DNA of 49,182 nucleotides, taken from NCBI RefSeq assembly GCF_000949255.1, contig NZ_JXUW01000023.1, positions 1 through 49,182 of the forward strand. The letters run 5' to 3'. The position numbers and the translations under genes are program-made. Below the pieces are notes generated by a model. It was not told the origin of the DNA, did not search any database, and saw only the letters and a list, made by a program, of their open reading frames with translations. Shown in pieces: positions 1-49,182 of this stretch (its first letter is position 1; each line of letters starts with the position of its first letter). The stretch is from Ferrimicrobium acidiphilum DSM 19497 (GTDB lineage Bacteria; Actinomycetota; Acidimicrobiia; Acidimicrobiales; Acidimicrobiaceae).

Positions 1-487
1 TGATCTTGTCAACCCCGAGAATGAAGAGGTCATCAAGACGGTTGGGATCGAGCTCTTCAGTGACGACTCGTTCACAGATCGTTCCTACCGTACGCCAGGC
101 GACTCTGAGCAGTTTTGTCACCGTGGTCTTATCCATCTTGGCACATGCCCAAGCTACCAGGTGTTCGAAGTCCCTCGTAAACCGCGACTCCCCAACTGGT
201 CGGGCAAATGGTACTGCCTCAGTGATCACCCCGTGGGTTGGACACCGGAGTCGTCTCAGCTGGCACGAGAGCCACGTCTGGTGAATCCCGATGTCGAGGT
301 GTCTCCATCGGGAGTCGAGCGTTCTCGTGTCATAACAGGACCGGGTCGTATAGGAGCACTTAGGGCATACCAACCGCGATCGGGTAAGCCTGAGCTTTAC
401 CAGCAGTTCGTGTGGACGAACTAAAACCTCGATGACGGTGACACTGCGAAGGCCCAGCATCTGCTTAACTAGAGAGGTAGCGCGCAC
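1..487 (-). CDS. ISL3-family transposase, N-terminal part (truncated by window edge)
   Basis: The reverse strand is open from the window edge up to a GTG at 487-485. The encoded piece of about 162 residues shows the ISL3 N-terminal layout. A short lead (VRATSLVKQMLGL) is followed by a zinc-finger-like CPKC, a conserved RCPTHG and an FTRDFEHLVAW helix. The helix-turn-helix part MDKTTVTKLLRVAWRTVG and the start of the catalytic region (LGVDKI) come next. The family cuts and pastes its own element using a DDE transposase. GTG 487 is preferred over the internal ATG at 460 because the residues before the ATG resemble family N-termini and a GGAG lies 9 bases upstream of the GTG. The C-terminus is outside the window, so intactness cannot be judged. 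Confidence 0.82.
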   Translation of the reverse strand, partial: MRATSLVKQMLGLRSVTVIEVLVRPHELLVKLRLTRSRLVCPKCSYTTRSCYDTRTLDSRWRHLDIGIHQTWLSCQLRRLRCPTHGVITEAVPFARPVGESRFTRDFEHLVAWACAKMDKTTVTKLLRVAWRTVGTICERVVTEELDPNRLDDLFILGVDKI

Positions 488-550
488 GGTTCTGAACTCC
501 CTTTTTGATGGGTTTCCAACACCAAATTTAGAGCTCAGAAACCGTGTGCG
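481..550 (-). promoter_or_regulatory. Inverted repeat sequestering the transposase SD and start codon
   Basis: Positions 531-550 and 481-500 form an imperfect inverted repeat of about 20 nt with a 30 nt loop, one mismatch and one bulge. In the transcript the downstream arm contains the GGAG Shine-Dalgarno (497-500) and the GTG start (485-487) of the ISL3-type transposase. Folding would hide both. Such hairpins in transposase leaders are known to damp translation from outside transcripts; that this one does so is inferred. Confidence 0.55.
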
Positions 551-651
551 TTTCTTATGTGGCTACTTCAGCCTCAAATACCCCCACTGAACTGGGGCTA
601 TGGATCAGATCCAGGCCAAATCTATCCACATGAATGTCAATAGAGCCCAAT

Positions 652-680
652 TTGATCCACCTGCCAGCAAACTATAAACT
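652..680 (+). promoter_or_regulatory. Candidate sigma70-type promoter for gcdH
   Basis: TTGATC (652-657) and TAAACT (675-680) are separated by 17 bases and lie 53 bases upstream of the glutaryl-CoA dehydrogenase start. The -10 box is part of the run TATAAACT. This is a match by eye only. Confidence 0.35.
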
Positions 681-733
681 GCAAACAGTCGATATGAACA
701 TAGATTTTTGCGATCTCTGATCGCGAGGTTAAA

Positions 734-1921
734 ATGAGGAGAGTTGTGCCACGTATTCTTGAGACACCAGAAAGCCTATTTGACATCGATGGTCTGCTGT
801 ACGACGAGGAACGCGAGATGCGTGACGTGGTACGCAGTTACGTCACAAAGCACATCAAACCCGAAGTAGCAACCTGGTTCGAGCAGGGCCACATTCCCGC
901 CAAAGAACTTTCGCTTGCACTCGGAAAACTCGGGGTTCTTGGTATGCATCTAGAAGGGTACGGATGTGCTGGAACTACAGCAGTGGCCTACGGATTAGCT
1001 TGTCTGGAACTCGAAGCCGGAGACTCTGGAATCCGATCATTAGTTAGCGTACAGGGCTCTCTTGCAATGAAAGCAATCCATGCTTTCGGCTCTGAGGAAC
1101 AAAAACAAGAATGGCTCCCCCACATGGCGAGCGGCGAGAAGATTGGTTGCTTCGGGCTCACTGAACCAGACTTTGGATCTGATCCAAGTGGGATGCGAAC
1201 TCACGCCAAACGCGACGGAAGCGATTGGGTTCTCAACGGGACCAAGATGTGGATCACAAACGGCAACGTGGCAGACGTGGCAGTGATTTGGGCACAAACC
1301 GATGAAGGCATTAGGGGTTTTATAGTCCCAACCGATACGGCCGGATTTTCCGCAAATTTGATTCACCATAAATTATCCCTACGTGCTTCGGTTACCTCTG
1401 AGCTGGTATTAGATGGAATTCGTCTCCCAGCGGATGCAGTTCTACCTAACGTCTCAAGTCTGCGCGGTCCCTTGACATGTCTCAATGAGGCTCGCTTTGG
1501 GATCATCTTTGGAGCGCTCGGAGCCGCTAGGGAATGCCTTGAGACGGCTATCCAATATGGCCGTGAGCGAATCCAGTTTGATCGCCCCATAGCTGGATAT
1601 CAACTGACGCAAAAGAAGTATGTCGATATGGCAGTCGAACTCGGAAAGGGCATTTTGCTAGCACTCCACCTCGCACGCCTCAAGGACCAGGGAACACTGA
1701 ATCCGGTCCAGGTCAATATAGGAAAGTTAAACAGCGCCAGAGAAGCCCTATCCATCGCCAGAGAATGTCGCAATATCTTGGGCGCCAATGGAGTGACACT
1801 CGAGTATCCCGTGATGCGCCATATGGTAAACCTCGAGTCGGTTTACACCTACGAGGGAACTAATGAGATGCACACTCTGGTAGTAGGAGAAGCACTGACC
1901 GGTATCGCCGCCTACCATTAA
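734..1921 (+). CDS. gcdH: Glutaryl-CoA dehydrogenase (acyl-CoA dehydrogenase family)
   Basis: This 395-residue FAD enzyme of the acyl-CoA dehydrogenase family oxidises and decarboxylates glutaryl-CoA to crotonyl-CoA in lysine/tryptophan catabolism. The all-helical N-domain (to about 120) is followed by the flavin-binding signature GCFGLTEPDFGSDP and KMWITNG. The C-terminal helical domain carries ERIQFDRPIAGYQLTQKK. The C-terminal YEGTNEMHTLVVGEALTG places the catalytic Glu where glutaryl-CoA dehydrogenases have it. The arginine in SLRASVT fits the family's binding site for the second carboxylate. Length is normal. GAGG stands before the ATG. The gene is isolated among mobile-element debris. 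The general family is certain; substrate specificity is inferred from the motifs. Confidence 0.88.
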   Translation: MRRVVPRILETPESLFDIDGLLYDEEREMRDVVRSYVTKHIKPEVATWFEQGHIPAKELSLALGKLGVLGMHLEGYGCAGTTAVAYGLACLELEAGDSGIRSLVSVQGSLAMKAIHAFGSEEQKQEWLPHMASGEKIGCFGLTEPDFGSDPSGMRTHAKRDGSDWVLNGTKMWITNGNVADVAVIWAQTDEGIRGFIVPTDTAGFSANLIHHKLSLRASVTSELVLDGIRLPADAVLPNVSSLRGPLTCLNEARFGIIFGALGAARECLETAIQYGRERIQFDRPIAGYQLTQKKYVDMAVELGKGILLALHLARLKDQGTLNPVQVNIGKLNSAREALSIARECRNILGANGVTLEYPVMRHMVNLESVYTYEGTNEMHTLVVGEALTGIAAYH

Positions 1922-2033
1922 TTCGGAGATGATCGTACCTTAATTTCTAGCAATCAGTACAAGCCTGCAGCATTGCCTAATCAAAACTCGGCAACGCGCA
2001 AACTTCAAGGTACGAACGAAGTAACCAAACGAA

Positions 2034-2222
2034 TCAATTAACTCTAGAGTCACGGACCGACCAATCACGAGCGCTCGGGTAAGTTAACGGATCACCATCG
2101 ACACCGGCGGTGGCCAGCCATGCAAGATATCCAGCCACTCTCGACTCGTAGGCACGTCGAGTGTTGGTAGATAAGGGTGATTTGGCGAGAGCGAGGCGAT
2201 ACGTTTCGATGGCAAGAGTCAT
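2034..2222 (-). pseudogene. Tyrosine recombinase (integrase) N-terminal stump
   Basis: A 62-codon reverse-strand frame encodes a typical core-binding (SAM-like) domain of a phage/plasmid integrase. The pieces PLSTNTRRAYESRVAGYLAWL and SARDWSVRDSR are characteristic. It stops at VRDSRVN, before any catalytic R-H-R-Y domain, so it cannot recombine DNA. Its start lies only 5 bases from the end of the neighbouring IS256-type remnant. It is a leftover of an integrative element; which one cannot be told. Confidence 0.7.
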
Positions 2223-2227
2223 AAGGG

Positions 2228-2806
2228 TCAGCGTAGTGCGAGAGTGTGACCTTGATATCGGAAGGTGTTTTGGGTCGTTTTTGGTGGGTTTTTGTTGCAG
2301 TATCGGAAGCAGGACTTCTCAGCCTCTACACCTAGCTGATAGAGCATCGAGAGAGCAGATTCATTCGAGAAGGCACCCTTGACCTTGATGGTTCTATGAC
2401 GGACCATGGAGAAGGTCGACTCGATTGGATTACTTGTCCGAAGGTGTACCCAGTGCTCAGCTGGGAAGTCATAGAAGGCCAAGAGGGCATCGGTATCCTT
2501 GGTCAGGCAGTGAACAGCCTTTGGGTACTTGGCTCCGTACTTGGTCTCGAACGTGGCGATAGCCCGCTTGGCATGATTCCTGGTCGGAGACTTGGAAAAC
2601 CTCATGGATATCCTCCTTAACCTTTGGACGCAGAGATTTGGGCACGTGGTTGGAAGATGTTGGCCGTCTTGTGGAACCAGCAGCGTTGGTGCTTGGTCCC
2701 GGGGTAGATCTCTGAAAGTGCTGCCCAGAAACCAAGGGCACCATCTCCAATGGCGAGCAAGGGTTCGTTCATTCCTCTACTCTTTAGATCGATGAGGACC
2801 TCTCGC
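2228..2806 (-). pseudogene. IS256-family transposase, 3' half of a split and decayed gene
   Basis: Reading leftwards from the IS21 insertion the strand encodes EVLIDLKSRGMNEPLLAIGD, then GALGFWAALSEIYPGTKHQR and CWFHKTANI. A frameshift near 2660 leads to PKSLRPKVKEDIHEVFQ, and another near 2595 leads to the C-terminal frame with AIATFETKYGAKYPKAV, YDFPAEHWVHLRTSNPIEST and FSMVRHRT. These are the second catalytic Asp region and the C-terminal Glu region of IS256/Mutator transposases. With at least two frameshifts and the IS21 insertion it is dead. The other half lies at 5416-6062. Confidence 0.88.
2800..2806. repeat. Target-site duplication, left copy (CTCTCGC)
   Basis: CTCTCGC directly precedes the first base of the IS21-type element and is repeated directly after its last base (5416-5422). 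Seven bases is within the 4-8 bp usual for IS21. Removing the element and one copy restores a continuous IS256 reading frame (TQSWREVLIDLKSRG), which proves that this is the insertion point. Confidence 0.9.
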
Positions 2807-2832
2807 TGCAGATTTCGGAGGTTTTCGGACAC
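2807..2832 (+). repeat. IS21-type element left terminal repeat
   Basis: The end starts with TG and reads TGCAGATTTCGGAGG, then TTTTCGGACAC. It matches the inverted right end at 5391-5415 with few differences. Further copies of the subrepeat (CGGACACC) follow at about 2850-2856 and 2871-2878. This agrees with the multiple internal end repeats known from IS21 elements. Confidence 0.85.
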
Positions 2833-2943
2833 CCGTTTCGGTCCAATCCGGACACCCGTTTCGGAGTTTTCGGACACCTAGACAGGGTGGGCCACTGAGG
2901 TAGCCATACTGAATCGGACAACGAGTTTTCCGAGGAGGTAGTT

Positions 2944-4491
2944 GTGTCACGTCCCCGCATCATCATGCGCCAAATCAGAGAAGTACTAAGGCTCTCACTT
3001 TCCGAGCGCCGCTCAATACGAGAAATCTCTCAAGCCTGTTCGCTCCCAAAGAGCACGGTATCTGACTATGTCAAACGGGCAAAGCAAGCTGGCCTGTGTT
3101 GGCCGCTTCCAGACGACCTTGACGACGATGGCTTAGAGTCCCTATTGTTTGGGGCCAACACGCCACCCGTTCATGCTAAACCAATGCCCGATCTTGGCTA
3201 TCTACACCGGGAGTTGAAGCGTCCCCACATGACGCTCATGCTCCTCTGGGTTGAGTACCGAGAGGCCCATCCCGATGGCTATGGCTACACCCAGTTCTGC
3301 GAGTACTACCGACGATTCGCGGACACCCTCTCTCCAACCATGCGCCAACGTCACGTGGCGGGGGCTAAGACCTTCGTCGACTTCGCCGGGGACACCCTTC
3401 CTATCTATGGTCCAGATGACGAGGTAGAGTTCTACGCCCAGATCTTCGTCGCCGTCCTTGGGGCCTCGAACCTGACCTACGTAGAGGCTTTGGCGAATCA
3501 GAACCTCTATCACGTCATTGGCGCTCACACCCGCGCGTTTAGCTCCTTTGGCGGGGTGACAGATGCGATCGTGTGTGACGGTATGCGTACCGCGGTTACC
3601 AAGGCTGACCGGTATGAGCCTGTTCCCAATGCGACCTACCTTGAGATGGCTACACACTATCAGATGACCGTACTGCCTGCTCGTCCCTATCACCCTCGAG
3701 ATAAACCCAAAGTTGAGGTGGCAGTTCTTGTGGTTGAACGCTGGATTCTCGCACGGCTACGCAACCGTCACTTCCATAGTCTCGCAGAGGCCAACGCAGA
3801 GATCGTAAAGCTCACCTGGGATCTTAACCACCGGGTTACCAAATCCCTTGGTACCTCACGTCAGGAGTTGTTTGAGACGATTGAACGTGACCATCTGCGC
3901 CCGCTACCAGCTACTCCCTATGAGTTTGCTACCTGGAGGCGAGCCAAGGTCAGCATTGACTATCACATCATCGTGAGCGCTGACCGTCACTACTATTCGG
4001 TACCCTACCGCCTGGTAGGCACCCACGTCGAGGTACGACTATCAGAGAAGAGTGTGCAGATCTTTGCCAAGGGGGTCAGAGTGGCTCTCCATCCACGCAG
4101 TAGTGTCCGTTACGGCTTTACCACGGACCCCTCGCACATGCCAGCCTCTCACCGGGCTCACCTCGAGTGGAGTCCCTCACGCATTATCAACTGGGCCAAG
4201 ACCACCGGTCCAATGACGGGAGCCCTGGTTGAGGGAGTACTCGAGCGCCGTCCACACCCAGAACAGGGATACCGGAGCTGTCTTGGCATCATGAGTCTTG
4301 CAAAGACGTACTCACCAGAGCGTCTCGAGGCAGCCTGTAGTCGCGCTCTTTCCCTTGGGTCCTACTCCTATCGCAGTGTGGCCTCGATTCTAAAGAACGG
4401 ACTCGATAGTGCACCACCACCAGGTGAAACACCTCCCTCGGAACCCGGACCTATCCATGAGAACCTTCGTGGTTCCGACTACTACCAGTAA
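2944..4491 (+). CDS. istA: IS21-family transposase IstA
   Basis: The 515-residue protein starts at GTG 2944 behind GAGGAGG. An N-terminal helix-turn-helix (SIREISQACSLPKSTVSDYV, about 24-43) binds the ends. The DDE/RNase H-like core has Asp in TFVDFAGDTLPIY, Asp in AIVCDGMRTAV and Glu in KVEVAVLVVERW. A C-terminal beta domain with DRHYYSVPYRLVG follows, as in the Mu-like IS21 recombinases. Length is normal and the frame is intact. IstA works with the ATPase IstB encoded 21 bases downstream. Confidence 0.93.
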   Translation: MSRPRIIMRQIREVLRLSLSERRSIREISQACSLPKSTVSDYVKRAKQAGLCWPLPDDLDDDGLESLLFGANTPPVHAKPMPDLGYLHRELKRPHMTLMLLWVEYREAHPDGYGYTQFCEYYRRFADTLSPTMRQRHVAGAKTFVDFAGDTLPIYGPDDEVEFYAQIFVAVLGASNLTYVEALANQNLYHVIGAHTRAFSSFGGVTDAIVCDGMRTAVTKADRYEPVPNATYLEMATHYQMTVLPARPYHPRDKPKVEVAVLVVERWILARLRNRHFHSLAEANAEIVKLTWDLNHRVTKSLGTSRQELFETIERDHLRPLPATPYEFATWRRAKVSIDYHIIVSADRHYYSVPYRLVGTHVEVRLSEKSVQIFAKGVRVALHPRSSVRYGFTTDPSHMPASHRAHLEWSPSRIINWAKTTGPMTGALVEGVLERRPHPEQGYRSCLGIMSLAKTYSPERLEAACSRALSLGSYSYRSVASILKNGLDSAPPPGETPPSEPGPIHENLRGSDYYQ

Positions 4492-4512
4492 CCAACCAAG
4501 AAAGGAAATACC

Positions 4513-5257
4513 ATGACCAATCAGACCATTGAAGCCTTAGGGCGTCTCCGACTCGAAGGAATGATCGACCCTCTAGAACAACAGTCGCGTTCATCTGAGT
4601 TTCTCACCCTGGGATTTGACGAACGCCTTAGCCATCTCGTGACTGCCGAGATCAGCTACCGAGATGAGCGTCGGATGGAACGACTCTTGCGGGCAGCCAA
4701 GTTACGCTCCGGGGCAAGCATAGAGTCCCTTGACTTTCGAGCCTCACGGGGTCTTGACCGTTCCCAGGTGCTGTCCTTGGCAAGCGCGAACTGGGTACGC
4801 AACCACGACCAAGTAGCCGTTTTTGGACCCACGGGAGTGGGTAAGACCTATGTGGCGTGTGCCCTTGGGCATGCGGCCATCCGTCAGGGGCACTCGGCTC
4901 TCTATCTGCGGTATCCGCGAATGCTCGAAGAGCTTGGCATCGCCCGCGGTGATTCCGAGACTGGCACGTCTCATGAATGCCTGGTCCAAGGTGGAGGTGT
5001 TGATACTTGATGACTTTCTCATTCGACCCATCAACCCAGATGCTGCCAGTGACACCTTAGAGGTGATCGAGGATCGTCATGGACTTCGCTCAACGATCCT
5101 TACCTCACAACTCCCAGTTGCCAACTGGTACGCAAGCATTGGTGACCCGACGATCGCTGACGCTCTTCTTGACCGCTTAACAACGAACCTTCACCGCATC
5201 GAACTCAACGGAGAATCGATGCGCAAGGTAACCCAACCACCCGAAGCACAGGGATGA
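4513..5257 (+). pseudogene. istB: IS21-family ATPase IstB, frameshifted
   Basis: The ATG at 4513 follows AAAGGAAA. The first frame gives an N-terminal domain and the Walker A motif GPTGVGKT (about residue 106), and continues to RYPRMLEELGIARGD. The homologous sequence then moves by +1 at about 4962-4970 into PRLARLMNAWSKVEVLILDD, holding Walker B, and LTSQLPVANWYASIGDPTIA to a stop at 5257. Together the parts match a full IstB helper ATPase of about 248 residues. The frame change may be a 2-base deletion, a 1-base insertion, a sequencing error or, less likely, programmed frameshifting. I saw no slippery run there. Confidence 0.85.
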
Positions 5258-5390
5258 GAAGAGGTCCAACACCTAAGATGAGAACGATGGGTCACCGACC
5301 AAGAACAGTCACCAGAAAGGAGGTGAGGTAGGGGTTAGGCGTGGCACCCGATGGCTCCCCGTCCGAGACTGTCCGAAAACTCCGGATTCG

Positions 5391-5415
5391 GTGTCCGAAA
5401 TGAGCGAAATGTGCA
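5391..5415 (-). repeat. IS21-type element right terminal repeat
   Basis: Read on the reverse strand it gives TGCACATTTCGCTCA followed by TTTCGGACAC, matching the left end. The element ends in CA at 5415, directly before the second CTCTCGC. Confidence 0.85.
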
Positions 5416-5422
5416 CTCTCGC
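5416..5422. repeat. Target-site duplication, right copy (CTCTCGC)
   Basis: This is the second copy of the 7 bp direct repeat flanking the IS21-type element; see 2800-2806. Confidence 0.9.
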
Positions 5423-6062
5423 CAGGATTGAGTGGATTCTCTCGTTCCATTTTCCAAAGTGAGGAGGTGTTTGCTCCCCTGGTCATCGACTCCGATGACC
5501 ACAAGCACGCAGAGCTTGGGGTTATCCCCTCTGATCTCTTGGTAGATGCCGTCGGCGTAAATGTAGGAGAAGGTATCTCTAGAGAGGCCACGCTTCTTCC
5601 ATTCGTCGGACTTGGTCTTCCACTCGACTTTGAGGGAGGAGACGATGCCCCATTGTCAACGATTGGGTGTCAGCTTCTTGGCTCGCTCGCCTTGGACAAG
5701 CTTTAAGAACTTAGGCTTTATCGCGTTCTGAGATTCCCTTCAGGTAGGCATAGGCGACCCAGGCATCGATGGACTTGGATCTGCGTAGGTAGGGAGGAAT
5801 GAGTTTGGATGAGAAGTTGATCGACCCATCGCCGTCACGAGAGCGGATTCTTGGTACCTCAACTTCGCTCGTCACCGATCGCGGTGGTGATGGATCGCTC
5901 GGGGAGGTAGCCATTGCGCACTACGTCCCTACCGGCACTCTTGAGCTCGTTTACCATCTCAGTCACCTCTACCTCAAGAGCGGTAGCGATCAGATGCCTG
6001 GCATGAACGCGCAACAGCTCGGTTACCGCATCAGTTACGGCGTAGGTGTGGAGTGGTGAACC
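5416..6062 (-). pseudogene. IS256-family transposase, 5' half of a split and decayed gene
   Basis: From 6062 leftwards the strand encodes VTDAVTELLRVHARHLIATA, then LKSAGRDVVRNGYLPERS, the conserved N-terminus of IS256/Mutator transposases. Later pieces are VEVPRIRSRDGDGSINFSSK, LIPPYLRRSKSIDAWVAYAY, DTFSYIYADGIYQEIRGDNP and VLVVIGVDDQGSKHLLTLEN, ending in TQSWRE at the IS21 junction. Frameshifts near 5875 and 5725 and a stop near 5660 break it. No start codon is left upstream of VTDAV. It joins the half at 2228-2806. Confidence 0.85.
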
Positions 6063-6520
6063 CTATCTGATCCACTCCTAATTGTGAGAGGACCGACCAT
6101 AATAGATACGGGAAGCATGTTTTGAAGTGAAAACCGATCCGGCTTTATTAGCGACCAGTTATGGTGGACGCTAGACATATGCCGGGCCATCTTGACGCTG
6201 GGGAGCAACAGGTGTTGTCCAGTCCGGATGTGGTTGAGAGCTTTGCTACGCCTGACATGGCTACCAATTTGTGTCACAGAAAATGTCACGGAATTCTGAA
6301 CAACCATGAGTGTTCTCGACAACTGTTGAACACAATACCTGCTCTGAGCTGCGCTGATGCAAACTCATGACCTCGATTGAAGAGCTCAAGAGCCAACTAC
6401 GGATTAGATGGAAGTGTATGATCATAGCCCTGGGCGCACCGCCGCCTCTGCCGGCCGTCACGATGAAACCCCAAGGCAAGTATCTGTGCAATCCAACCCA
6501 AGGGCATCTCAAGAACCCAA

Positions 6521-6560
6521 AGCGCAATCCACCTATCCACTCAGCGATAGGTGGATCGCT
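6521..6560. repeat. Strong 15 bp hairpin
   Basis: ATCCACCTATC (6527-6537) pairs perfectly with GATAGGTGGAT (6546-6556) across an 8 nt loop. After a 2 nt bulge (6525-6526), AGCG (6521-6524) pairs with CGCT (6557-6560). No T run follows on either side, so it is not an ordinary intrinsic terminator. It may be a remnant of a transposon end or a small RNA fold. Confidence 0.5.
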
Positions 6561-6835
6561 GAATATAATTGAATCTCTACAATTGACGACCCACCGGACC
6601 ACGCCTCCTGGCATAATCGGAGCCACGTCAGTCACCGACTGCGCCACAGCCTCGCTGCACAAACTTCAGGTTGCCAGAAGGAGGGAGAGCAGAGAGTAGA
6701 CGGCGTAATCCTGGTGGGATTGCAGGAATCGGACCAATCGGCTCCAGGAGAACTGAGATAGTCAGCCCCTCTCAGCCTTCACGCCGCGACGTCCTCAACA
6801 AGCAATAACTAGCACAACCGTAAAGGAAAACACCT

Positions 6836-6991
6836 ATGTCTGACGCTGTGTGCCCGACCGAGGCAAGGCCGCCTGGAATCCATTCATATCACTGGGACTC
6901 TTCGCTCCAACTCTTGATACAGGTGGACGTCAACATCACTCCATTCACTCGACTCGCTACCGGACACGTCAGCCTATCCCGGCTACCATAG
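6836..6991 (+). CDS. Possible 51-residue small protein
   Basis: An ATG at 6836 is preceded by AAAGGAAAACACCT, a reasonable ribosome binding site. The frame runs 51 codons to TAG at 6989-6991. The product starts MSDAVCPTEARPPG and has no recognisable domain or membrane segment. With no neighbour in an operon and no homology visible to me, it may well be chance. Confidence 0.15.
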   Translation: MSDAVCPTEARPPGIHSYHWDSSLQLLIQVDVNITPFTRLATGHVSLSRLP

Positions 6992-7066
6992 GCAACCGGA
7001 TAGGCAACCGCTGAAGAGTACGAAGGTGGAAGACAATTGATTTCTAGCCTCTGACCTGGATATTTA

Positions 7067-7144
7067 TGGTCGGGCTGGGGAGATTTGAACTCCCGACCTC
7101 TTGACCCCCAGTCAAGCGCGCTAACCAAGCTGCGCCACAGCCCG
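7067..7144 (-). tRNA. tRNA-Pro (anticodon GGG)
   Basis: On the reverse strand a full cloverleaf is readable. The acceptor CGGGCTG pairs with CAGCCCG. The D arm contains AGCTTGGTTAGC. The anticodon stem CTTGA/TCAAG encloses the loop CTGGGGG with anticodon GGG. The T arm is GGGAG-TTCAAAT-CTCCC. The discriminator A and an encoded CCA (7067-7069) follow. GGG decodes CCC and, by wobble, CCU proline codons. Confidence 0.96.
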
Positions 7145-7235
7145 TGCCCCCATTCTAACGAGAACATGGGGCCACGAAGTCACGTCTATCGGAATCAGCC
7201 TCGGTCTCTGTTGTGGGACCCGAAGCATCCAGATA

Positions 7236-8396
7236 TTACAACTCTTCACGCACTCCGAACCGTCGCCTCGAATCGTCAGCGGTGCCTTCAGTGGCGACAA
7301 GAATCCCAGACAATCGATTGGAGATCTCCATAGTCGCCTCCTCTTGCTGTTCTGTAGCACTATTGATGCGAAGCAGCATTTCACGTACCTGTCGATTAGC
7401 GGTCAATATGTCTTCAAGCGCTATCGCAGCAGCCTCTGCATTCGTAGCGCCACGAAGGGCCTCTTGAAAGCTCTCCTCGAATCCCTCACTCACCTCGATA
7501 GTGCCATTTCGGACTTCAGCGATACGACCCGCAATCTCAGATGCTGCACCCCGTGCTCGACTTGCTAGTTGACGCACTTCATCCGCAACGACCCCGAATC
7601 CCCTACCCGCCGCACCAGCTCGCGCGGCCTCGATAGCAGCATTAAGTGCAAGAAGATTTGTCTGATCAGCTATCCCTTGTATAGTGGACACCATCGCATC
7701 GATCAACTTAGTTTTCTCGGAAAGACGCGCTAGTGTAGCCGAGGTCTCAGTCATGCGTCTTGAAATCTCGTCTATAGCTCCTTTAGCGGCGAAGAAGATA
7801 TCACGGCTCTCGGCGGCCTTACCATTAACTGACTCCGCCGCCTCCTTGACCACCCTTGTGTTAGCCGCAACTTCGCCGGCGGTTACAGAGAGCTCCTCCA
7901 CTGCAGCCGCGATCTGGCTAACCGCCTCGGTAACGACCGAAGATCGGTGCAAGTCGGACTCTCGGCGCTGTTGGTCGTCGCGCACCCGTAGCGATACTTC
8001 GCGCCACTGCACAACAAAACAATCCTCCGACTGGTTCTCGGTATTCTTCAGCAGGAGAACCTTGGCAACGAACTGGCGATCACCAGCTTGATAATCGAGT
8101 TCAACATGATCTTTTACTTGTCCTGCAAGCAACCGCTGTAGTTGCCGGCGAATACGGTCGGAGTCATCAAAAAGCTGCACGAGTGTCGCGTTACCGCCAG
8201 CAGAACCAAGTTTAAGTTGCCGTTCGGCTTGGGGGCTAACGTAAGTGATACGCGCTTCGGAATCCGGAGTTGCCAGCACCACGAGCGCATCAAGGCGATC
8301 GAGAACCTCCCTCCCAATCGCAGTCGAACGTCTCAGGCCAGCAAAACCTCTTCCCATATAACGATCATCGGCACGATTCAGAAGAGCTTGATTCAA
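7236..8396 (-). CDS. Soluble methyl-accepting chemotaxis-type receptor with PAS domain
   Basis: The 386-residue protein has no transmembrane segment. Residues about 35-130 look like a PAS sensor ([20 protein letters not shown]). A helical coiled coil (about 145-370) contains the CheA/CheW-contacting hairpin tip [19 protein letters not shown] and [15 protein letters not shown], the signature of MCP signalling domains. It would act in the cytoplasm as a chemoreceptor or in a related signalling array. The gene follows the MBL-fold hydrolase gene by 11 bases, so the two are probably cotranscribed. The ligand is unknown. No che genes are in the window. Confidence 0.88.
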
Positions 8397-8407
8397 GGAG
8401 TAGAACG

Positions 8408-9394
8408 TTAGGCGAAACAGGTGAGTGGGCCACCGTTATAGGTCACCATGTCCGCAAAGGCCATCGCTACATCCATAGTACCACCCGACTCGGTTCCTGA
8501 TAGCTCGGCCATCGCTCTGTGCAAGTTTCCTACGATACGCTCTTGATTATGCCAGTCGGCAAACTCGCCCAAATCGGAGTCGTAGGCAGCCTCGAGTGGG
8601 GTGATCGCTGCATCGATGGCCCGCTCGGCCAAGTCAAGAACAAAACGCAGGTAGCGTTCCACATCGTCGAACACACCCATCGCACAAATCTCACCATGTC
8701 CCGGCACTACCGTCTCAACATCAAGCAAACGCAACTCGCCAAGGCAAGCGAGCCAGCCTCGCACCGAACCCATGAGCGCAAAAGGAGTCCCACCCTCAAA
8801 GGCGAGATCACCTGCGAATAGGAGACGATCATCTGGAAAATAGACGACACAGTCGCCCAATGTATGCGCCGGGTAACCCAAGTGGCGAAGCTCTACCCTA
8901 CGCCCACCTACCTCGAGTGTCAGCTCTCGAGCGAAGGTGATGTCGGGTGGTCTGAGTTCGATCTCACCCCAGTCGACAGCTGTGAACAATCCTGCTGGTG
9001 GCACCGCGAAACCCTGTTTCAATTCGTCCCGTACTGCAGCATGGCTGATCAGAAAGCTCGGATCTATAAACGCATTCCCATTGGTATGGTCGCCATGGTG
9101 ATGGGTAGCCACCATCCCAACTCGATCGCCCACTCCTAGGCGACGTGCCTCAGCAACCAGGGCCTTAGTCCGAGTAATAGTCGCGGCAGAATCTATCAGG
9201 TACGAGAGCTTACGATCAGGAATGATTCCTGCATTGTTGAGATACCAGGATCCATCTCGCTGTAGGTAGGCAAAGACTCCCTCCCCCACCTCCACCGTCT
9301 TGGTATCCTTGCCCCTGGATCGAACTGTAGCAGACTGAGAGACGTCCAGGTGACTAGCGGTTGGTCCGCTGGGAGAATTGGATTTAGCTGTCAT
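8408..9394 (-). CDS. MBL-fold metallo-hydrolase
   Basis: This 328-residue protein has the metallo-beta-lactamase fold. THHHGDH (about residues 96-102) supplies the HxHxDH metal site. [17 protein letters not shown] and VPGHGEI supply the later His and Asp ligands of a dinuclear centre. Members include glyoxalase II-like thioesterases, lactonases and quinoprotein-relay enzymes; the substrate is not evident here. It probably heads a two-gene unit with the chemoreceptor 11 bases downstream. Confidence 0.8.
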
Positions 9395-9429
9395 GGCGGC
9401 TTAGCACTATGGAGATATGACTCATGATG

Positions 9430-9627
9430 CTATAGAACGTGATGGAGCCAGAGAATCAGTTGAACCAGCCTGTAGGTCAAGTACAGAACCGTTGCCACTA
9501 TCAAAAGCTTGAAGTGCCATGGCTTTTTCTTTGGAGCCGCGATAACCGTCCCACAACCAGGACAATGACCCTCACGGTCAATCTCCTCTGAGTCTTGAAA
9601 ACGTTCACAACTCTCGCACCAAGGCAT
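9430..9627 (-). CDS. Small zinc-ribbon membrane protein
   Basis: The 65-residue protein begins MPWCESCERF and continues with CPGCG, two CxxC knuckles typical of a zinc ribbon. A basic linker (PKKKPWHFK) and one hydrophobic segment of about 20 residues (LLIVATVLYLTYRLVQLILW) follow. It is probably a membrane-anchored zinc ribbon. It lies 33 bases after the carboxylase gene on the same strand and may be cotranscribed. Function unknown. Confidence 0.7.
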   Translation of the reverse strand: MPWCESCERFQDSEEIDREGHCPGCGTVIAAPKKKPWHFKLLIVATVLYLTYRLVQLILWLHHVL

Positions 9628-9660
9628 AACTCAAGTCTAACCGCAAGTCTGGTCCAACAT

Positions 9661-11181
9661 CTAGACCGGCGGCACTCCATGTCGCCGACTCGAGAAGGCA
9701 CGGTCGCGCCGACCCGCGCGACTGAAGCGGGCGATAAGCTCCTGGCGCAAAAAACGACCCTCTATAATCGCGTCAACTACCAGGTCACTAGCCAGACGAA
9801 GGAGATCAACATCCTTCTCGTACTCCTCTCGTTTGGCCCGGATAAACTCCGCTCGTTCCTCGGGGTCCTCGATGCTGGCAATCTTGTTGTAATACACGGC
9901 GTTCACCGCTGGCTCCGGACCCATCACAGCTATAGCCGCAGACGGCAGTGCTATCGTCGCCTCTGGAGAGAAACCGGGTCCACACATGGCGTAGAGTCCA
10001 GCCCCATAGGCCTTGCGGACGATCACCGATATTTTGGGCACCGTAGCCTCGGCTACAGCAGTGATCATCTTGGCACCATGTCGAATGATCCCCTGACGTT
10101 CAACCTCTGATCCGATCATAAAGCCTGGAACATCCGCTAAGAAGAGAAGTGGGATATTGAAGGCATCGCAGTTCCAGATGAACCGAGCCGCCTTGTCGGC
10201 CGAATCTACAAACAACACTCCGCCCTTTGACATCGGATTGTTCGCTACTATGCCGATGGTCGCTCCATCTAAGCGAGCAAAGCCAACCAAGATCTCGGTG
10301 GCAAAGAGCGGCTTGATCTCGAAAAAGCTGCCGGCGTCGACTATAGAGTTGATGACCGCATGCATGTCATACCCCTGTTGTGGCTGCGATGGAATCATCG
10401 AGTCGTCAAACTCAACCACAGGATCTATACCCTCCTCGCGTGGAGGATCGTCTTCGTAACACCTTGGAAGATACGAAAGGTAGGCTCGCGCGGCAACAAT
10501 TGCCGCCTCATCATCTGTCACCAGGTTGTCACCACAGCCCGAGACCGAGGCGTGCATCCTTGCACCCCCCATTTCGTCGAGGGTAACTCGCTCGCCGATC
10601 ACCACCTCAGCCATTCGTGGCGAACCAAGGTACATAGAGGCGTTCTTCTCTACCATAAAAACCACATCACAAAACGCAGGAATATAGGCACCCCCGGCGG
10701 CAGATGGGCCAAATAGGCAACATATCTGCGGGACTCGACCAGAGAGTCTTACCTGGTTCGCAAAAATCCTACCGGCACCTCTACGACCAGGGAAAAGGTC
10801 AACTTGGTCTGTGATCCGGGCTCCAGCCGAGTCGACCAGATAGAAAATAGGTAACGACTGCGCATAGGCAAGCTCGGTAATCCGAATAATCTTCTCAACC
10901 GTACGAGCTCCCCAAGATCCAGCCTTGACGGTCTGATCATTGGCCATGATCGCTACTGGACGACCATCGATCACCCCAGTGCCTGTGATCACCCCATCTG
11001 CAGGGAGGCTGGGATCGCGCTCGTTCGCGAAGAGACCATCCTCGCGGAACGAACCCTGGTCGACAAGGAGAGAGATCCGCTCGCGAGCATGGAGCTTCTC
11101 AGACTTCTGAAGCTTGTCTTCTACGGATTTTGGCCATCCGTACTTGATCTGTTCTGCACGCGTAACTACCCGTTCGCTCAT
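9661..11181 (-). CDS. Acyl-CoA carboxylase beta (carboxyltransferase) subunit
   Basis: The 506-residue protein belongs to the propionyl-/acetyl-CoA carboxylase beta family. It transfers CO2 from biotin to an acyl-CoA. Recognisable pieces are LHARERISLLVDQGSF, the N-terminal crotonase-like domain with DSAGARI and GPSAAGGAYIPAFCD, and the C-terminal domain with FLADVPGFMIG and RKAYGAGLYAMCG. The ATG at 11181 is preferred to the frame's first codon at 11226 because GGGAGGTAGGAG lies just upstream and family proteins start near here. The biotin-carrying alpha subunit is not in the window. Specificity for acetyl- or propionyl-CoA cannot be settled by eye. Confidence 0.9.
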   Translation of the reverse strand: MSERVVTRAEQIKYGWPKSVEDKLQKSEKLHARERISLLVDQGSFREDGLFANERDPSLPADGVITGTGVIDGRPVAIMANDQTVKAGSWGARTVEKIIRITELAYAQSLPIFYLVDSAGARITDQVDLFPGRRGAGRIFANQVRLSGRVPQICCLFGPSAAGGAYIPAFCDVVFMVEKNASMYLGSPRMAEVVIGERVTLDEMGGARMHASVSGCGDNLVTDDEAAIVAARAYLSYLPRCYEDDPPREEGIDPVVEFDDSMIPSQPQQGYDMHAVINSIVDAGSFFEIKPLFATEILVGFARLDGATIGIVANNPMSKGGVLFVDSADKAARFIWNCDAFNIPLLFLADVPGFMIGSEVERQGIIRHGAKMITAVAEATVPKISVIVRKAYGAGLYAMCGPGFSPEATIALPSAAIAVMGPEPAVNAVYYNKIASIEDPEERAEFIRAKREEYEKDVDLLRLASDLVVDAIIEGRFLRQELIARFSRAGRRDRAFSSRRHGVPPV

Positions 11182-11240
11182 CCTTCTCCTACCTCCCAGT
11201 CGATCTGCTGCCCTCATTCCGAGCAAAGCCCTCAGTTAAG

Positions 11241-12605
11241 TTAATCCCTGCGTCGCACACGAAGTTTTACCGGAGTTGAGCCCAACTTGTATTGGTCACG
11301 AATCCGATTCTCCAAGAACTTGAGGTATGACGCCGTCAACGGCTTGCTAGTGAACAGGGTAAACGTAGGAGGTTCGGTAGCACCTTGAACTATGTAAAGA
11401 ATACGACCCTCTCGCGGCGGGTTAGCTCCCTGCAGAGAACGGAGAAAGCGATTAAGTTCGCCGGTCGGCACCCTAGATCTATAGGCAGTTTGAGCCTCGA
11501 AGATCTTAGGTAGGAGACGGTGCACGCCCTTGCCACTCTGAGCAGAGATACGCATAGGTTCAACACCCGTAAGGAACGAGAGTCGATCACTTACCTGCGC
11601 ATTCACCATCAACCGCGCATCATGGTCGAGGAGATCCCATTTATTGAGAACTAGAACAATAGGAGATCCTGCCAGGTCGATTCGCTCTGCAAGACGCTGA
11701 TCCCAACCGGTTACTCCCGTGGTCGCATCGACTACCAGGATCGCGACGTTACAACTATCGATGGCCCTCAAGGTCCTCACCATCGAGTAGTACTCGGTAG
11801 CCTCAGCGTATCGAGACCGTCTGCGCAGACCTGCGGTATCAAAGAAACGAACCGGGCCCATCTCGGTCTCGATCACGGTATCGATGGTATCAACCGTGGT
11901 CCCCGGTCGGTCATAGACCACCGCTCGTTCCTGCCCGACGACGCGGTTGAACAGCGTCGACTTGCCGGCGTTCGGGCGCCCGACTATGGCCACCGTTAGT
12001 TCAAGCGCCTCGACTCGGACTGCATCGGTAAGTGGGAGATCCTCCTGCTCATCTTCGTCTACCCGATCGTCAAAGACGGGCATCTCACCGGGAGCATCGT
12101 TCGCGAATCCTCCGGTTAGTTCACCCAATGCATCTAACAAGTCACCAGTGTTGCGACCATGCATGGCTGAGATCGCCACTGGATCACCAAATCCAAGCTG
12201 GAGGAACTCGTAGATCTGTGCATCATAGCGTTCGTGATCTACCTTGTTGGCGACTAACACTGTCGATCCTGGGCGACGGTGGAGCATCTTGGCGACGTCG
12301 AGATCCTCATCGGTTACACCAGTGCGGACATCGACCATGAAAAGCACTACATCAGCCTCGCGCACTGCTCGCTCGGCCATCTTTGACACCTTTAGATCCA
12401 GCGCATCGCCTTTGCCAAGCCAACCACCGGTATCCATAAACTCGAATACCCGGCCTCGCCAACGTGTCTCGCCGACCTTTAAATCACGCGTAACTTTTGC
12501 TCGTTCTTCGACGACCGCTACTCGCCTACCGACCATCCGGTTAAACAGCGATGACTTCCCGACGTTCGGGCGCCCGACGATTGCGACTTTGGTCACCTCA
12601 GCCAC
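11241..12605 (-). CDS. der: Ribosome-assembly GTPase Der (EngA)
   Basis: Two tandem GTPase domains and a C-terminal KH-like domain define Der, which acts in 50S ribosomal subunit maturation. Domain 1 has GRPNVGKSS, DTGGW and NKVD. Domain 2 has GRPNAGKST, DTAGL and NKWD. The C-terminus (RILYIVQGATEPPTFTLF) is typical. I chose GTG 12605, which has GGAGG 5 bases upstream and gives 454 residues. TTG 12617 and GTG 12596 are alternatives. The start overlaps the end of the DUF512 gene, so the two are translationally coupled. Confidence 0.93.
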   Translation of the reverse strand: MAEVTKVAIVGRPNVGKSSLFNRMVGRRVAVVEERAKVTRDLKVGETRWRGRVFEFMDTGGWLGKGDALDLKVSKMAERAVREADVVLFMVDVRTGVTDEDLDVAKMLHRRPGSTVLVANKVDHERYDAQIYEFLQLGFGDPVAISAMHGRNTGDLLDALGELTGGFANDAPGEMPVFDDRVDEDEQEDLPLTDAVRVEALELTVAIVGRPNAGKSTLFNRVVGQERAVVYDRPGTTVDTIDTVIETEMGPVRFFDTAGLRRRSRYAEATEYYSMVRTLRAIDSCNVAILVVDATTGVTGWDQRLAERIDLAGSPIVLVLNKWDLLDHDARLMVNAQVSDRLSFLTGVEPMRISAQSGKGVHRLLPKIFEAQTAYRSRVPTGELNRFLRSLQGANPPREGRILYIVQGATEPPTFTLFTSKPLTASYLKFLENRIRDQYKLGSTPVKLRVRRRD

Positions 12606-13989
12606 GTGCTCCTCCAATCAATGGAAAGGTTGTTCCTTGGAGCGCCGCCGCCAACGAGGCGCCATCTGTCGGTACCACCTCAACCTCTCGTGGCAGTTCT
12701 CGAGCATCAAGACCATCTATGAAACGCCCCTCGCTAAGACAGACATCTGGCAGAAGCAGTCGGTCGTAGTCGGTAGTGGCAATAGCGCGGGCAACATCTT
12801 GACCACTCATTAATCCAGTCACTGCGATGTTTCCTCCAAAAAACTCATTAGTCACCTCGATGACGTCGACAGGTGCCTGACCCTTCGATTCGAAGACTCG
12901 CCCAAGTGCTAGCTTGCCATAGGTCGAGGTGACGATAGCCACCGACACCGCCCCAGCCGATCGTCGTTGGCCAAAACCCTTCGGACGAAACCGGACGGCG
13001 CGATAGCCTAGCGCAGGCGCTCCATCGATCGAGGAGAAGAAGCCAGAGTGACCCGCCGACTTTGTGCGTTCTAGCAACGCAAACTCGCGTTCAAACGCTC
13101 GCGTCACTCCAACCCCGTTCTCGAGCTGTTCGAAATCGGCGTAGCTGGAGTAGGGAGGAAACTCCATCTCGCCCAACAGATAGAACTCGTCGGAGCAGTA
13201 GACCATCGTCTTTCCAAGCATCGCCTGAGCAACATCGGAGAACTCCTCCACCGTCGCTATCGCCTCCCTAGCCTCTTCCTTAGTCATCGGACGCATCCTT
13301 GGCTCCTTGGTGTACTTAGATACACCCAACGGAACAACGCCAACCGAGGCGAGCTTTGGGAAGCGGAGCAGAATATCGGTCAACGTTGCGCGCAGTCGAT
13401 CACCATCGTTTATCGCTGGTGCCAGTACAATCTGGCCATGGACGGTGACTCCTGCATCAAGCAGATGCTCAAGCCAGCGCAGAGAAGTAGCTCCTCTACG
13501 GTTGCGCAACATCTCAGCGCGCAACAGCGGGTCAGTCGTGTGGATCGATACATAGAGTGGACTTAACCGTTCGGTGATAACACGTTCAAAGTCGGCTTCA
13601 GTAAAGCGAGTCAACGTCGTGAAGTTGCCGTAGAGGAACGATAGACGATAATCATCATCCTTCACGTACAACGTACGTCGCAACCCCTTCGGAAGCTGAT
13701 AGATGAAACAGAACTCGCAGTGGTTATCGCAGGTGCGCACCTTATCAAAGAGTGCGTCTGAAATCTCCATCCCAACCAACGTCCCAGCCGGCTTATCGAC
13801 TGGAACTTCAATCTCTAGGCCAGCCCGTTGAATGGTGACTAATGGATCCGGTCCATCGACCAACTGCTGGTAATCGATGATATCTCGCGGAGGAACGCCA
13901 TTAACCGCCACCAACGCATCGCCTGCCACGATTCCCGCGCGCTCTGCTGGGGAACCTGAAGATACACGAAGGATGGAGGGGTAAGGCAT
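12598..13989 (-). CDS. DUF512 protein: PDZ plus radical-SAM-like Fe-S domain
   Basis: This protein of about 463 residues starts with a PDZ domain (GSPAERAGIVAGDALVAVNG). A CX3CX2C cluster motif (CDNHCEFCF) follows, with QLPKGLRRTLYVKDDDYRLS, the hallmark of the DUF512 family. The middle has a TIM-barrel-like stretch (HGQIVLAPAINDG) and the C-terminus carries the DUF512 region (YCSDEFYLL). The family is described as putative Fe-S oxidoreductases of unknown function. ATG 13989 was chosen; an in-frame GTG at 14013 is possible. It is the upstream partner of der. Confidence 0.85.
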   Translation of the reverse strand: MPYPSILRVSSGSPAERAGIVAGDALVAVNGVPPRDIIDYQQLVDGPDPLVTIQRAGLEIEVPVDKPAGTLVGMEISDALFDKVRTCDNHCEFCFIYQLPKGLRRTLYVKDDDYRLSFLYGNFTTLTRFTEADFERVITERLSPLYVSIHTTDPLLRAEMLRNRRGATSLRWLEHLLDAGVTVHGQIVLAPAINDGDRLRATLTDILLRFPKLASVGVVPLGVSKYTKEPRMRPMTKEEAREAIATVEEFSDVAQAMLGKTMVYCSDEFYLLGEMEFPPYSSYADFEQLENGVGVTRAFEREFALLERTKSAGHSGFFSSIDGAPALGYRAVRFRPKGFGQRRSAGAVSVAIVTSTYGKLALGRVFESKGQAPVDVIEVTNEFFGGNIAVTGLMSGQDVARAIATTDYDRLLLPDVCLSEGRFIDGLDARELPREVEVVPTDGASLAAALQGTTFPLIGGARG

Positions 13990-14066
13990 ACAGCACCAGC
14001 CTAAAGGGTCCACACCAGCTTTAAAGGCAATCCTAGAGGTTTCGATCCCGTCTAGACTGAGAATCT

Positions 14067-15125
14067 GTGACAGTCGACAAAGTCATCTTGGCATCTCCTC
14101 GCGGCTTCTGCGCCGGCGTCGAAAAGGCGATTAACGCGCTCGCCTGGATGGTGCGGATTTTCCCACCCCCGGTCTATTGCTACCATGAGATCGTCCATAA
14201 CCAATTGGTGGTCGAGGCGTTCTCGCGTGTTGGCGTCATCTTCGTTCCTGACATCTCCCAGGTACCGGAGGGATCTCCCATTATGCTGAGCGCCCATGGC
14301 TCGGCTCCCGAGGTCGTCGAGGCGGCACGAGGCCAAGGAGGAACTGTAATCGATGCCGTCTGCCCCCTCGTCACCAAGGTTCACCATGAGATTCGCACCA
14401 GAGCCAGCAAGGGATACCGAATTGTATACATCGGCCATCGCGGTCACGAGGAGGCCATTGGTGCCACCGCAGAGGCCCCTAATTCGGTAGATTTTGTCGA
14501 GACCATTGCTGACGTGGAGGCGCTTGTCAAGGACGAACGCCCGATCGCTCTCCTAGCCCAGACGACACTTGCGGTGCCGGAGTGGCAGGAACTCGCAGAC
14601 AGAACCAAGGATCGTCTGGGTCCTGTATGGATGCCCGGACGCTCAGATCTGTGCTATGCCACCACAAACAGACAGGCAGCCATCGCGGAGATCGCACCGC
14701 GAGTAGATACCCTTGTCGTGATTGGATCCGCAAACTCCTCGAACACACGCGCGCTAGAGCGCGTCGCCAAGGCCAAAGGGGTATCCAGGGTGCTTCGAAT
14801 CAACTCCGAGGCCGAACTACCCAATGACATCTCCGGCAACGTAGGCATCACCGCCGGTGCGTCGGCAGCCGAGGACGTAGTCGCCCGCGTGGTTGAGCGA
14901 CTCCAAGCTCGTGACGAGCCAGAGATCGTGAGCGCTATAGCTGAAGATGAATTCTTTCCAGCCCCACCTGAGTTGCGAGAGCTCTTGGCCGGTCTCTCCG
15001 CCGCTGCGGCGCTACTCTTGGGCAAAGAAGCTTCAGCAGAGGTGGGGCTTCACGACTTAGCGCGCGACGCCCTCGCCGATCTCGCCACCGAACCCGACTG
15101 GCATCCAGACCCCTCAGTCGACTAA
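14067..15125 (+). CDS. ispH: 4-hydroxy-3-methylbut-2-enyl diphosphate reductase
   Basis: IspH performs the last step of the non-mevalonate isoprenoid pathway, giving IPP and DMAPP through a [4Fe-4S] cluster. The three conserved cysteines are visible in RGFCAG, DAVCPLV and SDLCYAT. The substrate-contacting motifs EIVHN, SAHGS, GHRGHEE and TTLAVPEW are present. The start is GTG 14067. The 352-residue length includes an acidic extension of about 50 residues after the core. The gene is divergent from the DUF512-der unit with about 77 bases between the starts. Confidence 0.95.
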   Translation: MTVDKVILASPRGFCAGVEKAINALAWMVRIFPPPVYCYHEIVHNQLVVEAFSRVGVIFVPDISQVPEGSPIMLSAHGSAPEVVEAARGQGGTVIDAVCPLVTKVHHEIRTRASKGYRIVYIGHRGHEEAIGATAEAPNSVDFVETIADVEALVKDERPIALLAQTTLAVPEWQELADRTKDRLGPVWMPGRSDLCYATTNRQAAIAEIAPRVDTLVVIGSANSSNTRALERVAKAKGVSRVLRINSEAELPNDISGNVGITAGASAAEDVVARVVERLQARDEPEIVSAIAEDEFFPAPPELRELLAGLSAAAALLLGKEASAEVGLHDLARDALADLATEPDWHPDPSVD

Positions 15126-15249
15126 ATAGCATCCATCTAGGTGCTGTTAGCGGGTAACGGCTAGATCAACCCCTACAGGGCAAAACTTAGAAACGAAGCG
15201 GCATGGCCATAGTTCAACATGGAGCAGAAGATACGCCACAGCATTGGTG

Positions 15250-15948
15250 TTAAAGTGTCGAACGCATACGAAGGCGCTCGGCGTCAGCCTGTGCGCGTAG
15301 TCGATTGAGTTCATCGGTCAATTGGCTAGTGAGCCGAGTGATCTCGGAACGACGCATACGTCCCCCGGAGATATCGCCAGTACGGACCGAGAGTGGGAAC
15401 AGTGGTGGGCCTACCTCTATTGCTATCAGCGATGGGTATATGAAGCTAGAGCCGACCGGCATCGCCATCTCTGATCCTGCTATCCCGACCGGGACGATAG
15501 GTACTCCAGCCTTGAGAGCCAGATAAGAGGCACCCTCTTCGAGCTTCTCCACAATCATTCCTCTTCTCCGCGTTCCCTCTGGGAAGATTACAAGACTCGA
15601 ACCCGCCAGTAGTGCCGCCTGTGCAATCTCGACGGCATCACGATCAGTTCCATCGCGGTCGACCGGAAAGCCTCCAAGTAGACGAACAAGCTTGGCAAAA
15701 ACAGGATTTGCGAACACTCCGGCCTTAGCCATATAGGTCATTGGATCGCGGGTGATCGAACCCACAAGAAGGGTGTCGATATTAGACCTGTGCGTCGGTG
15801 CCAAAATGTAGGGCGGCCTCGGTATCGGCTCTTGGTAGTGCACGGTTGTCAGCCAGTAGCGCCGATTCCAACCCTCCACTATACGCTGCGCACCTTGGTA
15901 GAAACGGCGCTCGAAAGTGGTTGGTGCAACATAGCGTGACCGATCCAT
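15250..15948 (-). CDS. plsC: 1-acyl-sn-glycerol-3-phosphate acyltransferase (PlsC-like)
   Basis: The 232-residue protein has the PlsC motifs: the catalytic HX4D in THRSNIDTLL (block I), GGFPVDRDGTDRD (block II) and FPEGTRRR (block III). It would acylate lysophosphatidate or a related lysophospholipid at the membrane. The ATG at 15948 overlaps the cmk stop by one base (TGATG). The two upstream TTG/CTG codons are less likely starts. The cmk-plsC pairing is common in actinobacteria and Firmicutes. Confidence 0.9.
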   Translation of the reverse strand: MDRSRYVAPTTFERRFYQGAQRIVEGWNRRYWLTTVHYQEPIPRPPYILAPTHRSNIDTLLVGSITRDPMTYMAKAGVFANPVFAKLVRLLGGFPVDRDGTDRDAVEIAQAALLAGSSLVIFPEGTRRRGMIVEKLEEGASYLALKAGVPIVPVGIAGSEMAMPVGSSFIYPSLIAIEVGPPLFPLSVRTGDISGGRMRRSEITRLTSQLTDELNRLRAQADAERLRMRSTL

Positions 15949-16580
15949 CAGCAACTCTTGGCTCGCAATTTGACGAGATCACCCATTCTGGCGATTAAGA
16001 CATCAAGAGACTCATCAGAGTTATCCACGACAAAGGCGTCTTCGGCAACCTTCAAGGGAGCATGATAACGGGTCGTGTCCTTTAAATCTCGATCCAAAAG
16101 CTGCAGCCCCTCCTCAGGTCTGCGCTCTAGACGCACCTTTAGACGAGCTACCAAATAGAACTTGCAGACTGCATCTGGCCAAACTACCGAACCAATATCG
16201 CGTCCTTCTACTACGCATGATCCCAACTTCGCTATCTCGGCCCGCTCCAACTCGAGAATCCGTCGGCGGACGGTTGGATTCGCCGATACCTGGGCCAGGA
16301 CCTCCTGGACACGCTTAGAGCGAAGCTCTTCATCCAAAGCTCGACCGTCGAGCAGCCCGACTTGGCCCTCAACGGCGACTTCGTGATGGTCAAACCAGTC
16401 ATTGATATCGGCAGTATCATCGTCTTGGTCTGGGAGCACAACTGAACTCAACCCCCATGCCACCGTGCGGAAATACAGTCCAGTGGAAAGCATCGGCAGT
16501 AACAGCATTGCGGCGAGCCGATATGCAACGGTGGACTTTCCTGACCCACCGGGCCCATCGATCGCCACAACCAAACTCAT
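15948..16580 (-). CDS. cmk: Cytidylate kinase
   Basis: Cmk phosphorylates CMP and dCMP with ATP. The P-loop DGPGGSGKST stands at the N-terminus. GLYFRTVAWG replaces the usual GxxYR CMP-binding segment. VVEGRDIGSVVWPDA is the conserved middle motif, and RLERRPEE and RDLKDTTR form the lid region. ATG 16580 gives a normal 210 residues; the open frame extends upstream to 16691, but that part has no family similarity. It is translationally coupled to plsC. Confidence 0.92.
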   Translation of the reverse strand: MSLVVAIDGPGGSGKSTVAYRLAAMLLLPMLSTGLYFRTVAWGLSSVVLPDQDDDTADINDWFDHHEVAVEGQVGLLDGRALDEELRSKRVQEVLAQVSANPTVRRRILELERAEIAKLGSCVVEGRDIGSVVWPDAVCKFYLVARLKVRLERRPEEGLQLLDRDLKDTTRYHAPLKVAEDAFVVDNSDESLDVLIARMGDLVKLRAKSC

Positions 16581-16750
16581 GGTTACGACACCGATTCCTG
16601 AATTTCCTGAATGTGTCGCGTGAAGCCCACTTCCAACCTTTCGTATACCAGCTGCTAGAATAGCAGGTGATACGGCAGCTATGGACCCCATCTCTAGAGT
16701 CCTAGTTTGGCGTCTCAGCGGAATCAGACAGATCCCAGAAAGGCGGTCCG

Positions 16751-17710
16751 GTGGCAGACTCTCGATACGTAAAGGATAGAGGGCTAAGTGCTCGTATGGC
16801 CTTCACAATCTTCCTTCTTGGCCTGGTCTATGTTCTGTTTTTTGGCGTGTTAATCGCAGTCGGCGTGGGAGCACTCACCGTGGTGGTGATTGCGGTAGTC
16901 CTCTTAGTGGCACAGTTCTACTTTTCTGACCGTATTGCACTCTTTGGAATGCATGGCCACGAGGTGACTCAGGAGCAGGCGCCCGAGTTGTACCAAATCA
17001 TCGCAAGGCTCACCACTCTCGCCGATATGCCAATGCCAAAGATCGCCATCTCTGAACTCGACATCCCAAACGCCTTTGCCACAGGACGAAGCCCTAAGAA
17101 CGCGGTTGTCTGTGTAACTCGCGGCCTGTTGCGTCGGCTTCCCCCACAAGAACTCGAGGCGGTGCTAGCACACGAACTCAGTCACGTCGCCCACAGAGAT
17201 GTGGCGGTAATGACTATTGCATCCTTCCTTGGTGTGCTTGCCGGACTGCTAACGCGTTTGATGTTCTACTCCGAGATCTTTGGTGGCATGATGGGCGGTG
17301 GTTACGGCGGTGGACGTGGCCGTGGTGGGGGCCGCGGCAATGGTGGCGGTAACATAATTGCCATAGAGATGCTGATCATGCTGATATCCGCCGTCGTGTA
17401 CGCGATCAGCTTCTTGTTGATTCGAGCTCTCTCGCGTTATCGCGAGTTGGCGGCCGATAGGGCTGGTGCAATCCTCATCGGACGGCCAGCTGCCCTCAAG
17501 TCAGCCCTGCTGCGCATCTCCGGCACGATGGGGCAGATCCCCACTCGCGATCTTCGTACTGCTCAGGCATTCAACGCCTTCTTCTTTACGCCAGCGATCA
17601 ATCCTCGCAATCCATCTCTCGCCTCTGGGTTATTCGCCACCCATCCCAGCCTCGAGAAGCGAATTGCGCAACTCGATGAGCTCGATCGCGAGCTAGGAAA
17701 GGCAGAATGA
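16751..17710 (+). CDS. htpX: Zinc metalloprotease HtpX (M48 family)
   Basis: The 319-residue membrane protease has two N-terminal membrane segments (about 17-55). The catalytic zinc site is HELSH within VLAHELSHVAHRD, with the third ligand Glu in YRELAADRAG. A glycine-rich loop (about 178-202) and a further hydrophobic segment lie between them. HtpX degrades misfolded membrane proteins. The start is GTG 16751. pspAB follows after one base, an arrangement found across actinobacteria. Confidence 0.93.
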   Translation: MADSRYVKDRGLSARMAFTIFLLGLVYVLFFGVLIAVGVGALTVVVIAVVLLVAQFYFSDRIALFGMHGHEVTQEQAPELYQIIARLTTLADMPMPKIAISELDIPNAFATGRSPKNAVVCVTRGLLRRLPPQELEAVLAHELSHVAHRDVAVMTIASFLGVLAGLLTRLMFYSEIFGGMMGGGYGGGRGRGGGRGNGGGNIIAIEMLIMLISAVVYAISFLLIRALSRYRELAADRAGAILIGRPAALKSALLRISGTMGQIPTRDLRTAQAFNAFFFTPAINPRNPSLASGLFATHPSLEKRIAQLDELDRELGKAE

Positions 17711-17711
17711 T

Positions 17712-18287
17712 ATGGGATTCTTCGACACCCTCTTGGGCAAGTCAAAACAAGTAAACGCGAATCTTGACGCCATCTTTGCACTGTCGAGCGCCGCGATTAC
17801 CCTGCAAGTCTCTGCGAACCTGATTCCAACAAATCAGGCGGCCGTTGTCTTCAAACCCGCATCAGGTGCCGCCTTTGCTAACACCGAGACTGAGTTCCAG
17901 GATGTCCTCAAGGAGATGAACGACGTAACTGTATCGCTCTCCACCGACTCATTCGGTTACCGCTGGGTCGTTCTCAATGGCCAAGATCTAGAGACGGTCG
18001 TAACCGCCTCACACTCAGTGAACCGGAGCCTTGAAGATCATGGGTTTTCGCCACAGCTTCTGTGCTCGCTCTACCCATTCAAAGATACAGGTGGCCAGGG
18101 AATGGTCTATTGGGTGTATCTATATAAGCGAGGAACCTTCTATCCGTTTGTTCCCGTCGGTCATGAACGCCGCGACAACGAGAGGGAACTCTCGCTCAAA
18201 GCTGTGGTCGGCACCGACCTTCCGCTAGAGACTGAGATGCAGCGATGGTTTCCCCTATGGGATATACCGATCAGCTCCTCCCACTGA
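17712..18287 (+). CDS. pspAB: PspA-associated protein PspAB
   Basis: The 191-residue protein starts MGFFDTLLGKSK and contains DAIFALSSAAITLQ, QLLCSLYPF and YLYKRGTFYPFVPVGHERRD, the signature of the actinobacterial PspAB family. The role is thought to lie in the phage-shock/envelope-stress response. The molecular activity is not established. Its coupling to htpX supports a membrane-stress role. The start ATG follows the htpX stop directly. Confidence 0.85.
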   Translation: MGFFDTLLGKSKQVNANLDAIFALSSAAITLQVSANLIPTNQAAVVFKPASGAAFANTETEFQDVLKEMNDVTVSLSTDSFGYRWVVLNGQDLETVVTASHSVNRSLEDHGFSPQLLCSLYPFKDTGGQGMVYWVYLYKRGTFYPFVPVGHERRDNERELSLKAVVGTDLPLETEMQRWFPLWDIPISSSH

Positions 18288-18364
18288 CCACGCTAGCCGC
18301 CGCTATATGCTGAAAACTCTGTGTCCTTGCCTGTGCCGGCAACAACAGATCAAAGACCGCGTCG

Positions 18365-19117
18365 TCACAGCAGCCCTCTAGTCGAGCCACCGTCAATCGC
18401 TATCGCCTGCCCGGTGATATAGCCGGCCCACCTCGAACACAGGTAGGCGACCATGCGACCAAAATCATCAGGATCCCCAAATCGCCCCATCGGTACACGA
18501 GAGAGCATGCGATCAAGATCTACACCTGAGTCGCGGAGATGGACAAGACGATCAGTTGCGTGTAAGCCAGGCAATACTGAGTTAACGGTGATGTCGTAAC
18601 GCGCCAGTTCAAACGCTGCCGCCTTAAGGTAGGCTAGCAAACCAGCGCGAGCGACATTAGAAGGCATCATCTCCGGATCTGGCTCGCGAACCACGTAAGA
18701 GCTGATTGACACGATCCGCCCAGATCGACGGGCCATCATCAACGGCGCCACTCCCTCAACCAACTCGACCATCGGGGCCAGGGCAGCCCCAATACCATCA
18801 CCAAGATGACTGGCATCCATAGCGCCCAGAGAGGCGTTCCTCGGCCCTCCTGAGTTCAACACCAGGATGTCGATTCGCCCATGCAGCATAAGAAATCGTC
18901 GCAGCAACTCCGTTGGAGTGCTCTGGACGGTGAGGTCTACCGGCAGGTATTGAGAGCCATGACCCAACAAGCCAACAGCCTTCTCGCCGAACACTTCGTC
19001 ACGCGAGGCGATTACAACATCGGCTCCCTCCTCGACCAGTGCCGACGCGACACTAAAACCAAGCCCTCGAGAGCCTCCCGTAACGAGTGCCTTGGCACCC
19101 TTCAAGCCCAAGTCCAT
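18365..19117 (-). CDS. Short-chain dehydrogenase/reductase with atypical active site
   Basis: This 250-residue SDR has the NAD(P)-binding TGGSRGLG near the N-terminus, LVLNSGGP in place of NNAG, the Ser region VSISSYV, and DGGSTRGLL at the C-terminus. The usual YxxxK is not visible: the corresponding stretch reads PSNVARAGLLAYLK, so the catalytic Tyr appears to be Ser or Asn. The ATG at 19117 has GGAGGTGGG just upstream. The substrate is unknown and the enzyme may be non-classical. Confidence 0.82.
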   Translation of the reverse strand: MDLGLKGAKALVTGGSRGLGFSVASALVEEGADVVIASRDEVFGEKAVGLLGHGSQYLPVDLTVQSTPTELLRRFLMLHGRIDILVLNSGGPRNASLGAMDASHLGDGIGAALAPMVELVEGVAPLMMARRSGRIVSISSYVVREPDPEMMPSNVARAGLLAYLKAAAFELARYDITVNSVLPGLHATDRLVHLRDSGVDLDRMLSRVPMGRFGDPDDFGRMVAYLCSRWAGYITGQAIAIDGGSTRGLL

Positions 19118-19333
19118 GTCTACCCACCTCCCACTGGCAACCGAAAGCGCCACCACGCCTAACCCTTCGCCGCCACCCCCACCTTAGCGCATCCAGTCCA
19201 AGCGCTAGATGCGTTATTCGTTAGTCAAGTTTCTCATACCAAACCACAGCAGTTCCTCGGCTACCCACGTCGTCGAGTTATGGCAGTAATAGCAGAACAC
19301 AGTAACTTTTGTCGCCAATCGGCATCAACTGCC

Positions 19334-19369
19334 CATAGTTAGGTGTAGTATTTACTACACCTAACTATG
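19334..19369. promoter_or_regulatory. 36 bp palindromic operator upstream of the MarR operon
   Basis: Two perfect 17 bp arms (CATAGTTAGGTGTAGTA and its inverse) flank a central TT. The palindrome ends 23 bases before the aldolase start. Downstream lies an operon that ends in a MarR-type regulator gene. The most economical reading is the binding site of that regulator, giving autorepression; this is inferred. Confidence 0.75.
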
Positions 19370-19392
19370 TAGCTTCCAACAAGGAGAAGAAA

Positions 19393-20040
19393 ATGACCAA
19401 GCAAGCTGACATGATTGTTCACGCAGCTCATACCCTGTTCGCCAACGAGGTGATGTCCCATAGCGGCCATGCCAACCTCTCCGCCCGTCTCGACGACGAG
19501 AGGATGTTGCTCACCATCGACGGTCAGGTTCGTAATCTCACCAGTGAGCGCGTTGCCACCGTTGCGCTTGACGGCACGGTACTTGAAGGTGAACTCGACC
19601 CCACCAACGCAGAGATTATCGCCATGCACACTGAGATCTACAAGCTGCGGCCCGCAGTTGGAGGAATTATCCATACCCACTCACCGAACCTGCTCGCCTT
19701 CGCTATGGCCAATGTTGTGCTACCCTGCCGTTATGAGGCCCTCCTTCGTTGGGGGCAGGCAGTCGACGTACCAGTGGCTCCATGGGCACCTCGAGGATCG
19801 GCGAAGTCTGTCTCCGCCATCATCGACCAGGTCAAGGCGCATCCTGATACAAACGCTGTCATCCTTGGCAACCATGGCGTCCTCGTCTTTGCAAGCGACC
19901 CGCTCGCCACTGCACAGCTGCTCACCGTCCTAGAGGAGGCAGCAGAGGCAGAGCTGGCAGCAGTTAGCCTCGGCGGGGCTAGCTCTCTTCCCGAGACAGC
20001 CCTGGAGGCCATCCGCGAATCCATGGCCAGAGTACGCTGA
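19393..20040 (+). CDS. Class II aldolase/adducin family protein
   Basis: The 215-residue protein resembles L-fuculose-phosphate aldolase and the decarboxylases of the class II aldolase fold. Zinc ligands are visible in IIHTHSPN (two His) and GNHGVLV (one His). The phosphate/carboxylate-binding region SGHANLSAR is present. AAGGAGAAG stands before the ATG. It is the first gene of a three-gene unit behind the 36 bp palindrome. The neighbour is a carboxymuconolactone decarboxylase-like protein, so catabolism of an aromatic or hydroxy acid is possible. Confidence 0.85.
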   Translation: MTKQADMIVHAAHTLFANEVMSHSGHANLSARLDDERMLLTIDGQVRNLTSERVATVALDGTVLEGELDPTNAEIIAMHTEIYKLRPAVGGIIHTHSPNLLAFAMANVVLPCRYEALLRWGQAVDVPVAPWAPRGSAKSVSAIIDQVKAHPDTNAVILGNHGVLVFASDPLATAQLLTVLEEAAEAELAAVSLGGASSLPETALEAIRESMARVR

Positions 20041-20432
20041 TGGCCGATCATGAGAGCATAGATAACGCGACCATCGCGAATTCGTATCGAGAACTGACCG
20101 GCACAGTTCCTGCTAACATTGCCGAACGCATCCGGATCGCGGGGATCTCCGGGCGCAATAGAAGCATCATTCGCATCGAGGAGCTCCGGTCACAACTCAT
20201 CATGGACAATCCACTCGGACCAAAGACGGCACAGCTCGTGCATTTTGCACAACTCCTGGCCATTGGCGAGGAGAAGGAAGCGGAACTCCATGCGGATGCT
20301 GCCCGTAAAGCTGGCGCCTCTTTAGAGGAGCTCGTAGGTGTAGTAGAACTCGCTCTAATTACGGCCGGCATGCCCGCATATAGCAGAGGAGTCGCCATCC
20401 TGGGGCGAGTCTTCCCAGAGAATCAAACCTGA
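20040..20432 (+). CDS. Carboxymuconolactone decarboxylase-like protein
   Basis: The 130-residue all-helical protein has the CMD pattern: LGPKTAQLVHFAQLLAIG, then HADAARKAGASLEELVGVVE and AGMPAY. There is no CxxC, so it is not a peroxidase of the AhpD kind. It resembles the gamma-carboxymuconolactone decarboxylase branch, although it is too degenerate to name a substrate. The ATG shares one base with the aldolase stop. Confidence 0.72.
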   Translation: MADHESIDNATIANSYRELTGTVPANIAERIRIAGISGRNRSIIRIEELRSQLIMDNPLGPKTAQLVHFAQLLAIGEEKEAELHADAARKAGASLEELVGVVELALITAGMPAYSRGVAILGRVFPENQT

Positions 20433-20433
20433 T

Positions 20434-20880
20434 ATGGAGGATGCACTCTCGGGTGATCTCGGTTTCCGACTCTCGCGGCTCGTACGTAGACTACGAACGG
20501 ACTGGGGAGGAGGTCTGCTGGCGCTTGATCTAAACCAACCACAAGCGGCGATCTTGCGAGCGTTACAAGGCCGTAGCGGCCTCGGCCTACGAGAACTGAG
20601 TCGGCTTATCGGAACAGACCCGTCAAACCTCCGACGAGAGATTGACCGCCTCACCAAGCGTGGAATGCTCCTAGTGGTGCCCGCCGAACGCTCAGGACTA
20701 AAAGCGACTCTTGCTCTAACCAAACTTGGTGAGCAACAAACCTTGGAGGTGCTCAAACTCAGGAACGATATGATGGCACAGACCTTCGACCGATTGAGCG
20801 ACAGCGATCGTGAAGCCCTCACGGCCCTGGTCACAACTCTCGAGACTATCGTAGGTATCCCGGATGAAGCTTCACCATAA
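20434..20880 (+). CDS. MarR-family transcriptional regulator
   Basis: The 148-residue protein has the winged-helix layout of MarR: a dimerisation helix, the helix-turn-helix GLRELSRLIGTDPSNLRREI, the wing (LVVPAERSGLKATLALTKLG) and the C-terminal dimerisation helix. It starts one base after the CMD-like gene's stop. It probably represses the operon by binding the palindrome at 19334-19369 and is released by a small ligand; the ligand is unknown. Confidence 0.86.
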   Translation: MEDALSGDLGFRLSRLVRRLRTDWGGGLLALDLNQPQAAILRALQGRSGLGLRELSRLIGTDPSNLRREIDRLTKRGMLLVVPAERSGLKATLALTKLGEQQTLEVLKLRNDMMAQTFDRLSDSDREALTALVTTLETIVGIPDEASP

Positions 20881-20904
20881 CGGGATAGCAAGCCCCGTCT
20901 GCAA

Positions 20905-20938
20905 GAGCGGAGGGATGTCACTGCGAAGCCTTCCGCTC
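20905..20938. terminator. Possible stem-loop after the MarR gene
   Basis: GAGCGGAGGG (20905-20914) pairs with CCTTCCGCTC (20929-20938) with one mismatch and a 14 nt loop, 25 bases after the MarR stop. No T tract follows, so it is at best a weak or factor-assisted terminator. The rest of 20881-21161 shows nothing else. Confidence 0.3.
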
Positions 20939-21161
20939 ATGTCAAAGGCGATTAGTGTTCTACTGATGCCTCCGACCATCAGCGGTGATGCAGAATCGAA
21001 TAGATACGGTCAAATAATTGAACGGTAGTGGACACCAGCACAGCGAACACACCCACCGACCCTTGCAATGAAGTCGTCACCACGGCTAGCTATCACGCCT
21101 GTAGAGTTAAGGCAACACACGTTAGACATTGCTCAATGATCTTGAACATGGCTCCCGCCAC

Positions 21162-22487
21162 CTATGGTTTCGCGGCTCCATCCAGATGTATGGTCGCCGA
21201 GCTAAGGCGGTCAAGGTCGGAGAAGAAAGCCGGATAGCTGGTTGCAACCGTCTCGACACCATCGATCTCGGTGACGCCACCTGCCAACAACCCCAACACC
21301 GCCGCAGACATAGCGATCCTATGATCGAGATTTGCCATCACTCGTCGACGATTCCCACGCAAGGATCCTGGGCGGAGGCCACCGTGGATCACCAAGCCAT
21401 CCGGCAGCGTCATCACCTCAACGCCAAACGCACGTAAAAAGCCTGCCGTGGTCTCAATACGATTCGTCTCCTTGACTCGGAGTTCAGAGGCGTCCCTAAT
21501 AGTGGTTACACCATCGGCCATGGCGGCAGCGACGCTCAAAATAGGGATCTCATCGATCAAACTCGGAATGATTCGACCACCAATCTCGGAGCCCTCCAGT
21601 GAACCTCCCTGCACCGTGACCTGTCCATCACCTAGAACGAGATCGGCTCCCATCTGGGCTAGAATCTCTAGAAAACCAGCTCGGGTAGGGCCAAGATAGA
21701 GATCTTCTACCGTCAAGACCGCACCCGGAACACAGCTAGCGGCTACCACGAAAAAAGCAGCCGCCGATGGATCACCTGGAATCCGGAAGCTAAATGGCGA
21801 CGGCCGTGTAGGACCGGAAACGGTGACCCGATGAGAACCATCCTGCTCCTCGACGTCCTCATCGAACCCCACTTCAGTGAGCGCAAATAGCTCCTCAGTA
21901 TGCGGCCGGCTCAGCGTGGGCTCGACAATACTAACTGGTCCGTCTACCCCCAAAGCCGCAAAGAGGAGGGCTGATTTCAGCTGCGCTGAGGCTACTCGCA
22001 GGTGAACAACGCCCGACCTTAGCCCGCCACCTCGAACAGCTACCGGGAGCATTCCGTCACCGCCGCGGCCCCATATCGAGGCTCCGAGCTCTTGGAGCGG
22101 CGATATAACGCGCCCCATCGGCCGTCGTCGCAGGGAATCGTCTCCTGTAAAGACCGACACTCCATGAACGAGGGTTGCAACTCCAATGCCCAAACGTACC
22201 CCGGTACCCGAATTTCCAAGGTCAAGGACACCATCTGGCTCGCGTAAGCCGGCAATGCCGGGGCTCTCGACTAGCGTGACCGACCCCTCGGTCTCGAGTG
22301 ATGCCCCAAACAGCTCAACCATCGATCCGGTAGCTGCGACATCGAGCGCCGAGCTGAGGTTGTCAAGGCGTGAAGTCCCCTCAGCAAGTAGCGCCAGCAA
22401 CAGTCCACGGTGACTTATAGACTTATCGGGAGGAGGCTGAAGATCCCCAGACAGGAATGGTTCCGTCGAGGTGATCTGTGCGCGCAC
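21162..22487 (-). CDS. aroA: 3-phosphoshikimate 1-carboxyvinyltransferase (EPSP synthase)
   Basis: AroA joins shikimate-3-phosphate and PEP in the shikimate pathway. The 441-residue protein shows PPDKSISHR at the N-terminus, LGNSGTGVRLGIG, DPSAAAFFVVAA, DEIPILSVAAA, RVKETNRI and NLDHRIAMS. All are conserved positions of the two-domain inside-out barrel. The start is GTG 22487, six bases after the aroH stop. It ends the scpA-scpB-rluB-aroH-aroA run. Confidence 0.95.
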   Translation of the reverse strand: MRAQITSTEPFLSGDLQPPPDKSISHRGLLLALLAEGTSRLDNLSSALDVAATGSMVELFGASLETEGSVTLVESPGIAGLREPDGVLDLGNSGTGVRLGIGVATLVHGVSVFTGDDSLRRRPMGRVISPLQELGASIWGRGGDGMLPVAVRGGGLRSGVVHLRVASAQLKSALLFAALGVDGPVSIVEPTLSRPHTEELFALTEVGFDEDVEEQDGSHRVTVSGPTRPSPFSFRIPGDPSAAAFFVVAASCVPGAVLTVEDLYLGPTRAGFLEILAQMGADLVLGDGQVTVQGGSLEGSEIGGRIIPSLIDEIPILSVAAAMADGVTTIRDASELRVKETNRIETTAGFLRAFGVEVMTLPDGLVIHGGLRPGSLRGNRRRVMANLDHRIAMSAAVLGLLAGGVTEIDGVETVATSYPAFFSDLDRLSSATIHLDGAAKP

Positions 22488-22493
22488 CGCTGC

Positions 22494-22856
22494 TTAGTCC
22501 GGAAGATCGTCGCGGAGACCAACCGCTCCGCGAAGGTACACATGGTGGAACTCGCCTCGGGCCCGGTCATCTTCGATATGCATCATTACACGCACGCAGA
22601 GTGCGACTGCCCCATCAATGCTGAGCTCCTGCGCACACATCAACGGAACATCGCCAAGTCCAAGGGCTCTTGCCGCCGCTGCAGGAAACATCGCATGCAG
22701 ATCCGGAGTCGCCGTGAACAAGATACTGATCAGCTGGTCCTTGTGGATCGAATTACGCTCGAGCATCGCACTAACGAGCTCCTGAACATTCTTATCTATA
22801 GCCTCGACGGTATCAGCCTCTACCGTCGTCGCTCCTCGCACTGCTCGTACACCCAT
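22494..22856 (-). CDS. aroH: Chorismate mutase, AroH type
   Basis: The 120-residue protein belongs to the trimeric AroH family, which converts chorismate to prephenate for phenylalanine and tyrosine. MGVRAVRGATTVEAD is the characteristic N-terminus. FTATPDLHAMFPAAAAR and VYLRGAVGLRDD complete the family pattern, including the Arg residues of the active site. It sits directly upstream of aroA, as in several actinobacteria. Confidence 0.93.
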   Translation of the reverse strand: MGVRAVRGATTVEADTVEAIDKNVQELVSAMLERNSIHKDQLISILFTATPDLHAMFPAAAARALGLGDVPLMCAQELSIDGAVALCVRVMMHIEDDRARGEFHHVYLRGAVGLRDDLPD

Positions 22857-22866
22857 GGGTGACAGG

Positions 22867-23553
22867 TTAGCGGATCGACCGTCCTCCGCTACGCAATGCG
22901 ATCAACTCAGCGGTGCTGATGTCTCTCGACTGCCCTGGTGCCAGCGACGGATCAGCAAGTGAACCGATTCGCGTACGAACCAGTCGGGTCACTTCAAACC
23001 CACAGGCTGCCACCATCCGACGAATCTGACGATTCTTGCCTTGTTTGAGCACGATACGTAGTGTCTGACTCGAGAGCTGACCTACACGTTTAGCAACCAG
23101 TAGATCGCCGTCGACCTCGATACCGCGGCGCATGGCTCCAAGAAGCTGTGGAGTAACTCTCCGGTCGATTGCAACCAGGTACTCTTTCTCCACGCCACCG
23201 CGCGGATGCATCAGGTAATCGGCAAAGGGACCATCATTGGTTAGGATCAACAGGCCCTCGCTCTCAGCATCGAGGCGTCCAACTGGGTAGATGCGGCTGA
23301 CGCTTGGCACCAGATCCACCACCGTTTTGCGACCGTGAGGATCGTTCGCGGTTGACACTACGCCAGCGGGCTTGTTGAGTAGTTTGTACTCTAGAGACTC
23401 AGCGATCCCCACCGGGGCTCCATCCACACAGACCGAATCTGCGTCGATGACTCGGCAGCCAAGCCGTGCTACCTCTCCATTGACGGTTACACGACCCGCC
23501 TCAATCAAGCCCTCTGCCGTTCGCCTTGACCCATATCCGCGTACGGCAAGCAC
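22867..23553 (-). CDS. rluB: 23S rRNA pseudouridine synthase RluB/RsuA family
   Basis: The 228-residue protein has an N-terminal S4 RNA-binding domain (GSRRTAEGLIEAGRVTVNGE) and an RsuA-type catalytic domain with GRLDAESEGLLILTND, whose Asp is the catalytic nucleophile. KQGKNRQIRRM is the family's C-terminal motif. The best start codon is GTG 23553. However, the same frame continues upstream through VGERLQK, residues that family members normally have at their N-terminus, with GTA where a GTG would be expected (23574-23572). It follows scpB closely. Confidence 0.88.
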   Translation of the reverse strand: MLAVRGYGSRRTAEGLIEAGRVTVNGEVARLGCRVIDADSVCVDGAPVGIAESLEYKLLNKPAGVVSTANDPHGRKTVVDLVPSVSRIYPVGRLDAESEGLLILTNDGPFADYLMHPRGGVEKEYLVAIDRRVTPQLLGAMRRGIEVDGDLLVAKRVGQLSSQTLRIVLKQGKNRQIRRMVAACGFEVTRLVRTRIGSLADPSLAPGQSRDISTAELIALRSGGRSIR

Positions 23554-23570
23554 CTTCTGAAGTCGTTCGC

Positions 23571-24173
23571 CTACCGGTTCCGTCGTGACTCCTCGAGCAC
23601 CTCAACCAGTTCACCAGAGGGGACAAAGTCTGCGAGTGCAGGCAAGTTAGTGAGATCATCGAGTCCAAAGCGCTCCAAGAACAGCTGAGTAGTTCGGAAG
23701 AGGATAGGCTCGCCGATGCGTCCGCGTCGCCGATCGCCCTCGATCAGACCACGGTCGACCAAAAGACGGATCACTCCGTCCGAGCTAACGCCGCGAATCT
23801 CAGAGACCTGTGCCCTAGAGACCGGCTGCAGGTAAGCCACCACCGCCAGTGCCTCCATCGCCGCCGCTGACAGAGTTGGACTTTGGTCCTCGGAGAGAAA
23901 GCGACCTAACACGCCAGCAAGATCGGGTGCCGTCTTGAGTGCATATCCGTTGGCCACTTTGACCACCCTGGTGGCTCGATCATGCTCAACGAGATCGGTA
24001 GCAAGGGAGTCGATCGCCTCCTCGACATAGCTCACCTCCAACTCGAGGAACTCAGCCAATTCGGTTAGTCCAATGGGTCCTATGCCAAGAGACAGCAGGC
24101 CCTCGATTGTTCTTGCCACCGTCGCAAGTGCGACCACCTCACCGGAATCCCCAGCAAGCAAGCCATCAGCCAA
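23571..24173 (-). CDS. scpB: Segregation and condensation protein ScpB
   Basis: ScpB is the winged-helix subunit of the SMC-ScpAB condensin. The 200-residue protein contains SPTLSAAAMEALAVVAYLQP and RAQVSEIRGVSSDGVIRLLV, then DRGLIEGDRRRGRIGEPILF and RTTQLFLERFGLDDLTNLP, the typical core. The start is taken as TTG 24173, overlapping the scpA stop; downstream TTG codons are possible. It lies between scpA and rluB as usual. Confidence 0.92.
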   Translation of the reverse strand: MADGLLAGDSGEVVALATVARTIEGLLSLGIGPIGLTELAEFLELEVSYVEEAIDSLATDLVEHDRATRVVKVANGYALKTAPDLAGVLGRFLSEDQSPTLSAAAMEALAVVAYLQPVSRAQVSEIRGVSSDGVIRLLVDRGLIEGDRRRGRIGEPILFRTTQLFLERFGLDDLTNLPALADFVPSGELVEVLEESRRNR

Positions 24174-24867
24174 GGGTACGCACCATCTCAGCTACAAGAC
24201 CAAGTCGCTCGCCATCGATAACCCCCACCTCGATATCGTCACCGACTTGACGTAACCCGATAGCTCCAAACGCATGGGCTTCAAGCAAAATCACGAAGCT
24301 CACTATAACTTCTACCCCCGTTCCTCCTGCAATCATTGCAGAAAACGACGTCATCCGCTCGAGCCGATCCAAGAAACTCAAACCGATCCCGATGACGTCC
24401 ACCGATGATCGATCGAGTGGTGTGGGATCCGCCTCAGTGTTCATGCTCGCCCGAGCCAGAGCTCTGGCGATTGCCTCACCGAGTCCAGATGATGGTAGAA
24501 CAACGTTCTCGACGTGATCGATTAGGTCAGAGGCCTCGAGCGAGACCGGGAGCGATGCTGCGGTCGTCTCTAATCGAGTCCGCATCGCCTTGGAGGCGGA
24601 AGCGTAGATCGTCTTTTCAACGAGTCCCAACAAGATGCCCTCAAGAGCGCGATCCAACTCCTCATCTTCGATGACCTCATCGTCATCTCTATCAAGCAGC
24701 CAGTGCATCTTCATCCTCATGAGCCAGGTCCCGGCCACGACTTCGAGGCTCACCTCATCGATATCGTCGATGACAAAGAGTTGAGAAAAGAGAGAACCAA
24801 GACGTAGATCCGCCAAGTCAAGCATCTGATTACGCACAAGTTCGAGACTCTCCGTCAATCGGTTCAT
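24166..24867 (-). CDS. scpA: Segregation and condensation protein ScpA
   Basis: ScpA is the kleisin that bridges the SMC heads. The 233-residue protein has a helical N-terminus (ELVRNQMLDLADLRLGSLFS), an acidic linker and a C-terminal winged helix (VSFVILLEAHAFGAIGLRQV). It lacks the FEGPLDLLL segment with which most ScpA proteins begin. It starts at ATG 24867, sharing four bases (ATGA) with the acetyltransferase gene upstream. Divergent but well supported by position next to scpB. Confidence 0.85.
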   Translation of the reverse strand: MNRLTESLELVRNQMLDLADLRLGSLFSQLFVIDDIDEVSLEVVAGTWLMRMKMHWLLDRDDDEVIEDEELDRALEGILLGLVEKTIYASASKAMRTRLETTAASLPVSLEASDLIDHVENVVLPSSGLGEAIARALARASMNTEADPTPLDRSSVDVIGIGLSFLDRLERMTSFSAMIAGGTGVEVIVSFVILLEAHAFGAIGLRQVGDDIEVGVIDGERLGLVAEMVRTLG

Positions 24868-25349
24868 AGCGAGCTCCGTAACATCTGCACGTGCGCTCCA
24901 ATTCCTTCGATCACAAACTCAGCTCCAAGGGCGACAAAACCATGGCGCTCATACAGGCTACGCGCCCCGACACGCGCAAGACACCAGATCAGTTGACACT
25001 CCCCCGCTCCGGACCCCGTAGACGAGATCTCATCGGTCCAAGCATGTGAAACCTCTAGCAGCCGCTCCAAGATCGCAGCCCCAATCCCTTGTCCTCTGAA
25101 ATCGGCCTCAACCGCCATGCCACGAAGTCGTAGCGCAGGGCGATCCCCGATCGCCTCCGGTATGAGGCTACCAACACCAACCACCTGGCCACTGAGTCTT
25201 GCAACAGCATGCACTGATTTGCTATTCTCATCTCCTGGGAAGTGTGCCGTTGCCGGATCCATACCCGCCCGGAGGATGCGGGCACGCACGTCAAGCACCT
25301 CGGCAGTGATCTCACCGACTTCGATCGAAAGCTCGTCATCTCTTTTCAT
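24864..25349 (-). CDS. GNAT family N-acetyltransferase
   Basis: The 161-residue protein has the GNAT acetyl-CoA site in LRGMAVEADFRGQGIGAAIL (R/QxxGxG/A) and the C-terminal ARSLYERHGFVALGAEF. The acceptor substrate is unknown. It overlaps the scpA start by four bases and lies 23 bases after glcF, so it may be translated from the same message as the segregation genes. Confidence 0.85.
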   Translation of the reverse strand: MKRDDELSIEVGEITAEVLDVRARILRAGMDPATAHFPGDENSKSVHAVARLSGQVVGVGSLIPEAIGDRPALRLRGMAVEADFRGQGIGAAILERLLEVSHAWTDEISSTGSGAGECQLIWCLARVGARSLYERHGFVALGAEFVIEGIGAHVQMLRSSL

Positions 25350-25371
25350 GGCCTGGATTCATGATCTAACC

Positions 25372-26619
25372 TCATTGCCGAAGTGCTCTTGCAAGCAGCA
25401 CGATCGGGTGAACCACCTCGACTCGATCACCAAGGAGCGTCTGTAGCTGTATGGCACATCCAGGGTTCCCAGATAGGAGTAGATCAGCACCAGCATCAAG
25501 AATTGCATCCCGCTTTGCCTCTCCCACCTGACGCGCTAGTTCAGGTTGTGCCAATGAGTAGAGGCCACCCGCACCACAGCAATTAGGGCCTCCAACACTG
25601 CGTAGATCGATATCTGGAATCCGACGAATCACGGACGATGGTGCTGAACCAACGGCTTGTGCAAATTTCAAGTGGCATGGGTCGTGATAGAGGACTTGAC
25701 GTGGCATCGACTTATAATCGGCGATGCTCTCCATTCGATCAAGATACTCCAAGACATCGGCAACTCGAGAGGAGAATCTCTCCACCTCTTGCTCGTGCCC
25801 GAGGAGCTCCGGATAGTCCTTCATCATCGCGCCACAGCCGGCTGAGTTGGTTATGACCGCATCGACGCCGGTCACGTCGAGGGCCTCGATCACGGCACGA
25901 GCCGAGCGCTGCGCGCCAGCTCGTTGACCAGCGTGAGAGGCTAGAGCGCCGCAGCAACCCTGATCCTTGGGAACGATAACCGAGATACCCTCGGCGTTCA
26001 AGACCTCGACAGTCGCATCATTGACATCCTTGAAGAGCACTGACGCGATGCACCCGGTGAGCAAGACCACCCGAGCTCGCTCGTTGGGTACCAACGACGT
26101 AAAGACCTGCGGTGACGCTTGCGGAGCAATCACCGTAGCTTGTCGTACGAGTGCCCGAGACCTTGGTAGACGAGAGGGCAAGCGAGATAGTAGCGAAGAG
26201 CGGTCTAGCACACGAGCTACCCCCTGGGCAGGTGCAACGAGTCGGGCCAACCGATGTGCGCGTGCAAAGCCAGTCGTCATCACCGATCTAGCAAGAAGTT
26301 CTCGCTTTGGGCGACGGACATTTACGACACGACGAGCTATATCGATCAGCTCATCGTAGCGCACCCCGGATGGGCAGGCCGGAACACAGGCTTCACACCC
26401 GATACATCTATCAATATGGACACGCAGAACGTCTGATACACTCCCAGAACGCGCCGCCTCGGCAAGTAGCCATATTCGTCCCCGCGGCGAATCGTTCTCC
26501 ATCCCGGTAACGGCGTAGGTAGGGCATGCAGCCAAACAAAACCCACAGTGCACACAGGCAGAGCTGAGCTGGGTGATGGCTGCAAAATCGCTGGCTTGAT
26601 CGTTGCTAACCGTCTTCAA
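25372..26619 (-). CDS. glcF: Glycolate oxidase iron-sulfur subunit
   Basis: GlcF passes electrons from the flavin subunits towards the respiratory chain. The 415-residue protein has two [4Fe-4S] motifs near the N-terminus, CVHCGFCLAACP and CIGCEACVPACP. Two cysteine-rich CCG domains follow (QGCCGALASHAG and GPNCCGAGGLYSLAQPE). The start is TTG 26619, sharing four bases (TTGA) with the glcE stop. Confidence 0.93.
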   Translation of the reverse strand: MKTVSNDQASDFAAITQLSSACVHCGFCLAACPTYAVTGMENDSPRGRIWLLAEAARSGSVSDVLRVHIDRCIGCEACVPACPSGVRYDELIDIARRVVNVRRPKRELLARSVMTTGFARAHRLARLVAPAQGVARVLDRSSLLSRLPSRLPRSRALVRQATVIAPQASPQVFTSLVPNERARVVLLTGCIASVLFKDVNDATVEVLNAEGISVIVPKDQGCCGALASHAGQRAGAQRSARAVIEALDVTGVDAVITNSAGCGAMMKDYPELLGHEQEVERFSSRVADVLEYLDRMESIADYKSMPRQVLYHDPCHLKFAQAVGSAPSSVIRRIPDIDLRSVGGPNCCGAGGLYSLAQPELARQVGEAKRDAILDAGADLLLSGNPGCAIQLQTLLGDRVEVVHPIVLLARALRQ

Positions 26620-27806
26620 TACGAGAACCTCCCGGTTGGGTCGAGCGCCACAGAAATTCGATCCACCAACCCAGATCTAGGCGTCGCCACCATTGAAAGA
26701 TGACTACCGTGTCCGACCTGCCCCAACGGACCGGTTGTACTATCCAGATGCGGGTCGACATCTTTCGGAAACGTATATAAACAGCGATCGTGCCTAGCGC
26801 GTAGCTCGACTCGGATATCCATATCGCTACCATCGGCTGCATCGAAGATGTTCGCTAGCTCACGAAGATGTTTCTCTGCGTCCGCGCCATCCACCGACAC
26901 GTCCACCACCCCGGCCCCGACGTAGGCGACATACGCAACTAGCGACGACGCAAGCGAAGTGACGACCCTGGGTAACAGCTTCAACATCCGAGCACTACGG
27001 GTGGAGAACGCGAATACGAGGCCACCGTCGACCGGGAGCTGAAGGTCGGATAGGTGGTGCCAGCGCTCCTGCGATCCACGATCGTCGAGAATCTCGATAC
27101 CGGAGATCGCCACGGCCGCTCTCAATCGCTCCACTCTTCGGTCGATCGCCGCCTCTCCCCCTTCGATTAGGCAGGACAAAAAACCCTCCGCAAAACTGAG
27201 CGCACTTACCTCGACCTTGGCCCGGGTGAGTACGGTGGCCACCTCTCGAATCTCGGCAACATCGATCGGAATCAGAAGCGTTCGCTGGCTCTCCGGTAGT
27301 GGGCGAGTCCGAAAAATCACCTCAGCTATGACACCAAAGCGTCCACGAGCACCAGTTAACAACTTTGCCAAGTCGTATCCGGCCACGTTCTTGATTACAG
27401 TGCCGCCACTGTGTGCAACTGTGCCATCGGCCAGCACCACCGTCATCCCAATGATCTGATCACGAACGCCCCCATAACGATGAAGAAGTCCTCCTCGTGC
27501 ACCCGTAGCGACCACGCCACCCACCGTACCTGAACCAGGTGGATCCACCGCCACCCTTTGACCCGCCCGAGCCAGCTGATCCTGGAGCTGCCTCCAGGAG
27601 ATGCCCGAACCGACCGAGACCGAGAAGTCGTCTACCCGATGCTCGATATCGACCAGACCGAGGGTACTCACCACGGCATGGTCCTCGCCTGCTACCAAGC
27701 TGTTAGTAGACATGCCACGAACTAGCACGTGGCGATCTCGATCGAGTTGGCTAAGCCACTCAGCAAGCTCCTCAACCGTAGCTGGTGTCACCACATCGGT
27801 TACCAT
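26616..27806 (-). CDS. glcE: Glycolate oxidase FAD-binding subunit GlcE
   Basis: The 396-residue protein is a shorter FAD-binding PCMH-type protein. VDPPGSGTVGGVVATGARGG and GGTVIKNVAGYDLAKLLTGA are the flavin-binding segments typical of GlcE. It forms the GlcDEF complex that oxidises glycolate to glyoxylate. It overlaps glcD by 7 bases and glcF by 4, indicating a tightly coupled operon. Confidence 0.9.
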   Translation of the reverse strand: MVTDVVTPATVEELAEWLSQLDRDRHVLVRGMSTNSLVAGEDHAVVSTLGLVDIEHRVDDFSVSVGSGISWRQLQDQLARAGQRVAVDPPGSGTVGGVVATGARGGLLHRYGGVRDQIIGMTVVLADGTVAHSGGTVIKNVAGYDLAKLLTGARGRFGVIAEVIFRTRPLPESQRTLLIPIDVAEIREVATVLTRAKVEVSALSFAEGFLSCLIEGGEAAIDRRVERLRAAVAISGIEILDDRGSQERWHHLSDLQLPVDGGLVFAFSTRSARMLKLLPRVVTSLASSLVAYVAYVGAGVVDVSVDGADAEKHLRELANIFDAADGSDMDIRVELRARHDRCLYTFPKDVDPHLDSTTGPLGQVGHGSHLSMVATPRSGLVDRISVALDPTGRFSY

Positions 27807-29263
27807 CTCTCACCCAACCCAGCCTGCTCTAGTGGATGTGGTTGGTAACGTCCAGGACGCTCACCACAGAGTCTTGGGGTCGGCAACAACTTGCCCCTGT
27901 TGCACAATCCCTTCGGATCAAACGCACTTCGCAGCCGTGAAAAGGTGTCTAAATCACTATCTGAGAACATATCCGGCATGTGACAGACCTTGTCGACGCC
28001 TATGCCATGTTCGCCAGTCAACGATCCGCCCTCATCAAGGCAGAGGGTCAAGATTTTCGCAGCGACCTCCTCAGCCATCTCCTCCTGCCCCTCAATCGCC
28101 GGATCATAGGTCACGAGTGGGTGCAGATTACCGTCGCCAGCATGAAACACGTTGAGGATCGCGAGGCCTGACTCCTTGCTCAGTCTGCCGATCCGTTCGA
28201 GTACGCGCGGTAACGCGGAGCGCGGCACAACACCATCTTGGACGATGTAGGCCGGCGCAACCCTGCCAGCAGCGGCAAAAGCAGCCTTTCTGGCTAGCCA
28301 CATCAGGGCACGTTCATCCTCGTTCATCGCCTCCCAGACGTGCAACGAGCCGTGCAAACTCATCACCTTGCGCACCGCTTGAAACTCATCGGCAACCTCG
28401 TCGGACTCACCATCTAGCTCTAGCAGTAGGCAGCTCTCGGCTGAGGTGTCGAGACCAGCCCCAGTCGCAAGCTCACATGCGACTATTGCGAGGTGATCCA
28501 TCATCTCGATAGCAGCAGGGGTGATACCACGAGCGACGACATCACTCACGGCGCGAGCAGCGGCGTCGACCGAATCAAAGTAGGCCACCAGCGTACGACG
28601 GATCTCGGGCAGCGGCATCAGCCGACAGACGACTCTAGTCACGATCCCGAGTGTCCCCTCAGAGCCGATCACCACTCCCCGAAGGTCGGGTCCGGGTCCA
28701 TCCATACCTTCACTACCCAGCCATACAAGCTCCCCAGTCGGCAACAAAACCTCCACTGCCAGCACGTGATTAGTGGTAAAACCATACTTGAAGCAGTGTG
28801 CACCCCCGGAGTTCTCAGCTACGTTACCACCGATGCTACAAGCGATCTGAGAGGATGGATCAGGAGCAAAATAGAGACCATAGCCCAAGACGGCCTTGGA
28901 GAGGTCGAGGTTTACCACTCCTGGCTCGACGACAGCAATCTGTGAAAACGGATCCACCTCGAGAATGTTGTTGAGCCTGGTCGTCACCACCAGCACCCCC
29001 TCCTCGTCAGGAAGGGCTCCACCGGAAAGGCCAGTACCTGACCCTCTGGCTACCCAGGGAAGATTGGAATCTATCACGGCGCGCACCGCCGCCACCAGCT
29101 CTTCGCGATCCGCCGGTACCACCACTATCTGAGGTACGGCACGATGGCTGGTGAGCCCATCACAGCTATAGGCTCCACGCTCAACGTCATCTAAGATGAG
29201 TGACGTCGGGCCGACAACGGTGCGGAGCCTTTCGACGAGGATGTCGATCTGCGAAATCGTCAC
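27800..29263 (-). CDS. glcD: Glycolate oxidase FAD subunit GlcD
   Basis: The 487-residue catalytic flavoprotein has the FAD-binding PCMH domain (VARGSGTGLSGGALPDEEG, GGNVAENSGGAHCFKYG, GSEGTLGIVT). The C-terminal cap has FHAGDGNLHPLV and LTGEHGIGVDK, where the conserved His and Glu bind the hydroxy acid. Glycolate is the likely substrate because glcE and glcF follow; D-lactate is an alternative for the family. The start is GTG 29263 with GAGAGGGG upstream. Confidence 0.93.
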   Translation of the reverse strand: MTISQIDILVERLRTVVGPTSLILDDVERGAYSCDGLTSHRAVPQIVVVPADREELVAAVRAVIDSNLPWVARGSGTGLSGGALPDEEGVLVVTTRLNNILEVDPFSQIAVVEPGVVNLDLSKAVLGYGLYFAPDPSSQIACSIGGNVAENSGGAHCFKYGFTTNHVLAVEVLLPTGELVWLGSEGMDGPGPDLRGVVIGSEGTLGIVTRVVCRLMPLPEIRRTLVAYFDSVDAAARAVSDVVARGITPAAIEMMDHLAIVACELATGAGLDTSAESCLLLELDGESDEVADEFQAVRKVMSLHGSLHVWEAMNEDERALMWLARKAAFAAAGRVAPAYIVQDGVVPRSALPRVLERIGRLSKESGLAILNVFHAGDGNLHPLVTYDPAIEGQEEMAEEVAAKILTLCLDEGGSLTGEHGIGVDKVCHMPDMFSDSDLDTFSRLRSAFDPKGLCNRGKLLPTPRLCGERPGRYQPHPLEQAGLGERW

Positions 29264-29340
29264 GTTACATCACCCCTCTCTCCAGGCCCTCGCCTGTTGA
29301 GACGGCCCTAACAGCAAGTATAGAACGGAAGGAATTCTCA

Positions 29341-30078
29341 ATGAAGGCCATGATCACAGGTGCCAGCTCCGGAATCGGCGAGGCGATCGCCGTCACACTC
29401 CACAAACTGGGATACGAACTTCTTATAACCGGTCGCCGCGAGCAACGCCTAAACGACCTCGCGCATCGCCTCGGCGACGAACGTATTACGGTCCAAGTCC
29501 TCGACATCACAGATTCGCAGGCGATAAAGGAGGTCGCCGACGAGGCTGGTGTAGTTGATGTCCTGATCAACAACGCGGGTGGAGCCCTCGGGTTAGCGAG
29601 TGCCCAGGAGTCGGAGCTCTCCGACTGGCTCACCATGATCGCAACCAACGTGACCGGACTAACGGTGCTTACCCATGCGATCCTGCCACAGATGGTCGAG
29701 CGTCACCAAGGCACGATCATCAACCTTGGATCGGTAGCCGGTGAGTTCCCTTATCCGGGTGGAAATGTCTATGGTGCCGCCAAGGCATTCGTCCGTCAAT
29801 TCAGTCTCAACCTCAAAGCCGACCTTGCCGGTACCGGGGTGCGAGTGACCAACATCGAGCCAGGTATGGTCGGAGACACCGAGTTCTCGTTGGTTCGCTT
29901 CGACAATGATGCCGATCGCGCCGCCAGCGTCTACGACGGGATGCAAGCACTCAAGCCCGAGGATATCGCCAATCTCGTCGGCTATATAGTCACACTCCCG
30001 AGTCACGTGAACATAAACACCGTATCGCTAATGCCCGTCGACCAAGGGTTTGGAGCCTTCAACGTATCACGCCACTGA
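29341..30078 (+). CDS. SDR family NAD(P)-dependent oxidoreductase (YdfG-like)
   Basis: This is a classical SDR of 245 residues. TGASSGIGEA binds the cofactor, NNAGGALGLA follows, and the catalytic Ser lies in LGSVAG with YGAAK as the Tyr-Lys pair. The proline-rich IEPGMVGDTEFS and the overall layout resemble YdfG/serine-3-dehydrogenase types. ATG 29341 was chosen because GGAAGGA lies upstream and the residues before it have no family match. It is divergent from glcD. Confidence 0.88.
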   Translation: MKAMITGASSGIGEAIAVTLHKLGYELLITGRREQRLNDLAHRLGDERITVQVLDITDSQAIKEVADEAGVVDVLINNAGGALGLASAQESELSDWLTMIATNVTGLTVLTHAILPQMVERHQGTIINLGSVAGEFPYPGGNVYGAAKAFVRQFSLNLKADLAGTGVRVTNIEPGMVGDTEFSLVRFDNDADRAASVYDGMQALKPEDIANLVGYIVTLPSHVNINTVSLMPVDQGFGAFNVSRH

Positions 30079-30195
30079 TCGTTGGAGCGATAGCTCCACT
30101 GACAGATGGACCGCGATGTCACACCCAGGCACCAGACTCATGATTACAGAACCGTGAGCGGAGTGCAACGGAGTCACTTAGACAAGGAGGGGCTG

Positions 30196-31311
30196 ATGGA
30201 GAGGGTCTACCTGCATCGTGATCATCAGGCGGAGTGGATCGCAACCATGCACGGGAATCGCACCCCAGACGGCGTCATCACTGCGCATGAGGATCCAAGG
30301 TTGATAAGCACCAGCCTTGCTGATCGCCTCAGCACCGAAGCCCAGCAAGCGGCGACGCTCTGTGACGCCGCTACTCTCGCCCATGGTGGCGGAGATCGAC
30401 CGCAGCCAGAGGAGCCCGACCACTATCGCACCTGTTTTGAGCGTGATCGGGATCGCATTCTCCACTCGAGCGCTTTTCGAAGGCTCGCAGGCAAGACCCA
30501 GGTATTCATCTTCCCCGCCGACCACCAACGCACTCGACTCACACACGCCTTAGAGGTGGCGCAGGTTGGGTCCGCCATCGCTCGTCGACTTCGCCTCAAC
30601 GTCGACCTCACCGAGGCGATCGCCCTCGGGCACGATTGCGGGCACGGACCAGGAGGACATGCGAGCGAAGTCGCTCTCGAACCGTTTCTGTCCGAGGGAT
30701 TCGATCACGCACCGTGGGGAGCTTTCGTCACCTTAGCCCCGCTAAATCTCTGTTTAGAGACCACCGACGGCATCGCCAACCACTCTTGGTCGCGGCCACG
30801 GCCGATAACTCCTGAGGCCGAGATCGTCGCTCTCGCCGACCGGATCGCGTATTCAGCCCATGACCTAGAGGATGCGATCGGTGCAGGTCTGCTCGCGCGT
30901 GAAGCCATCCCAACAGATCTCACCAGCCTGATAGGTTCGCACCGCAACCGCCAGCTCGACTACTTCATAACCGACGTCATAGAGACCACGATTGTGGCCG
31001 GCACGATTGGGCTCAGCCTCGAGGCAGGTGAGGCACTTGCTGCCCTTCGATCCTTTAACTACACCCATATCTACACCACCGACGCCTCTGAAGCACAGAG
31101 TCGGGCTGTCATCTCTCTGCTCCGGTCGCTAACCGAGTATCTCATCGACCATCCAGCTTCATTACCGCAACGCGAGGAGGAGATATCGATCGAACGCCAG
31201 GTGGTGGCTTACGTAGCAGGGATGACCGACCGCTTTGCCTTTCAACTCGCCCACGAACTCCTTGACTGGCCAGTGAACCGACTCCCAATGGGGATCGACC
31301 TTCGAGGTTAG
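30196..31311 (+). CDS. dgt: Deoxyguanosinetriphosphate triphosphohydrolase (dGTPase-like)
   Basis: The 371-residue HD-domain protein matches the bacterial dGTPase family, which splits dNTPs to nucleoside and triphosphate. Signature pieces are DRILHSSAFRRLAGKTQVF, TRLTHALEVAQVGSAIARRL, the HD metal site HDCGHGPGGHASE and DRIAYSAHDLEDA. ATG 30196 was preferred because AAGGAGGGG stands 7 bases upstream; the frame extends to 30106. A dnaG gene often follows in actinobacteria but does not here. Confidence 0.92.
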   Translation: MERVYLHRDHQAEWIATMHGNRTPDGVITAHEDPRLISTSLADRLSTEAQQAATLCDAATLAHGGGDRPQPEEPDHYRTCFERDRDRILHSSAFRRLAGKTQVFIFPADHQRTRLTHALEVAQVGSAIARRLRLNVDLTEAIALGHDCGHGPGGHASEVALEPFLSEGFDHAPWGAFVTLAPLNLCLETTDGIANHSWSRPRPITPEAEIVALADRIAYSAHDLEDAIGAGLLAREAIPTDLTSLIGSHRNRQLDYFITDVIETTIVAGTIGLSLEAGEALAALRSFNYTHIYTTDASEAQSRAVISLLRSLTEYLIDHPASLPQREEEISIERQVVAYVAGMTDRFAFQLAHELLDWPVNRLPMGIDLRG

Positions 31312-31474
31312 CTCTAGCCAAAACAAGGTAGCCATCGCCTCCAAATCGCGACAGGCCTCCTTGGAGTAAACCAGTCCAACCGAGTCGAACAAACAAGTCC
31401 TCCATCATCATTATCGAACAATCGATCCATTAACATTTGGGATACGAGCACCTGAGCTCGCTGGCACCATCTTG

Positions 31475-31506
31475 TGTCGTTGGTTTTGTGTGTCGTTGGT
31501 TTTGTG
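31475..31506 (+). repeat. Tandem 16 bp repeat before the acyl-CoA ligase
   Basis: TGTCGTTGGTTTTGTG occurs twice head to tail (31475-31490, 31491-31506), ending 21 bases before the ligase ATG. It may be a replication slippage product in the leader or affect ribosome access. No inverted symmetry is seen. Confidence 0.7.
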
Positions 31507-31527
31507 CCGTGACCGAGGGGGACTCGT

Positions 31528-33036
31528 ATGCATTCGTTTCAAGATCCGCTACGGCGTGGGGCTCGAGTAGCCCCGAACAAGGTCGCCGTTATCTGCGGAG
31601 AGGATCGCCTCACCTTCAGAGAACTCGAGACAAGGATCCACAAACTCAGCGCTGTACTCCAAGGATTTGATCTCTCGCCAGGTGATCGCGTCGCTATCAT
31701 CGCCAACAACTGCCATCGTTACATCGAGGTCTACCTCGCCGTCCCCTCCAACGGCCTGGTACTCGTGCCGCTGAGTACACGTTCGACCATCGCCGAGATA
31801 GCCTTTGCGCTCTCAGATGCCGATGTACGCGTGGTCATCACCGACCGCAAGCTCGACTCGATCGGCACCTCAGTCGCTCATGTGATCACAATCCCTGATG
31901 AGTATGAGGAGGCGCTTGGGCAGGCGAGTCCAATCGACTACCTCGACCAGCCAAATGAAGAGACGTTGGCCGGGTTGTTCTATACCGGAGGGACCACTGG
32001 AAGGTCCAAAGGAGTGATGCTCACGCATGGGAACCTGCTCGCCAACGCCTGGACGGCCATCGCCTGGGCTCACCTCTCCGAGGAGGATCGCTGGCTGGTG
32101 ATGGCGCCTATGTTTCACGCCGCCGGGACCTGTCTTGTGATCGCGTCCATCTGGCTCACCGCCACTCAGATCGTGCTCGGAACCTTTGCCCCCAAAGAGG
32201 CGCTAGATATCATAGAACGTGAACGCGCTACCGGCACTCTCGCGGTGCCGACCATGATGCTCGCGATCAATGATGTCATGGCGACCTCACCTCGCGACGT
32301 CTCCTCGCTTCGACTACTAAGTCACGGTGCATCACCTGCTCCTATCGAGATTCTGAAGCAATCGCATCATCACTTTCCAACTGCCGAGATGCTCCATCTC
32401 TACGGAACCACCGAGAGCTCACCGATCGCCTCTATCTTCGCTCACGAAGAGCGGCACCTTGCAGATGCCAAAGCAGGATCGATCGGCGTTCCTGCAGTCG
32501 GAGTTGACCTCGCGGTTCTCGACCCAGATGACAACGAACTCGGCGCAGGCGAAGTCGGTGAGATAGCCATCCGTGGAAACAACGTCATGAAGGGTTACTG
32601 GAACCTCCCTGAGGAGTCCGAACGCGCGCTCCGGTCCGGATGGTACCACACCGGAGATCTCGGGATGGTCGACAACGATGGCTACTTCTTCCTGATCGAC
32701 CGACTCAAAGACATGGTCATCACTGGCGGTGAGAATGTCTACACCATCGAGGTAGAGGACGCACTTTATCGGCATCCAAAGGTGCAGGAGGCCGCGGTCT
32801 TTGGGGTGCCAGATCCTAAGTGGGGTGAGGCTGTCCACGCCGTGGTCGTGCCTCGTGAAGATGTAACGCCGGGGGAGATTATCGCCTTTTTACGGACACA
32901 ACTTGCCGGTTACAAGCTTCCTAAACAGATCGACTTGCGCCAGAGTCCACTCCCAAAGTCCGGTGCTGGAAAGATCTTGAAACGTGACCTGCGCGAGCCG
33001 TTTTGGAGCGGTCACACAACCCGAATCGGCAACTAG
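31528..33036 (+). CDS. AMP-forming acyl-CoA ligase (fatty-acid--CoA ligase type)
   Basis: The 502-residue ANL-superfamily enzyme activates a carboxylic acid to its CoA thioester through an acyl-AMP. The P-loop-like LFYTGGTTGRSKGVMLTHGN, LYGTTES, SGWYHTGDLG, KDMVITGGENVYTIEVEDAL and the catalytic Lys in PKSGAGKILKRDL are all present. Chain length preference cannot be read. GAGGGGGAC precedes the ATG. The thiolase and thioesterase genes 2.3 kb away also handle acyl-CoA, but on the other strand. Confidence 0.9.
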   Translation: MHSFQDPLRRGARVAPNKVAVICGEDRLTFRELETRIHKLSAVLQGFDLSPGDRVAIIANNCHRYIEVYLAVPSNGLVLVPLSTRSTIAEIAFALSDADVRVVITDRKLDSIGTSVAHVITIPDEYEEALGQASPIDYLDQPNEETLAGLFYTGGTTGRSKGVMLTHGNLLANAWTAIAWAHLSEEDRWLVMAPMFHAAGTCLVIASIWLTATQIVLGTFAPKEALDIIERERATGTLAVPTMMLAINDVMATSPRDVSSLRLLSHGASPAPIEILKQSHHHFPTAEMLHLYGTTESSPIASIFAHEERHLADAKAGSIGVPAVGVDLAVLDPDDNELGAGEVGEIAIRGNNVMKGYWNLPEESERALRSGWYHTGDLGMVDNDGYFFLIDRLKDMVITGGENVYTIEVEDALYRHPKVQEAAVFGVPDPKWGEAVHAVVVPREDVTPGEIIAFLRTQLAGYKLPKQIDLRQSPLPKSGAGKILKRDLREPFWSGHTTRIGN

Positions 33037-33093
33037 TGTGACCCTGGTGACGCCAACCGGAACTCTAGCGCATCATCTGAAAGGGAGCGAGCT

Positions 33094-34098
33094 GTGAACT
33101 TTGTAGGGAGCGATCTTCTCACAGTGGACCAGCTCTCGAGGGACGACCTTGAGCAGATCATGAGTGTTGCGCGCCGTATGGAGCCGATCGCGCGCCGCGA
33201 GAAGGTTACCCGTGTTCTCGAAGGCGCCGTACTAGCGAGCCTCTTTCTGGAGGCAAGTACGAGGACGCGCCTTAGCTTCGGGAGTGCGTTTTCACGCCTC
33301 GGTGGTGCGGTGCGTGAGACCGTCGGCCTGACCTTCTCCTCGATGGCCAAGGGGGAGTCGATAGCAGACACCGCCCGTGTGATCAGCGGGTACGCCGACA
33401 TCATGACTATCCGCCACCCTGAAGCGGGATCGGTAGCCCAGTTTGCCAAGGCATCTCTGGTGCCGGTGATCAACGCAGGGGATGGTGCCGCTGAGCACCC
33501 AACTCAGGCCCTCCTAGACATCTACACCATCGAAGAGGAGTTTGCCGCCCGCGACAAGCAACTCGACGGCGCCCATGTGCTCTTCGTCGGCGACCTCAAG
33601 TATGGACGCACAGTCCACTCACTTTTGAAACTCCTCAGCCTCTACGAGTCGATGACCTTCACCCTCCTGGCACCAGATCTGCTCTCGATGCCCACCTCGA
33701 TTGTCGAGTTGGTCGAGTCACGCGGGCATAAGGTAGTCGAATACGACAGTATGCCGACCGAACCCGACCGTGTAGACGTGATCTACGCCACACGGATTCA
33801 GCGGGAACGGCTCCAGGGAGAGCAGATCGAGGGCTATAGCCACGACTTCCATGTCAACACCGCCTTCGTCGAGCATGTCGGCGACTCCTCGACGATCGTG
33901 ATGCACCCATTGCCTCGAGATTCGACCCCATCATCGAATGACCTCAGCACCGATCTAGATGCCGATCCTCGTTTGGCAATCTTCCGTCAAACCGACCGCG
34001 GAATACCGATAAGAATGGCGCTGTTTGCGCTCATCCTTGGGGTCGCTGACTCGATTGAGTCGACCTATCGGGACCCACTATGGCATACCACTACCTAA
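33094..34098 (+). CDS. pyrB: Aspartate carbamoyltransferase catalytic subunit
   Basis: PyrB condenses carbamoyl phosphate and aspartate in pyrimidine synthesis. The 334-residue protein has the carbamoyl phosphate loop FLEASTRTRLSF, the HPTQALLD motif, GDLKYGRTVHSLLKLL (aspartate type rather than ornithine type), YATRIQRER and MHPLPR. AAAGGGAGCGAGCT precedes GTG 33094. No pyrR, pyrC or carAB lies next to it in the window. The end overlaps the lipoprotein gene start by 19 bases. Confidence 0.92.
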   Translation: MNFVGSDLLTVDQLSRDDLEQIMSVARRMEPIARREKVTRVLEGAVLASLFLEASTRTRLSFGSAFSRLGGAVRETVGLTFSSMAKGESIADTARVISGYADIMTIRHPEAGSVAQFAKASLVPVINAGDGAAEHPTQALLDIYTIEEEFAARDKQLDGAHVLFVGDLKYGRTVHSLLKLLSLYESMTFTLLAPDLLSMPTSIVELVESRGHKVVEYDSMPTEPDRVDVIYATRIQRERLQGEQIEGYSHDFHVNTAFVEHVGDSSTIVMHPLPRDSTPSSNDLSTDLDADPRLAIFRQTDRGIPIRMALFALILGVADSIESTYRDPLWHTTT

Positions 34099-35297
34099 CT
34101 GGCCATCACTTAGGGCAAGCGGCTAGCAATAGCACGTCCCTGAACACGATCTCACCCTCCACCTACCGGGTCAAACGAGGTCACAATCGTTCACCCAGAC
34201 GCTGGTTGCTATCACTGATCGCTTCTGCAGTCATGCTCAGCGCGTGCTCCACCGCTACAGCGAGCCAATCTGGGGGCACAGGTACAAAAAGGGGCACGAC
34301 GGTTGCACCACCACACTTGGTGGTGACCACTGGCCCAAAGCACACAAGGGTATTTCACAACGTCTTTGATCCAAGCGTCATAGACGCCTCGTCCGGGATC
34401 TACCTTGGATGGGTCTTCGCACACCCTGGCAGTGCACAGAGTAGATCAGCAGTCGTACGAATCGACCGAGCAAACGCCAAAGTGCTCTCGACCAACGTAC
34501 TCGCTGGCAGCATCGAAGCTGGAGTCGCAACCAACCGACATCTGTGGATCACGTCATCTAACGCGCCGAGTAAGGCCATCCTTTATGAGTTCAACGCCGA
34601 CAACCTAACCCTAACGAGAACTATACCTCTTATCGGTACAGATCCAGGAACCTCTATGGCCACCACCAACAGCTACCTCTGGGTCTCAGAAGGTGACCAG
34701 CTACTCCGGATCGACCGCCGTGATGCCAACCTTCGCAAGCAGGTCAAACTCACAGCTGCCTTCTCAGCCACCGTGTCCACCGACACTCAAGATCACCTTT
34801 TAGTGGTGGCTATCGCCAACCGAGGTGGTCAGGGACGGATCGAGATTCGTTCTGGCGCCAACGCAAATCTCATCGGCACAAGCGCATCGCTCAACGGAGT
34901 TTTTGCCCCGCGTACAGCAGCTGTCGGTAAAAACATATGGATAAGCGAGGCGACCGGCAATATGGGTTACGTCAGCCGCTATCGCCTCAGAGGACTCACC
35001 CCAACCGTCGCTGGTTGCCCTTCGTCTCTACTCACCAACAGCCCAACCTGTATCCTCGGCTCCAACGGCCTTCAGGTCAACGCATCGCATCAACTGATCT
35101 TTCTCTCACAGGTTGCTGGTGGTGGTGCACGTAACGCGTGTATAGATCCCAGCAACGGCAGCATCGTCGCGCAACTTCCGCTCGCACCCACCGATCAACT
35201 ACTGACCATCGGACACTCACACCTGTTTGTGATGACTCAGACCAGAAGGGAGAACGTGGTCGAGCTACCGATACCAAGTGCCTGTCTGGGTGGTTGA
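34080..35297 (+). CDS. Putative secreted lipoprotein with beta-propeller-like repeats
   Basis: This 405-residue protein has a long basic N-region ending RSPRRWLLSL. A hydrophobic stretch and a lipobox LSAC follow, with the Cys at residue 56, typical of signal peptidase II substrates. The mature part is rich in short strands with repeats such as GVATNRHLWITSS, SMATTNSYLWVSEGDQLLRI and RTAAVGKNIWISEATG, suggesting a beta-propeller. I do not recognise the family; function unknown. No later start would keep the signal peptide except weak TTG codons. ATG 34080 overlaps pyrB. Confidence 0.65.
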   Translation: MAYHYLTGHHLGQAASNSTSLNTISPSTYRVKRGHNRSPRRWLLSLIASAVMLSACSTATASQSGGTGTKRGTTVAPPHLVVTTGPKHTRVFHNVFDPSVIDASSGIYLGWVFAHPGSAQSRSAVVRIDRANAKVLSTNVLAGSIEAGVATNRHLWITSSNAPSKAILYEFNADNLTLTRTIPLIGTDPGTSMATTNSYLWVSEGDQLLRIDRRDANLRKQVKLTAAFSATVSTDTQDHLLVVAIANRGGQGRIEIRSGANANLIGTSASLNGVFAPRTAAVGKNIWISEATGNMGYVSRYRLRGLTPTVAGCPSSLLTNSPTCILGSNGLQVNASHQLIFLSQVAGGGARNACIDPSNGSIVAQLPLAPTDQLLTIGHSHLFVMTQTRRENVVELPIPSACLGG

Positions 35298-35321
35298 GGC
35301 CGCCCTCTACCACAAGTTCAA

Positions 35322-36527
35322 CTAGTCAACCCTCTTGAACACAGCGGCGATGCCCTGACCAACTCCGATACACATCGTTACCAGTGCAAGATCAAGGTCG
35401 CGCTCACCCAGCTCAGTCGTAGCGGTAAGCGCCAGACGAGCGCCGCTCGCCCCAAGTGGATGCCCCAAGGCGATGGCGCCACCGTTGGGGTTCACAAAGT
35501 CGGCATCATCTGGAAGACCAAGTTGACGAAGGCAGGCGAGCGACTGAGCGGCGAAGGCTTCGTTGAGCTCTATGACGCCAAAATCAGTAATCCGTAGATT
35601 CAAACGATCCATAACCCGGCGCGAGGCCGGCACGGGTCCTATGCCCATGATCCGTGGAGGGACGCCAGCGGTTGCTCCCGCCATCACCTCCGCCACCGGA
35701 GTCAACGAATAGCGCTCCACAGCCCGTTCACTAGCGACCAAGACAGCGGCGGCGCCATCATTGAGCCCACTCGCATTTCCGGCCGTCACTGTACCCCCGT
35801 TACGGAAGGCAGGTTTGAGCTCTGCGAGCTTGTCCAACGAGGTCAACCGAGGATGCTCATCACGATCGACAACCTTTGTTTCGCGTCTGCTCTGCACCTC
35901 GACCGAGACGATCTCCCGCCCTAGGCGACCATTCTCCTGTGCTTTGGCGGCTCTCTCCTGTGAGCGCATAGCGAAGGCGTCCTGATCATCTCGAGATATC
36001 GAAAACTCCTGAGCGACGTTCTCGGCGGTCTCCCCCATCGAGTCTACGCCGAACTCCTCACGCATACGAGTGTTGACAAAACGCCATCCGAGCGTGGTAT
36101 CAAAGACCTCCATGGCGCGGTCGTAGGCGCTCGCAGCCTTTGGCATTACAAACGGTGCTCTCGACATACCCTCGACTCCACCGGCGATGACGATCTCCCC
36201 ATCTCCACTCTTGATCAGGCGCGAGGCCGTCATTATCGCCTCAAGTCCGGATCCACAGAGCCGGTTCACGGTCACACCTGGGGTCTCGACCCCCAAACCA
36301 GCGAGTAAGCCCGCCATCCGGGCGACGTTGCGATTGTCCTCACCTGCCTGATTGGCACATCCAAGAATGACCTCATCGACATGTCCAGCCACCGACGGAA
36401 AGCGCCCCATGAGCTCAGCTAGCACCCGTGCTGCGAGGTCGTCAGTACGCACAGAGGCGAGTACGCCTCCATAGCGCCCGAACGGAGTTCGAACTCCCCC
36501 GACAAGATAGGCCTTTGGCATCCTCAC
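35322..36527 (-). CDS. Acetyl-CoA acetyltransferase / 3-oxoacyl-CoA thiolase
   Basis: The 401-residue thiolase has the nucleophile Cys in [12 protein letters not shown] (about 90), the His in [17 protein letters not shown] and the second Cys in [25 protein letters not shown] completes the active site. It would act in beta-oxidation or in beta-ketoadipyl-CoA cleavage. Because a PaaI-type thioesterase and a TetR remnant precede it with 4-base overlaps, a role in phenylacetate breakdown is possible; no other paa gene is in the window. Confidence 0.92.
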
Positions 36528-36949
36528 TCCTCCTCTAGAACCGGCTGTCCCAATGATCGAGATCGACCATGGAAGATAGCAATAGTCTCGCCCTCACGTT
36601 CGATCGTAATGTCGTAGAGCCCATTCCTCCCAAACCGAGTCAGCTCCCTCGCTATCGCGACCAGCCGATCGCCACGGTAGACAGGGGCGATGAACTCCAC
36701 AGCTGCACTCTGAGCCACGGTCACCAAGTTGTAGGTGTTGCAAGCAAATGCGAAGGCGGTATCAGCGAGCAAGAAAATATAGCCACCATGACATATCCTG
36801 TGACCATTCACCATGGTATCGGTGATCTCCATCGTCAGGCTGGCGCTACCTGGAGCAACACGTACGAGCTCAATCCCAAGGGACTGAGACGCAAGATCAC
36901 GTGCGTACATCGCGCGAGCACACGCCTCAGCGAGCTCCTGTTCAGTCAT
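36524..36949 (-). CDS. paaI: Hotdog-fold thioesterase, PaaI type
   Basis: The 141-residue hotdog protein has NGHRICHGGYIFLLADTAFA, the PaaI signature, where HGG and the Asp form the active site of hydroxyphenylacetyl-CoA thioesterases. AVEFIAPVYRGDRLVA and the C-terminal IFHGRSR fit the family. It shares four bases with the thiolase gene downstream and ATGA with the TetR stop upstream, so all three formed one operon. The regulator is now truncated. Confidence 0.88.
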   Translation of the reverse strand: MTEQELAEACARAMYARDLASQSLGIELVRVAPGSASLTMEITDTMVNGHRICHGGYIFLLADTAFAFACNTYNLVTVAQSAAVEFIAPVYRGDRLVAIARELTRFGRNGLYDITIEREGETIAIFHGRSRSLGQPVLEEE

Positions 36950-37240
36950 TGCCCAACCTCAATAGCCCTCATCGCTACCACTCCAGTCATTCCCGCGAGA
37001 ACAAACTCGGTCACCAACTTCGCATACTCCACCAGATCGATCCTGCCAGGTCCTTCACGGAACCAGCGAGCATGCCAGTTGAGGATGCCAAACGTCGACA
37101 TGGTGAGAGCCTTGATCGTCGATACCTCTAGCCCTGCCCCAAGCTGGCCAAGCAGCTCCTCCATCACCCGGACAGTAAGAATGGGTACGCCAGCTGTTTT
37201 GCATGCCAATACCTCTATTAGGGATAGACATGCAAAGATA
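36946..37240 (-). pseudogene. TetR-family regulator, C-terminal remnant
   Basis: The strand is open from the IS110 junction at about 37240 to a stop at 36946. It encodes about 97 residues: IFACLSLIEVLACK followed by FGILNWHARWFREG and EYAKLVTEFVLAGM, the ligand-binding/dimerisation part of TetR regulators. The DNA-binding N-terminus is missing and is not found on the far side of the IS110 element, so it was deleted. The operon downstream has probably lost its own repressor. Confidence 0.75.
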
Positions 37241-37242
37241 GT

Positions 37243-37430
37243 TGGTGGCTAGCTGCCCCTGGTGGCTTGACCCTCACCCGGACCGACGTAATTGTCATTG
37301 TCTTGACTCGTCAGCCATCAGGGGTAGTTGGCCAGAGGCATCAGCCTCAGCCGACAACGTGACCTCATGAGAGCACGGCATATGGCCCCGTTACTGTCTT
37401 GTCCGTCGCCGACCAAGAGCTGATGCCGAT
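37243..37430 (+). ncRNA. Candidate IS110 bridge RNA (target and donor loops)
   Basis: Stem 1 pairs 37247-37267 with 37313-37333: 21 consecutive pairs, of which four are G-U that would be A-C mismatches on the other strand, so the fold belongs to a forward transcript. Its 45 nt loop holds GTCTTGAC (37300-37307), the complement of the right flank GTCAAGAC (38579-38586). Stem 2 pairs GGCATCAG (37337-37344) with CTGATGCC (37420-37427). Its loop holds CATGAGAGC (37366-37374), identical to the element's right end (38570-38578), and ACCAA (37412-37416), complementary to the left end TTGGT (37242-37246). The target-loop-then-donor-loop order is the known IS110-group layout. Confidence 0.75.
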
Positions 37431-37454
37431 CCTAACCAATGGAAAGGAGTCAGT

Positions 37455-38513
37455 ATGAATGTTACTTCGTTGGGGGAAGGACAGGTAGCTGGCGGGGTCG
37501 ATACCCATCAAGACCTGCATGTGGCCGCGGTTGTCGATCACACCGGAAAGGTGCTTGGTACCAAGAGCTTTCCCACCACCCGTCACGGTTATCTGTCACT
37601 CATTACTTGGATGCGTTCTCTTGGTGATGTCGCTCGAGTGGGTGTCGAATGCACGGGCAGCTACGGAGCTGGCCTTACCAGGTACCTTGGGGCCGCGAAC
37701 ATCCCCACGCTTGAGGTCACCCGACCGGACAAGTCCCTTCGTAGAGCACAGGGCAAGAGTGATGATTACGACGCCATCGCAGCAGCCCTCGCTGCCCTCT
37801 ATGGGCAGCGCGTCCAGGTGGCCAAGGATCGAAGTGGGCAGGTAGAAGCCCTTCGTGTGCTGCGCACGACCCGAAAGACCGCAATCAAGTGTCGCAGGGC
37901 CACCCTACAGGAGTTGCACAATACGATCGTGGCGGCATCCGATAAGATCCGCGAGCAATATCGAGGTGAGACCCGGATGCACCTGTTGCGCAAGCTTGCG
38001 ACCTCCCGCCCAACCAGAGAGAGTTTCCGCGATCCCGACATCGCAACCCAGATCGCGCTCAAATCACTGGCCAAGCGTGTGCTTGAGCTCAATGACGAGA
38101 TCGCAGATCTCGATGAACTCATCGAGAAGCTGGTGAAGGAGTTAGCAGGACCACTGCTCGAACTTCCCGGCATGGGAGTAGATAGTGCTGGTGAGTTCTT
38201 GGTGGCCGCGGGTGACAATCCAGAGCGTCTCGGTTCAGAAGCCAGCTTTGCGATGATGTGTGGAGCTTGTCCCATCCCTGCATCCTCGGGTAAGACCAAC
38301 CGTCACCGACTCAATCGTGGGGGAAACCGTCAGGCGAATTCCGCGTTACACATCGTAGTTCTTTCCCGCATCCGAATGGACGAACGAACCCAGGCCTACG
38401 TGACCCGTCGTTTGGCGGAGGGCCTCTCAAAACGAGAAGTAATGAGGTGCTTGAAGCGCTATGTTGCCAGAGAGGTGTATCACGTTTTGGTCAATCACAA
38501 GGTGGCTGCCTAG
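37455..38513 (+). CDS. IS110-family DEDD transposase/recombinase
   Basis: The 352-residue protein has the RuvC-like DEDD domain: Asp in GGVDTHQDLHVAAVVD, Glu in VGVECTGSYG and the Asp pair in KSDDYDAIAAAL. A coiled-coil middle region follows. The C-terminal Tnp20 domain has ELPGMGVDSAGEFLVAAGDN and the serine-bearing IPASSGKTNRHRLNRGGNR. In this family the enzyme uses a bridge RNA to join donor and target DNA. AAAGGAG precedes the ATG. The frame is complete, so the protein may be active. Confidence 0.93.
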   Translation: MNVTSLGEGQVAGGVDTHQDLHVAAVVDHTGKVLGTKSFPTTRHGYLSLITWMRSLGDVARVGVECTGSYGAGLTRYLGAANIPTLEVTRPDKSLRRAQGKSDDYDAIAAALAALYGQRVQVAKDRSGQVEALRVLRTTRKTAIKCRRATLQELHNTIVAASDKIREQYRGETRMHLLRKLATSRPTRESFRDPDIATQIALKSLAKRVLELNDEIADLDELIEKLVKELAGPLLELPGMGVDSAGEFLVAAGDNPERLGSEASFAMMCGACPIPASSGKTNRHRLNRGGNRQANSALHIVVLSRIRMDERTQAYVTRRLAEGLSKREVMRCLKRYVAREVYHVLVNHKVAA

Positions 38514-38578
38514 GTTTCTCCATCGAGGCCCGCTAACATTCAAACGACTTACTCTCTCGACTTGACAAACATGAGAGC

Positions 38579-39019
38579 GTCAAGACCAAGGTAGCAAACC
38601 TACGAGAAGGGGCAGAGGGTTTTGACTTCCTAGGGTTTCACCATCGCATGGTGAAGTCCTGGAAGAGACAAGGTCGTTACTATCTCAACAAATGGCCCTC
38701 GCCTAGAGCTATGGCATCGATCAGATCCAAAGTTAGGGATCTGACCCAGCCACGGCAGGTAGGGCGTCCATTTGAAGCAGTAGTCGAACAACTCAACCCG
38801 GTACTTCGTGGTTGGGGCACCTACTTCTGTCAGGGTAACTCCTCCAAGAAGTTCGGAGCAATCGACTCCTACGTACACGAGAGAATGGCGAAGTTAGCCT
38901 CCAGGAAGTACGGCCTATCCGGTTTCAACTGGATCGACCGCTTCACCTGGGAGTGGCTAGGGAACCTTGGTATCTACCGACTCAGTGGAACCATACGCTA
39001 TCCAACTGCGCATGCCTGA
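38579..39019 (+). pseudogene. Group II intron maturase/reverse transcriptase, C-terminal fragment
   Basis: From the IS110 right end the frame VKTKVANLREG leads into EGFDFLGFHHRMVKSWKR and YLNKWPSPRAMASIRSKVRD, and later LRGWGTYFCQGNSSKKFGAI. These are the end of the reverse transcriptase thumb and the maturase domain X (GIIM) of intron-encoded proteins. All polymerase motifs, including YADD, are missing. The fragment begins precisely at the IS110 end, so the element or an associated deletion removed the rest. Confidence 0.85.
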
Positions 39020-39037
39020 GAATGAACGGTGTCTCCA

Positions 39038-39070
39038 AAGCCGTGTGCGGGCGAACCGCATGCACGGTTT
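39038..39070 (+). ncRNA. Group II intron domain V
   Basis: AAGCCGTG (39038-39045) pairs with CACGGTTT (39063-39070). TGCGG (39046-39050) pairs with CCGCA (39056-39060) below the loop GCGAA. The two-base bulge TG (39061-39062) sits on the 3' side as in canonical domain V. The catalytic AGC triad is at 39039-39041. This 33 nt hairpin lies just behind the maturase stop, where domain V belongs. Confidence 0.85.
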
Positions 39071-39330
39071 GATAGGGGGTCGCTGGGGAGGCTGACTCCA
39101 ATCGTGGGGGCTGCTGATCCTGGGCCGGTGGGCTGGAAGATGCCACCACAATGGCCTGGTCGGGATCTCAACCGCGATCGGACGATGCTCAACCAGTGGC
39201 CTGCCTTACCGACACTTCAGGCCGTCCAGCTTCTCGATCCCTGCCGTCCGCCTGATCTGCTGAGGTTACCTTTGGCATAAAGACACTTGTTCCGACCGGA
39301 TGGCAATCCCTGTCCGTCCTCGGCGCTTGG

Positions 39331-41889
39331 CTACAGCGGTGATGGATCCACTGTTTCTAGCGAAGCAATTGCACGCTTCCAGTTGTTCAGCACCAAGCTC
39401 TCGGTGTGATCAACCTCATTAGCGGGTACGGCCTTTGAAAACAGGAAACCTTGCCCTAATTCACATCCGAGAGACTGCAACGCTCCAAGCTGACTAGGGG
39501 TCTCTATGCCTTCGGCTATGACGCTTATCTTGAGGACCTGGCAGAGGGAGATAATGGCTTCAAGTGATCGCTGTACGTATGGGCTCTTGACGGTGGGACT
39601 TACGAAACTGCGATCGATCTTGATGATCTTGGGGTGTAGTTTCGCAAGATAGGAGAGAGAGGAGTATCCGGTCCCAAAGTCGTCCAAAGCGAGTAAAATT
39701 CCTAACTCATCGAGACTTGTGATTACTCGTCTTGCAGATTCGATGTCAAGGAGTGCGGCACTCTCGGTGATTTCGATTACTAGGCATTCGGGAGGAAAGT
39801 CGTAGGTTTTTAGCGCACTCTCTACCATAGGCAATAGATCGGGGTCATGAAAATGACGGGCCGATAGATTGATACCTACATACGGTGGCGTGATTCCGAC
39901 TCCCTTCCGAGGCCATGCCGAAGCTGTGGCAAGACTCTGCATGAGTGCAAACTGGCCGAGCTTCAGTATCAGGTCGTTCTGTTCTGCCAAAGGTATAAAG
40001 GTATCCGGCGAGATCCACCCATGCTCTGGGTGTCTCCATCGCATCAGTGACTCCCACCCGACAATTTTCCCGTTGCCGATGTTGACTATGGGTTGGTAAT
40101 ACATTTTGAGTTCGCCGTTTGATATAGCCGGTACGAGATCTTGTGCGATTCGGAAGTTTGTAGCTGCTCGTTCGCCCATGTCGGCTGTATACAACACATA
40201 CCTCGCCTTGCCTTCGCGTTTGGCTTCGTACATGGCTGTATCGGCAGCTCGGATGAGTTCGATGGCGCTTCGATCACCAGGGGGACCCCAGGCAACCACT
40301 CCCACGCTCGCGCTACGTTGGATGGTTAAATTATCGATCGTAAACGGTGCAGATAGGGCCTCCAGAAGTCGTGCTGCCAAGAGTTCGGCATCCGAGAGCT
40401 CGCTGAGATCCTCCGCCAGGTAGACGAACTCATCGCCGGCAAGACGGCAGAGGCTGTCTGAGGATCGCAGCGTTCCTCTGAGTCGATCCGAGAGCGCCAC
40501 CAAGATTTGATCCCCTATATGGTGTCCATGGGTGTCGTTGATTCCCTTGAAGTCATCAAGGTCGAATAAGAGCAGGGCGTTGACGCCCCCTTGGCGGTTG
40601 ATCCTCTGCTGGGCGTGCGCTATGCGATCCATAAGCGCGATGCGATTAGGAAGGCCGGTAAGGGAATCATGTAGTGCCTGGTGGGAAAGCTGTTCTGTAA
40701 GAGTTCGCTCAGCGGTGATATCCCTCACCGAAGTAATGGTACATAATGGCTTGTCGTCTTCGTCTCGTACAGTCGATCGAGCCACCTCTACATAGATGAT
40801 TTTTCCGCTCCTGTGTCGATAGCGCCTTACATTCTGGGTAGAGGATCCGCCATTGGATAACACTCTCTGCCGATCGGTCGCCGCCATCTCGGCATCTTCT
40901 GGATAGAGGAAGAGGGAAGAACCATTGGCAGCGAGCTCTTCGACGTTGAAGCCGACGATCCGGCAAAATGCGTCATTGGCATCGATGAAACGTCCATCGT
41001 GGTTGTGAAGCACCATGCCTGCCATGTTGTTTTCGAAAGCCAGCCGAAATCGCATTTCACTTTCGGTGACCGTTCTAGCCGCCTCTATCTCTGCAGTGAG
41101 ATCACGAATGGATGCAATCACGTAACGTGGTGCACCTGTTCGATCCTTTGCGAGTGACCTCGCAATCTCAACGTAGATTACATCGCCGTTTTTTCTGAGA
41201 AGGCGTTTTGTGTAGTGCACTTGAACTAGCTTGCCAGCAGCGAGATCTTGATTTAGGTCTGCTGCGATAGCTTGATCGTTGACGTGGGTGTAGGCGAGAA
41301 AACTAGTTCCTGTCAGCTCGTCGGCAGTTCTGTCTAGCAACCGGCAGGCCGATGGGTTGACCCTTAGCAGATAACCATCCATATCAACGACTGCCATCGC
41401 CGTTGGATTGTCGTCAAATGCGAGTCGGAATCGCTGTTCCTCCTCTGCCATCGCCTCCGTTATCTCCTCCATGTGAATGATGGAGTTGGACCTGGCAACG
41501 GCGACACCAGTCAGGATGGCGATGGCGATCGCCATCACGTAGATACTCCAGGCCCCCCAGAGCTCTGTTGTGGTATGCGGAAGTAAGAGGTCGGCCGGCA
41601 GCATCAGCATGATGCCAACTATTGCGGAACCTAGAGCTCCTGCAATTCCAGCCGTGATTCCGGCATAGACGACGGGGATAAGCAGTGGAAGGATCCAGAC
41701 GAAGCCTGGGATTGGTGAAGAGCCGTGGCTATTAGCAATATCTCCGATGAGATGGAGGATGCCCACGATCAACACCAAAACCTGCGCTACCCAAAACTGT
41801 CGATTTGTCCACGGTGGGTGCGCGAGAGCAACTACAACCTCTTTGGCTGACGGTTGGTGGGCCGCATGAGGATGGTTGGTTTTAATCAT
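39331..41889 (-). CDS. Membrane GGDEF/EAL cyclic-di-GMP enzyme with two PAS domains
   Basis: This 852-residue protein has 4-5 N-terminal membrane segments (about 30-145), two PAS domains (about 150-270 and 275-395), a GGDEF domain and an EAL domain. The GGDEF site reads RLAGDEF, with Ala for the first Gly, a change that some active cyclases tolerate. The EAL domain has ESL, the metal and catalytic positions in NLSARHFH, EITES, LDDFGTGYSSL, KIDRSFV and AEGIET, so phosphodiesterase activity is likely. The ATG at 41889 is preferred to 41895 because GGAGG abuts the latter directly. Confidence 0.92.
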   Translation of the reverse strand: MIKTNHPHAAHQPSAKEVVVALAHPPWTNRQFWVAQVLVLIVGILHLIGDIANSHGSSPIPGFVWILPLLIPVVYAGITAGIAGALGSAIVGIMLMLPADLLLPHTTTELWGAWSIYVMAIAIAILTGVAVARSNSIIHMEEITEAMAEEEQRFRLAFDDNPTAMAVVDMDGYLLRVNPSACRLLDRTADELTGTSFLAYTHVNDQAIAADLNQDLAAGKLVQVHYTKRLLRKNGDVIYVEIARSLAKDRTGAPRYVIASIRDLTAEIEAARTVTESEMRFRLAFENNMAGMVLHNHDGRFIDANDAFCRIVGFNVEELAANGSSLFLYPEDAEMAATDRQRVLSNGGSSTQNVRRYRHRSGKIIYVEVARSTVRDEDDKPLCTITSVRDITAERTLTEQLSHQALHDSLTGLPNRIALMDRIAHAQQRINRQGGVNALLLFDLDDFKGINDTHGHHIGDQILVALSDRLRGTLRSSDSLCRLAGDEFVYLAEDLSELSDAELLAARLLEALSAPFTIDNLTIQRSASVGVVAWGPPGDRSAIELIRAADTAMYEAKREGKARYVLYTADMGERAATNFRIAQDLVPAISNGELKMYYQPIVNIGNGKIVGWESLMRWRHPEHGWISPDTFIPLAEQNDLILKLGQFALMQSLATASAWPRKGVGITPPYVGINLSARHFHDPDLLPMVESALKTYDFPPECLVIEITESAALLDIESARRVITSLDELGILLALDDFGTGYSSLSYLAKLHPKIIKIDRSFVSPTVKSPYVQRSLEAIISLCQVLKISVIAEGIETPSQLGALQSLGCELGQGFLFSKAVPANEVDHTESLVLNNWKRAIASLETVDPSPL

Positions 41890-42309
41890 GCTCATCCTCC
41901 GGCTGCTCGAACTTAAGAGCCACCGACGCTCGTATCGTTGGCAATGACCTAGGTTGCGTGCGACCTCAATTCGCCAGTAGTCAATAACGCATGCCTAGCG
42001 TACATGACGGTGCGTGTCTCTTCACTATGAAGATCGACTCCAACGGAGGATTCCTTGAGCCTCTTTGCTCTCTTCAATCGACGAGCTGTGTCTAGTTGAT
42101 GTTGCCTCCAGCTCCATGCTTTAGCTGCATTGCTCCTCGGTCGGGAGTTGAACACACGAGCTTTGCGTGACAGATAATAGCTTTAGCGATGCATCCAAAC
42201 ATCAGAGATGAAAATGTAGTACTGTACTGGGTTCGATGGCTGCGATGTAATCGTATGTGACGCCGTGCCGCGGTAGTTGTGACGCCCCCTGGTTTGCCAT
42301 GGAGTCCGT
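41890..42309. other. Intergenic stretch without recognised gene
   Basis: A reverse frame of 68 codons (41949-42155) is rich in Arg and has no recognisable motif; nothing else is open for long. No terminator hairpin was seen. It should contain the promoter of the GGDEF/EAL gene. Confidence 0.5.
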
Positions 42310-43344
42310 CTACGGTTGGAGTCGATTGGCGAGGAACGCAAGTGACAGCGGATAGCGATAGTCAATACCCCCGTGCTTCCCATCAAAGAGTTCGAAGGCG
42401 ACATCGTGTACGCCTATCGCCGCAAGTTCATCCACGACGGCTTGAGCCCCAAGATCGAGATAGTATTCGTCGTTCCTCCCAGCGTCCAGCCAGATCCCCT
42501 TTAAACCCTGGAGCGCGGTTGCGTGCCGACGTACCATTCGCACCGGATCCCACTCTAACCATTGGGCCCAAACGTCATCGAGCAGGCGGCCGCTTCTGGT
42601 GTCGAATGGGAGTACTGGACGGCTATTTTTGTCGGGGGAAAAACAGGCAGCGACTCCGTAAAGCCCTAGCAAGGTCATGTCCGCTGGATGAGAGAATGCT
42701 GGTCGCTTTCTAAAATCATTCCACCAAATCTCGGGTGATCCATCCCAATTGCGAAGGAGACGAGCTGCCTCACCGAAGCTAGCACCGTAACAGAGTTCGT
42801 AGAGGGAGTCACCAGCATGTGACGCAAGAGCGCCAAACACGTCTGGGCGCAGCATTGGCGTGATCATGGCACCAAAGCCGCCACTTGATTTGCCTTGGAT
42901 GCCTCGATGAGCCGGGTCGTTGAGGGTTCTATAGTGGTTGTCGACAAAGGACACGACGTCTTCACATAGGTAGGTGTGGTACCTCCCGGTTCCGATGGAA
43001 TCTACGTATTGAGAGCCACCGTAGGTAGTCCACGCATCGACGTAGACGACCAGACATGGAGGCGTGTCAGTGTTCGCGAAAAGATCGTCAACCACCTTTG
43101 GGTAGAGCGGTTTGAAGGGGCTACGATTCCACCACATTGCTACCTGTCCTGTGTACCCCTGGATGACGTAGATACTCGGGTAGCGTCGATCCAAATCGTC
43201 GTCGTATCCGGGTGGGGTGTAGACGACCAGGGGACGCGCAGCGGCATCACCCAGCGGGTTGCCCCTTAACGCATCTGATTCGATGATGTGCTCATTGATT
43301 GTGCCGATGTAGGCCGTATCTACCCGATTATCCATGATGCTCAC
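42310..43344 (-). CDS. Putative esterase (alpha/beta hydrolase, esterase D-like)
   Basis: The 344-residue protein belongs to the esterase family near S-formylglutathione hydrolase and enterochelin esterase. The nucleophile motif is GKSSGGFGAM (G-x-S-x-G). Asp in LDAGRNDEYYLDLG and His in FDGKHGGIDYRYP complete a catalytic triad. YPSIYVIQGYTG is the typical early strand. No signal peptide is seen, so it is cytoplasmic. GTG 43344 has GAGGTG upstream; ATG 43335 is an alternative. The substrate is unknown. Confidence 0.84.
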   Translation of the reverse strand: MSIMDNRVDTAYIGTINEHIIESDALRGNPLGDAAARPLVVYTPPGYDDDLDRRYPSIYVIQGYTGQVAMWWNRSPFKPLYPKVVDDLFANTDTPPCLVVYVDAWTTYGGSQYVDSIGTGRYHTYLCEDVVSFVDNHYRTLNDPAHRGIQGKSSGGFGAMITPMLRPDVFGALASHAGDSLYELCYGASFGEAARLLRNWDGSPEIWWNDFRKRPAFSHPADMTLLGLYGVAACFSPDKNSRPVLPFDTRSGRLLDDVWAQWLEWDPVRMVRRHATALQGLKGIWLDAGRNDEYYLDLGAQAVVDELAAIGVHDVAFELFDGKHGGIDYRYPLSLAFLANRLQP

Positions 43345-43379
43345 ACTAGCACCTCGAAGTTGGGCGAATTTCCGAGACG

Positions 43380-43652
43380 GTGGATCTGCGTATCAAATTG
43401 GGACAGACGGCGGTTGTGCGGAATTGGGAACAGGATCTATCCAGCGCTAGAGTCAGAGAATTAACCAAATTGCGTGCTCGGATAGTTTGCGGAAGTGGGC
43501 GGCTTGAACTCGCGGATCTGCAAGCTAGTCAACTCAGGCCTGGTTATCATTCGATCTACTTGGGCTGCCAGGGGAGGAAGGAGCCATGTGTGAATTGCAC
43601 AAATGTTGGTGAATCCGTTGCTGCGGCGGAAGGAGACAGGACTGCGAGATGA
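43380..43652 (+). CDS. Possible small protein upstream of the Nudix gene
   Basis: A 90-codon frame begins at GTG 43380 and ends in TGA overlapping the Nudix ATG (ATGA). That overlap is the only argument for it. The product has a CVNC pair near the C-terminus and no recognised domain, and no Shine-Dalgarno is seen. It may be chance. Confidence 0.2.
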   Translation: MDLRIKLGQTAVVRNWEQDLSSARVRELTKLRARIVCGSGRLELADLQASQLRPGYHSIYLGCQGRKEPCVNCTNVGESVAAAEGDRTAR

Positions 43653-44146
43653 CGGCGGATAGTAAAGGAGATGTTCCAGCGGTAGTTCGCCCGGCCGTAC
43701 GGGTCATCTGTCTCGATACTGCCGAGCGAGTCCTATTGTTGCATTGGCGCGACCCGGTCGATGGGCGAACGTTTTGGGAGCCACCCGGTGGTGGCGTGGA
43801 GGCTGACGAGTCTGAACTCGACGCAGCCAAGAGGGAGTTGACGGAAGAGACTGGGTTGCCCACTGGAACGATTACTGGTCCTGTCGCGCGTTTGCGGCGA
43901 GACCACTTGTGGGCTGGACGCAGGTTGATCTCGGTAGAGCCCTTCTTTGTTGCGCGCGTTGGAGATGCTCAAGTGCGGCCTACCGCCCTCACGGACGAGG
44001 AGCAGACCACATTGTTAGGCTTTTGCTGGTGGACGCGTGAGAAGCTCGGCGACCAAGCGGTGGTAATTGAACCGGGCGAGTTGCTTGCACTGTTGGCCGA
44101 GCATGTCGGGGGTGGTTGGTTACCAAAAGATGGCGAGCAGCACTAG
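43649..44146 (+). CDS. Nudix hydrolase
   Basis: The 165-residue protein carries a full Nudix box (GX5EX7REUXEEXGU): GGGVEADESELDAAKRELTE followed by ETGL. The Glu residues bind magnesium for cleavage of nucleoside diphosphate derivatives. The substrate cannot be inferred; the N-terminal AVRPAVRVICLDTAERVLLL is ordinary for MutT-like proteins. GAAGGAGACAGG lies upstream. Confidence 0.9.
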   Translation: MTADSKGDVPAVVRPAVRVICLDTAERVLLLHWRDPVDGRTFWEPPGGGVEADESELDAAKRELTEETGLPTGTITGPVARLRRDHLWAGRRLISVEPFFVARVGDAQVRPTALTDEEQTTLLGFCWWTREKLGDQAVVIEPGELLALLAEHVGGGWLPKDGEQH

Positions 44147-44425
44147 CATTGAGCGCAATGGCTGAGTCGGGTGCTCATGCTTGACCGGGCGAGACAGCGT
44201 GGTAACCGCCGAGTATTAAAACCTCGAGTCATCGACCTGGACTGAGGATTGTCTGTCGACATAGGGCATGTTTTTGCTGTGCTTCTTTCGGTGGTCGGAG
44301 CAAAGCCTCTGATAAGACCTTGGGTGGGTCTAGGTAGATCACTCCCCGATTGGGCAGTTTCCTCTGCAACTGGTTGCTCCAAGAGCATTGGTTATAGAGG
44401 TGCACACCTATCTATACTCGCGTCT

Positions 44426-45154
44426 ATGAGTGAGTTCAATCACCTTTGCCAACCGGTTGGTTACCCTGTAGTCTCATGGGCTGGATCTCGACGCCCTCGT
44501 AGCGCGCCACTGGAGGGACGTTGGTGCCAAGTGGTGCCTCTCGATGCCAATCTCCATGGCGCCGACCTTTATAGTGCTTATGCTTTGGATCTCGATGATG
44601 GGCGATGGACGTATCTTCCTTACGGCCCGTTTGCGAACCTTGAAGAATATCGCGCGTGGGTTGACGATGTTGCTCATCGCGATGACCCTATGTTCTTCGC
44701 AATTATCAACAGCAGCGGTAAGGCGGTCGGTGTCGCTTCTTACCAACATATTGAACCGTTGAACGGTAGTATTGAGGTCGGACACATCTCCTTTAGCACT
44801 CTTTTGCAAGCTACTACTGCAGCCACCGAGGCGATGTACCTGATGATGCGTAACGCCTTTGAGGAGCTTGGTTACCGCCGCTACGAATGGAAGTGCGATT
44901 CATTGAACAAACCATCTCGATTGGCAGCCGAGAGACTTGGTTTTAGCTACGAGGGAACGTTCCGGCAGATGAGAGTGGTTAAGGGCCGGAACCGCGACAC
45001 TGCTTGGTATTCAATCACTGATAGGGATTGGTCACTGTTGAAGCCTGTCTTTGAGCAATGGCTCGCGGCTTCGAACTTCGATGCTGGTGGACGTCAACGG
45101 CTCGCACTCTCTGGGCTCACGAAGGCGGCATTGACCAGTAGCCCGACCAACTAG
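44426..45154 (+). CDS. GNAT family N-acetyltransferase (RimJ/RimL-like)
   Basis: The 242-residue protein has the layout of the RimJ/RimL-like GNAT group. VVPLDANLHGADLYSAY comes first, then GPFANLEEYRAWVDDV and VGVASYQHIEPLNGSIEVGH. The acetyl-CoA/acceptor region ELGYRRYEWKCDSLNKPS follows, with AAERLGFSYEGTFRQMRVVK at the end. Its closest kin acetylate small amines or protein N-termini. The frame opens at 44249, but family similarity starts shortly after ATG 44426. It is not obviously coupled to the Nudix gene 280 bases upstream. Confidence 0.87.
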   Translation: MSEFNHLCQPVGYPVVSWAGSRRPRSAPLEGRWCQVVPLDANLHGADLYSAYALDLDDGRWTYLPYGPFANLEEYRAWVDDVAHRDDPMFFAIINSSGKAVGVASYQHIEPLNGSIEVGHISFSTLLQATTAATEAMYLMMRNAFEELGYRRYEWKCDSLNKPSRLAAERLGFSYEGTFRQMRVVKGRNRDTAWYSITDRDWSLLKPVFEQWLAASNFDAGGRQRLALSGLTKAALTSSPTN

Positions 45155-45330
45155 TGTTTCGACGCCCATAACCCGAGCCTTGTGACGGTGATCAGCTGGA
45201 ACGGTGTTTACGATCAGTCGACCAGGAGCACGATGACATCTCCGCTGGCAGGAGAGTTTTGACCTGACAACGAGACTCTGGGGTGTGTTGGACGCGTGGC
45301 AATCAGATGGCTCTGGGATCGTCGACTGAG

Positions 45331-46737
45331 TTAGCGCACGGCCCGGGATGTGATGAGGTCGCGGTACCAGAAGTAGCTCGACTTAGGCGTTCGTCGCGCC
45401 GTCGGGTAGTCGACATAGATAAGTCCGAATCGCTGCGAATATCCAAGTGCCCATTCGAAGTTGTCGAGAAGACTCCATACGTAGTAACCCTTAATGTCGA
45501 CTCCAGCTGAGATCGCATCATGAACCGCCCTGATATGACCGTTTAAATACTCGATCCGCTCTGGATCAACCACTGTTGCATCTTGGCGCGCGTAGTCAGC
45601 GTTGGACATCCCGTTTTCGGTGATGTAGATCGGAATTTCTCCGTAACCTTCTCTGACCTTTATCAAGAGATCCGTGAAGGTCTTTGGCTCTATCTCCCAT
45701 CCCATAAGCGACCGCGGAATCCCTGGCCGTCGAAGGTGTATCGCATTAGACGTGGTCTCAAGGAGGGTAGGCGCCTTTGTATTGTCGACATGGTATCCCA
45801 TCGCTGCATGTTCGTGCAGACGTTCACGCGAACCGACAATGCTCGGGTGGTAGTAGTTGACACCAAGGAAATCGATTGGCCGCGAGATGATAGCCAGATC
45901 ATCTCGTCTTATGTGGGCAACTGAATCTCCGTAGAGGTTGAGCATATCTGTTGGGTAGGCGGCCTTGAAGATCGGGTCGAGAAACATGCGGTTAGCGTTT
46001 CCCTCTACTAATCGTGCAGCTTGGATATCGAGTTCGTGTTCACTCGCTGGTGTGACATGAGCTAGATTGAGAGTGATCCCAACTTGTGCATCGGTGTCTC
46101 TGCGGATCACATCGACTGCTAACCCGTGCGCTAGCAGTAGGTGGTGGTTAGCACTTAGCGCGGCCGCTAAGTCGGTCTCACCTGGTGCGTGTTGGCCGGT
46201 TGCGTAGCCGAGCCAGGATGAACACCACGGTTCGTTCAAGGTGATCCAGCGCTGTACTCTCGAACCCAGTGCGTCGACTACCATCTCGACGTAGTCAGCG
46301 AATCGGTAGGCGGTGTCTCGTTGCGTCCAACCTCCTTGGTCACCTAACGTCTGTGGTAGATCCCAGTGGTAGAGAGTGGGGAAGGGACTGATGTTTGCCT
46401 TTTCCAAGCGATCAAGCAGCTCGATGTAGAACTGGATGCCCTCGTTGTTCAAGGGACCCTTCCCGTCGGGCTGAATGCGTGGCCATGCGAGAGAGAATCG
46501 ATACGAACTGATATTCAGCTGCTGCATCAGCGCGACGTCTTCGGCAAGGTGGTGATAATGGTCGCAGGCTATGTCACCGGTATCCCCATGGAGAACCTTG
46601 CCAGGGGTGTGTGCGAACGTATCCCAAATGGAGACGCCTCTCCCACCCTCGTTGGCAGCTCCCTCGATTTGGTAGGATGCCGTTGCCACACCCCAGACGA
46701 AATCGATTGGAAATGTGATCGCGTCAAGATTCGACAA
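45331..46737 (-). CDS. bglB: Beta-glucosidase, glycoside hydrolase family 1
   Basis: The 468-residue GH1 enzyme has the N-terminal signature FVWGVATASYQIEGA, the acid/base Glu in TLNEPWCSSW and the nucleophile Glu in YITENGMSN. WSLLDNFEWALGYSQRFGL is the family's C-terminal sugar-binding stretch. There is no signal peptide, so it would split imported cellobiose or other beta-glucosides in the cytoplasm. It is divergent from a LacI-type regulator with two operators between them, suggesting sugar induction. Confidence 0.94.
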   Translation of the reverse strand: MSNLDAITFPIDFVWGVATASYQIEGAANEGGRGVSIWDTFAHTPGKVLHGDTGDIACDHYHHLAEDVALMQQLNISSYRFSLAWPRIQPDGKGPLNNEGIQFYIELLDRLEKANISPFPTLYHWDLPQTLGDQGGWTQRDTAYRFADYVEMVVDALGSRVQRWITLNEPWCSSWLGYATGQHAPGETDLAAALSANHHLLLAHGLAVDVIRRDTDAQVGITLNLAHVTPASEHELDIQAARLVEGNANRMFLDPIFKAAYPTDMLNLYGDSVAHIRRDDLAIISRPIDFLGVNYYHPSIVGSRERLHEHAAMGYHVDNTKAPTLLETTSNAIHLRRPGIPRSLMGWEIEPKTFTDLLIKVREGYGEIPIYITENGMSNADYARQDATVVDPERIEYLNGHIRAVHDAISAGVDIKGYYVWSLLDNFEWALGYSQRFGLIYVDYPTARRTPKSSYFWYRDLITSRAVR

Positions 46738-46792
46738 GTGCCTCTTCCCTTCCTACTTCACCCCCACCGGGCGCCAGTGACTACATCAACCA

Positions 46793-46820
46793 TATATCTT
46801 GCTGAAAGCGCTTACAGCAA
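46793..46820 (-). promoter_or_regulatory. bglB promoter with embedded LacI-type operator
   Basis: On the reverse strand TTGCTG (46820-46815) and GATATA (46798-46793) are spaced by 16 bases. The 18 bp near-palindrome GCTGAAAGCGCTTACAGC (46801-46818) fills the space between them. It fits the cre/LacI-family consensus with the central CG. A regulator sitting there would block RNA polymerase. The binding protein is probably the LacI-type regulator encoded next door. Confidence 0.7.
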
Positions 46821-46865
46821 TTAACCAATTTTTTTCTGCAAATTGTAACAATTGATCTAGCCTAA

Positions 46866-46891
46866 TGCTATATTTCGTGAAAGGGCTTACA
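46866..46891 (+). promoter_or_regulatory. Regulator promoter with second LacI-type operator
   Basis: An extended -10 (TGCTATATT, 46866-46874) is followed at once by TGAAAGGGCTTACA (46878-46891). This differs from the bglB operator core only by G for C in the middle. The site would cover the transcription start and allow autorepression. No good -35 is seen, as is usual with an extended -10. Confidence 0.6.
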
Positions 46892-46975
46892 GATTGGTCA
46901 CCGGTTTGGTCGTATAGGCCAGACGCTGTGGAGATAGGTCAGCAGGGTGGGAGCGCGAAAGGAGGTCGGTGCACT

Positions 46976-48028
46976 ATGGTGGGTGATTCTATGACTAGAG
47001 CGACCATTTATGAAGTGGCTGCTCGCGCAGGAGTGTCGATCGCGACCGTCTCTCGTGTGATCAATGGATACGATAGCATTCGCCCTGCCACCCGAGAACA
47101 GGTGATGTTGGCTATTGAACAGCTGGGCTTTGTCCCCAACAGCTCTGCTCGCGGTCTGTCTGGAGGCTCTCAGAATATCATTCGATTGGTGTTCAAACGA
47201 TCTCAGACAGAGGATAGTTTCGAACTGGTTCAAGAGAGCCTACTCTTTACTGACGCGATCATCCGCGGTGTCGAACGTACCTGCGGTAAGCGAGGGTACT
47301 CGCTTTTGCTTGGTGGTGTAGATGACGACAACCTTGACGGCAAGATCGACCAGATGGTGGCTAACTGCGACGGACTGATTCTATTGGATCGAACACTGAA
47401 AGAACGTCTGGTGCCAACAGTGGCCAAGCGTATCCCCACAGTTTTGTTGGCTGGTAGTGGGAGATCGCGCTCGGCGGTGACGGTGATGGTGGAGAACCAT
47501 GATTCAACCGTTCAGGTAGCTACGCATCTCATCGAGGATCATCGTTTCAGCCGACTTGCCTTTCTGGCTGGGTTCGCCAACTCTCCTGACTCGATGAAGC
47601 GTCGCGACGCTTTTGTGGATACGGCACAACAGCTGGGAGCCTCGGTTGAGTCTGGAGCTGGGTGGTATTCGGACTATACCTCCTTGGGGGCGGTTCGCGT
47701 GATAAACGAGCGCCTGGCAACTGGTGCCGAGATGCCAGAGGCGATTGCCTGCGCGAACGATCAGGCAGCCATCGGCGCGATCCACGCACTGACTCAGGCT
47801 GGTTTGCGAGTGCCAGAAGACATTGCCGTTACTGGCTTCGATGATATATCGATGGCACGCCACATGACGCCTGCACTGACCACGGTGCATCAGCCGGTCG
47901 AGGAGCTAGGGTCGGTGGCCGCTGAGGTGTTGATTGATCAAGCGATCTCTCAGCGTAAGCCGGTCATGCAAAATATAGTCCTGCCGACCAGGTTTGTAAT
48001 AAGAGAGAGTTGCGGTTGCAAAGAGTAG
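46976..48028 (+). CDS. LacI-family transcriptional regulator
   Basis: The 350-residue protein has the LacI helix-turn-helix and hinge (TIYEVAARAGVSIATVSRVI, then LGFVPNSSARGLSG). The periplasmic-binding-like core ends in ACANDQAAIGAIHALTQAGL and AVTGFDDISMARHMTPALTT. ATG 46976 is set by AAAGGAGGT nine bases upstream. The open frame extends to 46865, but that part covers the operator. It should control bglB and the transporter gene behind it, probably with cellobiose or glucose derivatives as effector; this is inferred. Confidence 0.92.
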   Translation: MVGDSMTRATIYEVAARAGVSIATVSRVINGYDSIRPATREQVMLAIEQLGFVPNSSARGLSGGSQNIIRLVFKRSQTEDSFELVQESLLFTDAIIRGVERTCGKRGYSLLLGGVDDDNLDGKIDQMVANCDGLILLDRTLKERLVPTVAKRIPTVLLAGSGRSRSAVTVMVENHDSTVQVATHLIEDHRFSRLAFLAGFANSPDSMKRRDAFVDTAQQLGASVESGAGWYSDYTSLGAVRVINERLATGAEMPEAIACANDQAAIGAIHALTQAGLRVPEDIAVTGFDDISMARHMTPALTTVHQPVEELGSVAAEVLIDQAISQRKPVMQNIVLPTRFVIRESCGCKE

Positions 48029-48054
48029 CCAGAGAGTAAGGCTAGATCTCTGGC
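48028..48054 (+). promoter_or_regulatory. Intercistronic hairpin between regulator and permease
   Basis: GCCAGAGA (48028-48035) pairs with TCTCTGGC (48047-48054). The stem begins at the last base of the regulator stop codon and ends just before the Shine-Dalgarno GAAAGGGGGG of the permease. It may limit readthrough or protect mRNA ends. No T run follows. Confidence 0.45.
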
Positions 48055-48074
48055 GAAAGGGGGGTACGGTTGCA

Positions 48075-48422
48075 GTGCGGTTTTTATTGAGGAGGTTAGG
48101 GTTCTACCTAATCGCACTCTTTGCTGCGGTGACGGTAAATTTCTTCATACCTAGGCTCATGCCAGGCAATGTAGTTGAGAACTTGATGTCCAAGTATCCA
48201 AACTTGAAGCCATCAGCTCAACATGCGCTCGATGTTCTGCTCGGTGTCGGACACAATGGTTCGATAGCCCACCAGTACCTGCTCTATCTGGGTCAGCTGG
48301 CTCATGGGAACTTCGGCATTGACCCACTCCAGTTTCCAACTCCAGTAATAGACATCATCAAGAGCGCGTTGCCGTGGACCGTCATTTTGGTTGGCACCGC
48401 GACTATCATAAGCTGGCTTCTA
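48075..48422 (+). pseudogene. ABC transporter permease (DppB/OppB type), N-terminal fragment
   Basis: About 115 residues from GTG 48075 match the N-terminus of binding-protein-dependent peptide/oligosaccharide permeases. MRFLLRRLGFYLIALFAAVT gives the first membrane helix. FFIPRLMPGN and the loop with YLGQLAHGNFGIDPLQFPTP follow, and LPWTVILVGTATIISWLL starts the second helix. After LL the sequence changes to unrelated MRQTSDRRVSG and stops. The remaining four helices and the EAA loop are missing. It was probably part of a beta-glucoside import operon with the LacI regulator and bglB. Confidence 0.85.
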
Positions 48423-48523
48423 ATGAGGCAAACCTCGGACCGCCGAGTGAGTGGATAATGATGCAGGTTCTCTATCATGACCGGTATCAGGACAAAACCT
48501 GACCGACCGTTTGGGGGTGGGGT

Positions 48524-49182
48524 GTGGGCGACGTTGCAAACGTGAACGATCTCCTCGATAGCCATGTGATTCTCGATCTTGAGTGTCTCGACCGGATCTA
48601 CTTGAACGTCTATGTGCCCAAGCTTCAAATGCCAGGTCAAGTCGTCTACTTCCTGCGCGATCATCGAAAGATGCCAATTGCCTCTCCGGCCATCATGGAG
48701 AAGATGGGGAATCGCTTCAGAGAGGCCGTTCGGAGCTTTGCAACGACAAACAACATCCCTATTGTGCGTTTTAAGAAGGGTGAGCGCCACATCGAGGTCA
48801 TGGAGCCCTACCTCAAGGCTGCAACTGAACCTGGAATAGTAGCAATCGGAGTAGCCCAGGAGTTTCAATCAGTCTTTAGCGCAACCAAGAGGAAGGACTC
48901 GTCTGGGGGTGCTCCGTCATTCACCTTCGCAAAGGCTGATCGACGAGTCACCGCTTACTACTTCTATCTCATGGATGCCGACTTCGGAGCCGGGTTCATC
49001 AAGATCTGCTCGTACTTCCCCTATCCGGGAAAGGTCTGGGTCAACGGACACGAATGGGCGAAACGTCAAGCGCTCAAAGCAGTATCGGATTCACGGAGTT
49101 AGCCAATGGGTTCGCCTCCTGTGAGGGACTCTGTAGCTCTTCAAGCTCTCTGTAACCGTCTTGGTCCAAACCAGATCGAGGG
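48524..49182 (+). pseudogene. Frameshifted gene of an actinobacterial protein family of unknown function, cut by the window edge
   Basis: The frame from GTG 48524 encodes DLLDSHVILDLECLDRIYLN, then VVYFLRDHRKMPIASPAIME, IPIVRFKKGERHIEVMEPYL, VAIGVAQEFQSVFSATKR, KADRRVTAYYFYLMDADFG and KVWVNGHEWAKRQ. I recall this protein from many actinobacteria and related soil bacteria, often near mobile DNA, without an assigned function. At about 49080 the homology shifts to another frame (SIGFTELANGFASCE) and at about 49126 back again (DSVALQALCNRLGPNQIE). The original frame meets TAG at 49100. The two shifts compensate. It follows the broken permease directly. Confidence 0.7.

Follow-up and report, generated by a model that had tools for sequence, protein, structure and literature searches.

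Positions 37189-37432 of the window (the whole stretch of DNA analysed, 49,182 nucleotides long) very probably encode, at a probability of about 96%, a bridge RNA (seekRNA). It belongs to an IS110-group element with ISEc21 and ISMch6 among its relations, whose guides appear to have been retargeted and which is presumably expressed and functional. The element can be read as a member of a known RNA-guided family with a changed target because its four guides match its own ends and its landing places. What a bridge RNA should show in its sequence was seen in each test run, except for a site that is perfect on both target sides. The features of the element, of its predicted RNA and of the two insertion sites, designated A and B, are as follows.

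37161..37173, + strand: left half of target site A, which falls in a reverse-strand tetR gene; one open frame when joined to the flank on contig C11
37174..38580, + strand: IS110 element; a core of 1-2 nt, C at 37173 or 38581, is common to element and target
37174..37178, + strand: right-donor sequence AGTAA, start of the left end; pairs with 37391-37395
37189..37246, + strand: predicted 5' stem-loop of the bridge RNA, from the fold of 37187-37432; a stem at the same place is predicted in most groups of relatives
37247..37333, + strand: putative target-binding stem-loop, from the fold, covariation and a model match at 37248-37404
37274..37283, + strand: putative left target guide UCACCCGGAC, identical to the left flank 37164-37173 (site A), 10/10
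37300..37305, + strand: putative right target guide GUCUUG, reverse complement of CAAGAC in the right flank of site B, 6/6
37337..37428, + strand: putative donor-binding stem-loop, from the fold of 37187-37432; inner pairs kept in 28 left ends
37366..37374, + strand: putative left donor guide CAUGAGAGC, equal to the element's right end 38570-38578, 9/9
37391..37395, + strand: putative right donor guide UUACU, pairing with AGTAA at 37174-37178, 5/5
37455..38513, + strand: IS110 transposase/recombinase, 352 aa (NF033542, E 5.9e-53; PF01548, 1.2e-22; PF02371, 2.2e-15)
38562..38567, + strand: TTGACA, candidate -35 box, within a 22-nt block identical in L011-L014
38570..38578, + strand: left-donor sequence CATGAGAGC in the element's right end, matching the left donor guide
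38581..39019, + strand: right half of target site B, in a group II intron RT/maturase gene (TIGR04416, PF08388), the 3' part of which was also placed at 38584-39070

The minimum-energy fold of 37187-37432 contains three stem-loops, namely a 5' stem-loop followed by two stem-loops with internal loops, which is the order expected of a bridge RNA, and it includes stem 2 (GGCAUCAGC/GCUGAUGCC). The first-pass annotation of this DNA had described two successive stem-loops within 37243-37430; stem-loops 1 and 2 do lie there, but a third precedes them and the RNA region is larger, at approximately 37189-37432 (about 245 nt, with estimated ends). Stem 1, formed by 37247-37267 with 37313-37333, has the 21 consecutive pairs originally reported, and recomputation of its positions places all four non-Watson-Crick pairs (37250-37330, 37252-37328, 37255-37325 and 37262-37318) as G-U on the forward strand. 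In the donor-binding stem-loop the inner pairs (helices 6 and 7) are formed in 98.8% of cells across 28 left ends, and the outer stem varies between groups of relatives. For 37200-37455 the fold energy is -107.1 kcal/mol on the forward strand (z -5.58, 0/200 shuffles as good) and nearly as low on the reverse strand, at -107.0 kcal/mol (z -4.47), so that fold energy alone cannot choose the strand. The minimum-energy fold of this interval has stem 1 and lacks stem 2, because position 37200 cuts the 5' stem-loop; a minimum-energy fold without the stems, named at the outset as a result that would count against the reading, was thus found by half for 37200-37455 and was not found for 37187-37432. 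The step from G-U pairs to selection on a forward RNA is weak when taken from one sequence, and is strengthened by a covariance model that matches the forward strand only and by stem 1, which over the 28 left ends (27 of relatives, one of the window) holds 58 G-U against 24 A-C cells (binomial p 2e-4, for cells that are not independent, in an alignment that leans toward the forward fold). At gathering scores, an Rfam search of the window returned only a tRNA, and no other RNA family reached threshold, a point against the reading.

The limits of the element can be read from its other copies. Identity with the copy on contig C32 begins at 37171, identity with that on C11 stops at 38583, and the exact ends are fixed by empty sites, with a base-to-base join in genome G016. 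The genome of origin (68 contigs) holds one complete copy, the C32 copy, which runs off the contig end, and the C11 copy, at a contig end. Insertion took place without target duplication beyond the short core, as seen base to base at site A in G016 and from a continuous frame at site B. The left non-coding end measures 281 nt against 67 nt for the right end (38514-38580). Both the DEDD RuvC-like domain and the Transposase_20 domain with its conserved Ser are present in the transposase, with D16, E65, D103/D106 and S278 as candidate catalytic residues, positioned by a weak alignment to IS621 (8wt6, E 4.7e-8). In this alignment, S278 falls on a Ser of 8wt6, numbered 243 in the chain, which is taken to be S241 on the assumption of a two-residue offset. 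The TTGACA near the right end would face the left end in a circular form, where it might serve as part of a promoter; in the integrated element, the -35 position of the left flank is occupied by AGCTCC. The 24 right ends with TTGAC[ACT] are no independent count of this motif, because the search pattern requires TTGAC[ACT].

Regarding the insertion sites, joining the window's left flank to the C11 right flank by script restores at site A an open frame with TetR_N and TetR_C_24 domains. The two flanks adjoin in 6/6 other genomes of the same genus, and the exact 20-mer is uninterrupted in G016. At site B, the C32 left flank and the window's right flank, rejoined in the same way, give an open frame with RVT_1 and GIIM domains, and in genome G019 the intron RT is uninterrupted and differs from the 14-mer of site B by one mismatch. 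The 5' part of the intron lies on C32, with a GTGCG start, located by eye, near C32:28740. On the window's contig the IS (37170 / 38583) has half of site A on one side and half of site B on the other, which suggests an assembly join across the repeat, because two identical IS copies have the other halves at contig ends inside the IS; recombination between IS copies is an alternative source of the join. With half-site A joined to half-site B, the genes left of 37170 and those right of 38583 may therefore not be neighbours.

The strand logic of the four guides is the published one, in which the first loop pairs with the target and the second with the donor. Of the target-loop guides, one corresponds to the left target's bottom strand and the other to the right target's top strand, and the donor-loop guides match both element ends, which bears out the target-then-donor order proposed in the first-pass annotation. 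UCACCCGGAC occurs twice in the window on a search of both strands, at 37274 and 37164 only, and CAUGAGAGC is found three times in the window, twice in the element and once at 20049. Against the bridge RNA stands the observation that each site fits imperfectly on one side: the right target guide matches site A at 3/6 positions, and the left target guide matches site B at 8/10 (counted by eye), its two mismatches falling at positions that match in just 4 and 10 of 26 elements. The exact sequence CACCCNGACAAGAC is absent from the genome of origin; with one mismatch it is found there at five places, all on one strand, versus 1 + 1 for the reversed pattern, which is to be read with the pattern being partly shaped by site B. 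On the donor side, all lettered cells of the right donor guide pair with the left end in the 28 left ends (one gap, one G-U), and column 4 covaries (A-U 12, C-G 11, G-C 5). The matches of the four guides to the ends and to two sites thus support the original interpretation as an IS110 bridge RNA, the function of which is presumed from the published systems.

Relatives were drawn from a genome collection (14 loci) and from plasmids, where 1286 records matched by protein and 1165 by left-end DNA; the plasmid regions used were 18 of the 60 listed among the protein matches and 11 of the 60 listed among the DNA matches. With the genome of origin counted, the transposase search found 6/42 genomes of the family at E 1e-60 and, at E 1e-100, 6/397 genomes of the order and 1/396 of the phylum. 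Duplicates (L014, L024 and L002) are not counted separately, and L087, L089 and L124-L131 lie outside the counts. The 28 left ends were aligned (alignment A1, which includes L055), and the covariation that had been proposed as a check is present: 93.1% of 1000 cells are paired, 22/36 pairs show changes on both sides, and 0/500 shuffles reach any of five measures. Slid versions of the structure pair at 30-47%, a control that flatters it because the structure comes mostly from the fold of the same alignment and because donor-guide pairs are included (5 of the 36 pairs are guide-donor pairs and not part of the RNA fold). The proposed check with a covariance model also bore out the reading. Model R1 was built from 22 relatives, being 24 stretches less L013 and L060; L055 was among them, and the window and its near kin L010, L025 and L004 were kept out. 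Its sole match in the window up to E 1 is at 37248-37404 on the forward strand, which is that of the transposase (E 1.1e-26, a rough value from a short calibration). R1 has three matches in the genome of origin, two of them copies of the element (in the window and on C32) and the third a decayed left end, on contig C10. This last one (L004 1454-1769; G000:C10:62915-63183) keeps a bridge-RNA remnant with 71% DNA identity and an R1 E-value of 9.9e-6, and no matching transposase gene adjoins it.

The guides also covary with the targets across relatives. For the left guide, 26 elements give 194 matches versus 167.5 (sd 4.7) on permutation (p 5e-5), and an extension to 38 elements gives 274 versus 242.6 (sd 6.4; p 5e-5); for the right guide, 22 elements give 118/132 versus 98.8 (sd 3.4; p 1e-4). 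These permutation p-values overstate the case because relatives are not independent samples. From the 28 elements, the left-guide test dropped L013, the left flank of which resembles another IS110 end, and L004, which is decayed and has no transposase; this helps the result because both match poorly (3 and 2 of 10, respectively). No right end was obtained for L010, L018, L023 and L004, and from the 24 elements with a right end the test dropped L060, with a right flank like another left end, and L013. At the left flank of L013/L014 and the right flank of L060, an IS110 end abuts another IS110-like end, and such tandem ends might place a junction promoter beside a left end.

Lying directly upstream of the transposase start, the RNA region could be taken for a structured 5' leader that regulates only the translation or transcription of the transposase and has no guide role, the more so as the small RNAs of ISPpu9 are thought to modulate recombinase expression, according to the passage on this element in PMC11208160. 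A leader of this kind would leave unexplained the four segments that match both element ends and two insertion sites, as well as the covariation of guides with targets and donors across relatives, and it is very unlikely. Even less probable is a DNA-level feature or chance palindrome in place of an RNA: the two strands fold at similar energy, but the forward G-U bias, the compensatory changes and a covariance-model match on one strand only all speak for a transcript. Just as remote is an IS1111-group element, from the same wider IS110 family, in which the RNA would be located in a right end and accompanied by subterminal inverted repeats of 7-17 bp, since here the right end is too short at 67 nt and the model match falls in the left end. 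All three were rejected on the basis of the guide covariation, the one-strand model match and the location of the RNA, and the bridge RNA is retained as the preferred reading.

From the perspective of the target, ISEc21 inserts into IS3-family transposase genes, at the codons that surround the second Asp, according to the sections on this element in Siddiquee et al. 2024 (PMC11187229), which also report natural redirection of ISMch6 through guide changes. His-Ser-Asp codons can be read in 24 of 38 left flanks and Asn-Thr-Asp codons in 9; those that read as neither are L018, L090, L096, the window and L025. In the right flanks, bases five and six are GG in 20/22 as counted by eye, forming a Gly codon in that frame, with the window and L025 as exceptions. 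Such flanks, those of most relatives, were read as the second-Asp region of IS3-type transposases, the reported target of ISEc21. The window's sites are not of this kind, one being in tetR and the other in a group II intron RT gene. L010, which at 92% protein identity is the closest named relative, retains a His-Ser-Asp left flank, and L025, from the same genus, has guides that are nearly those of the window and a site that matches them at 8/10 positions on the left and 4/6 on the right, a fit that also counts against the bridge RNA; the guide change thus lies within the group formed by the window, L010 and L025. The transposase of L025 (G019:C25:10628-11686; 82% protein identity) is decayed, with two TGA and three TAG stops inside. 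The guides of the window's element would therefore have changed from the usual target of its relatives, in what looks like natural retargeting of a presumably active element. Both target guides changed and now fit a group II intron RT gene, which amounts to one mobile element landing in another, and with all four guides readable within a single genome the element offers a ready-made test case of natural retargeting.

By analogy with what is published for IS621 and ISEc21, excision would yield a circle in which the TTGACA of the right end comes to lie at the left end, creating a promoter. The RNA would be transcribed from this junction promoter and then bind the transposase, its two loops would bring circle and target together, and recombination would occur at the short core around a C. 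The changed guides would fit the group II intron RT gene of site B and, by the left guide, the tetR gene of site A.

A segment resembling a second left target guide was noticed in the 5' stem-loop of several relatives (L012, L018, L023, L044-L051, L055-L057 and L090-L099). As judged by eye, 24/38 elements carry such a copy of the left-guide segment, which is a partial duplicate of the 5' half of the target loop. Some relatives might thus have two alternative left target guides with one right guide, and the RNA could switch target addresses, a tentative idea held at rather low odds. Taking the better of the two guides, the 24 elements give 120 matches versus 108.4 (sd 2.6) with the copies shuffled, the copy being better in 12, the loop guide in 10 and the two tied in 2. 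The copy was scored absent by eye in 14/38 elements, and the test was repeated without this choice: with nothing dropped by eye, 33 elements give 167 versus 153.1 (sd 2.5), which keeps the signal, and 20 elements from Alphaproteobacteria give 101 versus 92.7 (sd 2.4; p 6e-4). For the copy alone, p is 0.0016 (33 elements) and 0.011 (the 20 from Alphaproteobacteria), and was 0.18 in the first test on 23 elements. Asn-type targets are found in 5/10 elements that combine a His-type loop guide with an Asn-type copy, as against 0/23 of the other elements whose loop guide is His-type (p 0.001; 5/10 versus 0/6 in Alphaproteobacteria, p 0.058). The arm of the copy pairs with the 3' arm of the target loop better than shuffled partners do, summed over 22 of the 24 elements; for 18 alphaproteobacterial elements the sums are -501.7 versus -443.4 kcal/mol (sd 13.9), and the target loop's own arm pairs more strongly, at -666.0. 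These signals were found post hoc among relatives that are not independent, and a duplication by itself creates complementarity. Self-duplication is evident in L018, L051, L012 and L055 (p 0.0005 to 0.006) and was not found in the window's own 5' stem-loop (score 25 versus a null mean of 25.5, p 0.57), so that the idea is not claimed for the window. A search for an independent sample gained little from genomes (matches in 3/398 and 4/385), and in viral contigs it gave 23 stretches, none with the donor-loop signature; further viral-contig searches gave 3 stretches and 4 loci, and one more gave 5 stretches, no relative being among these five. The titles and abstract openings of the bridge-RNA literature searched make no mention of a second left guide, which, if true, would be a property of bridge RNAs absent from the consulted paper sections on IS621 and ISEc21.

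Among known elements ISEc21 and ISMch6 come closest, the window's element being placed beside them by RNA and protein similarity and not by its target. As in the window, the RNA of both lies in the upstream non-coding end and its bottom-strand match precedes the top-strand match, and ISEc21 forms a promoter at the circle junction (PMC11187229), where the window's element would have its candidate -35 box. The transposase of L055, annotated as ISMch6-like, is 55.8% identical to that of the window, the RNA of which is recognised by a model that includes L055. Unlike ISEc21 as described there, the window's element has other guides and sits in tetR and group II intron RT sites (PMC11187229). IS621, in the sections consulted of Durrant et al. 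2024 (PMC11208160) and Hiraizumi et al. 2024 (PMC11208158), shares with the window the succession of a 5' stem-loop, a target-binding loop and a donor-binding loop, the LTG/RTG/LDG/RDG strand logic and a recombinase that aligns weakly by way of 8wt6. The two differ in the length of the RNA (177 nt in IS621 versus about 245 nt, by its estimated ends, in the window), in their targets and in the core, which is CT in IS621 and lies around a C in the window's element, and their protein similarity is low (PMC11208160, PMC11208158).
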